Shown here: in pieces, positions 1 to 64,000 of the stretch
Numbering within the stretch: position 1 is the stretch's first letter
How the letters are laid out: each line of letters opens with the position of its first letter
Source: Streptomyces sp. YIM 130001
GTDB lineage: Bacteria; Actinomycetota; Actinomycetes; Streptomycetales; Streptomycetaceae
Assembly: GCF_003574445.1 (NCBI RefSeq)
Contig: NZ_KZ984552.1
Span: 310,001-374,000 of the forward strand
DNA length: 64,000 nucleotides
Direction: 5' to 3'
Position numbers and translations under genes: made by a program
Notes under the pieces: model-generated
What the model was told of the DNA's origin: nothing
Database searches by the model: none
The model's input: the letters and a program-made list of their open reading frames with translations, nothing else

Positions 1-69
1 GCGGGCTGCGGCCGCCTGCGCCATGAGCTCCTTGTCCCGGTGGACGACGAGCTGGGGGACCGTACTCAC
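1..69 (-). CDS. pgl: 6-phosphogluconolactonase, N-terminal fragment
   Basis: Only the first 23 codons lie in the window; the rest is past the left edge. The GTG start (69-67) overlaps the opcA stop in a GTGA. The peptide begins VSTVPQLVVHRDKELMAQAA, which matches the N terminus of actinobacterial 6-phosphogluconolactonase (DevB type). That enzyme hydrolyses 6-phosphogluconolactone to 6-phosphogluconate. Position as the last gene of tkt-tal-zwf-opcA-pgl supports the call. No catalytic residue is visible in the fragment, so identity rests on the N terminus and the context. Confidence 0.85.
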   Translation of the reverse strand, partial: MSTVPQLVVHRDKELMAQAAAAR

Positions 70-1085
70 TTGCCGGCCGCCTTCTTGGCCGGGGCCTTCG
101 CCGCCTTCTTCGCCGGGGTGGCCTGCGCCGCCTTCTCCGCACTGTCCGTCGAAGCGGGCGGCCCACCGAGCCGCTCCACACCGAACTTCAGAGCCGAGGC
201 GTAGGTGTCGTCCGGGTCGAGCCGCCGCAGCTCCTCCGCGATCAGCTCGGCCGTCTCGCGGCGCTTGAGCGCCACCGCGCGGTCCGGCTGGCCCTGCATC
301 GAGAGGGTGGCGAGCGAACCGTCGGCCCGGTCGAGCACGATCGGCCCGCAGTCCGTCTCGAGTCGCACCCCGGTGAGCCCCGGACCGGAGGACAGCGTGC
401 GGTTCACCGGGACACCGAGCCGGTCGGAGAGCCACATGCCGAGCAGTTCACAGCTCGGATTGAACTCCTCGCCCTCCACCTCGACAGCGGTGACCCGGCA
501 GGTCACCTGGTCGAGCGCGGCCGCCAGCATCGAACGCCACGGGGTGATCCGCGTCCACGACAGATCGGTGTCGCCCGGCGTGTACGCCTCCGCGCGCGCG
601 GTCAGTTCGTGAATGGGCTGCTCGGCCGCGTAGGTGTCCGTGACCCGCCGCTGCGCCAGCGCGCCCAGGGGGTCCTTCGCCGGATCGAGCGGTGCGTTCA
701 CCGGCCACCAGGCCACCACCGGGGCGTCCGGCAGCAGGAGTGGCAGGACCACCGACTGGGCGTGGTTGATCACGTCGCCGTACAGCCGGAGGACCACCGT
801 CTCGCCGGTGCCCGCGTCAGCGCCGACCCGGACCTCCGCGTCGAGGCGCGATCCCGTGCGGTCCCGCGGCGAACGAGAGACGCGCTTGATGACGACCAGG
901 GTGCGCGAGGGGTGCTCCCTCGACGCCTCGCTCGCCGCCTTCAGAGCGTCGTACGCGTTCTCCTCGTCGGTGACGATGACCAGGGTGAGCACCATGCCGA
1001 CGGCCGGGGTGCCGATCGCACGGCGACCCTGCACCAGGGCCTTGTTCACCTTGCTCGAGGTGGTGTCCGTGAGGTCGATCTTCAT
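66..1085 (-). CDS. opcA: Glucose-6-phosphate dehydrogenase assembly protein OpcA
   Basis: This 339-residue protein starts MKIDLTDTTSSKVNKALVQGRR. OpcA is the cyanobacterial/actinobacterial factor needed for assembly or redox activation of G6PDH; it has no known catalytic activity. The family ATG (1085-1083) overlaps the zwf stop as ATGA; an open frame continues upstream but is only zwf read in another frame. The C terminus ends in an Ala/Lys/Pro-rich tail (TPAKKAAKAPAKKAAGK) that looks like a basic disordered extension. Coupling to zwf upstream and pgl downstream (4-nt overlaps on both sides) fits stoichiometric production with its client enzyme. Confidence 0.94.
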   Translation of the reverse strand: MKIDLTDTTSSKVNKALVQGRRAIGTPAVGMVLTLVIVTDEENAYDALKAASEASREHPSRTLVVIKRVSRSPRDRTGSRLDAEVRVGADAGTGETVVLRLYGDVINHAQSVVLPLLLPDAPVVAWWPVNAPLDPAKDPLGALAQRRVTDTYAAEQPIHELTARAEAYTPGDTDLSWTRITPWRSMLAAALDQVTCRVTAVEVEGEEFNPSCELLGMWLSDRLGVPVNRTLSSGPGLTGVRLETDCGPIVLDRADGSLATLSMQGQPDRAVALKRRETAELIAEELRRLDPDDTYASALKFGVERLGGPPASTDSAEKAAQATPAKKAAKAPAKKAAGK

Positions 1086-2620
1086 GGCCGACGCCAGCTC
1101 CGTCCGTCTCGTTCGAGCATTTCGTCCGCCTCCACGGGCCCCCACGTACCGGCCGGGTACTGCGCGGGCTTGCTGTTGCGGTCCCAGTACTCCTCGACCG
1201 GGTCGAGGATCTGCCAGGACAGCTCGACCTCCTCGGTGCGCGGGAACAGGTTCGAGTCGCCGAGCAGCACATCGAGGATGAGCCGCTCGTACGCCTCGGG
1301 GCTGGACTCCGTGAAGGACTCGCCGTACGCGAAGTCCATGGACACGTCCCGCACTTCCATCGAGGTGCCGGGCACCTTCGAACCGAAGCGCATGGTCACG
1401 CCCTCGTCCGGCTGGACCCGGATGACCAGGGCGTTGTGCCCGAGCTCCTCGGTCGCCGTGTGGTCGAAGGGGGAGTGCGGCGCCCGCTGGAAGACCACCG
1501 CGATCTCGGTGACCCGCCGGCCGAGACGCTTGCCGGTGCGCAGATAGAACGGCACCCCGGCCCAACGCCTGTTGTCGATGGTCAGCTTGACCGCGGCGTA
1601 GGTGTCGGTCTTCGACTTGGCGTCGATGCCGTCTTCCTGCAGATACCCGATGACCTTCTCGCCGCCCTGCCAGCCGGCCGCGTACTGGCCGCGGACGGTG
1701 TGCTTGCCGAGGTCCTTGGGGAGGTGGACCGCGCCGAGCACCTTGGTCTTCTCGGCGGCGAGCGCGTCCGCGTCGAACGAGGCGGGCTCCTCCATCGCCG
1801 TGAGGGCGAGGAGCTGCAGCAGGTGGTTCTGGATCACGTCACGGGCCGCGCCGATGCCGTCGTAATAGCCGGCCCGGCCGCCGATGCCGATGTCCTCGGC
1901 CATGGTGATCTGCACATGGTCGACGTACGACCTGTTCCAGATCGGCTCGAAGAGGGTGTTGGCGAAGCGGAGCGCCAGGATGTTCTGGACGGTCTCCTTG
2001 CCCAGGTAGTGGTCGATCCGGAAGACCTGGTCCGGGCCGAACACCTCGTGCACGATCGCGTTCAGCTCGCGGGCCGAGGCGAGGTCGTGGCCGAAGGGCT
2101 TCTCGATGACGGCACGCCGCCAGGATCCGTCCTGCTGGTCGGCCAGACCGTGCTTCTTGAGCTGTTGGACGACCTGGGGGAAGAACTTCGGCGGCACCGA
2201 CAGATAGAAGGCGAAGTTGCCGCCCGTGCCCTGTGCCTTGTCCAGTTCCTGGATCGTGGACTTGAGCGTCTCGAAGGCCTGGTCGTCGTCGAAGTCGCCC
2301 TGCACGAACCGCATGCCCTGGATCAGCTGCTGCCAGACCTCCTCGCGGAAGGGGGTGCGCGCGTGCTCCTTCACCGCGTCGTGCACCACCTGCGCGAAGT
2401 CCTCGTCCTGCCACTCCCGGCGGGCGAAGCCGATGAGGGAGAAGCCGGGCGGCAGCAGGCCGCGGTTGGCCAGGTCGTACACCGCGGGCATCAGCTTCTT
2501 GCGGGACAGGTCGCCCGTGACGCCGAAGATCACCAGGCCCGACGGCCCCGCGATACGCGGGAGCCGTCGGTCCGATGCGTCACGCAGCGGATTGGTGCCG
2601 CTCGCGGATTCGGGGGACAA
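1082..2620 (-). CDS. zwf: Glucose-6-phosphate 1-dehydrogenase
   Basis: The protein has 512 residues. It oxidises glucose 6-phosphate to 6-phosphogluconolactone with NAD(P)+, the entry step of the oxidative pentose phosphate pathway. The dinucleotide motif GVTGDLSRKK is near the N terminus and the substrate-binding RIDHYLGKE is in the middle. I chose the TTG at 2620-2618 because GGAGG lies 10 nt upstream and the product length fits the family; no ATG or GTG upstream is plausible because tal ends at 2626. The gene sits 5 nt after tal and overlaps opcA by 4 nt. Confidence 0.95.
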   Translation of the reverse strand: MSPESASGTNPLRDASDRRLPRIAGPSGLVIFGVTGDLSRKKLMPAVYDLANRGLLPPGFSLIGFARREWQDEDFAQVVHDAVKEHARTPFREEVWQQLIQGMRFVQGDFDDDQAFETLKSTIQELDKAQGTGGNFAFYLSVPPKFFPQVVQQLKKHGLADQQDGSWRRAVIEKPFGHDLASARELNAIVHEVFGPDQVFRIDHYLGKETVQNILALRFANTLFEPIWNRSYVDHVQITMAEDIGIGGRAGYYDGIGAARDVIQNHLLQLLALTAMEEPASFDADALAAEKTKVLGAVHLPKDLGKHTVRGQYAAGWQGGEKVIGYLQEDGIDAKSKTDTYAAVKLTIDNRRWAGVPFYLRTGKRLGRRVTEIAVVFQRAPHSPFDHTATEELGHNALVIRVQPDEGVTMRFGSKVPGTSMEVRDVSMDFAYGESFTESSPEAYERLILDVLLGDSNLFPRTEEVELSWQILDPVEEYWDRNSKPAQYPAGTWGPVEADEMLERDGRSWRRP

Positions 2621-2625
2621 GGCGG

Positions 2626-3744
2626 TCAGCCCTCCGACGGGGAGAGGCGCTTGAGCTCCGCCTCGGTGGACTTGAGCAGGTCGTTCCAGGACGCCTCGAA
2701 CTTCTCCACGCCCTCGTCCTCGAGCAGCTGCACGATCTCGTCGTAACCGATGCCGAGCTTCTCGACGGCGTCGAGCTCGGCGCGGGCCTGCTCGTAGGTG
2801 CCGGCGATGGTGTTGCCCGAGACGGTGCCGTGGTCGCCGGTGGCCTCGAGAGTGGCCTCCGGCATGGTGTTCACCGTGTTCGGCGCGACCAGGTCCTCGA
2901 CGTACAGCGTGTCCTTGTACGCGGGGTCCTTGACGCCGGTCGAGGCCCACAGCGGGCGCTGCACATTGGCGCCGGCCCGGTCCAGGACGCTCCAGCGGTC
3001 GCCGCCGATGACCTCTTCGTAGGCCTGGTAGGCGAGTCGGGCGTTGGCCAGGGCGGCCTTGCCGCGGGCGGCCTTCGCGTCCTCGGTGCCGAGGGCGTCG
3101 AGACGCTTGTCGATCTCGGTGTCCACGCGGGACACGAAGAACGACGCCACCGAGTGGATCTTGTCGAGGTCGAGGCCGGCGGCCTTGGCCTTCTCCAGAC
3201 CGGCCAGGTAGGCGTCCATCACCTCGCGGTAGCGCTCGAGCGAGAAGATCAGCGTGACGTTGACGCTGATGCCCTTGGCGATCACCTCGGTGATCGCCGG
3301 CAGGCCCGCCCGGGTGGCCGGGATCTTGATGAACGTGTTCGGCCGGTCGACGAGCCAGGCGAGCTGCTTGGCCTCCGCGACGGTGGCCTTGGTGTTGTGC
3401 GCGAGGCGCGGGTCCACCTCGATCGACACCCGGCCGTCCTTGCCGCCGGTGGCGTCGAAGACCGGACGCAGCACGTCCGCGGCGTCTCGTACGTCCGCCG
3501 TGGTGATCATGCGTACGGCTTCTTCGACCGTCACACCGCGGGCGGCGAGGTCGGCGAGCTGCTGCTCGTAACCGTCGCCACCGGAGATCGCCTTCTGGAA
3601 GATCGAGGGGTTGGTCGTGACGCCCACGACGTGCTGCTGGTCGATCAGCTCGGCGAGGTCACCGGTCGTGATCCGCTTGCGGGACAGGTCGTCCAGCCAG
3701 ATCGCCACGCCCTCCTCGGAGAGGCGCTTGAGTGCGTCTGTCAT
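2626..3744 (-). CDS. tal: Transaldolase
   Basis: The protein has 372 residues, the usual length of actinobacterial transaldolases (type 3, TalB-like barrel). It transfers a dihydroxyacetone unit between sugar phosphates in the non-oxidative pentose phosphate pathway. It starts [19 protein letters not shown]. The TFIKIPAT segment carries the Schiff-base lysine region and [12 protein letters not shown] is a family signature. The gene lies 43 nt after tkt and 5 nt before zwf, in a five-gene operon. A frame extending further upstream has no family similarity, so the ATG at 3744 was used. Confidence 0.95.
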
Positions 3745-3787
3745 GGAAATTGCATCTCCTAGTTGATCAAAGGTCGTTGTACGGGCG

Positions 3788-5875
<2,088 letters not shown>

Positions 5876-6173
5876 CCTGGTTCAGGGCTCCTCTCCACAT
5901 GTCTGTATCCGGCGACATGTGTGCGCCGGGCGCTGTCGAGCCTACCGCCGCGGAAGCGGCCTGATTTTCGCCTCATTACAGACTGCCGGGAGCTGCCCGC
6001 CTTCGCCTCCGGAGCGCGTCCCCGTGGGTCCGGACCTGCGTGCCAACACGAGCCGACCCCCGCGAGGAGGCGAGCACGGCCAACGTCTAGAGTGGCGAGG
6101 TACGCGCGAGCTTTTACCCGGTCTTCATGTCTGACGGCTAATGAGGTGGGCTTGCTGGGAGTCTCTGTCAGGG
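5876..6173. promoter_or_regulatory. Divergent tkt/ctaB intergenic region with inverted repeat (5896-5921)
   Basis: About 300 nt without a gene separates the tkt and ctaB starts. It contains a perfect inverted repeat, CACATGTC (5896-5903), 10-nt spacer, GACATGTG (5914-5921), lying 21-46 nt upstream of the tkt start. It could be an operator for tkt or a 5'-UTR hairpin. No regulator is identifiable from the sequence. I see no convincing -35/-10 pair elsewhere in the gap. Confidence 0.45.
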
Positions 6174-7136
6174 GTGTGCGTGACGGCCGTTGAATCCCGT
6201 CCCGGGGGTACCGAGGCCGCGGGCGAAGTCGGGGCGAGTCAGGCTCGTTGGTCCGCGAAGGACCGTGTTCTCGCTTTCGTCGCGCTGACCAAGCCGCGCA
6301 TCATCGAGCTGCTGCTCATCACCACCGTCCCCGTGATGTTCCTGGCCGAACAGGGCGTGCCCAACCTCTGGCTGGTGCTCGCCACTTGTGTCGGCGGGTA
6401 CCTCTCGGCCGGCGGCGCAAACGCCCTGAACATGTACATCGACCGGGACATCGACGCCCTGATGGAGCGTACGAGGCAGCGCCCGCTGGTCACCGGCATC
6501 GTCAGCCCGCGCGAGGGCCTGGTCTTCGGCATCACCCTCGCGGTGGTCTCGACCCTCTGGTTCGGACTGCTCGTCAACTGGCTCTCGGCCTGGCTGTCGC
6601 TCGGCGCCTCGATGTTCTACGTGGTCGTCTACACGATCATCCTCAAGCGGCGCACCTCCCAGAACATCGTCTGGGGCGGCATCGCCGGCTGCCTTCCGGT
6701 CCTCATCGGCTGGTCCGCGGTGACCGACTCGATGTCCTGGGCCGCGGTCATCCTCTTCATGGTGATGTTCTTCTGGACGCCGCCGCACTACTGGCCGCTG
6801 TCCATGAAGGTGAAGGACGACTACGCGCGCGTGGGCGTCCCGATGCTTCCGGTGATCGCCTCCAACAAGGTGGTCGCGCGTCAGATCGTCATCTACAGCT
6901 GGGTGATGGTGGGTGTCTCACTGCTGCTCACGCCGCTCGGCTACACCGGCTGGTTCTACACCGCCGTGGCGCTCGCGGCGGGTGGTCTGTGGCTCTGGGA
7001 GGCGCACGCGCTGCAGTCCCGGGCCAAGTCCGGTGTGACGGGCGGCAAGCTCAAGGAGATGCGGCTCTTCCACTGGTCGATCACCTACGTCTCGCTGGTG
7101 TTCCTCGCGGTCGCGATCGACCCCTTCCTGCGCTGA
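6174..7136 (+). CDS. ctaB: Protoheme IX farnesyltransferase (heme O synthase)
   Basis: This polytopic UbiA-family prenyltransferase is about 320 residues long. It adds a farnesyl group to heme B to give heme O for cytochrome oxidase. The polyprenyl-diphosphate motif [18 protein letters not shown] and the second motif [12 protein letters not shown] are intact, with about nine hydrophobic segments. Candidate starts are GTG 6174 and GTG 6180; the latter has AGGGG 5 nt upstream. The open frame begins at 6141 but its first residues are not family-like. The gene is divergent from tkt; heme A synthase (ctaA) lies 1.7 kb downstream on the other strand. Confidence 0.93.
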
Positions 7137-7217
7137 GCGCGCGGCAATTCCCTCGACGGGTGGCGGACGTGGCCCAGGCCACGCCCACCACCCGTCGCCG
7201 CGTTCGCTACCGCTCGG

Positions 7218-7223
7218 TAGCAT
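7218..7223 (+). promoter_or_regulatory. -10 element for a leaderless start
   Basis: TAGCAT lies exactly 7 nt before the ATG at 7231, and no Shine-Dalgarno sequence is present. This places the transcription start at or next to the ATG. Confidence 0.5.
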
Positions 7224-7230
7224 CCTGTGC

Positions 7231-7569
7231 ATGGCAGAGACTGAAGCGGTTGCAGAGGGGTCGGCCCCGTCGGCGAAGGACGAGCGCCGGGTGGCCGGAC
7301 TGGCCAAGCGGATCGGCGCGTTCGCCCAGGCCCACGGAGGCGTGGAGGCGCAGATCGCGTACGTCGGTGAGCGCGGGGTGCGCATCGTGCTGGTCGGTGA
7401 GGACGGCGGCTGGGGCGACATCGTTGAGCCCAGCGACCGGATCGCGCGCAGCGCCGTGGAGAAGGCCGGCGTGACCCTGCACGAGGACCTCGACGGGGAC
7501 TTCGCGGCCAAGGTCGAGACCGGGCCGTACGAGTGGAAGCGGATGGCCGGGATCCAGATCGGCGGCTGA
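7231..7569 (+). CDS. Conserved hypothetical protein, 112 aa
   Basis: This soluble 112-residue protein starts MAETEAVAEGSAPSAKDERRVAGLAKRIGAF. It has no signal peptide or membrane segment. It contains a short alpha/beta pattern (EAQIAYVGERGVRIVLVGEDGGWGDIVEP) but no motif I can assign. I recall similar small proteins next to heme biosynthesis genes in streptomycetes, without a function. The start has no ribosome binding site but a well-placed -10 hexamer, so it is probably translated from a leaderless mRNA. Coding is supported by GC bias and by a defined hairpin after the stop. Confidence 0.8.
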   Translation: MAETEAVAEGSAPSAKDERRVAGLAKRIGAFAQAHGGVEAQIAYVGERGVRIVLVGEDGGWGDIVEPSDRIARSAVEKAGVTLHEDLDGDFAAKVETGPYEWKRMAGIQIGG

Positions 7570-7594
7570 GGGCGGTCGGTCGCTCGGACCGCCC
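7570..7594 (+). terminator. Hairpin after the 112-aa gene
   Basis: GGGCGGTC (7570-7577) pairs with GACCGCCC (7587-7594) across a 9-nt loop, directly after the stop codon. There is no U tract, as is common in this genus. Confidence 0.55.
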
Positions 7595-7636
7595 GGAGGC
7601 CAACACCTGTGAGCGTGTTCACCCGTTAGGACCGTA

Positions 7637-7655
7637 GGGGGCTGCGACAGCCCCC
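7637..7655 (+). other. Hairpin in the leader of the 369-aa gene
   Basis: GGGGGCTG (7637-7644), loop CGA, CAGCCCCC (7648-7655) form a perfect 8-bp stem 31 nt before the ATG at 7686. It may be a second terminator for the upstream gene or a leader structure. Confidence 0.4.
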
Positions 7656-7685
7656 GCAGGAGACGGACCGTCCACGGGAGCCCGG

Positions 7686-8795
7686 ATGATCGAGACGCCG
7701 CAGCTGGTGGACCAGTACTGCCACGGCGTGCTCCGTACGGAACTGGGCCTCGGGACCTTCGAGGCCCAGCTCGGCCGGGGCGGCGGCCCGCCTGCGCCGG
7801 GCACGACCTTCTTCGACACCTGGGCCGGATTCGCCGTACGCCGCTGGTGTCCGCCGCTGCTCGGACTCGAGCCGCACTGCCCGCCGGCGCACTATCTGGC
7901 CCGCCGCCGCGAACTGGGCGTCATCGAGTCCGGACGCAGACTTCTGCGGGGCAGCGGCATCGGCGCCTTCCTGGTCGACACCGGGTCGGACGGGGACCTC
8001 ACGGGGCCGGGGGAGATGGCCTCGGCGTCGGACGCCGAGGCCCACGAGGTCGTGCGGCTCGAACTGCTCGCCGAACAGGTCGCCGCCACCTCGGGCACCG
8101 TCGAGTCCTTCCTCGCCAACCTCGCCGAGTCGGTCCACGCGGCCGCCTCCCACGCCGTCGCCTTCACCTCCGTCGCGGGCGTACGCCACGGGCTCGCCGT
8201 CGGCCCCGAGCCGCCGGACGCGGCCGAGGTCTCCCGGGCCGCGGGCCGGCGCCTCCAACGGCGCGCAACCGTCGTCGGGCCCTCCCGTGGCCTCGACGAT
8301 CCGGTGCTGCTGCGCCATCTGCTCTGGATCGCCGTGGGCACCGGCCGCCCTCTCCAACTGCTGCTCGACGGGCCCGATCCGGGCTCGCGGGCCGCCGCGT
8401 TCGCCCGCGAGACGGCAGGGCTCGGCACGGATCTGGTGCTGCTGCCGCGCGGCCCGCAGGACGCGCCCGCGGTCGGCTTGACCGCCGAATTCCCGCACGT
8501 CCACGCCGATTTGGGGCGTGCACTGGCCCGTACGGGGGCACGGGCGGAGCCGTTGCTCGCGGAGCTGCTCGACCTCGCGCCGTTCGGCAAGCTGCTCTTC
8601 TCCAGCGGCGCGAGGGCGCTGCCCGAGCTGCACGTGGTGGCGGCCCGGTCGTTCGCGGGCGCCCTCGGCCGGCTGCTCGATGCTCTGGTGGCCGACGGTG
8701 CCTGGTCCGCCACGGATGCCGGCAGAGTGGCGCGAATGCTTGCCGCGGAGAACGCACGGCGGGTGTACGGACTGCCGGAGGGTCCGGGCGCCTGA
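7686..8795 (+). CDS. Amidohydrolase-like protein, metal ligands degenerate
   Basis: The protein has 369 residues and starts MIETPQLVDQYCHGVLRTELG, with GGGAG about 7 nt upstream. The fold signature resembles COG2159/FluG-type amidohydrolases: an N-terminal D-x-x-CHG, FDTWAGFAVRRWCPPLLGLEPH, FGKLLFSSGA near residue 300 and C-terminal ENARRVYGL. The residues that bind metal in active relatives appear lost: QYCHG instead of HHCHG, LLLDGPD where an H-x-G motif is expected, LLPRGPQ instead of a LLHCYP-like motif, and FSSGA instead of YSSDA. It is therefore probably a non-catalytic paralog. The comparison relies on remembered family sequences. It is convergent with ctaA. Confidence 0.75.
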   Translation: MIETPQLVDQYCHGVLRTELGLGTFEAQLGRGGGPPAPGTTFFDTWAGFAVRRWCPPLLGLEPHCPPAHYLARRRELGVIESGRRLLRGSGIGAFLVDTGSDGDLTGPGEMASASDAEAHEVVRLELLAEQVAATSGTVESFLANLAESVHAAASHAVAFTSVAGVRHGLAVGPEPPDAAEVSRAAGRRLQRRATVVGPSRGLDDPVLLRHLLWIAVGTGRPLQLLLDGPDPGSRAAAFARETAGLGTDLVLLPRGPQDAPAVGLTAEFPHVHADLGRALARTGARAEPLLAELLDLAPFGKLLFSSGARALPELHVVAARSFAGALGRLLDALVADGAWSATDAGRVARMLAAENARRVYGLPEGPGA

Positions 8796-8828
8796 CGGGC
8801 CGGCCGGCAATGCCGCGCCCGGGGCGGG

Positions 8829-9824
8829 TCAGGCCGAGGTCAGTGCGGGGTCCGCCTGCGCCGGTACGTCCGCGGTCGCCCGAGGCCGCTCGCGCAAGGA
8901 CAGCGCGACCCGCAGGACCGCGATCCACACCAGGCAGGACCCGAGCATGTGGACGCCGACCAGAACCTCCGGCAGGTCCGTGAAGTACTGGACATACCCG
9001 ATGACACCCTGCGCCAGGAGCACCAGGAACAGATCCCGGGTGGCCCGCAGCGGACCGCGCGGAGCGTCCACCGCCTTGAGTACGAACCACAGCGCGAAGG
9101 TCAGCGTGACGACGATCCAGGCGAGCACCGCGTGCGCCTTGCTGACCATCTCCCAGTCGACCGGCATCCGCGCCACGTCGCTCGAGTCACCCGCGTGCGG
9201 CCCGGCACCCGTCACCACGGTGCCCACCATGATCAACAGGACGGTCACCGCGACCATGACCCGCACCAGCTGGCGGATCGCGTGGCCGACCAGCGGCCGG
9301 GGCTCGCCGTCGCCCTCCCGGGTGCGCTGCCACATCACCGTGGCCACCGCGATCAGCGCGGTCGACAGGAGGAAGTGGGCGGCGACGGTGTACGGGTTGA
9401 GGCCGACCAGGACGACGATGCCGCCGAGCATGGCGTTCCCCATCACCAGCCAGAACTGCGTCCAGCCGAGCCGGGTCAGACTGCGCCGCCACGGCTTCTG
9501 CGACCGGGCCGCGATGATCGCCCAGCCGACCGCCGCACACAGGACGTACGTCAGCATCCGGTTGCCGAACTCGATGACGCCGTGCAGGCCCATCTCGTGG
9601 GTGGCTGTCAGGGATTCGTCGGTGCACTTGGGCCAGGTCGGGCAGCCGAGCCCGGAACCGGTCAGGCGGACCGCGCCGCCGGTCACCACGATGACGACCA
9701 TCATCACCAGCGCGCCGGCCGCCGCGCGCCGCACGACGGCGGGGCTCGGGGTCCAGCGTTCGGCGATGTAGGCCAGCGGATTGCGCAGGCCCTGCGCAGC
9801 GTCGGTACGGGTCAGCTGAGGCAC
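8829..9824 (-). CDS. ctaA: Heme A synthase (COX15/CtaA)
   Basis: This 331-residue, eight-span membrane protein oxidises heme O to heme A for the aa3 oxidase. Family features visible are GGAVRLTGSGLGCPTWPKC (residues about 49-67), the conserved HEMGLHGVIEFGNRML with heme-ligating histidines, and a second-half histidine pair in KAHAVLAW and VGVHMLGSCL. The start is GTG 9824, with a TAGCAT hexamer 6 nt upstream. The gene works with CtaB, encoded 1.7 kb away; between them are the 112-aa protein and the degenerate amidohydrolase. Confidence 0.94.
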   Translation of the reverse strand: MPQLTRTDAAQGLRNPLAYIAERWTPSPAVVRRAAAGALVMMVVIVVTGGAVRLTGSGLGCPTWPKCTDESLTATHEMGLHGVIEFGNRMLTYVLCAAVGWAIIAARSQKPWRRSLTRLGWTQFWLVMGNAMLGGIVVLVGLNPYTVAAHFLLSTALIAVATVMWQRTREGDGEPRPLVGHAIRQLVRVMVAVTVLLIMVGTVVTGAGPHAGDSSDVARMPVDWEMVSKAHAVLAWIVVTLTFALWFVLKAVDAPRGPLRATRDLFLVLLAQGVIGYVQYFTDLPEVLVGVHMLGSCLVWIAVLRVALSLRERPRATADVPAQADPALTSA

Positions 9825-9912
9825 GGCCCCATGCTAAGCGGGTCCTTGTGCATGAATTCACGCGGGTGGCATCCCGGGACGGACCGTGCCGGACCGCCCG
9901 CAGGCCGCCGTG

Positions 9913-10680
9913 TCACTCCCAGCGGAAGAAGCGCCCTGCGGCGCCGAGTCCCACCACCGCCCAGACGGCGAGAATGCCCAGGTCCCGCCAGGGGAGCGAG
10001 GCGCCGTCCTGCAGTACGGCACGCAGGCCGTCCGACAGCGCCGCGATCGGCAGCAGCCCGAGTACCGCCTGCGCGGCGTCCGGGAACTTGTCCAGCGGGA
10101 CGATGACGCCGCCGCCGACCAGAAGCAGCAGGAAGACCAGATTCGCCGCGGCCAGCGTCGCCTCGGCCTTCAAGGTCCCCGCCATCAGCAGGCCGAGCCC
10201 GGAGAACGCGGCGGTACCGGCGACCAGGAGCAGCAGGACCGCGAACGGACTGCCGTGCGGTGACCAGCCGAGGGCGAAGGCGATCACGGTGAGGAGCGCC
10301 ACCTGCAGGACCTCGGTGACCAGGACGGCCAGGGTCTTCGCGGCCATGAGTCCCCAGCGTGGCAGCGGAGAGGTGCCGAGCCGCTTGAGGACGCCGTAGC
10401 GCCGCTCGAAGCCGGTCGCGATGGCCTGCCCCGTGAAGGCCGTCGACAGCACGGCGAGGGCGAGGACGCCGGGGGTCAGGAAGTCCACCGGCTCGCCCGA
10501 GCCGGTGTCGACCACGTCCACGGTCGAGAAGAGGACCAGGAGGAGCGAGGGGATCACCACGGTCAGCAGCAGCTGTTCGCCGTTGCGGAGCAGCATCCGC
10601 GTCTCGAGGGCGGCCTGCGCCGCGATCATGCGGCCCAGGGGCGCGGCACCGGGCCGCGGGGCGTAGGTTCCGGCACTCAT
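9913..10680 (-). CDS. ABC-2 type transporter permease
   Basis: The 255-residue protein has six hydrophobic segments after a short N-terminal cytoplasmic region (MSAGTYAPRPGAAPLGRMIAAQAALETRMLLRNGEQ). It matches the ABC2 membrane family used for drug, lipid or polymer export. The ATG (10680-10678) overlaps the ATPase stop in an ATGA, so the two products are translationally coupled. The TGFERRYGVLKRLGTSPLPR loop is typical of this family. The substrate is unknown. The position next to sufR and ctaA is conserved in streptomycetes as I remember it, but nothing in the sequence shows a link to Fe-S or heme. Confidence 0.88.
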   Translation of the reverse strand: MSAGTYAPRPGAAPLGRMIAAQAALETRMLLRNGEQLLLTVVIPSLLLVLFSTVDVVDTGSGEPVDFLTPGVLALAVLSTAFTGQAIATGFERRYGVLKRLGTSPLPRWGLMAAKTLAVLVTEVLQVALLTVIAFALGWSPHGSPFAVLLLLVAGTAAFSGLGLLMAGTLKAEATLAAANLVFLLLLVGGGVIVPLDKFPDAAQAVLGLLPIAALSDGLRAVLQDGASLPWRDLGILAVWAVVGLGAAGRFFRWE

Positions 10681-11600
10681 GAACGCAGCTCCTTGCCGGT
10701 CAGCTCCAGGAAGACGTCCTCCAGGGTGTGCCGTTCGACCGCGATCCGGTCCGGCATCACGCCGTGCTGCGCGCACCAGGAGGTCACGGTGGCCAGCAGC
10801 TGCGGGTCGATACTGCCGCTGACGCGGTACGAGCCCGGGGTGAGCTCGGCGGCCTCGGTGTCCATCGGCAGCGCCTTGAGCAGGCCCGCGACGTCGAGGC
10901 CCGGCCGGCCGCTGAAGCGCAGGGTGTTCTCGGCGCCGCCGCGGCACAGCTCCTCGGGGCTGCCCTGGGCGATCACCCGGCCCGCGTCGATGATGGCCAC
11001 GTCGTCGGCCAACTGCTCGGCCTCGTCCATGTGGTGCGTGGTGAGGATGACCGAGACACCGTCCGCGCGCAGATCGCGTACGAGATCCCAGGTGGCCCGG
11101 CGGGCCTGCGGGTCGAGACCGGCGGTCGGTTCGTCGAGGAAGACCAGGGCCGGGCGGCCGACGACCGCCATGGCGAGTGCGAGCCGCTGCTGCTGTCCGC
11201 CGGAGAGCCTGCGGTAGGCCGTACGGCCGCAGGAACCGAGGCCGAGACGGTCGATGAGCGCGTCGACGTCCAGCGGGTGGGCGTGCAGACGGGCCATGTG
11301 CCGGAGCATCTCGTCCGCGCGGGCACCGGAGTACACGCCCCCGGACTGCAGCATCACGCCGATCTGCGGGCGAAGGCGTGGCGCGTCCGCGATCGGGTCG
11401 AGGCCGAGCACCCGCACCGCGCCGGCGTCGGGCCTGCGATAGCCCTCGCACGCCTCGACGGTGGTGGTCTTACCCGCGCCGTTCGGGCCGAGCACGGCGG
11501 TGATGCCCTGCCCGGCCGTGAGGTCGAGGCCGTCGACGGCGGTCTTGCTCCGGTACCGCTTCACCAGGCCGCGTACCTGGACGACGGGCTCTTCACGCAT
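10677..11600 (-). CDS. ABC transporter ATP-binding protein
   Basis: The 307-residue ATPase has Walker A GPNGAGKTTT (about residues 38-47), signature LSGGQQQRLALA, Walker B LVFLDEPTAGLD and the H-loop TTHHMDEAEQLADD. The last 80 residues form the C-terminal domain typical of DrrA/NatA-type exporters, ending LEDVFLELTGKELRS. It pairs with the permease downstream. The ATG at 11600 has no ribosome binding site, but TAGACT lies exactly 7 nt upstream, which suggests a leaderless transcript. The promoter region is shared with sufR on the opposite strand. Confidence 0.92.
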   Translation of the reverse strand: MREEPVVQVRGLVKRYRSKTAVDGLDLTAGQGITAVLGPNGAGKTTTVEACEGYRRPDAGAVRVLGLDPIADAPRLRPQIGVMLQSGGVYSGARADEMLRHMARLHAHPLDVDALIDRLGLGSCGRTAYRRLSGGQQQRLALAMAVVGRPALVFLDEPTAGLDPQARRATWDLVRDLRADGVSVILTTHHMDEAEQLADDVAIIDAGRVIAQGSPEELCRGGAENTLRFSGRPGLDVAGLLKALPMDTEAAELTPGSYRVSGSIDPQLLATVTSWCAQHGVMPDRIAVERHTLEDVFLELTGKELRS

Positions 11601-11607
11601 GCCGCGA

Positions 11608-11613
11608 AGTCTA
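11608..11613 (-). promoter_or_regulatory. -10 element for the ABC operon (leaderless)
   Basis: On the minus strand TAGACT is followed by 7 nt and then the ATG at 11600. No Shine-Dalgarno sequence is present. Confidence 0.5.
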
Positions 11614-11683
11614 GGTACGCGGTACGAGGCCCTGGAACACCGGCCCCGGCCGCCCTTGCCGTAGCCCCGTGGCGGCCAGGAAA

Positions 11684-11697
11684 TTAGGTGACCCTAA
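11684..11697. promoter_or_regulatory. Palindromic operator upstream of sufR
   Basis: TTAGG-TGAC-CCTAA is a perfect 5-bp inverted repeat 72 nt before the proposed sufR start, in the region shared with the divergent ABC operon. It could be the SufR autoregulatory site. It also resembles half of a DtxR/DmdR1-type iron box (TTAGGTTAG-type), which would tie suf expression to iron. Neither was testable here. Confidence 0.5.
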
Positions 11698-11768
11698 GTG
11701 ATCGACGACACCGGAGCGGAATGAGACGCGGGTTGTCGCGGCCGGAGGAATTACGCAACAATGGCGTT

Positions 11769-12539
11769 GTGAAAAACGTTGGCGAGGCTCGGGAGCTCCC
11801 CAGGAGCACCCCTCAGGACGAACTCGGGACCGGTGAGCGCTCCACGCGCAACCGTGTCGCGCGCTCCATCCTGGACCACGGGCCGTCCACCGTCTCCGAG
11901 CTCGCCGGGCGCCTCGGCCTCACCCAGGCCGCAGTCCGCCGGCACCTCGACGCACTGGTCACCGACGCCGTGGTCGAACCCCGTGAGCAGCGCGTCTACG
12001 GTGCGCGCACACGCGGCCGCCCGGCCAAGGTGTTCGCCCTGACCGACTGCGGCCGGGACGCCTTCGACCAGTCCTACGACAAGCTGGCCGCCGAGGCCAT
12101 CGGCTGGATCTCCCGGTCGGCGGGCGGCGGCGAGGCGGGCGAGGCCGCGGTAGCCGCCTTCGCCCGCGCCAGGTTCGCCGCCCAGGCCGAGGAGTACCGG
12201 CGGATCATCGACGCCGTTGCCCCCGAGGAGCGTGCGATGGCCCTGGCCAAGGCACTCTCGGCCGACGGGTACGCTGCTACTGCGCGTAGCGCACCGGGCC
12301 GGCAGCAGGGTGAGCAGCTGTGTCAGCACCACTGCCCGGTCGCTCATGTGGCCGAGCAGTACCCGCAGCTCTGCGAGGCGGAGACCGAATTCTTCGGTTC
12401 GCTGCTCGGCACCCACGTGCAGCGACTGGCCACCATCGCCCACGGGGACGGCGTGTGCACCACGTTCATTCCCCGTACCGAGTCACAGCCCGACACCAAG
12501 ACCACCACTGCAAGCACGGCCGGGAGGAACCCCGCATGA
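11769..12539 (+). CDS. sufR: SufR-type Fe-S sensing transcriptional regulator
   Basis: The protein has about 256 residues. The N-terminal winged helix ([49 protein letters not shown]...[10 protein letters not shown]) is followed by a C-terminal cluster domain with cysteines in [23 protein letters not shown] and GDGVCTTFI, as in SufR repressors that bind an Fe-S cluster. The start is uncertain. GTG 11769 gives the family N terminus [10 protein letters not shown] but has GGAGGA 19 nt away; ATG 11721 has GGAG 4 nt upstream. The stop overlaps the sufB ATG (ATGA), so it is the first gene of the suf operon and probably represses it. Confidence 0.88.
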
Positions 12540-13960
12540 CTCTCCCCATCGAGGAGACGGCGCACCCTGAGCTCGAGGGCCTGGGCAAGTACGAATACGG
12601 CTGGGCCGACTCCGACGTCGCTGGTGCCGCTGCCAAGCGCGGTCTGAGCGAGGCCGTCGTCCGCGACATCTCGTCCAAGAAGGACGAGCCGGAGTGGATG
12701 ACCAAGCTCCGCCTCAAGGGCCTGAAGCTCTTCGAGAAGAAGCCCATGCCGAACTGGGGCTCCGACCTCTCCGGCATCGACTTCGACAACATCAAGTACT
12801 TCGTACGGTCCACCGAGAAGCAGGCCCAGTCCTGGGAGGACCTGCCCGAGGACATCAAGAACACCTACGACAAGCTCGGCATCCCGGAGGCGGAGAAGCA
12901 GCGCCTGGTCGCCGGCGTCGCCGCCCAGTACGAGTCCGAGGTCGTCTACCACCAGATCCGTGAGGACCTGGAGGAGCAGGGCGTTCTCTTCCTGGACACC
13001 GACACCGCGCTCAAGGAGCACCCGGAGCTCTTCAAGGAGTACTTCGGCACGGTGATCCCGGTGGGCGACAACAAGTTCGCCTCGCTGAACAGCGCGGTCT
13101 GGTCCGGCGGCTCCTTCATCTACGTGCCGAAGGGCGTGCACGTGGACATCCCGCTGCAGGCCTACTTCCGGATCAACACGGAGAACATGGGCCAGTTCGA
13201 GCGGACGCTGATCATCGTCGACGAGGACGCCTACGTCCACTACGTCGAGGGCTGCACCGCGCCGATCTACCAGTCGGACTCGCTGCACTCCGCGGTCGTC
13301 GAGATCATCGTCAAGAAGGGCGCCCGCTGCCGCTACACGACCATCCAGAACTGGTCGAACAACGTCTACAACCTGGTCACCAAGCGCGCCGTGGCCTACG
13401 AGGGCGCGACCATGGAATGGGTCGACGGCAACATCGGCTCCAAGGTCACCATGAAGTACCCGGCCGTCTACCTGATGGGCGAGCACGCCAAGGGCGAGAC
13501 CCTGTCCATCGCCTTCGCGGGCGAGGGCCAGCACCAGGACGCCGGCGCCAAGATGGTCCACATGGCCCCGAACACCTCGTCCAACATCGTCTCCAAGTCG
13601 GTGGCGCGAGGCGGCGGCCGTACCTCGTACCGCGGCCTCATCGAGATCGGCGAGGGCGCACCCGGCGCGAAGTCCAACGTGCTGTGCGATGCGCTGCTGG
13701 TCGACACCATCTCCCGTTCGGACACGTACCCCTACGTGGACGTCCGCGAGGACGATGTGTCGATGGGGCACGAGGCGACCGTCTCGAAGGTCTCCGAGGA
13801 CCAGCTCTTCTACCTGATGAGCCGTGGCATGACCGAGTTCGAGGCGATGGCGATGATCGTGCGCGGCTTCGTCGAGCCGATCGCCAAGGAACTGCCCATG
13901 GAGTACGCCCTCGAGCTCAACCGGCTGATCGAGCTGCAGATGGAAGGCGCCGTCGGCTGA
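12536..13960 (+). CDS. sufB: Fe-S cluster scaffold subunit SufB
   Basis: The protein has 474 residues, full length for SufB. Starting [23 protein letters not shown], it contains the SufB signature region from [23 protein letters not shown] through the beta-helix core and the terminal [45 protein letters not shown]. It forms the SufBC2D scaffold on which clusters are assembled. GGGAGGA lies 8 nt before the ATG. It overlaps sufR by 4 nt, and sufD follows after 60 nt. The codon choice is strongly biased, as expected for a highly expressed essential gene. Confidence 0.97.
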
Positions 13961-14020
13961 CCGTCGGCCACCCTTCGCAGCAAGCCACTTCGGTACAAGA
14001 AAGCGAGCACTACGACAGCC

Positions 14021-15199
14021 ATGGCTGAGGCTCAGAATCTCTCGGTGGGCTCCACCACCGCCGGCGCGGTGGCGGTGGCCGCCGAGTCCACCGTCGCCAC
14101 GCGCATGAGCGCGCCCCCGTCCTTCGACGTCGCCGACTTCCCGGTCCCGCACGGCCGGGAGGAGGAGTGGCGCTTCACCCCGCTCGAGCGGCTCAAGGGC
14201 CTGCACGACGGCACGGCGAAGGGCGACGGCACGCTGAAGGTCGACATCGCCGCACCCGACGGCGTGACCGTCGACGCGGTCGGCCGTGACGACGAGCGCG
14301 TCGGCAAGGCCGGCACCCCCGTCGACCGGGTCGCCGCCCAGGCGTACTCGGCCTTCGAGAAGGCCACGGTCGTCTCGGTGCCCAAGGAGCAGGTGCTCAC
14401 CGAGCCGGTGCGGGTCACCCTGCACGGCGAGGGCGGCACCACCTACGGCCACACCGTCTTCGACGTCGGCGCCTTCGCCGAGGCCGTCATCATCATCGAC
14501 CACACCGGTGACGCCGTCCGCGCCGCCAACGTCGACTTCCTGGTCGGCGACGGCGCCAAGCTCACCGTGGTCTCTGTGCAGGACTGGGACGACACTGCCG
14601 TGCACGTCTCCCAGCACAACGCCCTGCTCGGCCGCGACGCCTCCTTCAAGTCGGTCGTCGTGACCTTCGGCGGCGACGTGGTCCGCCTGCACCCGCGCGT
14701 GCAGTACGCCGGCCCCGGCGGCGAGGCCGAGCTCTTCGGCCTGTACTTCACGGACTCCGGCCAGCACCAGGAGCACCGCCTCCTGGTCGACCACAACGTC
14801 CCGCACTGCAAGTCCAACGTCGTCTACAAGGGCGCGCTGCAGGGCGAGGACGCGCACGCCGTATGGATCGGTGACGTCCTCATCGAGGCCGCGGCCGAGG
14901 GCACCGACACCTACGAGATGAACCGGAACCTGGTTCTCACCGACGGTGCCCGGGTCGACTCGGTGCCGAACCTCGAGATCGAGACCGGCGAGATCGTCGG
15001 CGCGGGCCACGCCAGCGCCACCGGCCGGTTCGACGACGAGCAGCTCTTCTACCTGATGGCCCGTGGCATCCCCGAGCAGGACGCCCGCCGGCTCGTCGTG
15101 CGCGGCTTCTTCGCCGAGCTCGTCCAGCAGATCGGTGTCCCGGACATCGAGGAGCGCCTGATCGGCAAGATCGAGGATGAGCTGGAGGCGTCCGTCTGA
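14021..15199 (+). CDS. sufD: Fe-S cluster assembly protein SufD
   Basis: This 392-residue paralog of SufB is part of the SufBC2D complex. The N-terminal FPVPHGREEEWRFTPLERLKGL matches the SufD-specific helix region. The beta-helix ends with SATGRFDDEQLFYLMARGIPEQDARRLVVRGFFAELVQQIGVPDIEERLIGKIEDEL. GAAAGCGAG precedes the start. Its stop shares one base with the ATG of the Rieske gene (TGATG), indicating coupled translation. Confidence 0.96.
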   Translation: MAEAQNLSVGSTTAGAVAVAAESTVATRMSAPPSFDVADFPVPHGREEEWRFTPLERLKGLHDGTAKGDGTLKVDIAAPDGVTVDAVGRDDERVGKAGTPVDRVAAQAYSAFEKATVVSVPKEQVLTEPVRVTLHGEGGTTYGHTVFDVGAFAEAVIIIDHTGDAVRAANVDFLVGDGAKLTVVSVQDWDDTAVHVSQHNALLGRDASFKSVVVTFGGDVVRLHPRVQYAGPGGEAELFGLYFTDSGQHQEHRLLVDHNVPHCKSNVVYKGALQGEDAHAVWIGDVLIEAAAEGTDTYEMNRNLVLTDGARVDSVPNLEIETGEIVGAGHASATGRFDDEQLFYLMARGIPEQDARRLVVRGFFAELVQQIGVPDIEERLIGKIEDELEASV

Positions 15200-15516
15200 T
15201 GGCATTCGTACGCGCCTGTGGACTCGGTGACCTCGAGGACGACACCCCGAAGCGGGTGGAACTCGACGGCACACCGGTCTCGGTCGTCCGTACCGAGGGC
15301 GAGGTGTTCGCGATCAACGACATCTGTTCGCACGCGAACGTCTCCCTCTCCGAGGGCGAGGTGGAGGACTGCCAGATCGAGTGCTGGCTGCACGGCTCCA
15401 GCTTCGACCTCCGCACCGGCAAGCCGTCCGGCCTTCCCGCGACGCGCCCCGTCCCCGTATACCCCGTAAAGATCGAAGGGGACGACGTGCTCGTCTCCCT
15501 CTCCCAGGAGTCCTGA
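15199..15516 (+). CDS. Rieske-type ferredoxin of the suf operon
   Basis: The protein has 105 residues. The Rieske [2Fe-2S] ligands are CSHANV and CWLHGSSF (C-x-H ... C-x-x-H), in the order and spacing of dioxygenase-type ferredoxins. It is placed between sufD and sufC, an arrangement typical of Actinobacteria. An electron-delivery role in cluster assembly or repair is an inference from location; databases often label such proteins dioxygenase ferredoxin subunits, but no oxygenase is near. It overlaps sufD by one base. Confidence 0.9.
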   Translation: MAFVRACGLGDLEDDTPKRVELDGTPVSVVRTEGEVFAINDICSHANVSLSEGEVEDCQIECWLHGSSFDLRTGKPSGLPATRPVPVYPVKIEGDDVLVSLSQES

Positions 15517-15524
15517 GGCAACCC

Positions 15525-16289
15525 ATGGCAACGCTTGAAATCCACGACCTGCACGTCACCGTCGAGGCCGACAACGCCACGAAGGAGATCCTCAAGGGCG
15601 TCGACCTGACCGTGAAGCAGGGCGAGACCCACGCCATCATGGGCCCGAACGGCTCCGGCAAGTCGACGCTCGCCTACTCCCTCGCGGGTCACCCCAAGTA
15701 CACGATCACCGGCGGCACCGTCACCCTCGACGGCGAGGACGTCCTCGAGATGACCGTCGACGAGCGCGCACGCGCGGGCCTCTTCCTCGCCATGCAGTAC
15801 CCGGTGGAGGTCCCCGGCGTCTCCGTCTCCAACTTCCTGCGTACCTCGGCCACCGCGATCCGCGGCGAGGCGCCCAAGCTGCGTACCTGGGTGAAGGAGG
15901 TCAGGGAGACCATGGAGCGGCTCAACATGGACCCGGCCTTCGCCGAGCGCAACGTCAACGAGGGCTTCTCCGGCGGTGAGAAGAAGCGCCACGAGATCCT
16001 TCAGCTCGAACTGCTCAAGCCGAAGATCGCGGTCCTCGACGAGACCGACTCCGGCCTGGACGTGGACGCCCTGCGCACCGTCTCCGAGGGCGTCAACCGC
16101 GTCCGCGAGAGCGGCGAGGTCGGCACGCTCCTGATCACGCACTACACGCGCATCCTGCGCTACATCAAGCCCGACTTCGTGCACGTCTTCTCGGCGGGCA
16201 AGATCGTCGAGTCCGGCGGCGCCGAACTGGCCGACGAGCTCGAGGCCGAGGGCTACGAGAAGTACACGAAGGGTGGCGTATCCGCGTGA
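15525..16289 (+). CDS. sufC: Fe-S assembly ATPase SufC
   Basis: This 254-residue ABC-type ATPase powers the SufBC2D scaffold. Walker A is GPNGSGKST, the Q-loop lies in LAMQYPVEVPGVSVSNFLR (SufC-specific), the signature is FSGGEKKRHEILQLELLKPKIAVLDETDSGLDVDAL, and the H-loop is ITHYTRILRYIKPD. The ATG (15525) lies 8 nt after the Rieske stop with a GAGG upstream. An in-frame extension upstream is only the shadow of the ferredoxin gene. Its stop overlaps sufS as GTGA. Confidence 0.97.
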   Translation: MATLEIHDLHVTVEADNATKEILKGVDLTVKQGETHAIMGPNGSGKSTLAYSLAGHPKYTITGGTVTLDGEDVLEMTVDERARAGLFLAMQYPVEVPGVSVSNFLRTSATAIRGEAPKLRTWVKEVRETMERLNMDPAFAERNVNEGFSGGEKKRHEILQLELLKPKIAVLDETDSGLDVDALRTVSEGVNRVRESGEVGTLLITHYTRILRYIKPDFVHVFSAGKIVESGGAELADELEAEGYEKYTKGGVSA

Positions 16290-17554
16290 CTGTGGCCCAC
16301 CAGGGGCTCTCCGGCCTCCTCGACACCGAGGCGATCCGCAAGGACTTCCCGATCCTCGACCGGGAGATCCACGACGGCAAGAAGCTCGTCTACCTGGACA
16401 ACGCGGCGACGTCCCAGTCGCCGCGCCAGGTGCTCGATGTCATCACCGAGTACTACGAGCAGCACAACGCCAACGTGCATCGCGGTGTCCACGTCCTCGC
16501 CGAGGAGGCCACGGCGCTCTACGAGGGCTCACGTGACAAGGTCGCGGAGTTCATCAACGCGCCGAGCCGCGACGAGGTGATCTTCACCAAGAACGCCTCG
16601 GAGTCGCTCAACCTCGTGGCCAACATGCTCGGTTGGGCCGACGAGCCCTACCGGGTCGACCACGAGACCGAGATCGTCATCACGGAGATGGAGCACCACT
16701 CCAACATCGTCCCGTGGCAGCTGCTCTCGCAGCGCACCGGCGCGAAGCTGAAGTGGTTCGGCCTCACCGACGACGGCCGTCTCGACCTGTCCAACCTGAA
16801 CGAGGTCATCACGGAGAAGACGAAGATCGTCTCCTTCGTGCTCGTCTCGAACATCCTGGGCACCCACAACCCGGTCGAGGCCATCGTGCGCCGCGCCCAG
16901 GAGGTCGGCGCCCTGGTGTGCATCGACGCCTCGCAGGCCGCGCCGCACATGCCGCTCGACGTGCAGGCGCTGCAGGCCGACTTCGTGGCCTTCACCGGCC
17001 ACAAGATGTGCGGTCCCACCGGCATCGGCGTGCTGTGGGGACGCCAGGAGCTGCTCGAGGACCTGCCGCCGTTCCTCGGCGGCGGCGAGATGATCGAGAC
17101 CGTGTCGATGAACTCGTCGACCTACGCGCCCGCGCCGCACAAGTTCGAGGCTGGTACGCCCCCGATCGCGGGAGCCATCGGGCTCGGCGCGGCCGTGGAC
17201 TATCTGAACTCGATCGGCATGGAGCGGATCGCGCAGCACGAGCACGCGCTCACCGAGTACGCGGTGAAGCGGCTGCTCGAGGTCCCCGATCTGAAGATCA
17301 TCGGCCCTGTCACGGCCGAGGACCGCGGCGCGGCGATCTCCTTCACGCTCGGCGACATCCACCCGCACGACGTGGGCCAGGTGCTCGACGAGCAGGGCAT
17401 CGCCGTCCGGGTCGGACACCACTGCGCACGGCCCGTCTGCCTGCGGTACGGAATTCCTGCGACCACGCGAGCGTCGTTCTATCTGTACTCCACGCCGGCC
17501 GAGGTCGATGCCCTGGTCGACGGCCTGGAGCACGTACGGAACTTTTTCGGCTGA
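16286..17554 (+). CDS. sufS: Cysteine desulfurase SufS
   Basis: This 422-residue class II cysteine desulfurase is a PLP enzyme that extracts sulfur from cysteine as a persulfide. The PLP lysine is Lys240 in FTGHKMCGPTGIGVLWG. The active-site cysteine is Cys380 in VRVGHHCARPVCLRYG. YLDNAATSQSPRQVLD and EHHSNIVPWQLL are family signatures. The GTG start overlaps the sufC stop by 4 nt. SufU, encoded 16 nt downstream, is its expected sulfur-acceptor partner. Confidence 0.96.
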   Translation: MTVAHQGLSGLLDTEAIRKDFPILDREIHDGKKLVYLDNAATSQSPRQVLDVITEYYEQHNANVHRGVHVLAEEATALYEGSRDKVAEFINAPSRDEVIFTKNASESLNLVANMLGWADEPYRVDHETEIVITEMEHHSNIVPWQLLSQRTGAKLKWFGLTDDGRLDLSNLNEVITEKTKIVSFVLVSNILGTHNPVEAIVRRAQEVGALVCIDASQAAPHMPLDVQALQADFVAFTGHKMCGPTGIGVLWGRQELLEDLPPFLGGGEMIETVSMNSSTYAPAPHKFEAGTPPIAGAIGLGAAVDYLNSIGMERIAQHEHALTEYAVKRLLEVPDLKIIGPVTAEDRGAAISFTLGDIHPHDVGQVLDEQGIAVRVGHHCARPVCLRYGIPATTRASFYLYSTPAEVDALVDGLEHVRNFFG

Positions 17555-17570
17555 GGGACTGGGCTGACAG

Positions 17571-18044
17571 GTGAAGCTGGACTCCATGTACCAGGACGTG
17601 ATCCTGGACCACTACAAGCACCCGCACGGGCGCGGTCTTCGCGACGGCGACGCCGAGGTGCACCACGTCAACCCGACGTGCGGCGACGAGATCACGCTGC
17701 GGGTGAAGTACGACGGCTCGCGCATCGAGGACGTCAGTTACGAGGGCCAGGGCTGCTCGATCAGCCAGGCCAGCGCCTCGGTGCTCAACGAGTTGCTCGT
17801 CGGCAAGGAGCTGGACGAGGCCCGTCGGATCCAGGACGTGTTCCTGGAACTGATGCAGTCGAAGGGCAAGATCGAGCCGGACGACGCCATGGAGGAGACA
17901 CTGGAGGACGCGGTCGCGTTCGCCGGGGTCTCCAAGTACCCGGCCCGAGTGAAGTGTGCCCTGCTGAGCTGGATGGCGTGGAAGGACGCGACGGCCCAGG
18001 CCCTCGGCGAGGGCCGTGACAACGCTGTGAGGAACACCGCATGA
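17571..18044 (+). CDS. sufU: SufU sulfur-transfer partner of SufS
   Basis: The protein has 157 residues with a GTG start (VKLDSMYQDVILDHYKHPHGRG). The zinc/persulfide ligands are in NPTCGDEI, GQGCSIS and VKCALLSW, the SufU pattern with the extra segment that distinguishes it from IscU scaffolds. It accepts sulfur from SufS and passes it to SufB. It ends in an ATGA overlap with the MIP18-family gene. Confidence 0.95.
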   Translation: MKLDSMYQDVILDHYKHPHGRGLRDGDAEVHHVNPTCGDEITLRVKYDGSRIEDVSYEGQGCSISQASASVLNELLVGKELDEARRIQDVFLELMQSKGKIEPDDAMEETLEDAVAFAGVSKYPARVKCALLSWMAWKDATAQALGEGRDNAVRNTA

Positions 18045-18376
18045 GCGACGAGACCGCGACGCTGAAACCCGCTTCCGAGGAAGAGGTCCGTGAGGCCCTC
18101 CTCGACGTCGTCGACCCCGAGCTGGGTATCGACGTCGTCAATCTGGGCCTGATCTACGGCGTGCACGTGGACGAGGCCAACATCGCCACGATCGACATGA
18201 CGCTCACGTCCGCGGCCTGTCCGCTGACCGACGTCATCGAGGACCAGGCGAAGTCCGCCACCGACGGCATCGTCAACGAGCTCCGGATCAACTGGGTCTG
18301 GATGCCGCCGTGGGGCCCCGACAAGATCACCGACGACGGGCGCGAGCAGCTGCGCGCGCTCGGGTTCAACGTCTGA
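18041..18376 (+). CDS. sufT: MIP18/DUF59 family Fe-S maturation protein (SufT-like)
   Basis: The protein has 111 residues. It carries the DUF59 signature DPELGIDVVNLGLIYGVHVDE and the conserved cysteine in TLTSAACPLTDVIEDQ. Such proteins help target or mature Fe-S clusters. It is the last gene of the suf operon, overlaps sufU by 4 nt and is followed by a strong hairpin. PaaD-like proteins share the domain, but no phenylacetate genes are near. Confidence 0.92.
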   Translation: MSDETATLKPASEEEVREALLDVVDPELGIDVVNLGLIYGVHVDEANIATIDMTLTSAACPLTDVIEDQAKSATDGIVNELRINWVWMPPWGPDKITDDGREQLRALGFNV

Positions 18377-18421
18377 GACGGACAAGTCCGCGATGCGGTC
18401 GCCCCCAGGGGTGACCGCATG

Positions 18422-18451
18422 GGGCCCTGCACCGATGCCGGTGCAGGGCCC
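18422..18451 (+). terminator. Terminator of the suf operon
   Basis: GGGCCCTGCACC (18422-18433), loop GATGCC, GGTGCAGGGCCC (18440-18451) form a perfect 12-bp stem 46 nt after the sufT stop. Confidence 0.85.
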
Positions 18452-18524
18452 GACGTGTTTCCCGGTCCGCGTGCGGTTCGCCCTTGCACGCGACACCGGA
18501 TGCGACGCCCGGTAGAAAGGGCCC

Positions 18525-20168
18525 ATGAGGCTCGAACGGGGCGAACACACTGGCGGGCACCGCGACCCGATCGAGGGACCCGTGGTCAGGACGCGATCGG
18601 GCGCGGTGCGCGGCCGCCACGAGACGGCCCAGGGGCGGGCGGGGAGTCCGGCCGAGGCGCGGATCGCCGTTTTCCGCGGGATCCCGTACGCCCGGCCGCC
18701 GCTCGGTGCCCTGCGCTTTCGGCCCCCGGAGCCGGTCGAGCCCTGGGACGGCGTCCGGGACGCGGGGTCGTTCGGGCCGACCCCGCCCAAGCTGCCGTAC
18801 GCGCCGGCCTTCGCCGAACTGCTCAGCGACCCGGCGATTCCGGGCGACGACTGGCTCACCGTCAACGTCTGGACCCCCGACCCGTCCCCGGCGGCGCGGC
18901 TGCCGGTCATGGTGTGGATCCACGGTGGCGCCCTCACCCGGGGTTCGTCGGCGGTCCCCGTGTACGACGGTGCCGCCTTCGCCCGCGACGGCGTGGTCCT
19001 GGTGTCGCTCAACTACCGCCTGGGCGTGGAGGGTTACGGCCTCTTCCCGGACGCGCCGGCCAACGCGGGCCTGCGCGACCAGCTGGCCGCGCTGACCTGG
19101 GTGCAGGAGAACATCGCGTCCTTCGGCGGGGATCCGGCCGCCGTGACCGTCTTCGGGGAGTCCGCGGGCGCCATCAGTATCGGCGCGCTCCTCGGCAGTC
19201 CTGCCTCCCGCGGGCTTTTCCGCCGTGCCGTGCTGGGGAGCGGCGCGCCGGAGGCCGTGCCGTGGGACGCGTCCCGCCGGATGGTGCGACGGATGGCCGG
19301 GCAGCTCGGTGTGCCGGCCATCGCACGGGCCTTCGCCGCGGTGGATCGCGCGCGGCTGCTCGCGGCCCAGGGACGGGCCGGGAAGTACGGGAGCCCGCTG
19401 CTCGGCGGACCACGGTTCGGGATCGTCGTCGACGGCGACGTGGTGCCGCGCGACCCGCTGGACGCACTGCTCGACGGCTCGACGGCGAGGGACGTGGACC
19501 TGCTCCTGGGGTGGACCGGTGACGAGCACCGCCTCTGGCTCTCGCCGACCGGACTCGGGGACCGCATCGGCCGGCTCGGACCGCTCGCCGATGTGGCCGT
19601 GGCGCTGCGCTGCGGCGTAGGTCCCCGCGTGCCGCGCGGCTATCGGGAGGCCCTGCCCGCGGTCCCGACCGGCGACCGCATCGGCGGGCTGGTCACCGAC
19701 CATCTGCTGCGCCGCCCGCTGCGCGCCCTCGCGGACGCCCGGATCGGCCGGACCCCCGCCCATGTCTACGAGTTCGCCTGGCCGTCCGGAATCGCCGGAC
19801 TCGGCGCCTGTCACGCCCTCGAACTGGGCTTTGTCTTCGACACGTTGGGCGCCCCGGAGGCCGAGATGCTGACCGGGCCGGGCGCCCCCCAGGCCCTGGC
19901 CGACACGCTGCACGGTGCGTGGGTCCGGTTCGCCGCCTCGGGCGATCCGGGCTGGCCGGCCTGGGACTCCTCGCATCCGGTCCGGGTCTTCGGCGGTGAC
20001 GGACCCGAGGTGGTTCACGGCCTGCGCGACCGGGAGCTGGGAGCGTGGGGGAGTCCGGTGAGCGCCTCGGCCGGTGGGCCGCCGCGCTCCGGCAGGCCTC
20101 AGCGCGGCGCCGCCGACTCGGCCAGCGCGTCGGCGAGGCCCTCCGTGCGGATGCGCCGGTCCACGTAG
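18525..20168 (+). CDS. Type B carboxylesterase/lipase family protein
   Basis: This 547-residue alpha/beta hydrolase starts MRLERGEHTGGHRDPIEG. The motifs are FRGIPYARPPLGALRF near residue 50, oxyanion HGGAL, nucleophile Ser213 in GESAG, and His430 in GACHALELGFVFDTLG. No signal peptide is visible, so it is probably cytoplasmic. The substrate is unknown; such enzymes hydrolyse esters such as p-nitrobenzyl esters. The C terminus is low-complexity, and its last 70 nt overlap the end of the convergent membrane-protein gene. Confidence 0.9.
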   Translation: MRLERGEHTGGHRDPIEGPVVRTRSGAVRGRHETAQGRAGSPAEARIAVFRGIPYARPPLGALRFRPPEPVEPWDGVRDAGSFGPTPPKLPYAPAFAELLSDPAIPGDDWLTVNVWTPDPSPAARLPVMVWIHGGALTRGSSAVPVYDGAAFARDGVVLVSLNYRLGVEGYGLFPDAPANAGLRDQLAALTWVQENIASFGGDPAAVTVFGESAGAISIGALLGSPASRGLFRRAVLGSGAPEAVPWDASRRMVRRMAGQLGVPAIARAFAAVDRARLLAAQGRAGKYGSPLLGGPRFGIVVDGDVVPRDPLDALLDGSTARDVDLLLGWTGDEHRLWLSPTGLGDRIGRLGPLADVAVALRCGVGPRVPRGYREALPAVPTGDRIGGLVTDHLLRRPLRALADARIGRTPAHVYEFAWPSGIAGLGACHALELGFVFDTLGAPEAEMLTGPGAPQALADTLHGAWVRFAASGDPGWPAWDSSHPVRVFGGDGPEVVHGLRDRELGAWGSPVSASAGGPPRSGRPQRGAADSASASARPSVRMRRST

Positions 20169-21199
20169 AGCAGTGTGGTCACCAGCTGGACGAAGGCGGC
20201 AGCGACCAACTGCACCACCCAGCTGACCAGCAGCACGACGACGAAGGCGATGCCGAGGTCCGGCACCATCCGGGCGTAGATCTCGGAGACGTCGGGCTGG
20301 GTGCTCGCGTCCGGTTGGTACGCCACCGGGTCGGGTCCTGCGAGCATCAGCGGCAGCTGCATCGCGTACATGGCGATGGCGGCCATCGCCATGGTGAGCA
20401 GCAGGATGCCGAACGTCCGCCACCAGGCGCCGCGGATCAGATGGGCGGAACGCCGGATCGCGCGCAGCGGACCTGCGGATTCCAGTACGGCCGCGGCCGG
20501 AGCGAGACTGACCAGCACCATCAGCCAGACCGCCAGCGGCACCAGGACGAGCAGGAGCAGGAACAGCAGCCCGACCGGGAAGGTGCTCTCGCCGAGCGAG
20601 GCCACGGACAGGACCATGCCGACCATCAGCAGCGCGAACACCACGATCACGGCCAGCATCATCAGGTACATCAGGAACGTCACGCCGAGCACGGCAGGAG
20701 TGCGCCGCCAGGCCTTCCGCCAGACCGCGCCGAACGTCGTCCGCCGCCCGACCACGGCGTGCTCGACGACCGTCGGGCTTGCCGCCATGACGAAGGAGTT
20801 GACGATCAACGAGGCGAGCATGGTCACGCCCCAGGTCACGGCCAGGGTGCCGAGGCCGGTTCGTACCTCGGCCCACGAGGGCGCGTCTCCCGACTCCAGC
20901 AGATCGCTGAGCGACCGGCGCAGATCGTCGCCCAGGAACGCGTACACGAGGGCCAGCAGGCCGATGCCGAGGGCGATCAGCGCGGCGTAGGCGACGGCGG
21001 TCACGCCGAACAGCGGTCCGGCGTACCGGCGCAGGGTGGCGAAGGCGCCGCCGTAGATGTGGTTGATGCCGAGTGGTGCGAGCGGTATGACACCGGGCTT
21101 CGGCGGAGGCGGCGGGGGTGGAGTCATCCCCCAGAACGGTCCGTACGGACCAGGAGGTCCGTAGTGATTCTGGGGTCCCCACCCTGAGTTGTGCGACAT
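20099..21199 (-). CDS. Polytopic membrane protein (glycerophosphodiester phosphodiesterase membrane-domain type)
   Basis: The protein has 366 residues. It begins with a Gly/Pro/Tyr-rich cytosolic segment (MSHNSGWGPQNHYGPPGPYGPFWGMTPPPPPPPKPGVIPLAPLGINHIYGGAFATLRRY) followed by about six to eight transmembrane helices. The PLGINHIYGGAF entry motif and the RRSAHLIRGAWWRTFGILLL segment are typical of the DUF7847/GPDPase membrane-domain family common in Actinobacteria. The function is unknown; there is no catalytic domain. It overlaps the esterase gene tail to tail by 70 nt. Confidence 0.82.
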   Translation of the reverse strand: MSHNSGWGPQNHYGPPGPYGPFWGMTPPPPPPPKPGVIPLAPLGINHIYGGAFATLRRYAGPLFGVTAVAYAALIALGIGLLALVYAFLGDDLRRSLSDLLESGDAPSWAEVRTGLGTLAVTWGVTMLASLIVNSFVMAASPTVVEHAVVGRRTTFGAVWRKAWRRTPAVLGVTFLMYLMMLAVIVVFALLMVGMVLSVASLGESTFPVGLLFLLLLVLVPLAVWLMVLVSLAPAAAVLESAGPLRAIRRSAHLIRGAWWRTFGILLLTMAMAAIAMYAMQLPLMLAGPDPVAYQPDASTQPDVSEIYARMVPDLGIAFVVVLLVSWVVQLVAAAFVQLVTTLLYVDRRIRTEGLADALAESAAPR

Positions 21200-21270
21200 G
21201 GCGGGTCATATTAGGCCACGCGTTCGGCTGCCGGTGGGCCGGTCCTGGCACGGGTGCGGCCGATCCGTGC

Positions 21271-21312
21271 ATCGTTGTGTACAGGTGTACGCAACGATGT
21301 GTACTCTCGTAC
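21271..21312. promoter_or_regulatory. Operator dyad and promoter of the SMR-tetR operon
   Basis: A 28-bp dyad runs from 21271 to 21298: ATCGTTG-T-GTACA ... TGTAC-G-CAACGAT, with only the central GG and one flanking pair (21278/21291) unmatched. Immediately downstream a second GTAC-TCTC-GTAC element (21301-21312) contains the likely -10, TACTCT (21302-21307), 7 nt before the ATG. The dyad is the probable binding site for the TetR protein encoded second in the operon. Confidence 0.7.
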
Positions 21313-21314
21313 GT

Positions 21315-21635
21315 ATGCCATACGGACTGCTGGCCGCGGCCATCGCGGCGGAGGTCGCCGGCACTACGGCGATGAAGTACAGCGAAGGCTTCACCAGGCT
21401 GTGGCCCTCGCTCGGCACGGTCGCGGGATACGTCCTGGCGTTCACGATGCTCGCGCACGCCCTGAAGTCCATGCAGGTCGGCACCGCCTACGCGATCTGG
21501 GCCGGCGTCGGCACCGCCGCGGTCGCCGTGATCGGCGTGATCTTCCTCGGCGAGAGCGCGAACGCCGCCAAGCTCGCCGGGATCGCCCTGGTCATCGGCG
21601 GCGTCGTCCTGCTGAACCTGGGCGGTGCGCACTGA
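21315..21635 (+). CDS. SMR (EmrE-type) multidrug efflux protein
   Basis: The protein has 106 residues and four transmembrane helices. It starts MPYGLLAAAIAAEVAGTTAMKYSEGFTRLWPS with the essential membrane-embedded glutamate at position 13. The middle contains GTAYAIWAGVGTAAVAVIG, the SMR signature. It exports lipophilic cations in exchange for protons as a dimer. An in-frame extension upstream (from 21189) would run through the operator and has no SMR similarity, so ATG 21315 was chosen. The start appears leaderless. Its stop overlaps the tetR ATG (TGATG). Confidence 0.94.
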   Translation: MPYGLLAAAIAAEVAGTTAMKYSEGFTRLWPSLGTVAGYVLAFTMLAHALKSMQVGTAYAIWAGVGTAAVAVIGVIFLGESANAAKLAGIALVIGGVVLLNLGGAH

Positions 21636-22174
21636 TGGCCAGGCGCTACGACCCGGAGCGGCGGCAGCGGATCATCGACGCGGCGATCCGGGTGGTCGGC
21701 CGCGCGGGCATCGCGGGGCTCACCCACCGCTCCGTCGCCGCCGAGGCGGACGTGCCGCTCGGCTCCACCACGTACCACTTCAAGGATCTCGACGATCTGA
21801 TGGTGGCCGCGCTCCGGCAGACCAACGAGGGCTTCGCCAAGGCGGTCAGGAGTCAGGGCGCCTTCGAGGACCCCCGCCGCGACCTCGCCGAGGAGCTGGC
21901 CCTCGTGACGGCCGAATGGCTCGGTGGCGAGCGCGCGAGCACGGAGCTGGAGTACGAGCTCTACCTGGCCGCGCTGCGCCGGCCCGCGCTGCGCCCCGTC
22001 GCCGCCGAGTGGTGCACGGAACTCTCCGACCTGCTCGCCCAGCGCACCGACGCCGTCACGGCCTGCGCCCTGGTCGCCCTCGTCGACGGCATCTGCCTGC
22101 AGGTCCTGCTCACCGGCAGCGACTTCGACGAGGCGTACGCGCGGGAGATGTACGGGCGGGTGCTGCGGGGCTGA
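21635..22174 (+). CDS. TetR family regulator of the SMR pump
   Basis: The protein has 179 residues. The N-terminal HTH is [52 protein letters not shown], a classic TetR domain. The C-terminal ligand domain (about residues 60-179) is variable. It is translationally coupled to the SMR gene by a one-base overlap and probably represses the shared promoter at the 28-bp dyad until a pump substrate binds. Confidence 0.92.
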
Positions 22175-22225
22175 GCGGGCCGCCCGGACGGTGAGACCGG
22201 TTCGCCTCGGCCGGTGCGGGCCGGT

Positions 22226-22231
22226 TAGGTT
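22226..22231 (+). promoter_or_regulatory. -10 element of dapD (leaderless)
   Basis: TAGGTT is followed by 7 nt and the ATG at 22239. There is no ribosome binding site between tetR and dapD. Confidence 0.5.
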
Positions 22232-22238
22232 GGCGCTC

Positions 22239-23228
22239 ATGACCGACACGACTGCTACACGCACCACCGGCGCCGCCGCTGCCGGGCTCGCCACCGTCGC
22301 CGCCGACGGCACCGTCCTCGACACCTGGTTCCCCGCCCCCGAGCTCTCCGAGGCCCCCGGCCCGGCGGGCACGGAGCAGCTGACCGCCGAGCGCGCGGCC
22401 GAACTGCTCGGCGCGGGCGCGGCCAAGGCCCTGCGCGAGGACGAGCTGCGCGGCGTCCGCATCATCGCGGTCCGTACGGTCATCGGCTCGCTGGACGACA
22501 AGCCGCTGGACGCGCACGACGTGTACCTGCGTCTGCACCTGCTCTCGCACCGCCTGGTGAAGCCGCACGGCGTGAACCTGGACGGCCAGTTCGCCTTCCT
22601 GCCCAACGTCGCCTGGACCTCGCTCGGCCCCGTGGCCGTCGACCAGCTCGAGACGGTCCGCCTGAACGCCCGCGCCGCCGGACTGCACCTGTCGGTCACC
22701 AGCGTCGACAAGTTCCCGCGGATGACGGACTACGTGGCGCCGAAGGGCGTCCGTATCGCCGACGCCGACCGTGTCCGGCTCGGTGCGCACCTCGCCGAGG
22801 GCACCACGGTGATGCACGAGGGCTTCGTGAACTTCAACGCGGGCACGCTCGGCACCTCCATGGTCGAGGGCCGGATCTCCGCGGGCGTCGTCATCGGCGA
22901 CGGCTCGGACATCGGTGGCGGCGCCTCCACCATGGGCACCCTCTCCGGCGGTGGCAAGGAGCGCATCGTGATCGGCGAGCGCTGCCTGATCGGCGCCGAG
23001 GCGGGCATCGGCATCGCGCTCGGCGACGAGTGCGTGGTCGAGGCCGGCCTCTACGTCACGGCCGGCACCCGGATCACGATGCCCGACGGCGAGATCGTCA
23101 AGGCCCGCGAACTCTCCGGAGCCGACAACATCCTCTTCCGCCGCAACTCGGTCACCGGCGCCGTCGAGGCCCGCCCGAACAACGCGGTCTGGGGCGGCCT
23201 GAACGACGTCCTGCACAGCAACAACTGA
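22239..23228 (+). CDS. dapD: Tetrahydrodipicolinate N-succinyltransferase
   Basis: The protein has 329 residues, the longer actinobacterial DapD type. It transfers succinyl from succinyl-CoA to tetrahydrodipicolinate in the lysine/meso-diaminopimelate pathway. A left-handed beta-helix of hexapeptide repeats spans about residues 165-280 ([52 protein letters not shown]). A longer open frame upstream is antisense or shadow coding; ATG 22239 is preceded by a -10 hexamer. A DapA-like gene lies nearby on the minus strand. Confidence 0.95.
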
Positions 23229-23310
23229 TCACTGGCGGCCGCGAGGTGCGGCCGCCTGCTCGACCGGGACCTCGAACTGCCGCTGGAACGGCGGCAGTTG
23301 GACGGGCCGG

Positions 23311-23586
23311 TCACCGATGAGCGCTCTTCCGCGGTCCAGGCCCGGCAGGGCGCTCGGGCGTGCGTGGGGCCTGCCGTGCCGCCTGTCCCCGGGTGCCGAG
23401 TTGCGCAGTCCGGCCGCGGCGTGCTCCGGCTCGGATCCCCATCCCGGCCCAGGCCGCCAGCGCGGGCACAACCCCCCTCACGGCTCCCTCGCTCCAGGAG
23501 TCGCCGAGAATCCAGGCCCCTGCTGCTCCGCCCACTACGGCGCAGGGCACCAGCGAGGCCGAGACCGTCAGTACGCGCGTCCACAT
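23311..23586 (-). CDS. Small membrane-anchored hypothetical protein
   Basis: The protein has 91 residues and starts MWTRVLTVSASLVPCAVVGGAAGAWILGDSWSEG. Two short hydrophobic stretches are followed by a basic, Arg/Pro-rich tail without motif. After about residue 55 the other minus frame (ending at 23229 in ...RPVQLPPFQRQFEVPVEQAAAPRGRQ) looks more protein-like, so a natural or sequencing frameshift may have shortened a longer protein. I cannot assign a function. It is convergent with dapD. Confidence 0.5.
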   Translation of the reverse strand: MWTRVLTVSASLVPCAVVGGAAGAWILGDSWSEGAVRGVVPALAAWAGMGIRAGARRGRTAQLGTRGQAARQAPRTPERPAGPGPRKSAHR

Positions 23587-23631
23587 GCCCAGAGTGTGCC
23601 TGTCCGTCGCTGCGGCGCACAGCGGGTCGGG

Positions 23632-24552
23632 TCAGGCGGTGGTCAACTGCTGGTGGGCGGCGACGAGTTCGTGGGTGCGGTCCGGCGAGGCCGGGCGCAG
23701 GGGTGGGCGGGGTGGACCTGCGGGGAGGCCGAGGGCGTCGAGGAGCGCCTTTGCGGTGACGGTGCCGGGTAGGCCCGCGGACATCATCAGGTGGATCAGG
23801 GGCAGGGCGCGACGCTGCAGGAGCGCCGCGTGTGCGGTGTCGCCGGCGTCGAAGGCGTCCAGGACGGCACGGAGCCGGGCCGGTGCGGCGTTCGCGACCG
23901 TGCTGATGAAGCCGGCACCGCCGAGTGCGTACAGCGGCAGGATGTACTCCTCGCAGCCCGGGTAGTACGCCAGGTCGCTGCCGGCCATCACTCGCTGGGT
24001 GCCGAACAGGTCGTAGGCGCAGTCCTTCACGCCGACGATGCGCGGGTGTTCCGCCAGGCGCAGCAAGGTGTCCGGCTCGATGCGGGTTCCGGTGCGGCGC
24101 GGGATGTCGTAGAGCAGCACCGGCAGGCCCGTCGCGTCCGCGACGTCCGTGAAGTGCGCGGCGACCGCGTCCTGCGGCGGACGTGTGTAGTACGGCGTGA
24201 CGACGAGCAGCCCGTCCGCGCCCGCCTGCTCGGCCGTCCGCGCCTGCTCGACGGTGTGCGCCGTGTCCGCGCTGCCGATTCCGGCGACCACGGTGGCCCG
24301 TTCGCCCACGGCCTCGGACACCGCGCGGACGAGCGTGGACCTCTCGCTGTCGTTCAGAGTGGCCGACTCGCCGGTGGTGCCGGACAGGACCAGGCCGTCG
24401 CAGCCCTGGTCCACGAGCCGCATGGCGAGCTGTTGCGCGCCGTCCGTATCCAGGTCCAGTGTCTCGGTGAAGGGCGTGATCATCGCGCAGAGGGCGCGGC
24501 CGAAGGGTGGGTTCATGTCGACAGTGTCGGTCTTCCGGTTCTTCAGCTCCAC
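23632..24552 (-). CDS. DapA-family dihydrodipicolinate synthase / N-acetylneuraminate lyase-type protein
   Basis: The protein has 306 residues and a TIM barrel. It shows the DHDPS residues: GTTGES (about residue 59), YYTRPPQ tyrosine, YDIPRRTGT tyrosine and the Schiff-base lysine in IVGVKDCAYD. The GTG start at 24552 has GGAAG 9 nt upstream; an internal ATG at 24516 (MNPPFGRALCAMITPF) is a possible alternative. Proximity to dapD suggests lysine/DAP synthesis, perhaps as a second dapA. However, the family also contains aldolases of other keto acids, and PRRTGT replaces the usual P-x-R-T-x-V. Confidence 0.85.
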   Translation of the reverse strand: MELKNRKTDTVDMNPPFGRALCAMITPFTETLDLDTDGAQQLAMRLVDQGCDGLVLSGTTGESATLNDSERSTLVRAVSEAVGERATVVAGIGSADTAHTVEQARTAEQAGADGLLVVTPYYTRPPQDAVAAHFTDVADATGLPVLLYDIPRRTGTRIEPDTLLRLAEHPRIVGVKDCAYDLFGTQRVMAGSDLAYYPGCEEYILPLYALGGAGFISTVANAAPARLRAVLDAFDAGDTAHAALLQRRALPLIHLMMSAGLPGTVTAKALLDALGLPAGPPRPPLRPASPDRTHELVAAHQQLTTA

Positions 24553-24613
24553 TTAAAAATGCTTCCGTGGGGTGCGTAGCTCTGCTACGAGGTGGAGCGG
24601 ATCCGAGAGCCGG

Positions 24614-25342
24614 TCAGGGGCCGAAGCGCACGCCCAGGCCCTCGACGTCCACGGCCGGCGCCGGCCCGTCACCGCTGACCGTGACCGCCGTCAGGCCCTC
24701 GCGGTCGCCTTTCTCGAAGTGGACTGCCGCGCCGGGGAGTTGCAGGGAGGAACCCGTCGGTTCGATCCCGATCAGTTCGCCGAGGTCCCGGGCTGCGGCA
24801 CGGGGGTCGCGCGCCGAGACGACCAGGCCCGTGAGGTCGTGAGGGCCGCGCTCGAAGGCGTCGGGGTCGACCGCGGCGAGCAGTGCGTCGCGCGGCGGGT
24901 CGTAGGTGATGAAGAACGGGTGCCACGGGGGTCCGTCCAGGACGAACACCTCGACGAACGACACCCCGTGCTCCGCCAGTTCGACCTCGAACTCGGCGAC
25001 CTCGTGCCCGGCCGCGCGCAGCCGTGCGGCGGTGGCGCGGGCGTCGTCGACGTTCACCGCGAACGTGATCGCACCCGCCGGGCCGGGCAGTGCCTCGATC
25101 GCGGGTCGCAGCAGTTCCACGCCGCGTGCGAAGAGCGAGGTGCGCACGGCCTGCGGATCGGTGACGGTCAGGATCTCGACGTATCGGGTGTCGAGGCGCC
25201 AGCCGCCGTTGTGGAAGCCGGGCATCGCCTCGTTGGTGTGCGCGGGGAGTCCGGTGGCGCGGTACGCGGCGACGGCCTCCGGGACGTCGGGCACATAGTG
25301 CAACAGGTGGTCGAACGCGGGGTGTTCGGCGGGAGGTGTCAT
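24614..25342 (-). CDS. VOC (glyoxalase-like) family protein
   Basis: The protein has 242 residues and two beta-alpha-beta-beta-beta repeats. It starts MTPPAEHPAFDHLLHYVPDVPEAVAAYRATGLPAHTNEAMPGFHNGGWRLDTRYVEIL, matching the glyoxalase-like domain (PF13468 type), with FDHLLHYV and the YVEIL glutamate as the likely metal half-site. The substrate is unknown. The ATG has no ribosome binding site. A 20-bp perfect palindrome abuts it, and within that lies TACCCT (25354-25349 on the minus strand) 6 nt before the start, suggesting a leaderless, repressor-controlled transcript. Confidence 0.85.
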   Translation of the reverse strand: MTPPAEHPAFDHLLHYVPDVPEAVAAYRATGLPAHTNEAMPGFHNGGWRLDTRYVEILTVTDPQAVRTSLFARGVELLRPAIEALPGPAGAITFAVNVDDARATAARLRAAGHEVAEFEVELAEHGVSFVEVFVLDGPPWHPFFITYDPPRDALLAAVDPDAFERGPHDLTGLVVSARDPRAAARDLGELIGIEPTGSSLQLPGAAVHFEKGDREGLTAVTVSGDGPAPAVDVEGLGVRFGP

Positions 25343-25343
25343 C

Positions 25344-25363
25344 GAGTAAGGGTACCCTTACTC
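25344..25363. promoter_or_regulatory. 20-bp perfect palindrome at the VOC gene start
   Basis: GAGTAAGGGTACCCTTACTC is fully self-complementary and begins one base upstream of the VOC start codon. It contains the likely minus-strand -10 (TACCCT), so a bound dimeric repressor would block transcription. No regulator gene is adjacent. Confidence 0.6.
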
Positions 25364-25383
25364 AACTCCGGACTCTCGGGGAT

Positions 25384-25413
25384 TGACTTCAACCAAGGTT
25401 CAAGTCTCAGGAT
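25384..25413 (+). promoter_or_regulatory. MerR-type promoter of the ABM-domain gene
   Basis: -35 TTGACT (25384-25389) is separated by 18 nt from CAGGAT (25408-25413). The spacer is filled by a 22-bp dyad: GACTTCAACC (25385-25394), AA, GGTTCAAGTC (25397-25406), with one mismatched pair. A dyad within an elongated spacer is the hallmark of MerR/SoxR-activated promoters. Confidence 0.6.
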
Positions 25414-25467
25414 GGCGATCACCGGACGGCAGACCGCCCGTCCCCTCCCGAAACCGAGGAGCCCGCC

Positions 25468-26157
25468 ATGTCCGTACGCACCGATCTCCTGCCCCGTATC
25501 GGCAAGCCGGGCGACGGACTCGTCTTCAACAGCACCTGGCGTGTGGGCACCCCCGAACGTCAGCGTGCCGCCGTCGCCCGCACCTGGCGGTCCAGGCCCT
25601 GGCCCCACGCGGGGCTGCTCTCCTACAGCGTGTACACCGGCACCGACGGAGACACCCTGATGCACTACTCGCAGTGGCAGGACAACGACGCCTACGACGA
25701 CTTCGTCCGCACCGGCCGCCCCGACCGCAACGCGGAGATCGACGCGGCGGTCCCCGGCATCGAGCGCGTGGCCCTGTACAAGTACGAGCTGTACCGCCGT
25801 GGCGCACCGGCCGACGGATCCCCGCGGCCCGGCTGCATCGTCACCGTGGAGGTGGAGTTCGACGGCCCCGACCATCAGCGGCAGCGCGACTGGGTCGACG
25901 CGGTCTTCGACGCGCTGGACGCGGACGAGCCGCTCCCGGGCGGTATCGGAGCCCACTTCCACACCGGTGTCGACGGCACCCGCGTGCTCAACTACGCCGA
26001 GTGGGAGAGCGAGCGGGCCCATATCGCGGCACTGGCCGCCCCGGGCCGCGGAGTCGGGTCGGCGACCGACGCCTGGCACCGTGTCCAGCACTTCCCCGGA
26101 CTGGTCCGCAGCACGGTCAGGCGTTACGTGCCGGCCATCAGTCTCAGCCCTCGGTGA
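25468..26157 (+). CDS. Antibiotic biosynthesis monooxygenase (ABM) domain protein
   Basis: The protein has 229 residues. It has two ferredoxin-like ABM repeats: residues about 20-105 (FNSTWRVGTPERQRAAVARTWRS...GLLSYSVYTGTDGDTLMHYSQWQDNDAYDDFV) and 120-220 (VTVEVEFDGPDHQRQRDWVDAVFDAL...GAHFHTGVDGTRVLNYAEWESERAHIAAL). Such proteins act on quinones or small aromatics or bind them. GAGGAGCCCGCC precedes the ATG. A MerR-like promoter dyad upstream suggests induction by a small molecule or redox signal. Confidence 0.88.
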   Translation: MSVRTDLLPRIGKPGDGLVFNSTWRVGTPERQRAAVARTWRSRPWPHAGLLSYSVYTGTDGDTLMHYSQWQDNDAYDDFVRTGRPDRNAEIDAAVPGIERVALYKYELYRRGAPADGSPRPGCIVTVEVEFDGPDHQRQRDWVDAVFDALDADEPLPGGIGAHFHTGVDGTRVLNYAEWESERAHIAALAAPGRGVGSATDAWHRVQHFPGLVRSTVRRYVPAISLSPR

Positions 26158-26160
26158 AGC

Positions 26161-26189
26161 GAGGGCGGGTGCGGCCGGCACCCGCCCTC
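26161..26189. terminator. Bidirectional terminator between ABM and nuclease genes
   Basis: GAGGGCGGGTGC (26161-26172), loop GGCCG, GCACCCGCCCTC (26178-26189) form a perfect 12-bp stem between two convergent genes. Confidence 0.85.
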
Positions 26190-26200
26190 TCCTCGCCGCA

Positions 26201-28063
26201 TCACGGCCTGAAGCGGAGCACCTGCGGGTCGTGGTCACTGTTCTGCTCGGCGAACTCGGCGTTGATGTGCACGCTGTCGTACGAGAAACGGCCGATCGAC
26301 GGGCTGGTCAGAATCTGGTCGAGGACCTGGCTGTTGCCCTGGTAGATGTACGAGTACCGCTCGGACCTCGGCAGCGAGGTGACCGCCGCGCGTAGCGCCC
26401 CGCCGTCGGTGAGGGCCTCGGTGGTGGCGGAGAACTCGAAGTCGTTGATGTCGCCGAGCACCAGGACGTCGGCGTTCCGGTCGGCCTGAAGGATCTTCTT
26501 GGTGAAGGTGTTCACCGACGTGGCCTGCAGCAGACGCTGGGCCTCGGAGACACGGTTCGGCGGCTGGTGGTGCGAGGTCAGCGCCTCGTCGCCGCCCTTC
26601 GAGCCGAAGTGGTTCGCGACCACGAACACGCTGCGCCCACGGAAGCTGAACTCGCCCGCGAGCGGCTTACGGCTGTCCTTCCAGGCCGCGTTCGCCGGGT
26701 CGATCCGCCCGGGGGAGTGGGTCAGTGCCGCGTGGCCCTTGGAGCGCACCACGTCCGTGGCGGTGGTGGCGTCGCCGCCCGGCCGGTCGGTGAACGACAC
26801 CCGCTCGGGGTTGAAGAGGAAGACCTGCCGGATGTTGCCGCCCGGCTCGCCGCCGTCCTTCTTGTCCTCGGGGTCGATGCCGCGCCATGCGTACGCGGGA
26901 CCGCCGGCCGCTTCGATGGCCGCGGTGAACTTCTTCAGGGTGGCCTCGGCGCCCACCGTGCCGTCGTCGGTCGCGCCGTTGTCGTCCTGGATCTCCTCGA
27001 GGGCGAGGACGTCGGGACTCGCCAGATTGCGTACGACCGCGTCGGCGAGTGCGTCGAACTTCTCCTGCGGGTCGCCCGCGTCCAGGTTCTCCACGTTGTA
27101 GGTGGCGACGGCCAGTTCGCCCTTGCGCTGCGGGCGGGTCCGCTCGCGCTCCAGGCCCTTGCTCTCGAGGGTGACCGGGGTGCGGGCGGTCAGGGTGTAG
27201 CCGCCGAACTGGTTGAAGTCCAGCGGACCCTCGGTGCCGCCCGCGAGACGGTCACCGACATCGGCCTTCGGGAACGGCTGCTCGTCGACCGGCGTCAGCG
27301 ACTGGATCTGCAGCCGTCCGCCGTTCTGCGCCGTGTAGTCGCCGTAGACCGTGCCGCCGCGGCGGTTGCGGTTCTCGCCGGGCTTCACCGTGACCCACAG
27401 CTCGTCGTACGGGTCGGTGGCGCCCGTGACCCGGGAGGACTTGACCGTCACGTTCATGCCCTCGAGAGACTCGTAGAAGTCGAGGGCGTACGAACGCGGG
27501 CGCAGTGGAAGGGAGTTGATGCTCCCGTCGTCGTCGGGGTCGCCCTCCGGCGCGTAGGCGTCCGGCACCGAGCGGGCGTCGATGACGGCCGCGCGCGGCA
27601 GTTCGTTGCCGGAGGAGGACACGGTCACGGTCGGCTTCGTTATCTGGGTGAGCGACTGATTGCCCGATTCGGCGCCGCCGGGCACGTACTCGGTCACCGT
27701 GCCCGAGACCCGGACCGCATCGCCCACCGCGACGGCCGGCTTCGCGTCGGTGTACACGAACAGGCCCTCGCTGGTGGCCGGATCGTCGTCCCCGTCGCCG
27801 TCGGCCGACTGGATCCAGAACCCGCGCGATCCGTAGTCCCGCACGCCGGTGACGATCCCGGCCACCTCGGACACCTGCTTGCCCGCGTACGGGGACAGAC
27901 GGGTGGAGCCCTGGATGTCGTGGATGGCAGGGCCCGCCGCCGTGGCGGAGCCGGCACCCGCCGCGGTGAGCAGCCCGGCCGCGAGAGCGGTCGTGACGAC
28001 GGCGGCGACGGCCGCGGAACGGCCGCCGGGGGTCGTGGACGCGGTGAGAGTACGGCGTGGCAT
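26201..28063 (-). CDS. Secreted ExeM/NucH-type endonuclease
   Basis: The protein has 620 residues. The signal peptide (MPRRTLTAS...VVTTALAAGLLTAAGAGSATA-AG) is likely cleaved near residue 43. An OB-like/LTD-type N-terminal module follows (IHDIQGSTRLSPYAGKQVSEVAGIVTGVRDYGSRGFWIQSADGDGDDDPATSEGLFVY). The C-terminal endonuclease/exonuclease/phosphatase domain from about residue 310 has VATYNVENL, LALEEIQDD, VVANHFGSKGGDE, LGDINDFEFS and NSDHDPQVLRF motifs. It is an extracellular metal-dependent DNase/phosphodiesterase that probably scavenges nucleic acids. GGAG lies 7 nt before the ATG. Confidence 0.92.
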   Translation of the reverse strand: MPRRTLTASTTPGGRSAAVAAVVTTALAAGLLTAAGAGSATAAGPAIHDIQGSTRLSPYAGKQVSEVAGIVTGVRDYGSRGFWIQSADGDGDDDPATSEGLFVYTDAKPAVAVGDAVRVSGTVTEYVPGGAESGNQSLTQITKPTVTVSSSGNELPRAAVIDARSVPDAYAPEGDPDDDGSINSLPLRPRSYALDFYESLEGMNVTVKSSRVTGATDPYDELWVTVKPGENRNRRGGTVYGDYTAQNGGRLQIQSLTPVDEQPFPKADVGDRLAGGTEGPLDFNQFGGYTLTARTPVTLESKGLERERTRPQRKGELAVATYNVENLDAGDPQEKFDALADAVVRNLASPDVLALEEIQDDNGATDDGTVGAEATLKKFTAAIEAAGGPAYAWRGIDPEDKKDGGEPGGNIRQVFLFNPERVSFTDRPGGDATTATDVVRSKGHAALTHSPGRIDPANAAWKDSRKPLAGEFSFRGRSVFVVANHFGSKGGDEALTSHHQPPNRVSEAQRLLQATSVNTFTKKILQADRNADVLVLGDINDFEFSATTEALTDGGALRAAVTSLPRSERYSYIYQGNSQVLDQILTSPSIGRFSYDSVHINAEFAEQNSDHDPQVLRFRP

Positions 28064-28294
28064 CGAGGGACTCCGTGTGGGGTGAGGGGGGCCTGGGGAG
28101 TTCTACGCGCGTCAATCTCTTGTGTGGCCAGGGGAGTTGTCAAGGGACGCGCGATGTACGCGCCCCGACCGGAACATGAACGTCACCGGCGGCGGCCGTC
28201 CGGATCGGGAACGTCATGACGGCACGTGCGCGGCCGGCCGTTCCCGGAAGAGGGGATCCCCCGGACCAGTGGGCCGTTTGGGGCGAAATCCGTC

Positions 28295-28300
28295 TACGCT
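28295..28300 (+). promoter_or_regulatory. Candidate -10 of the 492-aa gene
   Basis: TACGCT would place a transcript start near 28307, giving a leader of about 35 nt that contains AAGGAG (28325-28330) 10 nt before the ATG. The rest of the 277-nt gap back to the nuclease start shows only an 8-bp inverted repeat, CGCGCGTC (28106-28113)/GACGCGCG (28146-28153). Confidence 0.4.
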
Positions 28301-28340
28301 GGGCCCCGCCCGACCCCGTATGCGCAAGGAGACCCCGCAG

Positions 28341-29819
28341 ATGTCCGCAGAACCAGCGTCCCTGCCGCCGGTGCGGCTGCAGCCCGAGGCGCAGCTGGCC
28401 CGCGACGCCCTTGCCTCGCCCCTGCTGGCCAGGGCCGTGCGCATCGCCCGCTGGGCCGGGCCGGAGACCCGGGTCGGGGCCGGCGGGGAACTCGTCGACG
28501 AGCAGCTTCCGGCCGCCGCCGCGCACCTGGGCTTCGCCGAGGACGACGAGGACGGCCCGGCGAACGCCAGTGAGGCCTGGCGGGTGGCTGTCGACATCGG
28601 ACTCGTCGACGTCACCGACGGCGAGGAGGGCGCGGGCGAGGACGGCCAGGACAGCGACGGCACCGTCACGGCGGGCGAGGACCTCGCCGCGGTCACCTCC
28701 GGCAGCCCCGAGGACGTGCTCGGCCTCTGGCTCGGCGCCCTGGACACCGTCTTCGCCGACGCCACCGCGCCCGACCTGGAGGACATCCTCGGCGCGATCG
28801 AGGACGGCGGCGACATCGACCTGGGGCAGCTCGACTGGGATCCGCAGGCCGAGGCCGACTTCCTGGAGGGCATCCTCGGCAACCTCTACCTGCTCACCGT
28901 CGGCGAGGGTGCCACCGGCGAGTCCCCGACGGACGCGGTGCCGCTGCCCGCGCTCGCCGCCTCGATGATCGTGCCCGAGGACATGGGCGAGCCCACGGAC
29001 GACGTCCTGGAGCAGGTCTCCGACGCGATGATGCGGCTCGACGACCAGTTCCGGATGCTCGAACCCACCGGACTCGTCGAATTCCGCCCGGTGGACGAGG
29101 AGTTGATGGCCGAGGCCGGAGACGACCCGGACCCCCTCGACGGGGACGACGAGGACATCTCTCGCTACGGCATGGTCCGGCTCACCCCGCTCGGTCTGTA
29201 CGGAGTACGGGCCCGCATGCTCGAGGCGGGCGTCGACGCCCCGGCCGTCGGCGACCTCGCCGACAAGGGCGCGGACACGCTGCTCGCCGCCACCGCCGAG
29301 TTCCCGCCGGAGGCGGCCCGCGCCGAGACCGAACTCTGGCTCTCCGGCCGCGACCCGCTCACCGCCGCCCGGGAACTCCTGTCCGCGGCACACGGCGACG
29401 ACGAGGCCGCACCACTGCGCAGGCTCCTCTGCCAGCAGGCGCTGTCACTCACCGGCAGCGCGGCCGAGCCCGCGTTGCGCGAGGTGCTCGACGACGGCCG
29501 GCTCGGCGGACTCGCCCGCGTCTGGCTCGCCGAACACGGGGCGTCCGACGTCCCGCCGCCGCCCGAGGAGATGGTGTACTGGCTCACCGTCGACACGGTG
29601 GCAGCGCAGCTTCAGGCCGAGGGCAACTCCGAGGAGCTGCAGGGCCTGGTCGAGGGTCTCGCCGAGCAGCACAGCGGCTTCTTCGACATCGCGTGGCGGG
29701 TCGACCACCCCGCGACCGCCGACGTGCTCGAGGCCATGGGCCGGCTGCACCCGGACAAGAAGGTCGCCAAGGAAGCCCGCAAGGCGGCGTTCAAGGCCCG
29801 CTCGCACGGCGGTCGCTGA
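28341..29819 (+). CDS. Conserved hypothetical protein, 492 aa
   Basis: The protein has 492 residues, starts MSAEPASLPPVRLQPEAQLARDALASPLLARAVRIARWAGPET, and is preceded by AAGGAG. It is very acidic in the first two thirds (stretches such as DDEDGPANASE, DGEEGAGEDGQDSDG, DDPDPLDGDDEDIS). The C-terminal 170 residues form alpha-helical, HEAT-like repeats (DPLTAARELLSAAHGDDEAAPLRRLLCQQALSLTGSAAEPALREVL...HPATADVLEAMGRLHPDKKVAKEARKAAFKAR) with a basic end. It has no membrane segment or catalytic motif. I recall it only as a Streptomyces-conserved unknown; a scaffolding role is a guess. Confidence 0.82.
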   Translation: MSAEPASLPPVRLQPEAQLARDALASPLLARAVRIARWAGPETRVGAGGELVDEQLPAAAAHLGFAEDDEDGPANASEAWRVAVDIGLVDVTDGEEGAGEDGQDSDGTVTAGEDLAAVTSGSPEDVLGLWLGALDTVFADATAPDLEDILGAIEDGGDIDLGQLDWDPQAEADFLEGILGNLYLLTVGEGATGESPTDAVPLPALAASMIVPEDMGEPTDDVLEQVSDAMMRLDDQFRMLEPTGLVEFRPVDEELMAEAGDDPDPLDGDDEDISRYGMVRLTPLGLYGVRARMLEAGVDAPAVGDLADKGADTLLAATAEFPPEAARAETELWLSGRDPLTAARELLSAAHGDDEAAPLRRLLCQQALSLTGSAAEPALREVLDDGRLGGLARVWLAEHGASDVPPPPEEMVYWLTVDTVAAQLQAEGNSEELQGLVEGLAEQHSGFFDIAWRVDHPATADVLEAMGRLHPDKKVAKEARKAAFKARSHGGR

Positions 29820-29853
29820 GGCGCGTATACGCCGGTACGCCCGGAGTGACTCC

Positions 29854-29890
29854 CGGACGGGCGGAGGCTGTTGAAGCCTCCGCCCGTCCG
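29854..29890. terminator. Terminator between the 492-aa gene and the SDR gene
   Basis: A perfect 16-bp stem, 29854-29869 with 29875-29890 (core GGACGGGCGGAGGCT), and loop GTTGA lie between convergent genes. Confidence 0.88.
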
Positions 29891-29921
29891 TTCCTGCCTG
29901 GCCTGCTGCCGTGCCCCCGCC

Positions 29922-30689
29922 TCAGGTCCGCAGGTACGAGGCCCCGTTCAGGTCCAGGACGGTGCCCGAGGACCATTCCGCCTCCGGTGACGCCAGCCAG
30001 CGCACGGCGGCCGCGATCTCGGATGCTTCCGCCACCCGGCCGAACGGGCTCTGCGCGCGGATCGCCTCGCCCTCGGCGCCGCTGAGCCGGTGCGCCACCC
30101 GTTCCGTACCGAAGAAGCCGGGAGCCACCGAAGCCACCCCGATCCCGTAGGGCGCGAGCGACACCGCGAGAGACTGCCCGAGCGCGTGCACCGCCGCCTT
30201 CGTGGCGCCGTACGCCGGATGGTCGGGCTCGCCCCGGAAGGCGCCGCGCGAGCCGACGTTGACGATCCGTCCGCCACAACCCTGCTCGATCATCCGTCGG
30301 CCCGCGAGATGGCTGAGGTTCGCCGTCGCCAGCAGATTGACCGCCACGTGCTGCTGCCACAGCGCCGACCACTCCTCGTACGACGTCTCGGGCAGCGGAT
30401 GCGGCAGGTTCACCGCGGCGTTGTTGACCAGGACGTCCACCCCGCCGAGGCCGGTCCGCGCCTGCTCGAAGACCTCCCGCGCCCCTGTCGCATCCGTCAG
30501 GTCCCCGCCGGCCAGGACGTGGCCGGCGCCGTCGAGGGCCGCCAGGGTCTCCTCGGCGGCGGTGCGCCGCGTCCCGTAGTGGACGGCCACCCGGTCGCCG
30601 TTCGCGGCGAAGGCCCGGGCCACGGCGCGGCCGAGACCGCGGGCGGCGCCGGTCACGAGGACGCGGCGGCCGGTAGCTGTGAATGTCAT
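29922..30689 (-). CDS. SDR family oxidoreductase
   Basis: This 255-residue classical short-chain dehydrogenase has the cofactor motif TGAARGLG, NNAAVNL after beta-4, catalytic serine in NVGSRGAF and Y-x-x-x-K in YGATKAAV. It ends SGTVLDLNGASYLRT. An arginine (TRR) after beta-2 suggests preference for NADP(H). The substrate is unknown. GAGGGG lies upstream of the ATG at 30689. The gene points away from the Y-RNA/rsr locus and is convergent with the 492-aa gene. Confidence 0.9.
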   Translation of the reverse strand: MTFTATGRRVLVTGAARGLGRAVARAFAANGDRVAVHYGTRRTAAEETLAALDGAGHVLAGGDLTDATGAREVFEQARTGLGGVDVLVNNAAVNLPHPLPETSYEEWSALWQQHVAVNLLATANLSHLAGRRMIEQGCGGRIVNVGSRGAFRGEPDHPAYGATKAAVHALGQSLAVSLAPYGIGVASVAPGFFGTERVAHRLSGAEGEAIRAQSPFGRVAEASEIAAAVRWLASPEAEWSSGTVLDLNGASYLRT

Positions 30690-30818
30690 GGTTGTGGGCC
30701 CCTCGGTGTACGGAGTGCTTCGGCCGGTTCGACGTTTATACGCGGGCGGGGGCGGCTGTCCCGCATCCGGGTGGGCGCGGTTACCGCGCGGGCCGGCTCG
30801 AGCACCGGCCCAAAACCC

Positions 30819-30849
30819 TTGGCGCCGCTCGGTATCGGCGCCCTAAGGT
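30819..30849 (+). promoter_or_regulatory. Promoter of the Y-RNA / rsr locus
   Basis: TTGGCG (30819-30824), a 19-nt spacer and TAAGGT (30844-30849) place +1 at about 30856-30857, exactly where the first Y-RNA stem begins. The spacer is slightly long. Confidence 0.5.
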
Positions 30850-30856
30850 AATTCTC

Positions 30857-30996
30857 GTCCAGGTGCGAAGGCAGGACCTACTTCCACTTCTAATGGGGCG
30901 GTCGCGGGTTCGAATCCCGCCTCCGGTATTCACGTGCCGGAGTAGCTCAGTGGCAGAGCACCACACAGTCGGTTCCGCCGGCCTTGAACTCTGGAC
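30857..30996 (+). ncRNA. yrlA: Y RNA with permuted tRNA-like module (YrlA type), copy A
   Basis: The ends pair as a Y-RNA stem: GTCCAG-GTGCGAAGGC (30857-30872) with GCC-TTGAACT-CTGGAC (30981-30996). The internal bulged segment (GCGAAGG / CCTTGA) resembles the conserved Ro-binding helix. The inner module is a circularly permuted tRNA: T arm GCGGG-TTCGAAT-CCCGC (30904-30920), acceptor 3' strand CTCCGGT (30921-30927), 8-nt loop, acceptor 5' strand GCCGGAG (30936-30942), and D arm GCTC-AGTGGCA-GAGC (30945-30959). GGCGG/CCGCC (30897-30901/30975-30979) replaces the anticodon stem. It is probably bound by the Rsr protein encoded downstream. It is not a real tRNA because the halves are in reverse order. 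Confidence 0.88.
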
Positions 30997-31012
30997 AGCA
31001 TGAACCTCGTGC

Positions 31013-31084
31013 ACCTCCCGGTGCGCAGGCGGCGGCTACTTCCTTTCCTGAAATGTGCCGCAGCCGTCATGGATCTCGGGAGGT
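31013..31084 (+). ncRNA. Short Y RNA-like hairpin, copy B, without tRNA module
   Basis: ACCTCCCG (31013-31020) pairs perfectly with CGGGAGGT (31077-31084). The strand continues with GTGCGCAGGC and TACTTC in the same spacing as copies A and C. An inner stem GCGGC/GCCGC (31032-31036/31057-31061) closes the hairpin. The Ro-site consensus carries C instead of A (GCGCAGG), and the opposite strand (TCATGGATCT) is less like copies A and C. It may therefore be a diverged or regulatory copy, about 72 nt long. Confidence 0.65.
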
Positions 31085-31092
31085 TCGAGCGC

Positions 31093-31235
31093 GGGGTGCC
31101 CGGTGCGAAGGCAACGGTTACTTCACGGTCCGGAAGGCCGCGGGTTCGAATCCCGCCATCGGCCATGGTCGATGCAGCTCGGTGGACGAGCATCCGGCAC
31201 AAGTCCGTCGCCGCCTCCAAGTCCTCGGGCATTCC
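31093..31235 (+). ncRNA. yrlA: Y RNA with permuted tRNA-like module (YrlA type), copy C
   Basis: The outer stem GGGGTGCCCG (31093-31102) pairs with CGGGCATTCC (31226-31235), including two G-U pairs, followed by GTGCGAAGGC (31103-31112) opposite GCCTCCAAGTCCT (31213-31225). The module repeats copy A: T arm GCGGG-TTCGAAT-CCCGC (31140-31156), acceptor CATCGGC (31157-31163), loop CATG, GTCGATG (31168-31174), and D arm GCTC-GGTGGAC-GAGC (31177-31191). The acceptor sequence differs from copy A while keeping all seven pairs. This covariation is strong evidence of selected structure. Confidence 0.88.
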
Positions 31236-31248
31236 CGCGTGAAAACCT

Positions 31249-31290
31249 CCCCCGATCGTCCTGCACGATTCATCGTTCGGAATTCGGGGG
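31249..31290 (+). promoter_or_regulatory. Leader hairpin that could mask the rsr ribosome binding site
   Basis: CCCCCGA (31249-31255) is complementary to TCGGGGG (31284-31290), which includes the only purine-rich Shine-Dalgarno candidate, 7 nt before the rsr ATG. A smaller ATCGT/ACGAT hairpin (31255-31259/31265-31269) overlaps the loop by one base. Confidence 0.4.
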
Positions 31291-31297
31291 AATTCTC

Positions 31298-32902
31298 ATG
31301 GCGCGTTTCAACGCCAAGGCGGCCCGGCAGGGCCCCACTTCCGCGGTGCACACGTCCGGACGTACCGCGCGCACCCACCAGGGCGGCCGCGGACACCTCC
31401 GCGACGCTCGCTCGGAACTCTTTCTGCTCGCCGTCGCCAACTTCGTCTCCCAGCAGACCTTCTACGAGTCCGGCGGCGACCGCGACGACCGGTTCACCGC
31501 GCTCGTGCGGCGTCTCGCCGTCCAGGACCCCGAGTGGACCGCCGGCCTGCTCGGCTGGATGCGCACCGAGGGCCGGCTGCGTACGGCCTCGCTGGTCGGC
31601 GCCGCCGAATACGTCAAGGCGCGCCTCGACAGCGGCGTGCAGGCGGGCCCGGCGAACCGTCAGGTCATCGCCTCCGTGCTGCGCCGTCCCGACGAGCCCG
31701 GCGAGCTGCTCGCCTACTGGACCGGCCGCCACGGCCGCAACGTACCCAAGCCCGTCAAGCGCGGCATCGCGGATGCGGCGCGGCGCCTCTACCACGCCCG
31801 GTCCCTGCTCAAGTACGACACCGCGACGAAGGGGTACCGCTTCGGCGACGTCCTCAACGTGGTGCACGCCGCCCCCGACGCGGCCAAGCCGTGGCAGGGC
31901 GAACTGTTCCGGTACGCGCTGGACCGCCGGCACCACCCGGAGACGGCCGAACCGCCCGCCCGGGACCGGACGTTGCGCGCGCACCGCGAGCTGATGGCCC
32001 TGCCCGTCGCCGAGCGGCGCGGTGTGGTCACCGGGCCCGGCGGCGCGGAGCGGCTCGCGGCGGCCGGGTTCACCTGGGAGGCGCTTGCGGGCTGGCTGCA
32101 GGGGCCCATGGACGCGGCGGCGTGGGAGGCTGTCATCCCGTCGATGGGAACCATGGCGCTGGTTCGCAACCTGCGGAACTTCGACGAGGCCGGGGTCTCG
32201 GACGAGGTCGCGGCGACCGTCGCGCGGAAGATCGCGGACCCGGCGGAAGTCGCCAAGTCGCGGCAGTTCCCCTTCCGTTACCTCGCCGCATATCAGCACG
32301 CGCCCTCGCTGCGCTGGTCGTACCCGCTCGAGCAGGCCCTCGGCCACTCGCTCGGGAACGTTCCGTCGCTGCCGGGTCGCACGCTGGTCCTGGTGGACCG
32401 CTCCGGTTCGATGTTCTTCTCGCGGCTGTCCGACCGGTCCGAGCTCACGCGGGCGGATGCGGCGGCGGTCTTCGGCACGGCGCTGGCGCTGCGCGCGGCG
32501 AAGGCGGACCTGGTCGAGTTCGGTTCGTCGAGTGCGGCGGTGAAGTACCGGACGGGGGAGTCCGTCCTGAAGGTGCTGGGACGGTTCCACAACCTCGGCG
32601 GTACGGACACGAGCGGTGCGGTGCGGCGACACTTCGCCCGGCACGAACGGGTGTTGATCGTCACGGACGAGCAGTACGGATCCGCTGGGCGCGGGCCGAC
32701 GGAGCTGATCCCCGCGGGGGTGCCGGTGTACACGTGGAACCTGGCCGGGTACCGGGTGGGCCACGGGCCTGCCGGGGGTGACAAGCGGCATGTGTTCGGG
32801 GGGCTCTCCGATGCGGCGTTCCGTATGGTCGCGCTGCTCGAGGCCGGGCGCGACGCCGCGTGGCCGTGGCTCTCCCGGGACGCGGGCGGCTCCGCCGCGT
32901 GA
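31298..32902 (+). CDS. rsr: Ro60-family (TROVE domain) RNA-binding protein Rsr
   Basis: The protein has 534 residues. The TROVE ring of HEAT-like repeats spans about residues 25-355 (RDARSELFLLAVANFVSQQTFYESGGDRDDRFTALVRRLAVQDPEWTAGLLGWMRTEGRLRTASL...FPFRYLAAYQHAP). A C-terminal von Willebrand A domain follows, with an intact MIDAS DRSGSM at 367-372 and VTDEQY near 450. Ro proteins bind Y RNAs and misfolded structured RNA and feed RNA to nucleases. The frame is open further upstream, but that extension would be Y-RNA sequence, so ATG 31298 was chosen. It is preceded by three Y-RNA genes. Confidence 0.95.
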   Translation: MARFNAKAARQGPTSAVHTSGRTARTHQGGRGHLRDARSELFLLAVANFVSQQTFYESGGDRDDRFTALVRRLAVQDPEWTAGLLGWMRTEGRLRTASLVGAAEYVKARLDSGVQAGPANRQVIASVLRRPDEPGELLAYWTGRHGRNVPKPVKRGIADAARRLYHARSLLKYDTATKGYRFGDVLNVVHAAPDAAKPWQGELFRYALDRRHHPETAEPPARDRTLRAHRELMALPVAERRGVVTGPGGAERLAAAGFTWEALAGWLQGPMDAAAWEAVIPSMGTMALVRNLRNFDEAGVSDEVAATVARKIADPAEVAKSRQFPFRYLAAYQHAPSLRWSYPLEQALGHSLGNVPSLPGRTLVLVDRSGSMFFSRLSDRSELTRADAAAVFGTALALRAAKADLVEFGSSSAAVKYRTGESVLKVLGRFHNLGGTDTSGAVRRHFARHERVLIVTDEQYGSAGRGPTELIPAGVPVYTWNLAGYRVGHGPAGGDKRHVFGGLSDAAFRMVALLEAGRDAAWPWLSRDAGGSAA

Positions 32903-32914
32903 GCGGTCCTTCCG

Positions 32915-32941
32915 CCGGTCCGGCGCCGGGCGCCGGACCGG
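32915..32941 (+). terminator. Terminator of rsr
   Basis: CCGGTCCGGCGC (32915-32926), loop CGG, GCGCCGGACCGG (32930-32941) form a perfect 12-bp stem 13 nt after the stop. The rest of the gap to 33183 shows nothing recognisable except the -10 hexamer of the next gene. Confidence 0.85.
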
Positions 32942-33170
32942 CTCCTCCCGGGCGGGATCCGGCACCCTGAGACCGTCCGGCGATTGAGGGCGAGGCCGCC
33001 AGGCCGATGTCGGGAGCGCTCCAGGGGCGCCGTCCGGCGCGTGGCTTCCAGGGCCCTCCGCCCGGGCGGAGACAGTCCGAAAGGGAGGCCGGCGTGGTGC
33101 CGTAGAGGGACACGAAAGGGATTAATCGCCTGACTCCGCGCATATGCACCTCTAGGGGCCGGGTCCCCCG

Positions 33171-33176
33171 TACGCT
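33171..33176 (+). promoter_or_regulatory. -10 element of the HAD gene (leaderless)
   Basis: TACGCT is followed by 7 nt and the ATG at 33184; no ribosome binding site is present. Confidence 0.5.
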
Positions 33177-33183
33177 GCGGACG

Positions 33184-33825
33184 ATGATTGAGACCATCGT
33201 GTTCGACGTGGGTGAGACCCTCACCAAGGACGACCGCTACTGGGCCTCGTGGGCCGACTGGCTGGGCGTGCCGGGCCACACCGTCTCCTGCCTCGTCGGA
33301 GCGGTCGCCGCCCAGGGACGCGAGCAGGACGACGCCCTTCGGCTGCTCAGCCCGGACATGGACGTCGCCGCCGCGTACCACGCCCGGGAGTCCGCGGGCC
33401 GGGGCGAGTACCTCGACGAGCGTGACCTGTATCCCGACGTACGCCCCGCCCTCGGCGGGCTGCGCGAGGCAGGCCATCGCGTGATCGTCGCGGGGAACGC
33501 ATCGGCCCGGGCCGCCGAGTTGCTCCGCGACCTCGACCTGCCGGCCGACCTGGTCGTGACCTCCGGCGACTGGGGCGTGGCCAAACCGGATCCGTCGTTC
33601 TTCGAGCGGGTCCTCGAGGTGTCGCAGGCCGGCCCGGCGGAGACCCTGTACGTCGGGGACCATCCGGCCGAGGACATCTTCCCGGCCCGGCAGGCCGGAC
33701 TGCGTACCGCCCATCTGCGGCGCGGCCCGTGGGGCCACCTGTGGGCCGAGGACCCGGACGTGGTGGCCGCCGTGGACTGGCGGATCGACAGCCTGACCCA
33801 GCTGGCGGCTGCCGTGGCGGAGTGA
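33184..33825 (+). CDS. HAD-superfamily hydrolase
   Basis: The protein has 213 residues. Motif I is FDVGETLT with nucleophile Asp8. Motif II is the threonine/serine region VIVAGNASA, motif III lysine is in GVAKPDPSFFERVL, and motif IV is VGDHPAEDIFPARQAG. The +2 residue of motif I is glycine rather than the usual general-acid aspartate of HAD phosphatases, so activity may be altered or follow the dehalogenase style. A helical cap spans roughly residues 15-80. The substrate is unknown. It stands alone between two terminators. Confidence 0.88.
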   Translation: MIETIVFDVGETLTKDDRYWASWADWLGVPGHTVSCLVGAVAAQGREQDDALRLLSPDMDVAAAYHARESAGRGEYLDERDLYPDVRPALGGLREAGHRVIVAGNASARAAELLRDLDLPADLVVTSGDWGVAKPDPSFFERVLEVSQAGPAETLYVGDHPAEDIFPARQAGLRTAHLRRGPWGHLWAEDPDVVAAVDWRIDSLTQLAAAVAE

Positions 33826-33837
33826 GCTTCCGCAGCG

Positions 33838-33880
33838 AACGGCCCCCGGTTCCTCGACTGGCGAGGAACCGGGGGCCGTT
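33838..33880. terminator. Bidirectional terminator between HAD and TerD genes
   Basis: A perfect 19-bp stem, 33838-33856 with 33862-33880 (begins AACGGCCCCCGG), and loop ACTGG separate two convergent genes. Confidence 0.92.
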
Positions 33881-33906
33881 GCGTACCGACTGCTGTGGCG
33901 CCGTGG

Positions 33907-35187
33907 TCAGAGCGCGCGGGCCGAGGGCTTGACCATCCCGCGCACCGTGCGGGACTTCACGAATTCGCCCATCGCCGTCATGTCCCACTCGCCGGAGAAC
34001 TGCCGGACCAGCTTCGCCATCATCACGCCGGTCTGCGCCTCGGCGTTCGTCAGGTCGAACCGGACCAGTTCCTCGCCCGTCGCGGCGTCCATGAGGCGGC
34101 AGTACGCCTTCGCCACCTCGGTGAACTTCTGGCCCGAGAACGAGTTGACCGTGAAGACCAGGCCGCTGACCTCCTGCGGGAGTCGGCCGAGGTCGACCGT
34201 GATGGTCTCGTCGTCACCCGCGCCCTCGCCCGTGAGGTTGTCCCCGGAGTGCTGGACCGCGCCGCCGAGGATGGTCAGCTTGCCGAAGTAGCAGCTCTCG
34301 ATGTGGTTGCGCTGCGGGCCGTAGGCGATGACCGAGGCGTCCAGGTCGATGTCCTTGCCCCGGTACGCCGGCTCCCAGCCGAGGCCCATCCGCACCTGGG
34401 AGAGCAGCGGGCTGCCGCCCTTGACCAGGGACACCGTCTGGTTCTTCTGGAGGCTGACCCGCCCCTTGTCGAGGTTGATCTTCCCTGCGCCCGGCGCCGG
34501 CGCGGCGGGAGCCTGCGGAGCGGCGGGCGCGGGCGGGGCCGCGGCCTGCGGGGCGGGCGCGGGCGGTGTCTGCGGTACCGGGGCGGCGGGCGGAGCGACT
34601 CGCGGGTCGACCGCAGGGGCAGCAGGCGCCGGCGGTGCGACCGGGGTCTGCAGCGTGGGAGTGGGCGCAGGGGCGGCCGGTGCGGGCTCGTCGACGCTGA
34701 CACCGAAGTCGGTGGCGATGCCCGCCAGGCCGTTCGCATAGCCCTGTCCGACCGCGCGGACCTTCCACGCGCCGCCCCGCCGGTAGACCTCGACGACGAC
34801 CAGCGCCGTCTCGGCGCCGAGCTGCGGCGGGGTGAAGGTGGCGAGTGCGGCACCGTCGTCCGCGTTCCGCACCGTCGCGGTCGGTTCGACGCCCTGGAAC
34901 GACTGGCCTGCCGCGTCCGGGCTCGCGGTCACCACGATCCGCTCGATGCCTGCCGGTACCGCCGCGGTGTCCACGACGATCGCATCGGGCGCGGAGCCAC
35001 CGCCCGAGCGGTAGGTCACACCGGGGCCCGAGGGCTGGTTGTAGAAGATGAAGTCGTCGTCGGAGCGCACCTTGCCGTCGGCGGTGAGCAGCAGGCTCGA
35101 TACGTCGAGCCGCACCGGGGCGGCGACGTCCACCGCTACGCGGGCGGTGGCGAGGGGGATGTTCGAGCCGGGGGTCATAGCTGTCAT
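33907..35187 (-). CDS. Two-domain TerD family protein with Pro/Ala linker
   Basis: The protein has 426 residues. The N-terminal TerD/TerZ-like domain (residues about 8-165) has DFIFYNQPSGPGVTY and VVEVYRRGGAWKVRAVGQGYANGLAGIATDFGVSVDEP. It is joined by about 75 residues of almost pure Pro/Ala to a second beta-sandwich (residues about 245-426) with LDASVIAYGPQRNHIESCYFGKL, HSGDNLTGEGAGDDETITVDL and VNSFSGQKFTEV, a further TerD-type calcium-binding domain. TerD proteins are linked to tellurite resistance and stress or membrane-associated complexes. The gene has no ter neighbours here. Confidence 0.9.
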   Translation of the reverse strand: MTAMTPGSNIPLATARVAVDVAAPVRLDVSSLLLTADGKVRSDDDFIFYNQPSGPGVTYRSGGGSAPDAIVVDTAAVPAGIERIVVTASPDAAGQSFQGVEPTATVRNADDGAALATFTPPQLGAETALVVVEVYRRGGAWKVRAVGQGYANGLAGIATDFGVSVDEPAPAAPAPTPTLQTPVAPPAPAAPAVDPRVAPPAAPVPQTPPAPAPQAAAPPAPAAPQAPAAPAPGAGKINLDKGRVSLQKNQTVSLVKGGSPLLSQVRMGLGWEPAYRGKDIDLDASVIAYGPQRNHIESCYFGKLTILGGAVQHSGDNLTGEGAGDDETITVDLGRLPQEVSGLVFTVNSFSGQKFTEVAKAYCRLMDAATGEELVRFDLTNAEAQTGVMMAKLVRQFSGEWDMTAMGEFVKSRTVRGMVKPSARAL

Positions 35188-35274
35188 GACGGGGGTAACG
35201 AACGACCCCGCTTTACCGTTCCCTTACCTACGCCGACCGTGCAGACTCACTCGTTCGGGGCGCCCGGCGGAGAT

Positions 35275-35499
35275 TCAGCGGCGGCGGTTGCGCGGATGGT
35301 TGCGGGCCGCACGTTCATTGCCGTGTTTGTAGGCGCCGGTCCAGCGGGCCATCACCAGTTGGGCGTCGCCGGAGGCGACCTCCGCGAGGAACTTGTCGGC
35401 CCGGGCGCCACGCAGGGTGCCCGCTGCACGTCCCTGATGCGTGATGGCCACACTGCCGTCACCGAGCTGCTCGTAACTGAATCCCCGGGGTCTGCCCAT
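35275..35499 (-). CDS. Small conserved hypothetical protein, 74 aa
   Basis: The protein has 74 residues: MGRPRGFSYEQLGDGSVAITHQGRAAGTLRGARADKFLAEVASGDAQLVMARWTGAYKHGNERAARNHPRNRRR. It is a compact alpha/beta pattern with a strongly basic tail, possibly nucleic-acid binding. I remember near-identical proteins in other streptomycetes, without a function. TACTCT lies exactly 7 nt upstream of the ATG (35512-35507 on the minus strand), indicating a leaderless transcript. A longer frame upstream is not supported. Confidence 0.8.
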   Translation of the reverse strand: MGRPRGFSYEQLGDGSVAITHQGRAAGTLRGARADKFLAEVASGDAQLVMARWTGAYKHGNERAARNHPRNRRR

Positions 35500-35581
35500 G
35501 GCCGGAAGAGTACGGACGGCGACGGCCCCGGCGACACCGGATTTCCGGCGGCACCGGGGCCGAGCGTCCGACGCGCGGCGG

Positions 35582-36571
35582 TTACGGCACCACCACGATC
35601 TTGCGGCCCACACCGGAGGCGAACCGTGCCAGGGCGTCCGGGTAGGAGTCGAGCGGCATCCGGTCGCTGATGAAGAGGTCCGGGTCGAGCACCCCGCCGG
35701 CGAAGAGCTCGGCGGCCCGCTCGTAGCTGTGCAGCACGGCCATCGAGCCGGTGATGGTGATCTCCTGGTTGTAGATCTTGTACGGCTCGATGGTGGCCGT
35801 CGTCGCGTAGTCGGCGACGCCGAACTGCAGGAAGGTGCCGGCCTTCGCGACCCGGCCGATCCCGTCCTGGATCGCCGCCGCGTTGCCGGTGGCGTCGATG
35901 ACCACGTCCCAGCCCTGCGGCCGGTCCAGCTCGTCCGCGCCGGAGGCGGAGCCGCTGACGCCCAACTGCTTCGCGGTGGCGAGCCGTTCGGGGTTCAGGT
36001 CGACCACGTCGATGCTCGCGGCGCCGGTCTTCTTGGCCAGCTCCAGCATCATCAGGCCCATCGTGCCCGAACCGTAGATCAGGACGTGCGAGCCGAGCCG
36101 GGAGTTCAGGACGTCGTAACCGCGCACCGCGCAGGACAGGGGCTCGATCAGCGCGGCGTCGGCGGTGCGGATGTGGTCGGGGAGCTTCACGCAGTTCGCC
36201 TCGGGGGCGACGGCGTACTGGGCGGCGCCGCCCGCGGTGCTGACGCCGATCGCCGCCCACCGCTCGCAGAGGTTGTTGTGCCCCTGGCGGCAGTACCGGC
36301 AGGCGTAGCAGTACAGGGAAGGGTCGACGGCGACCTGGTCGCCGACCGCGACCGAGGTGACCCCGCTGCCGAGGGCGACCACCTCACCGGCGAACTCGTG
36401 CCCCGGCACGATCGGCAGCGTGGGCGCGAACTCGCCCTGCAGGATGTGCAGATCGGTGCCGCACAGTCCGCACGCCGCGACCTCGACGACCACCTGCCCG
36501 GGCTCCGGGGTGGGGTCGGGAACCTCCGAGACGACGGCTTTGCCCACGGACTCGATGACGGCTGCTTTCAC
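35582..36571 (-). CDS. Zinc-dependent alcohol (polyol) dehydrogenase
   Basis: This 329-residue MDR-family enzyme has catalytic zinc ligands in CGLCGTDLH and GHEFAGEV, four-cysteine structural zinc loop DPSLYCYACRYCRQGHNNLC, and nucleotide motif YGSGTMGL followed by VVDLNPERL (Asp, so NAD+ preferred). It resembles sorbitol/threonine-type dehydrogenases. The GTG start overlaps the permease stop (GTGA). It is the last gene of a DeoR-controlled sugar/polyol ABC operon and probably oxidises the imported polyol to a ketose, though the exact substrate is not visible. Confidence 0.88.
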   Translation of the reverse strand: MKAAVIESVGKAVVSEVPDPTPEPGQVVVEVAACGLCGTDLHILQGEFAPTLPIVPGHEFAGEVVALGSGVTSVAVGDQVAVDPSLYCYACRYCRQGHNNLCERWAAIGVSTAGGAAQYAVAPEANCVKLPDHIRTADAALIEPLSCAVRGYDVLNSRLGSHVLIYGSGTMGLMMLELAKKTGAASIDVVDLNPERLATAKQLGVSGSASGADELDRPQGWDVVIDATGNAAAIQDGIGRVAKAGTFLQFGVADYATTATIEPYKIYNQEITITGSMAVLHSYERAAELFAGGVLDPDLFISDRMPLDSYPDALARFASGVGRKIVVVP

Positions 36572-37464
36572 TTCACGGCTCCAAGGGACAGGCCCTGGAC
36601 GAGTTTGTCCTGGGCGGCGAACCCCGCGGCGAGCACCGGCAGGGAGATCACGAGGGACGCGGCGCACACCTTCGCCAGGAACAGGCCCTGGCTGGTGATG
36701 AAGCCGGTCAGGAAGACGGGTGCGGTCTGGGCGACGACGCCGGTCAGCACCCGGGCGAACAACAGCTCGTTCCAGCTGAAGATGAAACAGATCAGAGCGG
36801 TGGCGGCGATACCGGGTGCCGCGATCGGCGCGACCACCCGGGCGAGCACCGTGGGCAGTCTGGCCCCGTCGATCTGCGCCGCCTCGATGACGGCCACCGG
36901 CACCTCGGCCAGGAACGACTGCATCATCCACACCGCGATCGGCAGGTTCATCGAGGTGTAGAGCACGACGAGGAGCCAGATGTTGTCGAGCATCCCGGTG
37001 TTCTTGGCGAACAGGTAAAGCGGCAGCAGTCCGGCGACGATCGGCAGCATCTTCGTGGACAGGAAGAAGAACAGGACGTCCGTCCACTTCTTCACCGGCC
37101 GGATCGAAAGCGCGTACGCCGCGGGCAGCGCGAGCACCAGGACGAACAGGGTCGAAGCCACGGACGCCACCGTGGAGTTGATCAGCGCGGGCCAGGGGCT
37201 GGCGCCGCCCGCGGCGCCGAAGAACTCGCGGTACCCGTCGAGGGTGAGCGAGGCCGCGACGGACGGCGGATTGGTCGCCGCGTCCTCCTCGGAGTGGAAC
37301 GACGTCAGCGTCATCCAGGCCAGCGGCAGGACGAAGACGATGCCGGCCAGCCAGGCGAGCAGCCCGAGTGCGGTGCTACGACGCCGTGCCGGGGGACGAC
37401 CCGGGGTGCGTCGCGCTCCGATGGTCGCCGGCGGCGCCGGGGTGGTGGGTGCGGTGGTACTCAT
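36568..37464 (-). CDS. Carbohydrate ABC transporter permease (MalG type)
   Basis: The protein has 298 residues and six transmembrane helices after a Pro-rich N terminus. The EAA loop that contacts the ATPase is EAAQIDGARLPTVLARVVAPIAAPGI. It ends LAAQDKLVQGLSLGAVK, typical of the CUT1 family. It overlaps the first permease by ATGA and the dehydrogenase by GTGA. No ATPase gene is present; in Streptomyces, CUT1 systems usually borrow the shared ATPase MsiK. Confidence 0.92.
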   Translation of the reverse strand: MSTTAPTTPAPPATIGARRTPGRPPARRRSTALGLLAWLAGIVFVLPLAWMTLTSFHSEEDAATNPPSVAASLTLDGYREFFGAAGGASPWPALINSTVASVASTLFVLVLALPAAYALSIRPVKKWTDVLFFFLSTKMLPIVAGLLPLYLFAKNTGMLDNIWLLVVLYTSMNLPIAVWMMQSFLAEVPVAVIEAAQIDGARLPTVLARVVAPIAAPGIAATALICFIFSWNELLFARVLTGVVAQTAPVFLTGFITSQGLFLAKVCAASLVISLPVLAAGFAAQDKLVQGLSLGAVK

Positions 37465-38405
37465 GCGCGGGACACCTCCTCGCGGAAGAGGGACGACACC
37501 ACGCGCAGGGCGAAGGTCGCGATGATCAGGGAGCCGATGACGACGAGCACGCCGGCCGCGGAGGCCAGACCGTTCTCGTGTGCCTGGTAGAAGCTCTGGT
37601 AGACGGTGTACGGCAGGTTGGCGGTGCCGAGTCCGCCCGAGGTGATGGTGAACACGGCGTCGAAGTTCTGAACGATGTAGATCGAGCCGAGCAACGCGCC
37701 GAGTTCGAGGTACCGCCGCAGATGCGGCAGCGTCATGTGGCGGAAGATCTGGACGTTCGACGCGCCGTCGATACGGGCGGCCTCCAGGAGTTCGGGGGAC
37801 CGGCTCTGCAGCCCGGCGAGCAGGATCAGCATCATGAACGGAGTCCACTGCCAGATCAGGGAGACCTCGATCGCGAGCAGCGGAGTGTTCGACACCCAGT
37901 CCGGCTGCGGACCGCCCACCCAGTTCAACAGGCCGTTCAGCAGGCCGTATTCGGGGTTGTAGAGCACGTGCTTCCACAGCAGGGCCGCAGCCACCGGGAC
38001 GAGCAGGAACGGCGCGATGAGCAGCGTGCGCACCGCCGCGCGTCCGCGGAACTTGCGGTCGAGCAGCAGAGCGAGGGCAAGCCCGAGCACCAGGCTGGCC
38101 AGCACCACGGTCGCCGTGAGCAGCACGGTGGTGAACACCGACTTGCGCAGGTCGGGGTCGGTGAGGACCTCCGCGTAATTGCCGAATCCGGCGAAGCTGC
38201 GGGCGTCCGGGTACAGCGCGTTCCAGTCGAAGAACGAGATCACCAGCGTTGCCACGAACGGCAGTTGGGTGACCACGATCATGAAGATCAGGGCGGGCAG
38301 GAGCGGGCCTCTGGTGGCCCAGGCGCGAAGCCGGCTCGGTGCTTTGGCTGCGCGTACGGCGGCATCGGTGTCGGTGCCGGACGGGGGAGCGGCGGTGGCG
38401 GTCAT
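37461..38405 (-). CDS. Carbohydrate ABC transporter permease (MalF type)
   Basis: The protein has 314 residues and six transmembrane helices. It carries a conserved first periplasmic loop, TLVISFFDWNALYPDARSFAGFGNYAEVLTDPDLRKSV, and EAA motif EAARIDGASNVQIFRHMTLPHLRRYL. It forms the heterodimeric channel with the downstream permease. Its ATG overlaps the binding-protein stop by 4 nt. Confidence 0.92.
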   Translation of the reverse strand: MTATAAPPSGTDTDAAVRAAKAPSRLRAWATRGPLLPALIFMIVVTQLPFVATLVISFFDWNALYPDARSFAGFGNYAEVLTDPDLRKSVFTTVLLTATVVLASLVLGLALALLLDRKFRGRAAVRTLLIAPFLLVPVAAALLWKHVLYNPEYGLLNGLLNWVGGPQPDWVSNTPLLAIEVSLIWQWTPFMMLILLAGLQSRSPELLEAARIDGASNVQIFRHMTLPHLRRYLELGALLGSIYIVQNFDAVFTITSGGLGTANLPYTVYQSFYQAHENGLASAAGVLVVIGSLIIATFALRVVSSLFREEVSRA

Positions 38406-39763
38406 CGGCCCTCGTACTCCTTCGAGATCTCCTCGGCGAGGCGCTGGGACTTCGACAGCGCGCTGTTCACGGACTGGCGGCCCGCGATGGCCGCGCTGAT
38501 CTCCTGCGAGACCTTGGTGCCCAGGTCGGTGAACTCGGGGATTCCGACGAACTGGATGCCGGGCGCGGGCCGCGGCTGCACGCCGGGATCACGCGGCCGG
38601 GCGTCCGCGATGGCGGCGCGGGTGACGTCCTGGAAGGCGGCGGCCTCCTTGCGGTACTCGGGGTTCTTGTACGTCGAAGCGCGTTTGCCCGCCGGGACGT
38701 TCGCCCAGCCGATCTCCTTGCCCACCAGTTCCTCGTACTCCTTGCTGGAGGCCCAGGAGATGAACTTCCAGGCCTTGTCCGGGTTCGGGGAGGCCTTCTG
38801 CAGGCCCCAGGCCCAGGTGTAGAGCCAGCCGGAGCTCTCGGTGCGGTTCACCGGCGCGGGTACGTAGCCGATCTTGCCCTTGACCGGGGAGTTGGCCGAT
38901 TCGAGGGAGCCGGCTGCGGCCGTGGCGTCGTACCACATGGCGGTCTTGCCCTGGGTGAGGTTGTTGAGGCACTCCGCGTAGCCGGACTGGGCGGCGCCGG
39001 ACTGGCCGTGCTTGCGGACCAGGGAGACGTAGAAGTCCACGGCCTTCTTGAACTCGGGGGAGTCGACCTTCGCCGTCCAGTCCTTCTCGAACCAGGTGCC
39101 GCCGAACGTGTTCACCACACTGGTCAGCGGCGCGGTCAGCTCGCCCCAACCGGGCAGCCCGCGCAGGCAGATGCCCTTCATGCGGTCCTCGGAGGCGTCC
39201 ACCTTCGCGGCGAGGTCGGCCACCTGCTGCCAGGTGGGCTTCTTCGGCATCTTCAGGCCGGCCTTGTCGAAGACGTCCTTGCGGTACATCAGGAACGACG
39301 ACTCGCCGTAGAAGGGCTCGCCGTAGAGCTTGCCGTCCTCGCCGGTCAGCGACTGGCGCATGGGCGGCAGGATGTCCTTCTGGTCGAAGCCGGCGTCCTT
39401 GGACACGTAGCCGTCGAGGTCGCGCAGCCAGCCGTTCTTGGCGTAGATCGGGATCTCGTAGTTGCTGAGGGTGGCGACGTCGTACTGGCCGGCCTGGTTG
39501 GCGAAGTCCTGGCTGATCTTGTCGCGGACGTCGTTCTCCGGCAGCACGGTGAAGTTCACCTTGATCCCGGTCTTCTTGGTGAAGTGCTTGGCGGTGAGCT
39601 TCTGCAGCTCCGCCATCTGCGGGTTGTTGACCATCAGTACGTCGATGGCGTCACCGCCCGAGCCGGTGCCGCCGGCGCCGGTCCAGCAGCCGGAGAGCAG
39701 CAGCGCGCCGGTGGCTGCTAGCGCGATCGGGGCGCGTGGTCGGAATCGGCCCTTGGTTCGCAT
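38402..39763 (-). CDS. Sugar/polyol-binding lipoprotein of an ABC importer
   Basis: The protein has 453 residues. Its lipoprotein signal MRTKGRFRPRAPIALAATGALLLSGC has lipobox LLSGC (Cys26). The mature part is a type I solute-binding protein (IDVLMVNNPQMAELQKLTAKHFTKKTGIKVNFTVLPENDVRDKISQDFANQAGQYDVATLSNYEIPIYAKNGWL) most like mannitol/sorbitol-binding SmoE/MtlE proteins from memory. Together with the polyol dehydrogenase this suggests a sugar alcohol ligand. It is located 105 nt after deoR. Confidence 0.9.
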   Translation of the reverse strand: MRTKGRFRPRAPIALAATGALLLSGCWTGAGGTGSGGDAIDVLMVNNPQMAELQKLTAKHFTKKTGIKVNFTVLPENDVRDKISQDFANQAGQYDVATLSNYEIPIYAKNGWLRDLDGYVSKDAGFDQKDILPPMRQSLTGEDGKLYGEPFYGESSFLMYRKDVFDKAGLKMPKKPTWQQVADLAAKVDASEDRMKGICLRGLPGWGELTAPLTSVVNTFGGTWFEKDWTAKVDSPEFKKAVDFYVSLVRKHGQSGAAQSGYAECLNNLTQGKTAMWYDATAAAGSLESANSPVKGKIGYVPAPVNRTESSGWLYTWAWGLQKASPNPDKAWKFISWASSKEYEELVGKEIGWANVPAGKRASTYKNPEYRKEAAAFQDVTRAAIADARPRDPGVQPRPAPGIQFVGIPEFTDLGTKVSQEISAAIAGRQSVNSALSKSQRLAEEISKEYEGR

Positions 39764-39868
39764 GAACGCTCCTGAACGGGGGTTGGGGGAGTCGGATCCG
39801 GGCGTGCGCAGGCCGGCCGGCGGCCGGTGCCGCCCGCGAGCGATGGGGGAGTACGGGAGATGGTCGGG

Positions 39869-40633
39869 TCAGACGCGGATGACCTGGGGGCCCTGAAGGG
39901 CGTAGCGATGTGCCTCGGCGGCGGGCAGCTGGGTGTCCGTGACGATGGCCTCGAAGTCGCCGACGCGGGCGAACCGGCAGAAGCTCACCGCGCCGAACTT
40001 GGTGTGCACCCCGGCGAACACGTGGCGCCGGGCGGCCCGCATGGCCTGCGACTTGACCTCGCTGACCGCCGGGTCGGGGGTGGTCAGGCCGTGGTCGCGG
40101 GAGATGCCGTTGGCCCCGATGAAGGCGAGGTCGATGACGAACCCGGCGAGCATCTTGGCCGTCCAGTGGTCCACGGTGGCGAGCGTTCCGGGACGCACCC
40201 GCCCGCCGAGCAGCAGCACCGTGAACTCGTTCTCCGCCCGGGACAGCGCGCCCGCGGTGGCGAGCGAGGCGGTGAGTACGGTCAACGGACGGTCGCGCGG
40301 CAGTGACTCGGCGATCAGCTGCGGCGTGAACCCCTCGTCGACGAAGACGGTTTCCGCGTCACCGGTGAGTTCGGCGGCGGCCGTCGCGATCCGGCGCTTC
40401 TCCGGGACGTGCACGGTGGTGCGGTAGGCGAGCGTCGTCTCGAAGCCGGCGCTCTCCACGGGGTGCGCGCCGCCGTGGGTGCGCCGGACCAGGCCGTGGT
40501 CCTCCAGTGCACGCAGATCGCGGCGGACCGTCTCCCTGGCGACGCCGAGTTCGTCTGCGAGGTCGTTGACGTCGACGCTGCCTGCGCGCCGTGCCGCCCG
40601 GACGATCTCCCGCTGTCGTTCCTCCGCGTTCAC
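39869..40633 (-). CDS. DeoR family transcriptional regulator
   Basis: The protein has 254 residues with a GTG start preceded by GAGGAG. The HTH VNAEERQREIVRAARRAGSVDVNDLADELGVARETVRRDLRALEDHGLVRRTHGGAHPV is followed by a ribose-isomerase-like sensor domain with the DEGFTPQLIAESL and IGANGIS signatures. It leads the operon regulator-binding protein-permease-permease-dehydrogenase and probably represses it until a phosphorylated sugar binds. Four TGCCCGTT copies upstream may be its sites. Confidence 0.92.
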   Translation of the reverse strand: MNAEERQREIVRAARRAGSVDVNDLADELGVARETVRRDLRALEDHGLVRRTHGGAHPVESAGFETTLAYRTTVHVPEKRRIATAAAELTGDAETVFVDEGFTPQLIAESLPRDRPLTVLTASLATAGALSRAENEFTVLLLGGRVRPGTLATVDHWTAKMLAGFVIDLAFIGANGISRDHGLTTPDPAVSEVKSQAMRAARRHVFAGVHTKFGAVSFCRFARVGDFEAIVTDTQLPAAEAHRYALQGPQVIRV

Positions 40634-41007
40634 CGCCTGCTCCTCTCCTCGTGTGGTCGGCGGGCACGTTCGGGGAGTCCCGCTTCCCGGATGTGCCCGT
40701 TCGGGCCTGTGAGGAGAGTTGTACAGCGCCTGAGGCCGGGTTGACAGGGCCCGCACGGAGTCGATCCTGACCGGATCTGCCCGTTTGCCCGCAGTGGCGC
40801 CCGCGACGAACAGGGAGGGGCGGCAGGCAGGGATATCGGCGTGCCCGAATACCCGGATGCGGCTGCCCGTTTGCTGCCCGTTGCCTGTTCCGGCAGGTCG
40901 GAGGCGGGGTGCGGAGAGGCTCGACGGGTCGGCGGCGGTGTGCGGCTCCCGGGCCCGGCGCGGGCGTGACGGATGTGTCGCGGGGTCCGGTACGAGGGCG
41001 TTGCGGG
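40634..41007. promoter_or_regulatory. 374-nt gap upstream of deoR with repeated TGCCCGTT
   Basis: No gene was found. TGCCCGTT occurs four times in the same orientation: 40694, 40778, 40863 and 40874; three extend to TGCCCGTTTG or TGCCCGTTCG. The spacing is irregular (84, 85, 11 nt). These are candidate DeoR operators for the polyol operon, or a by-product of base composition. Confidence 0.4.
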
Positions 41008-41832
41008 TCAGTACGGCCAGATGGGCGGGTTCGTGCAGAAGTGGCCGCCGAGGTGTTCGTGGTCCGGGTTCTTGTCGTCCAACTCGCCCTGATCCGCGAT
41101 GAGTTGAGCGGCGTACGGCTCCGAGTCGTCCGTCGGCTCGTATCCGAGCGCGCGCGCCGAGTCGAGGTCCCACCACAGGCGGGTGTTGGCGGACGAGCCG
41201 TGCACCACGGTGTGCCCGACGCCCTCGGCGGTCAGCGCCGCGTGGAAGAGCCGAGCGCCGTCCGCCGGGCTCATCCACACCGACAGCATCCGCACCGACG
41301 TCGGCTCGGGGAAGCAGGAGCCGATCCGTACGGACACCGTCTCCAGTCCGTGGCGGTCCCAGTACAGCTGGGCCAGGTCCTCGCCGAAGGACTTCGACAG
41401 GCCGTAGAACGTGTCGGGGCGGCGCGGGGTGTCGATCGGGATCAGTGCGGGCGCGGGCAGCGGAGACGCGCCGCGCGGGCGCGGGGTGAAGCCGACGGCG
41501 TGGTTCGAGGATGCGAACACGACGCGTTCGACGCCCTCTTCGCGGGCCGCCTCGTAGAGGTGGTACGTGCCCTCGATGTTCGACCGAAGAATCTTCTCGA
41601 ACGGGGCTTCCAGGGAGATGCCCGCCAGGTGGATGATCGCGTCGACGCCCCGTACGGCTTCCCTGATCGCGTCGCGGTCGCCGAGATCGGCGGTGATCGC
41701 GTCGGGCTCGCCCTCGACCGGCCGGGCGTCGAGGAGCCGCAGCTCGTAGCCGTACGCCGGCAGCAGGCCGCGCATCAGGGTGCCGAGGCCGCCCGCGGCG
41801 CCGGTGAGCAGAACGGTGCGGGGTGCGGGCAT
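41008..41832 (-). CDS. NAD-dependent epimerase/dehydratase family, uronate dehydrogenase-like
   Basis: The protein has 274 residues; GAGGAG lies 6 nt before the ATG. Rossmann motif LLTGAAGGLG, then HLAGIS, FASSNHAVGF and the catalytic tyrosine and lysine in FYGLSKSFGE are visible. SSNHAVGF and IGSCFPEP are strongly reminiscent of uronate dehydrogenases, which oxidise glucuronate or galacturonate to the aldarolactone. It is divergent from kdgD, an enzyme of the same oxidative pathway, which supports this. A longer N-terminal frame is not family-like. Confidence 0.82.
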   Translation of the reverse strand: MPAPRTVLLTGAAGGLGTLMRGLLPAYGYELRLLDARPVEGEPDAITADLGDRDAIREAVRGVDAIIHLAGISLEAPFEKILRSNIEGTYHLYEAAREEGVERVVFASSNHAVGFTPRPRGASPLPAPALIPIDTPRRPDTFYGLSKSFGEDLAQLYWDRHGLETVSVRIGSCFPEPTSVRMLSVWMSPADGARLFHAALTAEGVGHTVVHGSSANTRLWWDLDSARALGYEPTDDSEPYAAQLIADQGELDDKNPDHEHLGGHFCTNPPIWPY

Positions 41833-42188
41833 CGGGTTCTCCTCGGGGCGAGTCCGGTGACGGATGCGGTCGCGTGGCTCCGGCGGGTGACGCGGAGCCG
41901 GCGCGAGCGAGCCGCCGGCGGAGACATATTCAGGTACGTCATTCACATGCGTGGACAACGCTAGGGAGTCGCACATGACCCGGTCAAGAGGCCGGGGCGG
42001 GGTGCGCGAAGTGCTCGGAAATCGCTGATGAGTTGCGCGTACCGCGGCTTGACCGTCACCCGGGACGCGTCTTAGCGTGAGCGAGTTCAGAAATATGGAC
42101 GCGGATCAGAAACGTGCACGGAGCTTGTCCGGGACGCCCGACCCTTCCCCGGAACGCGCGCCGGTCCGCCGCTGCCCAGGGAGAGTCC
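41833..42188. promoter_or_regulatory. Divergent udh-like/kdgD control region with promoter and operator-like site
   Basis: On the plus strand TTGACC (42049-42054), an 18-nt spacer and TAGCGT (42073-42078) form the best promoter in the window. At the expected start lies GTTCAGAAATATGGAC (42085-42100), closely similar to two GTTCAG-containing elements between the IclR and semialdehyde dehydrogenase genes at 51 kb. No gene was found in the gap. Confidence 0.6.
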
Positions 42189-43154
42189 GTGACATCAGCC
42201 CCTCTCGCCGCCCGGCTCAGCATCCCCAGCGGGCCGCTGTTCTTCCCGGTCACCGCCTTCGGACCCGACGGCTCCGTGGACCTCGACACCTACCGCAGGC
42301 ACGTGCGCGAGGGCGTGGACGCGGGCGCGGCCGCGGTCTTCGCGTGCTGTGGCACCGGCGAGTTCCACGCGCTCACGCCCGAGGAGTTCAGGGACTGCGT
42401 GGCGGCGGCGGTCGAGGTGACCGAGGGGCGGGTGCCGGTGGTCGCCGGAGCCGGCTACGGCACCGCGCTCGCCCTGCACTTCGCGCGCCTCGCCCAGGAC
42501 GCCGGCGCCGACGGACTGCTCGCCATGCCGCCGTACCTCGTGTTCGCCGCGCAGGAGGGGCTGATCCGCCACTTCACCGCGCTCGCCGAGGCCACACCGC
42601 TCGACGTCGTCGTCTACCAGCGGGACAACGCCGTCCTCACCCCCGAGACCGTCGTGGAACTCGCCCGCCACCCGCGGATCATCGGCTTCAAGGACGGCCT
42701 CGGCGACCTCGATCTGATGCAGCGCACGGTAAGTGCCGTACGCGCGGCCGGACTTGAGGATGTGCTGTACTTCAACGGCCTGCCGACCGCCGAGCTCACC
42801 AGCCTCGCCTACCGCGGGATCGGCGTACTCCTGTACTCCTCCGCCGTGTTCGCCTTCGCCCCCGACATCGCCCTCGCCTTCCACCGCGCCCTCAACACGG
42901 GCGACGACGTGACCGCGAACCGCCTCCTCGACGGCTTCTACCGGCCGCTGGTCGAACTCCGCGCCCGCGGCAAGGGATACGCCGTGTCGCTGGTCAAGGC
43001 CGGTGTGCGAATGCGCGGCCTGGACGTCGGCCACGTACGGTCGCCCCTGCACGAGCCGCCGGACGAGCACATCGAGGAGCTGGCCCGCCTCGTCCGGCAG
43101 GGCCGGAAGCTGATCGCGGAAACGGCCACGGCCGCGACGGGGGCCTCCTGGTGA
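42189..43154 (+). CDS. kdgD: 5-dehydro-4-deoxyglucarate dehydratase
   Basis: The protein has 321 residues with a GTG start and AGGGAGA 4 nt upstream. This DapA-superfamily TIM barrel has CGTGEFHALTPEEF, VVYQRDNAVLTP (active-site tyrosine) and Schiff-base Lys168 in IIGFKDGLGDLDLM, as in KdgD. It converts 5-dehydro-4-deoxyglucarate to 2,5-dioxopentanoate, water and CO2 in aldarate catabolism. An N-terminal extension from 42114 is unlikely. The stop overlaps the next gene by GTGA. The product is the substrate of the dehydrogenase at 51 kb. Confidence 0.92.
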   Translation: MTSAPLAARLSIPSGPLFFPVTAFGPDGSVDLDTYRRHVREGVDAGAAAVFACCGTGEFHALTPEEFRDCVAAAVEVTEGRVPVVAGAGYGTALALHFARLAQDAGADGLLAMPPYLVFAAQEGLIRHFTALAEATPLDVVVYQRDNAVLTPETVVELARHPRIIGFKDGLGDLDLMQRTVSAVRAAGLEDVLYFNGLPTAELTSLAYRGIGVLLYSSAVFAFAPDIALAFHRALNTGDDVTANRLLDGFYRPLVELRARGKGYAVSLVKAGVRMRGLDVGHVRSPLHEPPDEHIEELARLVRQGRKLIAETATAATGASW

Positions 43155-44311
43155 GAGCCGCCGCCTTCGTCTACCCGTGGGACGTCAACGGCGACCCGGA
43201 CGCCGCGGACCGCATCGCCGGACTCGGCGTACGGCAGGTCACGCTCGCCGCCGCGTACCACTCCGTCCGCGCCCTCACTCCGCGCCACCCGGGCCACCGC
43301 ATCGTCACCGCCGAGCACGCCGCCGTCCTCTACCCGCCGGGACCCCGCTGGGCCGGCCGCATGCTCCGGCCGTACCCAGCGGGCGACTGGGCCCCCGGTG
43401 ACGCGTACGGCACGGCGACAGCCGCTCTCGAGGCGGCCGGACTCGAGGTGCACAGCTGGGTGGTGCTCGCCCACAACTCACGGCTCGGCGCCGAACACCC
43501 CGACACCTCGGTCACCAACGCCTACGGCGACCGCTACCCGTGGGCACCCTGTATCGCCCAGCCCGCCACCCGCGCGTACCTCACCGAGCTCGCCGCCGAG
43601 TCCGCGGTGCGGCCCGGCGCGCGCGGCACCGAGCTGGAGTCCTGCGGCTGGTACGGCCTCGCGCACCTGCACGCCCACGACAAGACCGCCGGCACCGACC
43701 CGGGGGACGCCGGCCGGTACCTGATGTCGCTGTGCTTCTGCGCGCACTGCCGTGCCGGTTACGCCGACACGGGCATCGAGGCGGACCGGCTCGCGATCGC
43801 CGTACGCCGTGGCCTGGAACCGCTGTGGCGTGGCGCGGACCCCGCCCGTGCGACGGTCGAGGCGCTGCTCGGGGACGCACAACTCGCCGATGCCGTACTG
43901 GACTTCCGCGCACGCGTCGCGCGTTCCCTGCAGGACGAGGTGGTCGCGGCGGTGCGGGCGGCGGCGCCCGCCGGATTCCAGGTACTGCTGCACGCGGATC
44001 CCGCCGTGCGGGCCTGCGGCGCCAACGTCGGCGTCGCGCCGGACCACGTCCTGTCGGTCGCCGACGGGGTGGTGGTGCCCTGTACGGGCGGAGCCGGTCT
44101 GCTCGCGCCCTTCGCGGAGCAGCGGGTGCCGGGCGCGGTGCTCGCGGCGAATCTGACGGTGGTCAGTGGGATGGGCGGGAGTCCCGGCACACTGCGCGCA
44201 GACGCGGAGGCAGCGGCGGGGCTCGGTGCGACGGAACTGCGGCTCTATCACGCCGGGCTCGCGTCCGATGCGGATCTGGAGCTTGTGCGGGAACAGCTCC
44301 CGTCGGCGTAG
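43151..44311 (+). CDS. Unknown protein coupled to kdgD
   Basis: The protein has 386 residues and begins VRAAAFVYPWDVNGDPDAADRIAGLGVRQVTLAAAYHSVRALTPRHPGHRIVTAEHAAVLY. The pattern suggests a TIM barrel (alternating ALEVHSWVVLAHNSRLG, VLLHADPAVRACG and ELRLYHAGLAS strands), with a CFCAHC motif at about residues 197-202 and an ESCGWYGL segment typical of retaining-hydrolase-like barrels. No signal peptide is present. It is translationally coupled to kdgD, so a role in uronate/aldarate use is likely, but I cannot name a reaction. Confidence 0.8.
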   Translation: MRAAAFVYPWDVNGDPDAADRIAGLGVRQVTLAAAYHSVRALTPRHPGHRIVTAEHAAVLYPPGPRWAGRMLRPYPAGDWAPGDAYGTATAALEAAGLEVHSWVVLAHNSRLGAEHPDTSVTNAYGDRYPWAPCIAQPATRAYLTELAAESAVRPGARGTELESCGWYGLAHLHAHDKTAGTDPGDAGRYLMSLCFCAHCRAGYADTGIEADRLAIAVRRGLEPLWRGADPARATVEALLGDAQLADAVLDFRARVARSLQDEVVAAVRAAAPAGFQVLLHADPAVRACGANVGVAPDHVLSVADGVVVPCTGGAGLLAPFAEQRVPGAVLAANLTVVSGMGGSPGTLRADAEAAAGLGATELRLYHAGLASDADLELVREQLPSA

Positions 44312-44350
44312 GACCGATGAGTTCCGTAGCCCGCGTGAGTCTCCACCGGT

Positions 44351-44929
44351 ATGAATGAGACCGTGGATTTCCGACCCCAGACCCGCGTCATCGCCCAGCT
44401 CGCCGAGGGCACGCGGGACGATCAACTGGCCGCTCCCACACCCTGCGAGGACCTTGCCGTACGTCATCTGCTCGGCCATCTGACGATGCTCGCCGCGGCC
44501 TTCCGGGACGCCGCGCGCAAGGACCTCGGACCGATGGACACCAGCCCCGACACGGTGCAGCCGGACATCGGGCCCGGATGGCGGGCGGAACTCGCCAAGA
44601 ATCTCGAGGAACTGGCCGAGGCGTGGCGTGCACCGGAGGCCTGGACCGGTGACACCCGCGCGGGCGGCGTCGAGCTGCCGGGCGCCGTGGCGGGACAGGT
44701 CGCCATGGACGAACTGGTCGTGCACGGCTGGGACCTGGCTCGTGCCACCGGCCAGCCGTACGCACCGGATCCGGCGGGTCTCGAGATCGCCCGCGCCCTG
44801 CTCGCCGCCTCGCCCGACGGGCCGGACCGCGAGGGCATGTTCGGCCCGATCGTGCCGGTTCCCGAGGACGCACCGATCCTGGACCGTGTGGTGGGCCTCA
44901 GCGGCCGCCGCCCGGACTGGACGGCCTGA
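44351..44929 (+). CDS. TIGR03086 family (DinB/mycothiol-maleylpyruvate isomerase-like) protein
   Basis: The 192-residue protein forms a four-helix bundle: ATPCEDLAVRHLLGHLTMLAAAFRDAARK, AGQVAMDELVVHGWDLARATGQPYAPDP, and ending FGPIVPVPEDAPILDRVVGLSGRRPDWTA. The histidines in LGHL and VVHGWDLA are the probable metal ligands. Such proteins are thought to be metal- and mycothiol-dependent enzymes of unknown reaction. No clear ribosome binding site or -10 was seen. Its last codons are part of a 50-bp tandem duplication. Confidence 0.88.
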   Translation: MNETVDFRPQTRVIAQLAEGTRDDQLAAPTPCEDLAVRHLLGHLTMLAAAFRDAARKDLGPMDTSPDTVQPDIGPGWRAELAKNLEELAEAWRAPEAWTGDTRAGGVELPGAVAGQVAMDELVVHGWDLARATGQPYAPDPAGLEIARALLAASPDGPDREGMFGPIVPVPEDAPILDRVVGLSGRRPDWTA

Positions 44930-45004
44930 CGGCCGCACCCGGCAGCACGTCAGGCCGCCGCCCGGACTGGACGGCGGCCTGACGGCCGCACCCGGCAGCG
45001 CGTC
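44903..45004. repeat. Tandem duplication of about 50 bp
   Basis: Copy 1 (44903-44951) covers the last codons and stop of the TIGR03086 gene. Copy 2 (44953-45004) is identical except for a CGG insertion and an A/G change near its end. Copy 2 ends 3 nt before the pbp stop on the other strand. Confidence 0.85.
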
Positions 45005-45006
45005 GG

Positions 45007-46452
45007 TCAGTCCAGGGCCGCCCGCATCATCGCCTCGGCGACCGGCGCCGCGAGGCCGTTGCCGCTGACCTCGGTGCGGGCCGCGTCCGAGTCCTCGATG
45101 ATCACCGCGACCGCGACCTGCTCGCCGTCCGAGTTCGTCGCGTAGGACGTGAACCAGGCGTACGGAGTGTTCTCGTTGCGCTCGCCGTGCTGCGCGGTTC
45201 CCGTCTTGCCGCCCACGGTCATCCCGGGGATCCGTGCGTTGCTGCCGGTGCCCTTGTCGACGACCGTCTCCATGGCGGACTGCAGCTGCTCGGCATTGCG
45301 CTCGCTCACCACCCGCGTGGTGTCCGGGTCGTCGTGGTTCTCCAGAGCGTCACCGCCGGAGTCCGTCACCCGGTCCACCATGTCCGGAGCCACCAGCTCC
45401 CCGCCGTTCGCCAGCGCCGCGCTCACCATGGCGATCTGCAGCGGGGTGGCCGTCACCTCGAACTGGCCGATGCCGCTCAGAGCCGTCTGCGGCTTGTCCA
45501 TGCCCGACGGGTAGCTGCTCTCCGAGGCCCTCACGGGGACGTCCTGCTCCTCGTCGTTGAAGCCGAACTTCTCCGCCATCGCGGCCACCTTGTCCTGCCC
45601 GAGGTCCACGGCGAGCTTGCCGAAGACGGTGTTGCAGGAGTACTGCAGGGCTGTCCGCAGCGTCGCGTCCTCGCAGGGCGCCGAACGGTTCTCGTTGGTG
45701 ACCGGTGTGGTGGTGCCGGGGGCGGTGTACGGATCCGGACTGTCCGTGCGCTCGTCCACCGAGTCGTACAGACCCTCCTCGAGTGCCGCCGCGGCCACCA
45801 CCAGCTTGAAGGTCGAGCCCGGCGGCAGCGGCTGGCGCAATGCCCGGTTCACCATCGGCTTGTCCTCGTCGCCCGTCAGCTTCTTCCAGGCGTCGCCGTC
45901 CGTGCTCCCGCTGATGCGCGAGGGGTCGTACGACGGGGTGGAGACCATGCCGAGGATCCGGCCGGACTGCGGATCCATGGCCACCGCGGCGCCCTTCTTG
46001 CCGCCGAGCGACTCGGTGGCGGCCTTCTGCACCGCGGGGTCGATGGTCGTCACCACGTCGCCCGGGCCCGCCCGTTCGCCGGTGATCGCCTCGCGGGGGT
46101 TCTTCAGGCGGGAGTCGGAGCCGTCGAGCACGTCCTGGTAGATGCCCTCGAGCTGGGTGGCGCCGTACACCTGCGAGGTGTAGCCGGTGACGGCCGAGTA
46201 GAGGGAGCCGTCCCGGTACGTGCGCTTGTACGCGAGGTCGCTGCCAGTGGTCCGCTCCGATCCGGTGACGGCCTCTCCGGCCACCACGATGTCGCCCAGC
46301 GGGTTCGCATACGTCTCCATGACGTTCCGCCGGTTCTTCTTGTTGTCCGCGAGGGCCTCGCCTTCGTAGAACTGCACCCAGGTCGCCCTCACCAACAACG
46401 AGAGCACCAGGAGCAGCGAGAAGACCGAGGCGCGCCTGATCATCTTGTTCAT
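45007..46452 (-). CDS. Penicillin-binding protein (PbpA-type transpeptidase)
   Basis: The protein has 481 residues. A single N-terminal membrane anchor (MNKMIRRASVFSLLLVLSLLVRATWVQF) is followed by a non-catalytic pedestal with the PBP2-like NRRNVMETYANPLGDIVVAGE start, then the transpeptidase domain. The motifs are Ser213-T-F-K (PPGSTFKLV), YSCN, and K416-T-G in GGKTGTAQHGE. It cross-links peptidoglycan. The start could be ATG 46482 instead, adding ten residues. Several paralogs are usual in Streptomyces; the essential PbpA normally lies near ftsW/pknB, so this is probably an accessory copy. Confidence 0.9.
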   Translation of the reverse strand: MNKMIRRASVFSLLLVLSLLVRATWVQFYEGEALADNKKNRRNVMETYANPLGDIVVAGEAVTGSERTTGSDLAYKRTYRDGSLYSAVTGYTSQVYGATQLEGIYQDVLDGSDSRLKNPREAITGERAGPGDVVTTIDPAVQKAATESLGGKKGAAVAMDPQSGRILGMVSTPSYDPSRISGSTDGDAWKKLTGDEDKPMVNRALRQPLPPGSTFKLVVAAAALEEGLYDSVDERTDSPDPYTAPGTTTPVTNENRSAPCEDATLRTALQYSCNTVFGKLAVDLGQDKVAAMAEKFGFNDEEQDVPVRASESSYPSGMDKPQTALSGIGQFEVTATPLQIAMVSAALANGGELVAPDMVDRVTDSGGDALENHDDPDTTRVVSERNAEQLQSAMETVVDKGTGSNARIPGMTVGGKTGTAQHGERNENTPYAWFTSYATNSDGEQVAVAVIIEDSDAARTEVSGNGLAAPVAEAMMRAALD

Positions 46453-46556
46453 CCCACTGTGGGGACGATCCGGACGAGCCATCGCGTTCCCGGCCGGGCA
46501 CTTTTTCAGAAACCTCTCATGCCGGGTGCCGCGTCCGTCCCGACGGGCCGACGTGG

Positions 46557-47222
46557 TCAGCCGCCGACGAAGCCCGCCTCGTAGGCGGCGATGACCGCCT
46601 GCGTGCGGTCCCGGGTGCCGGTCTTGGCGAGGACGGACGCGACATGGGTCTTCACGGTCGCGGGGCCCACCCCGATCCGGTCCGCGATCTCCGCGTTGGT
46701 GAGTCCGGTAGCCATCAGGCGCAGCACGTCGGCCTCCCGTCCGGACAGCCGCGCCACCCACGCGGGCGCCGTCCGACGGGCGGCCGCGTGCTGGGCGGCC
46801 AGCGCGCGCACCGCCGCCGGGAAGAGCAGCGAGTCGCTGCGCGCCACCAGACGCACGGCTTGTACCAGTTCGTCGGCATCCGCCCGTTTCAGCAGGAACC
46901 CGGAGGCACCGGCGCGCAGCGCGTCGTACACGTACGAGTCGTTCTCGAAGGTCGTCACCACCACGATCCGCGGCGGCTCCGCGACCGTGCGGAGGATCTG
47001 CTCGGTCGCCCGGATTCCGTCCACCTCGGGCATCCGTACGTCCATCAGGACCACGTCGGGGCGCAGCTCGCGGACCACGGACACCGCCTGCGCGCCGGTC
47101 GACGCCTCGCCGGCCACCTCGAACTCCGGTTCCGCCTCCAGGATCGCCCGCAGAGCGGTACGCACCATGCGCTCGTCGTCGGCGAGCACCACCCGGATCG
47201 GCGCACCGTCAGGGGTCTTCAT
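46557..47222 (-). CDS. NarL/LuxR-type response regulator
   Basis: The protein has 221 residues. The receiver domain has acidic pocket ADDE, phosphorylatable aspartate in VVLMDVRMP and the TTFENDSYVYDALRAGASGFLLKRA segment. The C-terminal LuxR HTH is LSGREADVLRLMATGLTNAEIADRIGVGPATVKTHVASVLAKTGTRDRTQAVIAAYEAG. GGGAGG lies 7 nt before the ATG, which overlaps the kinase stop (ATGA). It forms a two-component pair with the upstream kinase. Confidence 0.94.
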   Translation of the reverse strand: MKTPDGAPIRVVLADDERMVRTALRAILEAEPEFEVAGEASTGAQAVSVVRELRPDVVLMDVRMPEVDGIRATEQILRTVAEPPRIVVVTTFENDSYVYDALRAGASGFLLKRADADELVQAVRLVARSDSLLFPAAVRALAAQHAAARRTAPAWVARLSGREADVLRLMATGLTNAEIADRIGVGPATVKTHVASVLAKTGTRDRTQAVIAAYEAGFVGG

Positions 47223-48511
47223 CGGGGTCCTCCCAGGGGCAGGTGTACGCACAGTCTCCAGCGGCTGTCGGCGGCGCCCGCCGTGGCCGTACCGCCGAGC
47301 AGGCGGGCGCGCTCGGTGATGCCGGGCAGCCCGCGGCCGCCGCCTTCCCGCGGCGTCGGCGTCGGCGTCGGCGTCGCGGGCAGCGAATTCTCCGCCACGA
47401 TCTCGAGGGCCGATTCCGTGCGGGCGATGCGCACGGTCACCGGTACCGACCCCGCGTGCTTGAGCGCATTGCTCAGCCCCTCCTGCACGATCCGGTACGC
47501 CTCACGGGACACGAGCGCGGGCAGGGCGGCCAGGTCCACGCCGGGTCCGACCGACGCCTCGACAGGCAAACCGGCGGCCCGGGTACGGGCGAGCAGGCCG
47601 TCCAGATCGGCCTCCAGGGTCGGCGCGGGCGCCGGGTCGGGGCCCTCGCCCGTCTCGTCGCCCTCGCGCAACAGGCCGAGCACCGCGTCGAGTTCACCCA
47701 CCGTGCGGCGGGTGGTGTCCTCGATGGCCGAGAGCGCCTCGCGCACGAAGTCGGGGTTGGAGTCCAGGACCCGGCGGGCGGCGCTTGCCTGCAGCGTGAC
47801 CGCGCTGAGCGCGTGGCCCACCGAGTCGTGCAGTTCGCGCGCGAGCCGGTTGCGCACCGCGAGCTCCGCGGCGCGTTCCTCCGCCGCCGCCAGCCGGTCG
47901 GCGGGCGCGGGTGCCAGCAGCTGCGGGGCCCAACGGGCGAGCAGCGTCCCTGCCGTGGCCGCGCACGCGGCGAGCAGCACCAGGAAGACCGCGCCCGCCA
48001 CGGGGGCGAGCAGCACGGCCCAGAGATGCTCGAAGACTCCGGGCGCACCGAACCGGGAGTCCCGCAGCCCACTGAACACCGGCACCGCGAGCAGGAACAC
48101 CGCGAAGGGCGGAACCGCGAGCGTCATACCGCTGATCAGCGCCCCGATCCCCAGGTGCAGCGTGAACCAGGCCGAGGTCCGCACCCGCGCGGCCCGCGAG
48201 CGCGCGGGCCCCTCCGCGAGCTCGTCGCGTACCCCGCACATCGTCCGTACCGCCGCCACGGACAGCGGCCGGGCCAGCGGGAAGACCAGCGCGCTGAGCG
48301 CCACCAGCGGCAGCGCCGCCGCGTAGGAGATGAACTGCGCCCGCATCGAGCCGAACATCGGCTCCTCCCCGCCGAGCAGCGGTCCCACGAAGACCGAGCC
48401 GACGAGGAAGTACGGCATCAGCAGGGCCCCGCCGAGCACCAGGTGCACCCAGCGCAGGCGGGCCTGCCGTCCGAAGAGCCACCGGCCGCACAGCCGCAGC
48501 GAGACGGTCAT
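47219..48511 (-). CDS. DesK/NarX-type sensor histidine kinase
   Basis: The protein has 430 residues. About five or six transmembrane helices occupy residues 20-195 and serve as the sensor. The HisKA_3 box is RNRLARELHDSVGHALSAVTLQASAARRVL (phospho-accepting histidine). The ATPase domain has REAYRIVQEGLSNALKHAG (N box) and GRGLPGITERARLLGG (G box). A TPTPTPTP stretch precedes the G box. It is coupled to the response regulator and, by a one-base overlap, to the upstream membrane protein. Confidence 0.92.
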   Translation of the reverse strand: MTVSLRLCGRWLFGRQARLRWVHLVLGGALLMPYFLVGSVFVGPLLGGEEPMFGSMRAQFISYAAALPLVALSALVFPLARPLSVAAVRTMCGVRDELAEGPARSRAARVRTSAWFTLHLGIGALISGMTLAVPPFAVFLLAVPVFSGLRDSRFGAPGVFEHLWAVLLAPVAGAVFLVLLAACAATAGTLLARWAPQLLAPAPADRLAAAEERAAELAVRNRLARELHDSVGHALSAVTLQASAARRVLDSNPDFVREALSAIEDTTRRTVGELDAVLGLLREGDETGEGPDPAPAPTLEADLDGLLARTRAAGLPVEASVGPGVDLAALPALVSREAYRIVQEGLSNALKHAGSVPVTVRIARTESALEIVAENSLPATPTPTPTPREGGGRGLPGITERARLLGGTATAGAADSRWRLCVHLPLGGPR

Positions 48512-49587
48512 CAGCGGGTGGAGCCGGCCGGGACGGTGACGAGGTGCGGCGGCCGACCGGTCGAGGTCCGTTCGGCAGCGGCCCGTTCGGCGAAGAAGTA
48601 CGCGCCGAAGGCGGCCACGAGCATCCCGACGATCATCTGGACAGCGTAGGTCAGCTGCACCACCGGGGTCGGCTGTTGCGTGAGGTCGTCGACCGCGGCG
48701 AGCGAGGTGACGAGCATCCAGCCGCCCCAGCAGCCGAGCGCGCCGGAGCCCACCCAGGCCAGCGCGAGCGGCACCCTCACCGGCAGCGACCGGCCCCGCG
48801 GGAAGGCAAGCAGCAGCACGCCCACGACGGTCGCCACCGAGAAGCCCACATAGACGAGATCGAGTACGGCGGAGTCGCGGGTGTACTCGTCCGCCCGGGA
48901 CGGGTGCAGGCCGGACCTCGAACCGGCCACCCAGGCCAGATGCATCGAGACGGGCAGGAGCGTCAGCAGGGCCACGGCGCAGGCGGTGATCCGCTGCGCA
49001 GGCCCGGTCGGTGTCCGGGGCAGATCGCGCAGCCGCCCCTGCCACAGATGACCCCAGCGGTCCCGGGCGTAGAGCACGAACAGGCTGCCGAGTGCCAGCG
49101 CCTGGACGATGAAGCCCGGATAGACGACCGCGAACACCCAGTCGTCGAGGAACGGCTCCGAGGCCCCGGTCGTGCCGCTCTCCGGAGCACCGGGGAACAG
49201 CCGGACCACCATCTGCAGCGGATAGCCCGCCACGATCGGGGACAGCAGCCCGCTCGCGATCCACAGCGGAACGACGAGCAGCCAGGCGGGCACCCGCAGG
49301 CCCCAGGGCCGGGTGAGCAGCAGCACGAGGACGATCACGGCGCCGTCCATCAGGACGGTGCCGGCGTTGGCCAGGGCCATCGTCGTGCGGTGTTCGAGCA
49401 GCGAACTGTCCGGCGGAATGCCGATCTCGCCGCCCGCGACCCAGATGATCTTCAGTACGAGGTACGGCAGGCAGCCGGCGATCGCGACGGCCCGCAGGAT
49501 CCGGCGGGTCCGGCCGAGCGGCGGCGGGGTGTCGGGCGCCGCGGCAGGTGCGGCGTCGGTGAGCGGTTTCGGAGCGGTGGAAGTCAT
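48511..49587 (-). CDS. Polytopic membrane protein upstream of the two-component pair
   Basis: The protein has 358 residues and about eight transmembrane segments after a Pro/Ala N terminus (MTSTAPKPLTDAAPAAAPDTPPPLGRTRRILRAVAIAGCLPYLVLKIIWVAGGEIGIPPDSSLLEHR). There is no recognisable enzyme motif. Its stop shares a base with the kinase start (TGATG), so all three genes form one unit. It might be an accessory sensor, but this is only inferred from position. Confidence 0.75.
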   Translation of the reverse strand: MTSTAPKPLTDAAPAAAPDTPPPLGRTRRILRAVAIAGCLPYLVLKIIWVAGGEIGIPPDSSLLEHRTTMALANAGTVLMDGAVIVLVLLLTRPWGLRVPAWLLVVPLWIASGLLSPIVAGYPLQMVVRLFPGAPESGTTGASEPFLDDWVFAVVYPGFIVQALALGSLFVLYARDRWGHLWQGRLRDLPRTPTGPAQRITACAVALLTLLPVSMHLAWVAGSRSGLHPSRADEYTRDSAVLDLVYVGFSVATVVGVLLLAFPRGRSLPVRVPLALAWVGSGALGCWGGWMLVTSLAAVDDLTQQPTPVVQLTYAVQMIVGMLVAAFGAYFFAERAAAERTSTGRPPHLVTVPAGSTR

Positions 49588-49713
49588 GTGTCCACGCTGG
49601 CGTCGCACGGAGCCGAGCACCTCCTGCCGGAGGGCGAACCACCTCCGCCGGGCGGGGGAGGCGAGGCCGCCGCTCCCGCACCGGGCCGATGGCCGGCCGG
49701 GGGAGGGCTGATC

Positions 49714-50184
49714 TCAGCCGAGCCGCAGTACACGCTCGTCGATCTCCTCGCCGCGTGCGTGCGCATAACCGCGGTCGTCCCCGGTCACCTGGAACCCGCA
49801 CTTGGCGAGGACCCGCAGCGAGCCCATGTTGTCCGCGGCCACCCGCGCGTACAGCGGCCGCTCCGGCTCCAGGCCGAGCAGCGCGGACAGGGCGGCCGTC
49901 GCCACTCCGCGGCCCCAGTAGTAGCGGTCGATCCAGTACGTCACCTCGCGCTCGCCCGGCTCCCCGTACACCCCGGCGCTGCCGACCACGTCGCCGTCGA
50001 GCAGTACGGTGCGCGCCACCACGGAGTCCGATGTGCGCAGCCGGCGCCAGTGCGCGTCGAACAGGTCGCGGTCGGCGTACTTCTCGGAGACGAACGCGGC
50101 CACCTGCTGGGACTCCGGATCGTTCATCTGCCGGAAGAGGACCGGCAGATCACTGTCGTGGACCGGTCGGAGCAGGACATCCAT
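49714..50184 (-). CDS. GNAT family N-acetyltransferase
   Basis: The protein has 156 residues. The acetyl-CoA motif region is VTYWIDRYYWGRGVATAALSALL (R/Q-x-x-G-x-A type), followed by ARVAADNMGSLRVLAKCGFQVTGDD, as in RimJ/RimL-like acetyltransferases. The substrate is unknown. The ATG shares a base with the iclR stop (TGATG), so it is co-transcribed with the regulator. Confidence 0.9.
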   Translation of the reverse strand: MDVLLRPVHDSDLPVLFRQMNDPESQQVAAFVSEKYADRDLFDAHWRRLRTSDSVVARTVLLDGDVVGSAGVYGEPGEREVTYWIDRYYWGRGVATAALSALLGLEPERPLYARVAADNMGSLRVLAKCGFQVTGDDRGYAHARGEEIDERVLRLG

Positions 50185-50957
50185 CAGAGCCTCCTGGTGG
50201 CGAGCGTCAGCCGGTCGCGGGCGTCGAACAGGGCGTCCTTGATCATCTGCTCGTGCCCGGGCGTCAGGCGGGCGACCGGCACCGAGCAGCTGATGGCGTC
50301 CCTGGCCGGGGTCCGGTAGGGGATGGCGACGCCGAAGCAGCGCAGGCCGAGCGTGTTCTCCTCGCGGTCCACCGCGAAGCCCTGCTCGCGGACGGCGTGC
50401 AGCTCCTCGATCAGCGCCTCCCGGTCCGTGAGGGTGTGCTCGGTCAGCGGCGTGAGCGTCTCCGGCAGCATCTTGCGCACCTGCTCGTCGCTGTACGTGG
50501 CGAGCAGCGCCTTGCCGAGCGAGGTCGAGTGCGCGGGCAGCCGGCGGCCGACCCGGGTGAACGGACGCAGATAGTGCTGGGACTGACGGGTCGCCAGATA
50601 GACCACGTTGACGCCGTCGAGCCGGGCGAGGTGGATGGTCTCCGTGGTGTCGTCGGAGAGCCGGTCGAGGGTCGGACGTGCGGCGGCCACCACCTCGTCG
50701 CCGTCGATGTAGGAGGTGCCGACGAGCAGCGCGCGGACGCCGATGCCGTACCGGGTGCCCGTCGCGTCCGTCTCCACCCAGCCGAGCTCCACCAGAGTGC
50801 GGAGCAACATGTACAGACTGGACTTCGGGTACCCGACTGCTTCCTGCACCGCGGCCAGCGCGTGCATCCCGGGCCTGCCCGCGAAGTACTCGAGCAACTC
50901 CACCGTCCGTACGGCCGACTTGACCTGCGCTCCGCCGCCCGTATCGGCACCCGACAT
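50184..50957 (-). CDS. IclR family transcriptional regulator
   Basis: The protein has 257 residues. The N-terminal winged helix is QVKSAVRTVELLEYFAGRPGMHALAAVQEAVGYPKSSLYMLLRTLVELGWVETD. The C-terminal effector domain has RVGRRLPAHSTSLGKALLA, the IclR signature, and ends ISCSVPVARLTPGHEQMIKDAL. It is divergent from the semialdehyde dehydrogenase gene and is the likely regulator of aldarate/uronate genes. ATG 50957 has AAGGG upstream; an ATG at 50987 is possible but has GGAGG only 2 nt away. Confidence 0.92.
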   Translation of the reverse strand: MSGADTGGGAQVKSAVRTVELLEYFAGRPGMHALAAVQEAVGYPKSSLYMLLRTLVELGWVETDATGTRYGIGVRALLVGTSYIDGDEVVAAARPTLDRLSDDTTETIHLARLDGVNVVYLATRQSQHYLRPFTRVGRRLPAHSTSLGKALLATYSDEQVRKMLPETLTPLTEHTLTDREALIEELHAVREQGFAVDREENTLGLRCFGVAIPYRTPARDAISCSVPVARLTPGHEQMIKDALFDARDRLTLATRRL

Positions 50958-51000
50958 CGCCCTTGACCCCTTCGTTCGCCTACGCATAGCCTCCGAGGCA

Positions 51001-51038
51001 GTTCAGCATCAGAGACGCTGTTCAGCATATCGAACAGC
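51001..51038. promoter_or_regulatory. Operator region between iclR and the dehydrogenase gene
   Basis: GCTGTTC (51017-51023), 8-nt spacer, GAACAGC (51032-51038) form a perfect 7-bp dyad. GTTCAGCAT occurs twice as a direct repeat (51001-51009 and 51020-51028). Geometry and location fit an IclR binding site. Confidence 0.65.
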
Positions 51039-51071
51039 CTGGTGGGTGGCATCACATCTGGAGGAACGGCC

Positions 51072-52601
51072 GTGGCAGCAGCACCAGTCTGGAGCGTCGA
51101 CCCCCGAACCGGGAAGCAGCGGGAGCAGGTTGCGGTCGAGGCCACACGCCAGGAGGTCGACCAGACGGTACGTTCCGCCCACGCGGCCCGCCACTCGCTC
51201 GCCGACCGGAGCGCCCGGGCCGCCTTCCTGCGCGCCGCCGCCGACCGGCTCGACGAGGCCGCCGCCCACGTCATCGAGGCGGCCGACGCCGAGTCGGCCC
51301 TCGGTCCCGGCCGGCTCACCGGTGAACTCGCCCGCACCACCTACCAGTTGAGGTCCTTCGCGGACACCGTGGACGAGGGCGCCTTCCTCGACGTCGTCAT
51401 CAGCCACGCCGACGCGAACCAGACGCCGCCCTGGCCGGACCTGCGCCGCTACAAGGTGCCGCTCGGCGTCGTCGCCGTCTACGCCGCCTCGAACTTCCCG
51501 CTCGCCTTCTCGGTGCCCGGCGGCGACACCGCGAGCGCCCTCGCGGCCGGCTGTCCCGTGGTGGTCAAGGTGCACCCGGACCACCCCGCTACCTCAGAGC
51601 TCTGCGTGGCCGCCCTGCACCGAGCCGCCGAGGAGACCGGCGTCGCACCGGACGTCGTCCAGCTCGTGCACGGTTTCGACGCGGGCGTGGAACTCGTGGG
51701 CCACCCGCTCGTCGCCGCCGCCGGATTCACCGGTTCGGTACGCGGTGGACGCGCCCTCTTCGACGCGGCGGCCGCCCGCCCACGGCCCATCCCCTTCCAC
51801 GGCGAACTCGGCTCGCTCAACCCCGTCGTGATCACCGAGGCGGCCGCCGCGGAGCGCGCCGAGCAGATCGCCACCGGCCTGGCCGGGTCCGTGACACTCG
51901 GCGTCGGCCAGTTCTGCACGAAGCCCGGTTTCGTCCTGGCACCCGCCTCCGCCGCCGGCGACCGGCTGGTCAAGACGCTCACCCACGAGGTCAGCGAGGT
52001 CGAGGCCGGCGTCCTGCTCGACCACCGGATGCGCGACGCCTTCGTCGCGGGCGTCACCGAGCGCGCCGCACTGCCGGGCGTGGACGCACCGGTGACCCCG
52101 GGCTCGGGCGGCGAGCACACCGTCGGCGCGGGCTTCCTCACCGTCGACGCAGAACGGCTCACCGAGGAGGGCGCGCACGACCTGCTCCTCGAGGAGTGCT
52201 TCGGCCCCGTCACCGTCGTCGCCCGCTACCGCTCCGAGGACGAGGTCGAAGCCGTACTGGCACGACTGCCCGGCAACCTCACCGCCACCGTGCACCTCGC
52301 AGCCGTCGAGGAGAGCGACCCGACCGGACGCGGCGCCGCCCTGCTCACCGCTCTGACCCCGCTCGCCGGCCGCATCCTCGTCAACGCCTGGCCGACCGGC
52401 GTCGCCGTCGCCCCCGCCCAGCAGCACGGCGGCCCCTACCCGGCGACCACCTCCACCTCCACCTCGGTCGGCTCCACCGCGATCGAGCGCTGGCTGCGCC
52501 CGGTCTCGTACCAGGGCACTCCGGCCGCCCTGCTTCCGCCGGAACTGCGCGACGACAACCCGCTGGGCCTGCCCCGCCGAGTCGGCCCGGAGAGCGGCTG
52601 A
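51072..52601 (+). CDS. Aldehyde dehydrogenase, alpha-ketoglutarate semialdehyde dehydrogenase type
   Basis: The protein has 509 residues. The GTG start has GGAGGA 6-7 nt upstream. The fold shows FPLAFSVPGGDTASALAAGCPVVVKVHPDHP, catalytic Glu245 in HGELGSLNP and Cys282 in GVGQFCTKPGF. HGELGSLNPV and VAVYAASNFPLAFSVPGGD are typical of 2,5-dioxovalerate dehydrogenases, which oxidise alpha-ketoglutarate semialdehyde to 2-oxoglutarate. It would consume the product of KdgD, encoded 8 kb away. A perfect terminator hairpin follows. Confidence 0.88.
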   Translation: MAAAPVWSVDPRTGKQREQVAVEATRQEVDQTVRSAHAARHSLADRSARAAFLRAAADRLDEAAAHVIEAADAESALGPGRLTGELARTTYQLRSFADTVDEGAFLDVVISHADANQTPPWPDLRRYKVPLGVVAVYAASNFPLAFSVPGGDTASALAAGCPVVVKVHPDHPATSELCVAALHRAAEETGVAPDVVQLVHGFDAGVELVGHPLVAAAGFTGSVRGGRALFDAAAARPRPIPFHGELGSLNPVVITEAAAAERAEQIATGLAGSVTLGVGQFCTKPGFVLAPASAAGDRLVKTLTHEVSEVEAGVLLDHRMRDAFVAGVTERAALPGVDAPVTPGSGGEHTVGAGFLTVDAERLTEEGAHDLLLEECFGPVTVVARYRSEDEVEAVLARLPGNLTATVHLAAVEESDPTGRGAALLTALTPLAGRILVNAWPTGVAVAPAQQHGGPYPATTSTSTSVGSTAIERWLRPVSYQGTPAALLPPELRDDNPLGLPRRVGPESG

Positions 52602-52616
52602 CCGGCCCCTGAGAAC

Positions 52617-52655
52617 TCCCGGCCGGGCTCCGCCGCCGTACGGGCCCGGCCGGGA
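52617..52655 (+). terminator. Terminator of the semialdehyde dehydrogenase gene
   Basis: TCCCGGCCGGGC (52617-52628) pairs with GCCCGGCCGGGA (52644-52655) across a 15-nt loop, 15 nt after the stop. Confidence 0.75.
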
Positions 52656-52729
52656 ATGCGCATGCCCACGGCCGCGTTGGATCAGGGCGCAGGGGTCACC
52701 TGCGCCCCGACGAGTCCGGAGAGAAAGAC

Positions 52730-53485
52730 ATGCGCGTCGAGATCTGGAGCGACATCGCCTGCCCGTGGTGCTACATAGGCAAGGCCCGCTTCGAGCAGGG
52801 CCTCGCGGCCTTCGCCCACCGCGACGGGGTCGAGGTGGTGCACCGTTCTTTCGAGCTCGACCCGGACCGGGCCAAGGGCGACACCGGTCTCGTCCTCGAC
52901 ATGCTGGCGCGGAAGTTCGGGCGCAGCCCCGAAGAGGCACGCGCCATGGAGGAGCATGTCGCCTCCAACGCCCGCGCCGAGGGCCTCGGCTATCTGACCG
53001 AGGGCCGCGACCACGGCAGCACCTTCGACATCCACCGCCTGCTCCACCTCGCCAAGGCCCGCGGCCGCCAGGAGCAGCTCCTCGATCTCGCCTACCGGGC
53101 GAACTTCGCCGAGGAGCGCTCCGTGTACGACCCGGAGGTGCTCCTCGCCCTCGCCGTCGAGGCCGGACTCGACGAGGCGGAGGCACGGTCGGTGCTCGCC
53201 GACGAGAGCGCGTACGCCGACGAGGTCCGCGCCGACGAGCGCGAGGCGGCCGAACTCGGCGCCACCGGCGTGCCGTTCTTCGTACTCGACCGTACCTACG
53301 GCGTCTCCGGCGGCCGGCCCGCCGAGGTCTTCACCCAGGCACTCGAGCAGGCCTGGGGCGAGCGCGCTCCGCTGCGCACCGTCGGATCCACGGACGACTC
53401 GGCGGACGCCTGCGGCCCCGACGGCTGCGAGGTGCCCGCGGCCTCGGACACCACGACCACCGCAGCGACAGGGACAGCCGGCTGA
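52730..53485 (+). CDS. DsbA-family oxidoreductase, FrnE type
   Basis: The protein has 251 residues and starts MRVEIWSDIACPWCYIGKARFEQGL with the redox motif C-P-W-C and the FrnE-specific YIGK. The helical insertion HGSTFDIHRLLHLAKARGRQEQLLDLAYRANFAE and the cis-proline segment GATGVPFFVLDRTYGVSGG are intact. It is cytoplasmic (no signal). GAGAGAAAGAC precedes the ATG. The C-terminal tail (about 30 residues, with ACGPDGCEV) adds two extra cysteines. It is a polyketide-isomerase-type relative by name, but more probably a thiol-disulfide or stress protein. Confidence 0.93.
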   Translation: MRVEIWSDIACPWCYIGKARFEQGLAAFAHRDGVEVVHRSFELDPDRAKGDTGLVLDMLARKFGRSPEEARAMEEHVASNARAEGLGYLTEGRDHGSTFDIHRLLHLAKARGRQEQLLDLAYRANFAEERSVYDPEVLLALAVEAGLDEAEARSVLADESAYADEVRADEREAAELGATGVPFFVLDRTYGVSGGRPAEVFTQALEQAWGERAPLRTVGSTDDSADACGPDGCEVPAASDTTTTAATGTAG

Positions 53486-53604
53486 CACGCTCCACAGCGG
53501 CGACGACGAAGGTGCAGGTCAGGGCCGATACATAAGCACCGCTTGGGCCCACCACGCAGAAACTGGCAATGGACGAGGGGTCGGCCCGGCAGCACAGTGG
53601 AGAC

Positions 53605-54657
53605 ATGGAGACTTCCCTGGAGAGGCTCGGAGGCACCGCCTTCGCGCCGCGGTCGACGTATCTCAACACCGCGAGCTCCGGCCTGATCCCGCAGGCCGGA
53701 GTGCAGGCCATGCAGGAGGCCGTAGCGGCCTCCGCGGCCGGAGCGCCGACCGACATGTTCGCCGACGTCGAGGCGAGCCGGGCCGCCTTCGCCCGGATCG
53801 CAGGGGTGTCCGAGCGCCGCGTCGCAGCGGGCGCATCCGTGGCGGTGTACGCCGGGCTGATAGCCGCCTCGCTGCCGACGGGTGCCGAAGTCCTCGTCGC
53901 CGAGGCGGACTTCAGCTCGCTGGTCACGCCGTTCCACATCCGTGCCGACCTCGAGGTGCGTACCGCGCCACTGGAAGACCTGGCGCAGTCCGTACGCCCG
54001 GGCACGGCTCTCGTCGCCTGCAGCGCCGTTCAGTCCGCCGACGGTCGCGTCGCCGACCTCACGGCGGTCGGCGAGGCGGCCCGTACCCACGGAGCACGCA
54101 CGCTCGTCGATGTGTCCCAGTCCGCGGGCTGGCGGCCGCTGGACGCGGATGCCGTCGACTTCACGGTCGCCGTCGGCTTCAAATGGCTGCTCTGCCCGCG
54201 CGGCGTCGCCTTCCTCACCGTGCCCGACGACCTCGGCGACCTCACCCCGGTGTTCGCCGGCTGGGTGGCGGGCGAGCATCCCTGGGACAGCTGCTACGGC
54301 CCCGTCGAGGAACTGGCCCACTCCGCACGACGGTTCGACATCAGCCCCAGCCTGTTCAGCTACACCGGCGCCCGCCACTCGCTCGCCCTGATCGAAGGCA
54401 TCGGTGCCGCCACGATCGGCGCCCACGACGTGGCACTCGCCGACCGCTTCCGCGACGGCCTCGCCGCGCTCGGCCACACCCCGGTGCCCGCCCCGGGGTC
54501 GGCGATCGTCTCGGTGCCCGGACTCGGCCACCGCCAGGGCGAGTTGAGCGCCGCCGGCATCGAGATCTCCGACCGGGCGGGCGCGCTCAGGGCTTCGTTC
54601 CACCTCTACGACTCCACCGCCGACGTGGACCGACTGCTCGACGTGCTGGCCGGTTGA
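53605..54657 (+). CDS. Class V aminotransferase-like PLP enzyme
   Basis: The protein has about 350 residues. YLNTASSGLIPQAGVQAMQEA opens the fold; ARTLVDVSQSAGWRPLDADAVDFTVAVGFKWLLCPRGVAFL carries the PLP aspartate and Schiff-base lysine (FKWLLCPRG). It resembles isopenicillin-N-epimerase/cysteine desulfurase-like members; no active-site cysteine loop is present, so not a SufS. ATG 53605 or ATG 53569 could start it, and neither has ideal ribosome binding spacing. The reaction is unknown. It is convergent with ectD across a long hairpin. Confidence 0.85.
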   Translation: METSLERLGGTAFAPRSTYLNTASSGLIPQAGVQAMQEAVAASAAGAPTDMFADVEASRAAFARIAGVSERRVAAGASVAVYAGLIAASLPTGAEVLVAEADFSSLVTPFHIRADLEVRTAPLEDLAQSVRPGTALVACSAVQSADGRVADLTAVGEAARTHGARTLVDVSQSAGWRPLDADAVDFTVAVGFKWLLCPRGVAFLTVPDDLGDLTPVFAGWVAGEHPWDSCYGPVEELAHSARRFDISPSLFSYTGARHSLALIEGIGAATIGAHDVALADRFRDGLAALGHTPVPAPGSAIVSVPGLGHRQGELSAAGIEISDRAGALRASFHLYDSTADVDRLLDVLAG

Positions 54658-54690
54658 ACCCCCGGAGCCAGGGCTTGCCGCGGGCCGTGA

Positions 54691-54737
54691 GTGACGATTG
54701 GCCCGGCTCCCTCGTGGGGAACCGGGCCAATCGTCAC
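54691..54737. terminator. Bidirectional terminator between the aminotransferase and ectD
   Basis: The 16-bp perfect outer stem runs 54691-54706 with 54722-54737 (GTGACGATTGGCCCGG and complement). A further inner TCCC/GGGA stem sits on top after one mismatch. Confidence 0.92.
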
Positions 54738-54760
54738 ATCACAGGCTCACCGCGAAAGCT

Positions 54761-55660
54761 TCACCGCACCGGGGTGAAGTCAGTGGCACCGATGTACTCG
54801 GGGCGCCGGACGGGAGCCGAGAAGGGTTCCTGAGCAGTGTTCTCGACGCTGTTGAACACGAAGAAGACATTGCTCCGCGGGAAAGGTGTGATGTTGTCCC
54901 CGCTGCCGTGCATCGTGTTGCAGTCGAACAGCACGGCAGAGCCGGCCTCGCCGACCCACTGGGAAATACCGAACCGGTCCGAGAGCTTGATCAGTGCCTC
55001 GTCGGACGGAATACCGGCGTCCTGCATCTGCAGGGACCGCTTGTAGTTGTCCTTCGGCGTGGCGCCTTCGCAGCCGAGGAACGTGTGATGCGAACCCGGC
55101 ATCAGGAGCAGGCTGCCGTTGTACGCGTAATTCGGAGTGAGCGCGATCGACACGGATACGGTTCGCATGTTCGCGAGCCCGTCCTCCGCGTGCCACGTCT
55201 CGAAATCGGAGTGCCAGTAGAAGCCGGTGGCGCCGAAGCCGGGCTTCACATTGATCCTTGACTGGTGGATGTAGACGTCCGAACCCAGGATCTGGCGGGC
55301 TCGTCCGACGACGCGCGGGTCTGCCGCCAGTTTGGCGAAGACCTCGCTGATCTTGTGCACCTCGAAGATCGAACGGATTTCCTGCGAGCGGGATTCCACG
55401 ATGGAGCGCTCGTCGGCGCGCATCGCGGGGTCCTGGGCCAGACGGTCGAGCTCCGCCTGGTAGATACCCAGTTCGCCCTCAGGGACCAGCTCGTCGACCT
55501 GGAAGAAGCCGTCCCTGTCGAACGCCGACAGTTCCGTGGCCGTGAACGGCCCCTCGGTACCCGGCTCGGACCACACGACGGGGTCCTGGCGCTCGGTGAG
55601 GACCTCGGTGGCGCCTCGGGTCGGGTACAGGTCGGCTGTGCGCTCGGGTGCGGTGGTCAT
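54761..55660 (-). CDS. ectD: Ectoine 5-hydroxylase
   Basis: This 299-residue Fe(II)/2-oxoglutarate dioxygenase of the PhyH superfamily converts ectoine to 5-hydroxyectoine. The iron triad is in FYWHSDFETWHAEDG (H-x-D) and NTMHGSGDNITPFPRSN (distal H). The FYWHSDFETWHAEDGLANMRTVS segment is the EctD signature. It is the last gene of ectABCD but separated from ectC by 153 nt carrying two strong hairpins, so its expression may be lower or independent. Confidence 0.95.
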   Translation of the reverse strand: MTTAPERTADLYPTRGATEVLTERQDPVVWSEPGTEGPFTATELSAFDRDGFFQVDELVPEGELGIYQAELDRLAQDPAMRADERSIVESRSQEIRSIFEVHKISEVFAKLAADPRVVGRARQILGSDVYIHQSRINVKPGFGATGFYWHSDFETWHAEDGLANMRTVSVSIALTPNYAYNGSLLLMPGSHHTFLGCEGATPKDNYKRSLQMQDAGIPSDEALIKLSDRFGISQWVGEAGSAVLFDCNTMHGSGDNITPFPRSNVFFVFNSVENTAQEPFSAPVRRPEYIGATDFTPVR

Positions 55661-55704
55661 GGTGTTGCCTGCCTCTCCTCTCGTACGGCCCTGTTCGGGA
55701 TGTA

Positions 55705-55784
55705 CCCCGCCCGTCCCCCTCACGGGGGACGGGCGGGGAGTCTCAGGTGGGCCCCACAGCCGCGGCGCCCTGCGCGGCTGTGGG
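55705..55784 (-). terminator. Two strong hairpins between ectC and ectD
   Basis: Hairpin 1 (first in transcription order): 55784-55773 with 55764-55753, 12-bp stem CCCACAGCCGCG with 8-nt loop. Hairpin 2: 55738-55724 with 55719-55705, 15-bp stem of GGGGCGGG-type bases and loop TCAC. They could attenuate read-through into ectD or stabilise the ectABC mRNA 3' end. Confidence 0.7.
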
Positions 55785-55813
55785 CCATGTAGTTGTCTGC
55801 CGAGGCCGTTCTG

Positions 55814-56224
55814 TCAGACGGCGTCCGGCTCCGGCTCGGTGAGCAGGGGGTACACGCCGTTCTCGTCGTGGTCCTCACGACCGGTCACCGGCGGGTTGAA
55901 GACACAGATGCAGTGGAAGTCGTCCTTGATCCGCATGGTGTGCTTCTCGTGCCCGTCGAGCAGGTACATCGTGCCCGGCGTGATCGTGTACTTCTTTCCG
56001 GTCTCACGATCGGTGAGTTCGGCCTCGCCCTTGGTACACACGACCGCCTCGATGTGGTTCGCGTACCACATGTCGGTCTCGGTGCCCGCGTACAGGATGG
56101 TCTCGTGGACCGAGAATCCCACGCGCTCCTTGGCGAGCACGATGCGCTTGCTCTCCCAGGTGCCGGACGCGGACTTGACGTGCCGGTCGGTGCCTTCGAG
56201 TTCCTTGAACGAACGGACGATCAC
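55814..56224 (-). CDS. ectC: L-ectoine synthase
   Basis: The 136-residue cupin starts [63 protein letters not shown] and ends [18 protein letters not shown]. It cyclises N-gamma-acetyl-diaminobutyrate to ectoine. The GTG start at 56224 gives the family length. Longer in-frame sequence upstream belongs to ectB in another frame. Confidence 0.96.
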
Positions 56225-56280
56225 AGTGAGTTGTTCCTTTTCTCCTACGGTACGCGCGCCGGGTCGGTCGTGCGTTCGGG

Positions 56281-57549
56281 TCAGGCTGTCTCTCGTACGG
56301 CGCGGGCGAGCGTGCGCAGACCCTCGTCCAGCTCGTCCGGCGTGATGGTCAGCGCCGGCAGCATCTTGACGACCTCGCTCTCGGGACCCGAGGTCTCGAT
56401 CAGGAGGCCGAGCTCGAACGCCCTCTTGGCGACCTTGCCCGCGCGCTCCTTGTCGTGGAACTCCAGGCCCCAGACCAGACCGCGACCGCGGAACTCCTTG
56501 GTGGCTTCCGGGTGTTCCGCCCGGATCGCCCGGAGGGCGGCCTCGACCTGCTCGCCGCGGGCGAGGGTCTGCTTCTCCATCTGACCGTCGGCCCAGTAGG
56601 CGTCCAGCGCGGCGGCCGCGGTCACGAACGCCGGGTTGTTGCCGCGGAAGGTGCCGTTGTGCTCGCCGGGCTCCCACACATCGAGCTCCGGCTTGAACAG
56701 GGTCAGTGCGAACGGCAGCCCGTAGCCGCTGATCGACTTCGAAACGGTGACGATGTCCGGGACGATACCGGCCTCTTCGAAGGAGAAGAAGCCGCCGGTC
56801 CGGCCGCAGCCCATCTGGATGTCGTCGACGATGAGCAGCATGTCCCAGCGCTTGCACACGTCGGCGAGCTGACGCAGCCACTCGGCGCGGGCGACGTTGA
56901 TGCCGCCCTCGCCCTGCACGGTCTCGACGATCACGGCCGCGGGCTTGTTGAGGCCCGAGCCGGAGTTCTCGAGGAGGCTCTCGAACCAGATGAAGTCCGG
57001 AGTGCGGCCGTCCAGGTAGTTGTCGAACGGCATCGGGGTGCCGTGCACCAGCGGGATGCCGGCGCCGGCCCGCTTGAAGGCGTTGCCGGTCACGGCGAGC
57101 GAGCCGAGCGACATGCCGTGGAAGGCGTTGGTGAAGGACACGATCGACTCGCGGCCCTTGACCTTGCGCGCCAGTTTCAGCGCGGCCTCGACGGCGTTGG
57201 TGCCCGTCGGGCCCGGGAACATGACCTTGTACGGCAGGTCACGCGGGCGCAGGATCGTGTTCTGGAACGACTCGAGGAAGGCGCGTTTCGCGGTCGTCGA
57301 CATGTCGAGACCGTGGGTGACGCCGTCGCGCTCGATGTAGTCGATCAGTGCGCGCTTGAGGACGGGGTTGTTGTGCCCGTAGTTCAGCGAGCCTGCGCCC
57401 GCGAAGAAGTCGAGGTACTCGTGCCCGTCCTCGTCGTACATGCGGCTGCCCTGGGCCCGGTCGAAGACGGTGGGCCAACCGCGGCAGTAGCTGCGCACCT
57501 CCGACTCCAGGGTCTGGAAGACACTCAGGTCCGGCTGGGTGATGGTCAC
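56281..57549 (-). CDS. ectB: Diaminobutyrate--2-oxoglutarate transaminase
   Basis: This 422-residue class III PLP aminotransferase converts aspartate semialdehyde to 2,4-diaminobutyrate with glutamate. It shows [52 protein letters not shown] and the PLP lysine in [14 protein letters not shown]. The GTG start is preceded by AGGAGGAG. It lies between ectA and ectC in the standard order. Confidence 0.97.
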
Positions 57550-57635
57550 AGCGATCTCCTCCTGGGAGATGAATGGCGTGGGGGTTCTGGGCGGTCGGTT
57601 CTCGGTGGTCGGCCGGGCGGCCGCGTCGGCGCGCT

Positions 57636-58211
57636 TCAGAAGGTGAGCGGGCCGATGTGGTACAGCACCTCTGGCTCGTGGCCCCCGTCCGGGAACTGCT
57701 CGGCGGGGAAGAGCACTTCGCGGTCCACGGACGCTCCGTGGCGCTCGGCGAAGGAGGTGAACAGGCGCTGGGAAGCCTTGTTGTCCGGGGAGATCGTCGT
57801 CTCCAGGGTGGTCAGCCCTTCGCGGTGTGCGACCCGGGAGGTCAGTTCGTCGAGCATGGAGCCGGCCAGTCCGCGGCCGCGCTGCGACTCGTCCACAGCC
57901 ACCTGCCAGATCAGCAGGGTGCGGGGTCGCTCGGGCCGGATGTAGCCGGTGATGAAACCGACCGGCTCGCCTTCGGGGTCGTCTCCGACGCGGGCCACCA
58001 CGCTGGTACCGGCGAAGTCACGGCACCACAGCAGATAGCTGTAGGACGAGTTCAGATCGAGGGTCTTGGAATCGCGAGCGATCCTCCAGCATGCGGCCCC
58101 GTCCTTCACCTCCGGGCGTTCGAGCCGCAAGGTCCTCGAGTTCCCAGGATTATCTCCTGGATCGGGGAAATCGCTTCGGGCACGTGCAAGGTCTGCTTGT
58201 GCGGCGGTCAT
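57636..58211 (-). CDS. ectA: L-2,4-diaminobutyrate gamma-acetyltransferase
   Basis: This 191-residue GNAT enzyme has acetyl-CoA motif VDESQRGRGLAGSMLDEL. LRLERPEVKDGAACWRIARDSKTLDLNSSYSYLLWCRDFAGTSVVA is the EctA signature. The start MTAAQADLARARSDF matches known EctA N termini, so ATG 58211 was chosen over a longer frame. It is the first gene of the osmoprotectant operon ectABCD. Confidence 0.96.
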   Translation of the reverse strand: MTAAQADLARARSDFPDPGDNPGNSRTLRLERPEVKDGAACWRIARDSKTLDLNSSYSYLLWCRDFAGTSVVARVGDDPEGEPVGFITGYIRPERPRTLLIWQVAVDESQRGRGLAGSMLDELTSRVAHREGLTTLETTISPDNKASQRLFTSFAERHGASVDREVLFPAEQFPDGGHEPEVLYHIGPLTF

Positions 58212-58567
58212 GCAGATTGAATTTACCCACCGAAAATCGAAATTGCATCGCGGCCAGGGGTTACGTAAACGGGGGCACTGTGTTATCACGCGGGGGTGCG
58301 CGAGCGCGCGGCTCGGCGGCGAAATGCCCCTGTGTGTACGGGAATTACCGGAGGAACCGGACGTCATGTGGAGTCGGTCACAAGCTCGTAACTCCCGCGA
58401 GACGCGTCCGAATTACGAGGTTTGACAGTCCTGGAATCTCGGTGTTTAGGCACGGGGAAACCGGGCAGAAGAATACGGGAAGCTGCTCGTAAAAGGCCGC
58501 TTCCCGTATTCGTGAGAATCTAGTTGAGTATGGGGTCCCGAGCAACCTGCCAGGACTTGAATTTGCC
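58212..58567. promoter_or_regulatory. ectA upstream region, AT-richer, with possible plus-strand promoter
   Basis: This 356-nt gap is clearly lower in GC near ectA (58212-58280), consistent with an osmotically controlled promoter, but I cannot fix its -35/-10. On the plus strand TTGACA (58422-58427), a 19-nt spacer and TAGGCA (58447-58452) resemble a promoter reading toward a 13-bp hairpin. No protein-coding gene is convincing. Confidence 0.4.
58471..58511. terminator. Hairpin after the 366-aa aminotransferase gene
   Basis: GAATACGGGAAGC (58471-58483) pairs perfectly with GCTTCCCGTATTC (58499-58511) across a 15-nt loop, about 57 nt past the stop at 58568 on the minus strand. Confidence 0.7.
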
Positions 58568-59668
58568 CTACGCCCACGCATCCGTGACGGCCCGGCGAGC
58601 AGCCTCGAGATCGACGGCGAATCCGCTTTCACCGAGTGCGGCGCCCAGGGCGGCGAGGCTCGCGTGCACCACACCTCGGGTCGCATCGGGCCCGTAGTGG
58701 TTCACCCGGATCATCTCCTTCGCGAGCGCACCGCCACCGGCCACCAGGGGCAGCACCGGGTCCGCCGCGAGCGCCCGCGCGACCAGCTCCGAGGCGTCGG
58801 CCTCCGCGGGCACCCGCAGCGTGGTCGCCACCGGTGCCGCGTCCCGTGCCTCGTGGACGTACGGGGCGAGGCCACCGCCGAGCGCCTCGGCACCGGCCCG
58901 GGTCGCCCGCGCGGCCGTCGCGTGCCGGGCCATGAGGGCGTCGAGGCCCTCCGACTCGATACGCTCCACACAAGCCTCCAGCGCCAGCATCTCCAGCTGC
59001 GCCGGAGCGTGCAGCAGAGCCTTGCGGCCGCCGTCGATCCAGCGCTCCTTCCAGTCGAGCAGCGACAGGTACGAACGGCGCGGCGCCTGCGGGTTCGCCG
59101 AGATCCGCTCCCACGCGCGCTCGCTGACCGACACGGCGGACACCCCGGCAGGACCGCCCATCGCCTTCTGCGCGCCGATCACGCACAGGTCCACGCCCCA
59201 GGCGTCCGGGAGCAGCGGCTCGGCCGCCACCGAGGCCACCGCGTCCAGCATGAACAGGGCACCGTGCGCGCGGACCACCTCGCCGATCGAGGCCACCGGA
59301 TTGGTGTTCCCGGTGGCCGCCTCGGCGTGCACCAGGGAGACGAAGTCGATCTCCGGGTGCTCGGCCAGCGCGTTGCCCACCTGCTCCGCGGTCACCGCCG
59401 TGTGGAACGGGACGGCCAGGTCGACGACGTCGGCGCCGCAGTCGCGCAGCCAGTTGCCGAAGGTCTGGCCGTACGGCCCGGTGATCACGTTCAGGGCGGT
59501 ACGGCCGGGGCGGGCCGCCGAGCGGATACAGCCCTCCAGCGGGAGCAGTGCCTCGCCCTGGGTGATCAGGACGTCCTGTTCGGTACGCAGCAGCCGGGCC
59601 ACCCGGTCCTCGATCGAGGCGAAGTGCGCGGCGCTGAGCGGGGACAGGTCGAGGAAGGGGTGGGTCAC
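58568..59668 (-). CDS. Class V aminotransferase (alanine/serine-glyoxylate type)
   Basis: The protein has 366 residues with GTG start VTHPFLDLSPLSAAHFASIEDRVARLLRTEQDVLITQGEALLPLEGCIRSAARPGRTALNVITGPYGQTFGNWL. HAEAATGNTNPVASIGEVVRAHGALFMLDAVASVAAEPLLPDAWGVDLCVIGAQKAMGGPAGVSAVSVS contains the PLP aspartate and lysine (GAQKAMGGP). The RVNHYGPDA C-terminal motif binds the carboxylate. It is probably a glyoxylate or pyruvate aminotransferase; the exact amino donor is unknown. The ribosome binding site is weak. It is divergent from the amidohydrolase gene. Confidence 0.88.
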   Translation of the reverse strand: MTHPFLDLSPLSAAHFASIEDRVARLLRTEQDVLITQGEALLPLEGCIRSAARPGRTALNVITGPYGQTFGNWLRDCGADVVDLAVPFHTAVTAEQVGNALAEHPEIDFVSLVHAEAATGNTNPVASIGEVVRAHGALFMLDAVASVAAEPLLPDAWGVDLCVIGAQKAMGGPAGVSAVSVSERAWERISANPQAPRRSYLSLLDWKERWIDGGRKALLHAPAQLEMLALEACVERIESEGLDALMARHATAARATRAGAEALGGGLAPYVHEARDAAPVATTLRVPAEADASELVARALAADPVLPLVAGGGALAKEMIRVNHYGPDATRGVVHASLAALGAALGESGFAVDLEAARRAVTDAWA

Positions 59669-59733
59669 GGTGGAGCTCTCTTCTTCTGTCGAAATCTTGT
59701 CCGGCTGCCGCGTCGAGCGTACCGAGTGCGTTC

Positions 59734-59739
59734 TACGCT
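59734..59739 (+). promoter_or_regulatory. -10 element of the amidohydrolase gene (leaderless)
   Basis: TACGCT is followed by 7 nt and the ATG at 59747, with no ribosome binding site. Confidence 0.5.
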
Positions 59740-59746
59740 GCCGTAC

Positions 59747-60838
59747 ATGAGTGATCAGGCCGTGCTGCACGTGAAAGGGCGGGTGCTCGTCGGGCCCGAC
59801 GAGGTCGTCGACGAACTCTGGGTGATCGGTGGGCGGATCTCCTACGAGCGGCCGGTCGCGGCCCGTGACGTCCGTACCGTCCAGGGATGGGTGCTTCCCG
59901 GCCTGGTCGACGCCCACTGCCACGTCGGTCTCGACGCGCACGGTCCGGTCTCCGCCGATGTCGCGGAGAAGCAGGCGCTCACCGACCGTGACACCGGGAC
60001 GCTGCTCCTGAGGGACGCCGGTTCTCCGTCCGACACCCGCTGGATCGACGACCGGGACGACCTGCCGCAGATCATCCGGGCCGGCCGGCACATCGCCCGC
60101 ACCCGGCGCTACATCCGCAACTACGCCCACGAGATCGAGCCGGACGACCTCGTCGCCTACGTCGCCCAGGAGGCCCGCCGCGGCGACGGCTGGGTCAAGC
60201 TCGTCGGCGACTGGATCGACCGGGGCACGGGCGACCTCTCGGCCTGCTGGCCGCGCGGCGCCGTGCAGGCCGCGATCGCCGAGGCGCACCGGCTGGGTGC
60301 CCGGGTGACCGCACACTGCTTCGCGGAGGACTCGCTCGCCGACCTGGTGGAAGCCGGTATCGACTGCATCGAGCACGCGACGGGGCTCACCGACGACACC
60401 ATCCCGCTGTTCGCCGAACGCGGGGTGGCGATCGTCCCCACACTGGTCAATATCGCGACCTTCCCCGGACTCGCGGCCGGCGGCCAGGAGAAGTATCCGG
60501 TCTGGGCGGACCACATGCGACGCCTGCACGCACGCCGCTACGACACCGTGCGCTCGGCCTACGACGCGGGCATTCCCGTCTTCGTCGGCACGGACGCCGG
60601 CGGCTCCCTCGCGCACGGGCTCGCGGCCGCGGAGGTCGTGGAACTCACCCGGGCCGGCATCCCGCCGCTCGCCGCCCTCTCCGCCACCACCTGGGCCGCA
60701 CGCGCGTGGCTGGACCGCCCAGGGCTCAGCGAGGGCGCACCGGCCGACTTCGTGGTCTACGACAGCGATCCGCGGGCCGACGTACGGGCGCTGGCCGTTC
60801 CGCGGGGGATCGTGGTGAACGGGATCGTGGTGCGCTGA
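59747..60838 (+). CDS. Amidohydrolase family protein (imidazolonepropionase-like)
   Basis: The protein has 363 residues. Metal-binding D-x-H-x-H is LPGLVDAHCHVGLDAHG; the bridging lysine is probably in GDGWVKLVGDWID. Histidines are in VTAHCFAE and IEHATGLTD, and the catalytic aspartate is in FVGTDAGGSLAHGL. An N-terminal beta-sandwich (LHVKGRVLVGPDEVVDELWVIGGRI) and C-terminal GAPADFVVYDSDPRADVRALAVPRGIVVNGIVV complete the fold. The active site is intact, unlike the degenerate homolog at 7.7 kb. The substrate is unknown. An extended frame upstream is antisense to the aminotransferase. Confidence 0.92.
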   Translation: MSDQAVLHVKGRVLVGPDEVVDELWVIGGRISYERPVAARDVRTVQGWVLPGLVDAHCHVGLDAHGPVSADVAEKQALTDRDTGTLLLRDAGSPSDTRWIDDRDDLPQIIRAGRHIARTRRYIRNYAHEIEPDDLVAYVAQEARRGDGWVKLVGDWIDRGTGDLSACWPRGAVQAAIAEAHRLGARVTAHCFAEDSLADLVEAGIDCIEHATGLTDDTIPLFAERGVAIVPTLVNIATFPGLAAGGQEKYPVWADHMRRLHARRYDTVRSAYDAGIPVFVGTDAGGSLAHGLAAAEVVELTRAGIPPLAALSATTWAARAWLDRPGLSEGAPADFVVYDSDPRADVRALAVPRGIVVNGIVVR

Positions 60839-61021
60839 GTTCCGCCCCGCTCGAGCGGATTCTCGAACGCCCGGACGGAAACGCCACGTTGGGGTGAACT
60901 CACGTCATGCAGACACCAGTTCACTCTCCGTAGGTGAGGATTCCGGTACCGAGGCCGAGGCGTCGCGCGCCGTCCCAGCGTGCACCCGCCCCGGCACCAT
61001 GTCTCCTGTGGGGGTCCCACC
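60839..61021 (+). promoter_or_regulatory. Upstream region of the LAETG surface-protein gene
   Basis: The gap contains an inverted repeat, GTGAACT (60895-60901) and AGTTCAC (60919-60925), with a 17-nt spacer. It is a candidate regulator site. No promoter could be fixed with confidence. Confidence 0.35.
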
Positions 61022-61978
61022 TTGATCAGCAATACCTTCCGCATGCCCGCACGCAGGCTGTCCGCAGTCGGCGTCGCGACGGTCCTGGCCGCCGGTCCCG
61101 CGGCCCTGGCCGCTGCCGTGCCCGCCCATGCCACGGGCGGCGACGCGGGCAAGGCGGGTGCGGTCGTGCTCCGTACCGGACTTGATATCTCCCTGCTCAA
61201 CAAGACCGTCCAGGTCCCGCTGCGCACCTCCCTGAACGAGGTCAGCGCGCCGCACAGCGCAGAGAAGACCGCGCTGTCCGCCCGGCTCGACGGAGTCGAC
61301 GCGGGCAAGCCCTTCAGCGTGCTGCGCGCGGACGTGGCCAGCGCCAAGGCCACCGTGAAGGGCGGTGTCGCCGAGGGGCGTACGGAGCTCGCTCGGGCGC
61401 GGGTGAACGTACCGGGCCTGCCCGGACTGCCGCTGGTCGACCTCGGCCAGGTGAGCTCGAAGGCCGTCTGCAAGGCGGGGGAGCGGCCCGTCGCCGAGGC
61501 CAACCTGCTGGGCTCGGTGAACGTGCTCGGCAAGAAGGTCACCCTGTCGACCGGCGGCCCGACCCTGATCAAGGTGCCCGGCATCGGCGAGGTGCGCCTG
61601 GACCTGTCGAAGAAGCACACCACCTCGCGTACGGCCGCGGCGTCCGCGCTCGAACTCAAGGTCTCGCTCAACCCGCTCAAACTCAATGTCGCCGAGGTCG
61701 ACGGCACCGTGACGCTCGCCGGGGCCACCTGCGAGACGCCTGCCGCGGAGCACCGCGAGCCCGCCGAGGAGGCGGAGCAGCCGGCCGGTGACGAGAAGCG
61801 TGCCGAGCCGAAGGAGGCCGGCGGCGTGAAGCCCCAGTCGGCCGCCCAGCCGGAGCGGGCCGACCTCGCCGAGACCGGCGGCAGCTCCACCACCCCGTAT
61901 CTGGCGGGCGGCGCCGTCGCGTTGCTCGCCGCGGGTGGCGGAGCCGTGGTGCTGGCCAGGCGGCGCCAGCACCGCTGA
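61022..61978 (+). CDS. Secreted LAETG-motif (sortase substrate) surface protein
   Basis: The protein has about 318 residues. The likely start is TTG 61022 (LISNTFRMPARRLSAVGVATV) with GGGGG upstream; ATG 61043 is an alternative. The signal peptide ends near AHATGG. The mature domain (VVLRTGLDISLLNKTVQVPLRTSLNEVSAPHSAEKTALSARL...ALELKVSLNPLKLNVAEVDGTVTLAGATC) matches the SCO1860 family from memory. A Pro/Glu-rich linker follows, then LAETGGSSTTPYLAGGAVALLAAGGGAVVLARRRQHR. That tail combines a class E sortase motif, a hydrophobic span and a basic end. It is probably covalently attached to the cell wall. Confidence 0.9.
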   Translation: MISNTFRMPARRLSAVGVATVLAAGPAALAAAVPAHATGGDAGKAGAVVLRTGLDISLLNKTVQVPLRTSLNEVSAPHSAEKTALSARLDGVDAGKPFSVLRADVASAKATVKGGVAEGRTELARARVNVPGLPGLPLVDLGQVSSKAVCKAGERPVAEANLLGSVNVLGKKVTLSTGGPTLIKVPGIGEVRLDLSKKHTTSRTAAASALELKVSLNPLKLNVAEVDGTVTLAGATCETPAAEHREPAEEAEQPAGDEKRAEPKEAGGVKPQSAAQPERADLAETGGSSTTPYLAGGAVALLAAGGGAVVLARRRQHR

Positions 61979-61995
61979 CGGGGCTGACCGGTGAG

Positions 61996-62076
61996 CGCGG
62001 CGGGCCGGTGCGGCCCGCCGCGTTACGCCATGCCGTGCCCGCCGGAACGTGCAGCGCACGTGCGTTCCGGCGGGCA
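61996..62076 (+). terminator. Tandem hairpins after the surface-protein gene
   Basis: Hairpin 1: CGCGGCGGGCC (61996-62006), loop GGTGC, GGCCCGCCGCG (62012-62022). Hairpin 2: 14-bp stem 62036-62049 with 62063-62076 (TGCCCGCCGGAACG), extended outward by ATGCC/GGCAT after one mismatch. Together they fill the gap before the hemoglobin gene. Confidence 0.8.
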
Positions 62077-62102
62077 GGGCATCGCCGATACCGTCAGGGC
62101 GC

Positions 62103-62522
62103 ATGGCGGATGTGACGATCTATCCGCGCATCGGCGGTGAGGACGCGGTCGCCGCAGCGGTGGACCTGTTCTACGAACGTGTGCCGGCCGACCCGCAGTC
62201 GGCCGGGTACTTCACCGGAGTCGACCTGGCCGTGCTGAAGCGGCACCAGCGTGCGTTCGTGGGCCGGGCGCTCGGGTCGGGCCGCCCGTACACCGGGCGG
62301 GCGATGCGCCGGACCCACAGCGGGATCGACGTCAGCTCGGAGGATTTCGACCGCGTACTCGGTCATCTGGTCGCGGCGCTCGAACTGACGGGGGCCGACG
62401 CGGCCACGGTCGGCTCGATCGCCGGGGCGGCGCCACTCGAGCCCGACGTCGTCGCGCGACCGTGGGCGGCAGCCGCAGTCGGCCGGGGCTCGTTCAGGCG
62501 CCCGGTGCCAGCGCGTCCCTAA
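62103..62522 (+). CDS. Group I truncated hemoglobin
   Basis: The protein has 139 residues: MADVTIYPRIGGEDAVAAAVDLFYERVPADPQSAGYFTGVDLAVLKRHQRAFVGRALGSGRPYTGRAMRRTHSGIDVSSEDFDRVLGHL. B10 tyrosine (LFYERV), the FVGRALGSGRPYTG loop and the proximal F8 histidine (MRRTHSGI) match trHbN proteins that bind O2 and NO. TACCGT lies 8 nt before the ATG with no ribosome binding site, suggesting a leaderless start. The C-terminal 25 residues look non-conserved, and 29 nt overlap the end of the convergent cobC-like gene. Confidence 0.9.
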   Translation: MADVTIYPRIGGEDAVAAAVDLFYERVPADPQSAGYFTGVDLAVLKRHQRAFVGRALGSGRPYTGRAMRRTHSGIDVSSEDFDRVLGHLVAALELTGADAATVGSIAGAAPLEPDVVARPWAAAAVGRGSFRRPVPARP

Positions 62523-64000
62523 GGGCCCGCAGGAAGCGTTCCGTCGTCGTCCGGTCGCGGACCGCGAGGCGCAGCCACTCGGGGCCGAGGCCGGGAAACG
62601 TGTCGCCGCGACGCACCGCGAAACCGTCCGCGCGCAGCCGTTCACGTACCCGCGCCGCCTGCGCCAGGCGGATCAGGACGAACGGGCCTTCGGCCGGCTC
62701 GACGACATGCACGCCGGTCAACCCGCCGAGCCCGGCGAGCAGATGGGCCCGGTCGGCCGCGATCCGGCCGGCCGCCCGCTCGGCCTCCTGCAGGGCGTGC
62801 GGCTCGACGCACGCTTCGGCCGCCGCGAGCGCCGGGCTGGACACCGGCCACAGCGGCTGGGCCCGTTCGAGCTCGGTCAGCAGGCCGGGCTCCGCCAGGA
62901 CGTAACCGATCCGCAGGCCCGCCAGGCCCCAGGTCTTGGTGAGGCTGCGCAGTACGACCAGTCCGGGCAGGTCCTGACGGCCGGCCAGCGCCTCGCGCTC
63001 GCCGGGAACGGCGTCCATGAACGCCTCGTCGACGACGAGGGTGCGGCCCGGCCGGGCGAGCGCGGCCAGGCTCACGGCCGGATGCAGGGCCGAGGTGGGG
63101 TTGGTCGGGTTGCCCACGACCACCAGGTCGGCGTCCTCGGGGACGGTGGCCGGGTCCAGGCGGAAGCCGTCCGCGGCGTCGAGCAGGACGCGTTCCACGT
63201 GGTGCCCGGCGTCGAGCAGCGCGGCCTCCGGCTCCGTGAACTGCGGATGGACGACCACCGCACGCCGAGGCCTCAGGGCCCGCGCGAGCAGGACGAACGC
63301 CTCGGCCGCTCCGGCGGTCAACAGCACGCGTTCCACGGGGAGTCCGTGCCGCCCGGCGACCGCTTCGCGGGCGCGGCGGCCGTCCGGATAGGCCGCGAGC
63401 GAGTCGAGGGAGGCGGCGACACGTTCGCGGAGCCAGGCGGGCGGCGTCCCCGTCCGTACGTTGACGGCGAGGTCGGTGAGGCCGGCGTCGCGCACCTCCG
63501 CATCGCCGTGATGCCGCAGATCGTGGACACCGGGGCAGGCAGTCGCAGTCGCAGTCGCCGGGCCGGACACCGCGGCGACCGGAGCGTGCCTGCGGGCCAC
63601 CGCGCAGGTGGCCGTGGCCGCGGAGCCGCCGGACTTCCGCTTGGGGACGAGCAGTTCGCCGCCTCCGGCGAGCGCGGCGGCCTCCGCGACGGACGGCGTG
63701 CCCGCGGCGGCGACGGGTGCGGGGGACGGATGCGGTACGGCCACGCCGGCGAGCCGGCCCGCAGGGTGGGTCACCAGCGGCACACCCAGCTTCCGTGCGA
63801 CCTCGACCAGTGCGGGCTCTTCCGACTTGCCGTCCACCGTGGCCAGCTCGGCCACCTCGAGCGGATCCAGTCCGGCCTCGTCGAGCGTGTCGAGGACGAG
63901 CCGCAGCACCACGTCGACCGTCGCGCCACGACGCGCACCGACGCCGACGACCACCGACGGCGGTCCGGGCTCGACCGAGCCCGCGCCGTCCGGGTGCGAC
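62494..64000 (-). CDS. CbiG C-terminal domain fused to CobC/CobD-type aminotransferase (5' end beyond window)
   Basis: At least 501 residues; the frame is still open at the window edge (...HPDGAGSVEPGPPSVVVGVGARRGATVDVVLRLV), so the true N terminus lies outside. The first 125 residues form a CbiG/CobE domain (SVVVGVGARRG, ELATVDGKSEEPALVEVARKLGVPLVTHPAGRLAGV). After a variable linker comes a class I PLP fold (VNVRTGTPPAWLRERVAASLDSLAAYPDGRRAREAVA, VVVGNPTNPTSALHP, Schiff-base lysine in LRSLTKTWGLAGLRIGY). This matches the Rv2231c/CobC type. Threonine-phosphate decarboxylase activity would supply the aminopropanol linker of cobalamin. Confidence 0.88.
   Translation of the reverse strand, partial: SHPDGAGSVEPGPPSVVVGVGARRGATVDVVLRLVLDTLDEAGLDPLEVAELATVDGKSEEPALVEVARKLGVPLVTHPAGRLAGVAVPHPSPAPVAAAGTPSVAEAAALAGGGELLVPKRKSGGSAATATCAVARRHAPVAAVSGPATATATACPGVHDLRHHGDAEVRDAGLTDLAVNVRTGTPPAWLRERVAASLDSLAAYPDGRRAREAVAGRHGLPVERVLLTAGAAEAFVLLARALRPRRAVVVHPQFTEPEAALLDAGHHVERVLLDAADGFRLDPATVPEDADLVVVGNPTNPTSALHPAVSLAALARPGRTLVVDEAFMDAVPGEREALAGRQDLPGLVVLRSLTKTWGLAGLRIGYVLAEPGLLTELERAQPLWPVSSPALAAAEACVEPHALQEAERAAGRIAADRAHLLAGLGGLTGVHVVEPAEGPFVLIRLAQAARVRERLRADGFAVRRGDTFPGLGPEWLRLAVRDRTTTERFLRALRDALAPGA

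Follow-up and report, generated by a model that had tools for sequence, protein, structure and literature searches.

The locus

The window analysed here is a 64,000-nt stretch of the genome of Streptomyces sp. YIM 130001 (assembly GCF_003574445.1, contig NZ_KZ984552.1, positions 310,001–374,000 of the forward strand). It contains a trio of elements, A, B and C (YA, YB and YC), all on the plus strand and 5′ of rsr, a gene for a Ro60 homolog. The features of this region are as follows.

30844..30849 (+): promoter-like −10 hexamer TAAGGT, set 7 nt ahead of element A, predicted from a profile
30857..30996 (+): element A (YA), core around a complete permuted tRNA cut between positions 26 and 27 (covariation, R2 model)
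30882..30898 (+): YA anticodon arm, UUCCA-CUUCUAA-UGGGG, with UCU at the anticodon position (covariation, loop statistics)
30904..30920 (+): YA T arm, 98.5% paired, two-sided changes in 3 of 5 pairs
30921..30942 (+): YA permuted acceptor stem of 7 bp (3′ strand 30921–30927, closing loop 30928–30935, 5′ strand 30936–30942), 98.4% paired, 5 pairs with two-sided changes
30945..30959 (+): YA D arm, 4 bp, paired, invariant in 52 sequences
31013..31084 (+): element B (YB), short Y RNA, core without a tRNA module (covariation, R1 model)
31093..31235 (+): element C (YC), core around a permuted tRNA cut in the anticodon loop (covariation in 37 sequences, R2 model)
31130..31134 (+): YC anticodon stem, 3′ strand CCGGA, pairing with 31193–31197 (UCCGG)
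31140..31156 (+): YC T arm, 100% paired, two-sided changes absent
31157..31174 (+): YC permuted acceptor stem, 31157–31163 with 31168–31174, loop CAUG, 99.6% paired, two-sided changes in 5 of 7 pairs
31177..31191 (+): YC D arm, 100% paired, two-sided changes in 1 of 4 pairs
31193..31197 (+): YC anticodon stem, 5′ strand (covariation)
31298..32902 (+): rsr, Ro60 homolog of 534 aa (Pfam TROVE, profile matches, predicted fold)

The −10-like hexamer corresponds to TAgAGT at the same place in a profile of 75 stretches preceding A elements (the window among them), and a similar box precedes B in 30 arrays devoid of A. A scan with the sigma-70 consensus gave no match, and the promoter is putative. 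The end of C is separated from the start of rsr by 62 bases in the window and commonly by 51–53 in relatives, and no terminator-like site was found in this interval of the window. Immediately 5′ of the rsr ATG, at 31280–31295, lies a GAATTCGGGGGAATTC box, which recurs with at most two mismatches in 94 of 130 loci. A TerD-domain gene (245.8 bits) is encoded on the minus strand at 33910–35187, 3′ of rsr and beyond a HAD hydrolase gene.

The rsr product matches the TROVE domain with 50.5 bits against a cut-off of 23, the best stretch covering only residues 272–332. A profile search with the same protein matches Deinococcus Rsr (2nvo) and Ro60 (1yvp). In the AF2 model (mean pLDDT 81.9), a helical-repeat ring and a vWA-like domain are present, and the predicted fold matches 13 PDB chains at E ≤ 0.001, every one of them Ro60, Rsr or TROVE; TM values against Ro60/Rsr structures are 0.62–0.69. 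The DxSxS motif, read from the protein sequence, is DRSGS. The first-pass annotation had placed three tandem Y-RNA genes 5′ of a Ro60 homolog, and this reading is borne out by the TROVE match and the fold, by covariation, and by linkage to rsr, since the elements are encoded near a Ro60 ortholog both in the window and in relatives.

A common core with three heads

A, B and C have a closing stem and core in common, consisting of an outer stem, an internal loop (UGCG.A / UUGAUCU), a second helix and UACUUC. A repeat search of the window found the 5′ element GGTGCG.AGGC..ACTTC three times, together with two T-arm copies that are 89% identical across 27 nt. As judged from sequence comparison, the heads on this one core are of three kinds: in A a complete tRNA with its cut between positions 26 and 27, in C a complete tRNA with its cut in the anticodon loop, and in B none. 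D, T and acceptor arms in permuted order are found in A and C and not in B, which closes with a plain loop. The R2 (A) model scores element A at 145.7 bits and the R1 (B) model scores element B at 75.1 bits, the window sequence being contained in each model; R2, although built from A elements, still gives 70.6 bits at 31097–31231 (C).

When single sequences were folded, they were weakly better than their shuffles (z of −2.1 for A, −1.7 for B and −1.2 for C), so folding alone is no proof, and it is the comparison across relatives that proves the structures. The rows compared were distinct, cleanly parsing sequences chosen by the analyst, a subset of the loci; as a control, the 3′ partner was slid, with 51% as the highest paired fraction. 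For A, 99.2% of cells are paired in 52 sequences and 17 of 35 pairs have changed on both sides (slid control 34–48%). For C, the values are 98.6% in 37 class-I sequences and 15 of 37 pairs (slid control 34–48%). For B, they are 93.8% in 44 sequences and 4 of 16 pairs (slid control 35–51%), and the outermost of these 16 pairs fails in 40 of the 44 rows. The structure count for B contains no tRNA arms, in agreement with its earlier description as a shorter hairpin lacking the tRNA part.

The acceptor stems proposed earlier, CTCCGGT/GCCGGAG in A and CATCGGC/GTCGATG in C, do pair and carry two-sided changes across relatives. In the sequences compared, this pairing is kept in 98.4% (A) and 99.6% (C) of cells. 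The D arm of A is invariant in the 52 sequences, and therefore receives no support from covariation.

Read 5′ to 3′, the module of A runs from the anticodon arm through the variable loop and the T arm to the 3′ acceptor strand, a short loop, the 5′ acceptor strand and finally the D arm. Because the whole anticodon arm stands ahead of the T arm, the tRNA is cut at 26/27. The 5-bp anticodon stem is paired in every cell of the 52 sequences, with two-sided changes in 2 of 5 pairs. The anticodon stem of C is split: the strand that follows the D arm is base-paired to the one ahead of the variable loop, in 95.1% of cells and with two-sided changes in 4 of 5 pairs. On this pairing pattern, the C tRNA is complete, with the Y core taking the place of the anticodon loop. 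The permuted T, acceptor and D arms of the first-pass annotation thus stand, but as a description of the module they fall short, as an anticodon stem is also included, whole in A and split in C.

tRNA likeness of the modules

ARAGORN found no tRNA in the window. When the permutation was undone, the program called 81 of 81 A modules as tRNA, against 8 in the native order and none for wrong rotations and shuffles. Similarly, 90 of 91 un-permuted C modules were called, against one in the native order and none for the wrong rotation and the shuffle; the C test was biased towards success, as native letters from the flanks were used to fill in the loop and the 3′ strand was picked for best pairing, and it left out five unparsed C elements, among them that of the window, which was run alone. 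ARAGORN calls were rejected as proof of the A anticodon arm, since modules with a shuffled arm were still called in 1542 of 1620 cases. In other words, the program supports the acceptor, D and T arms only, and for the anticodon arm of A the evidence is pairing, covariation and loop statistics. Nothing could be learned from a free search for cut points, in which 12 of 13 elements each returned at least 111 calls.

Loop statistics were obtained by a search in which the loop letters were unconstrained. A 5-bp stem with a 7-nt loop at a fixed offset was found in 83 of 177 T-arm elements. Three of these hairpin elements (L054, L066 and L124) were excluded as not being A; the remaining 80, with L105 added by eye, make up the A set of 81 modules. 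All 80 hairpins have C32, U33 and A38, while positions 34–35 are variable. Over 71 rows, changes on the Rsr tree at positions 32 to 38 number 0, 0, 22, 13, 4, 8 and 0, and 33 changes of the A anticodon were counted on this tree. With a drifting triplet in a conserved loop frame, what the partner reads is probably the shape of the arm or its modification sites and not codon identity. Thus, A probably imitates the shape of a tRNA rather than reading codons, and is not expected to have a role in decoding. A reading of U36 in A in terms of t6A was weakened, as U36 occurs in 77 of 83 Streptomyces hairpins (three of these not being A) but in only 16 of 30 distinct viral arms.

The heads of C vary in another way. 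Of 91 C heads, 56 are class-I Arg-like, 33 are class-II Leu-like (many with a variable arm) and 2 are Glu-like, names that, like Gln-like for one phage, are given by eye from resemblance to tRNA sequences. The Rsr tree was built as a gene tree with FastTree from 99 rows, of which 81 carry a class label; on it, the head class changes at least 18 times, 7 of the changes being forced by well-supported branches; the mean for shuffled labels is about 25. As read from this tree, Arg-like and Leu-like heads have switched repeatedly, and array exchange between strains would leave the same pattern as fresh capture.

Distribution in Streptomyces

Of 493 loci confirmed in a scan with 21 aligned Rsr proteins, the best 80 were used as named Streptomyces loci; together with 50 loci from whole genomes, they represent 122 distinct upstream regions. 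Parsed elements were present in 118 of the 122. Among 103 loci whose Rsr is more than 72% identical to that of the window, the layout is A-B-C in 55, B-C in 26, A-B in 9, A-C in 8, B in 3 and A in 2; B stands alone in 6 of 15 loci with a more distant Rsr. Such B-only short elements precede rsr copies of 65–71% identity (L043, L047, L048, L049, L051 and L052).

In 295 genomes of the genus, Rsr was matched in 152 (E ≤ 1e-20) and the B model in 142 (E ≤ 1e-4). Both occur in 138 genomes, rsr only in 14, B only in 4 and neither in 139 (Fisher 3e-61, a count per genome that ignores shared ancestry and adjacency). The Rsr threshold may miss divergent copies and also counts partial genes (e.g., G065, E 1e-27). 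Three of the four B-only genomes still align with pieces of Rsr, one of them over just 22 residues; in the fourth, a short Rsr-like tail was seen by eye at the expected place of rsr. Among the 14 rsr-only loci, six were fetched, each with a full-length A-model match 5′ of rsr. In a search of the phylum, the A model matched 12 of 396 genomes, 8 of them at full length, all in the genus of the window, and 4 only in part. A count with this model at 1e-8 in the family (123 of 150 genomes) was discarded, since many listed matches are confined to model positions 26–104, the signature of tandem tRNAs.

The elements also occur apart from rsr. Y arrays persist beside decayed or deleted rsr in four loci (L135, L136, L137 and L138). 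Seven second Y loci with no rsr match were fetched (L139 and L142–L147), six of which lie between metK and priA. In one metK–priA locus (L143:2445-2704), the D arm of the longer copy (GGCCGAGTGGCC..) differs from those at rsr, and we take it, by eye, to be Ser/Leu/Tyr-like.

Phages, plasmids and other Ro loci

At least two full-length A-model matches were found near a Ro gene in four actinophage loci and one Rhodococcus plasmid, five loci hand-picked from the search matches. The matches lie 5′ of the Ro gene in four of the five loci and 3′ in the Arthrobacter phage. All 5 pairs of the anticodon arm form in the Gordonia phage, the Arthrobacter phage and the Rhodococcus plasmid, and 4 of 5 in the two Streptomyces phages. 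The phage Ro genes of L204, L205 and L207 are surrounded by many tRNA genes.

Ro-linked viral contigs were studied as the best 80 of 151; many of these contigs may be prophages or fragments of bacterial origin. Of the 80, 73 have A-model matches at E ≤ 1e-6, and a mechanical search found 94 permuted cores in 64 of them. An arm with a 5-bp stem and a 7-nt loop is at the expected place in 43 of these 94 cores, compared with 88 of 4700 shuffles. Among the 30 distinct viral arms, U33 is found in 28 and A38 in 28, neither being required by the search. Both cut types occur together in 8 viral Ro loci of this set.

Six further plasmid Ro loci, a small sample, were examined. Two Rhizobium plasmids show YrlA, one copy scoring above the cut-off and another having at most a short hairpin. 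In the Y RNA of Deinococcus gobiensis, a short arm closed by a small loop was seen by eye in place of an anticodon loop. The Bifidobacterium plasmid and that of the archaeon Haloplanus gave weak A-model matches of at most 26 bits, and the Allomeiothermus plasmid locus gave no match.

Relation to known Y RNAs

Rfam gave nothing at the gathering score in the window, and YrlA was not found at this score in 8 other Ro loci. A covariance search of the kind proposed in the first-pass annotation gave two YrlA (RF02553) matches in the window, of 36.1 and 30.1 bits; both remain below the gathering score of 69, so the elements are not filed as Rfam members of YrlA. These scores were also rejected as proof, because a tandem tRNA-Asn pair in the same genome (G000:C7:79365-79477, L004:5366-5478) scores higher, at 40.8 bits. 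The YrlA score alone does not discriminate, and what discriminates is rsr linkage, the core and covariation. The same pair gives 55 bits with the A model, across head positions 26–104, which hints that the heads arose from tandem tRNA junctions.

In architecture, the window elements resemble YrlA in having a Ro60 neighbour, a closing stem and permuted T, acceptor and D arms; C aligns with the model over its whole length, A over positions 24–84. They differ in that A of the window has a full anticodon arm with a 7-nt loop, where the Rhizobium copy (96.5 bits) has, by eye, nine bases that form no arm of this kind, and in that the window locus combines three genes, two of them cut at different points and the third headless. 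Animal Y RNAs associated with Ro60 are simple stem-loops with an internal loop, and the headless B is similar to them. Circularly permuted tRNA genes of algae and archaea give rise to working tRNAs; they have the same permutation of segments, whereas here the module is enclosed by a Y RNA, with an anticodon that varies freely (A) or is missing (C).

The Rsr and Y RNA core also recall the Deinococcus Y RNA and its RYPER complex (Rsr–Y RNA–PNPase), the PNPase link being carried over to Streptomyces by analogy only. Passages of PMC4726728 present a scaffold and gate model for Deinococcus Rsr and Y RNA, and cite a broad survey of bacterial Y RNAs. In passages of PMC8394870, the basal stem of YrlA binds Rsr, while the tRNA-like domain, described for bacterial Y RNAs as D, T and acceptor arms, is said to bind PNPase. 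The same passages report that YrlA carries modified bases of the tRNA type (D, pseudouridine). Among the literature matches listed, no paper deals with Streptomyces Y RNAs or with Y RNAs that contain a permuted tRNA, and a full anticodon arm, two cut points and the Streptomyces trio are unreported in them. Y RNAs with tRNA-like domains are thus already known; the form with an anticodon arm, the two cut points and the trio may be new, the Chen 2014 survey aside.

Proposed mechanism and alternatives

Taken together, A, B and C are quite likely to be bacterial Y RNAs, co-transcribed from a promoter before A and bound by the adjacent Rsr. Joint transcription would start from the predicted promoter just 5′ of A. 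By analogy with the Deinococcus and Salmonella work (passages of PMC8394870 and PMC4726728), the Y core would be the Rsr binding site. The head could then act as an effector module that imitates the L-shape of tRNA and recruits a partner recognising tRNA, most likely PNPase if the Deinococcus RYPER complex is a guide, and the headless B might serve as a gate or an inactive competitor.

A rather unlikely alternative is that the tRNA heads, that of A above all, are decoys or sensors, bound or cut by anticodon nucleases or tRNA-damaging toxins, so that real tRNAs are spared or the damage is reported to the Rsr particle. The canonical anticodon loop is kept in A while the triplet varies, as if many targets were covered, and three actinophage Ro genes lie among tRNA genes, but C has no anticodon loop to offer. 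According to passages of PMC7790460, YrlA has been proposed as a competitive inhibitor of an anticodon nuclease, although fragments of Salmonella YrlA were undetected, meaning that this nuclease does not cut it. As far as the arms allow a judgement, a decoy role would fit A better than ordinary YrlA.

It is also improbable that the array acts in cis, folding in the rsr transcript and controlling rsr, e.g., by Rsr binding to its own leader. The spacing between C and rsr, the GAATTCGGGGGAATTC box before the ATG and the interval between, where no terminator-like site was found, are in line with such control. A cis-acting leader would occur only in front of the gene that it controls, but Y elements are found in the seven rsr-free second loci (six between metK and priA) and arrays survive beside decayed or deleted rsr, and they are therefore likely to be RNAs in their own right. 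A combination of both roles is conceivable. The earlier label of an apparent leader of rsr holds as far as position is concerned, arrays preceding rsr, but covers only part of the picture, given these other placements.

That the elements are permuted tRNA genes maturing into working tRNAs is very improbable: every tRNA arm is present and the un-permuted modules are called as tRNA (81/81 for A, 90/91 for C), but ARAGORN is hardly sensitive to shuffling of the arm, the A anticodons drift, C has no anticodon, and the loop between the acceptor strands of A begins with ACCA in just 9 of 81 modules. Least credible of all is a reading of the elements as remnants of tandem tRNA genes with an artefactual YrlA score. 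It is favoured by the tRNA-Asn pair matching both the YrlA and A models, but the Y core is missing from the A-model match of this pair, whereas the elements of the window are matched over their full length and covary; the family also follows rsr in its distribution, so covariation and linkage contradict this reading.

Returning to the Y-RNA reading, a broader proposal is possible but tentative. Actinobacterial and actinophage Y RNAs may form an undescribed class whose head is a whole circularly permuted tRNA, with two cut points coexisting in one array, an identity swapped in place, and an anticodon that drifts while U33 and A38 stay fixed. Their heads might be captured tandem-tRNA junctions that act as universal tRNA look-alikes, possibly as decoys for anticodon nucleases. 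If this is true, the statement that bacterial Y RNAs mimic tRNA becomes testable, and the mimic can be a full tRNA; an A anticodon free of codon constraint within a strongly constrained loop frame would point to partners that recognise the whole tRNA shape.

Consequences for annotation

The A and B models detect Y RNAs that are missed at the Rfam cut-off for YrlA. With the A model, two phage features listed as tRNA genes can also be recognised as probable misannotations. These are L206:1704-1775 in Gordonia phage VanLee and L204:1774-1847 in Streptomyces phage Alone3, annotated as tRNA-Arg(tct) and tRNA-Ser(gct), respectively. Both coincide with the core, anticodon and T part of A-type Y RNAs, and are likely Y RNAs given the wrong name.
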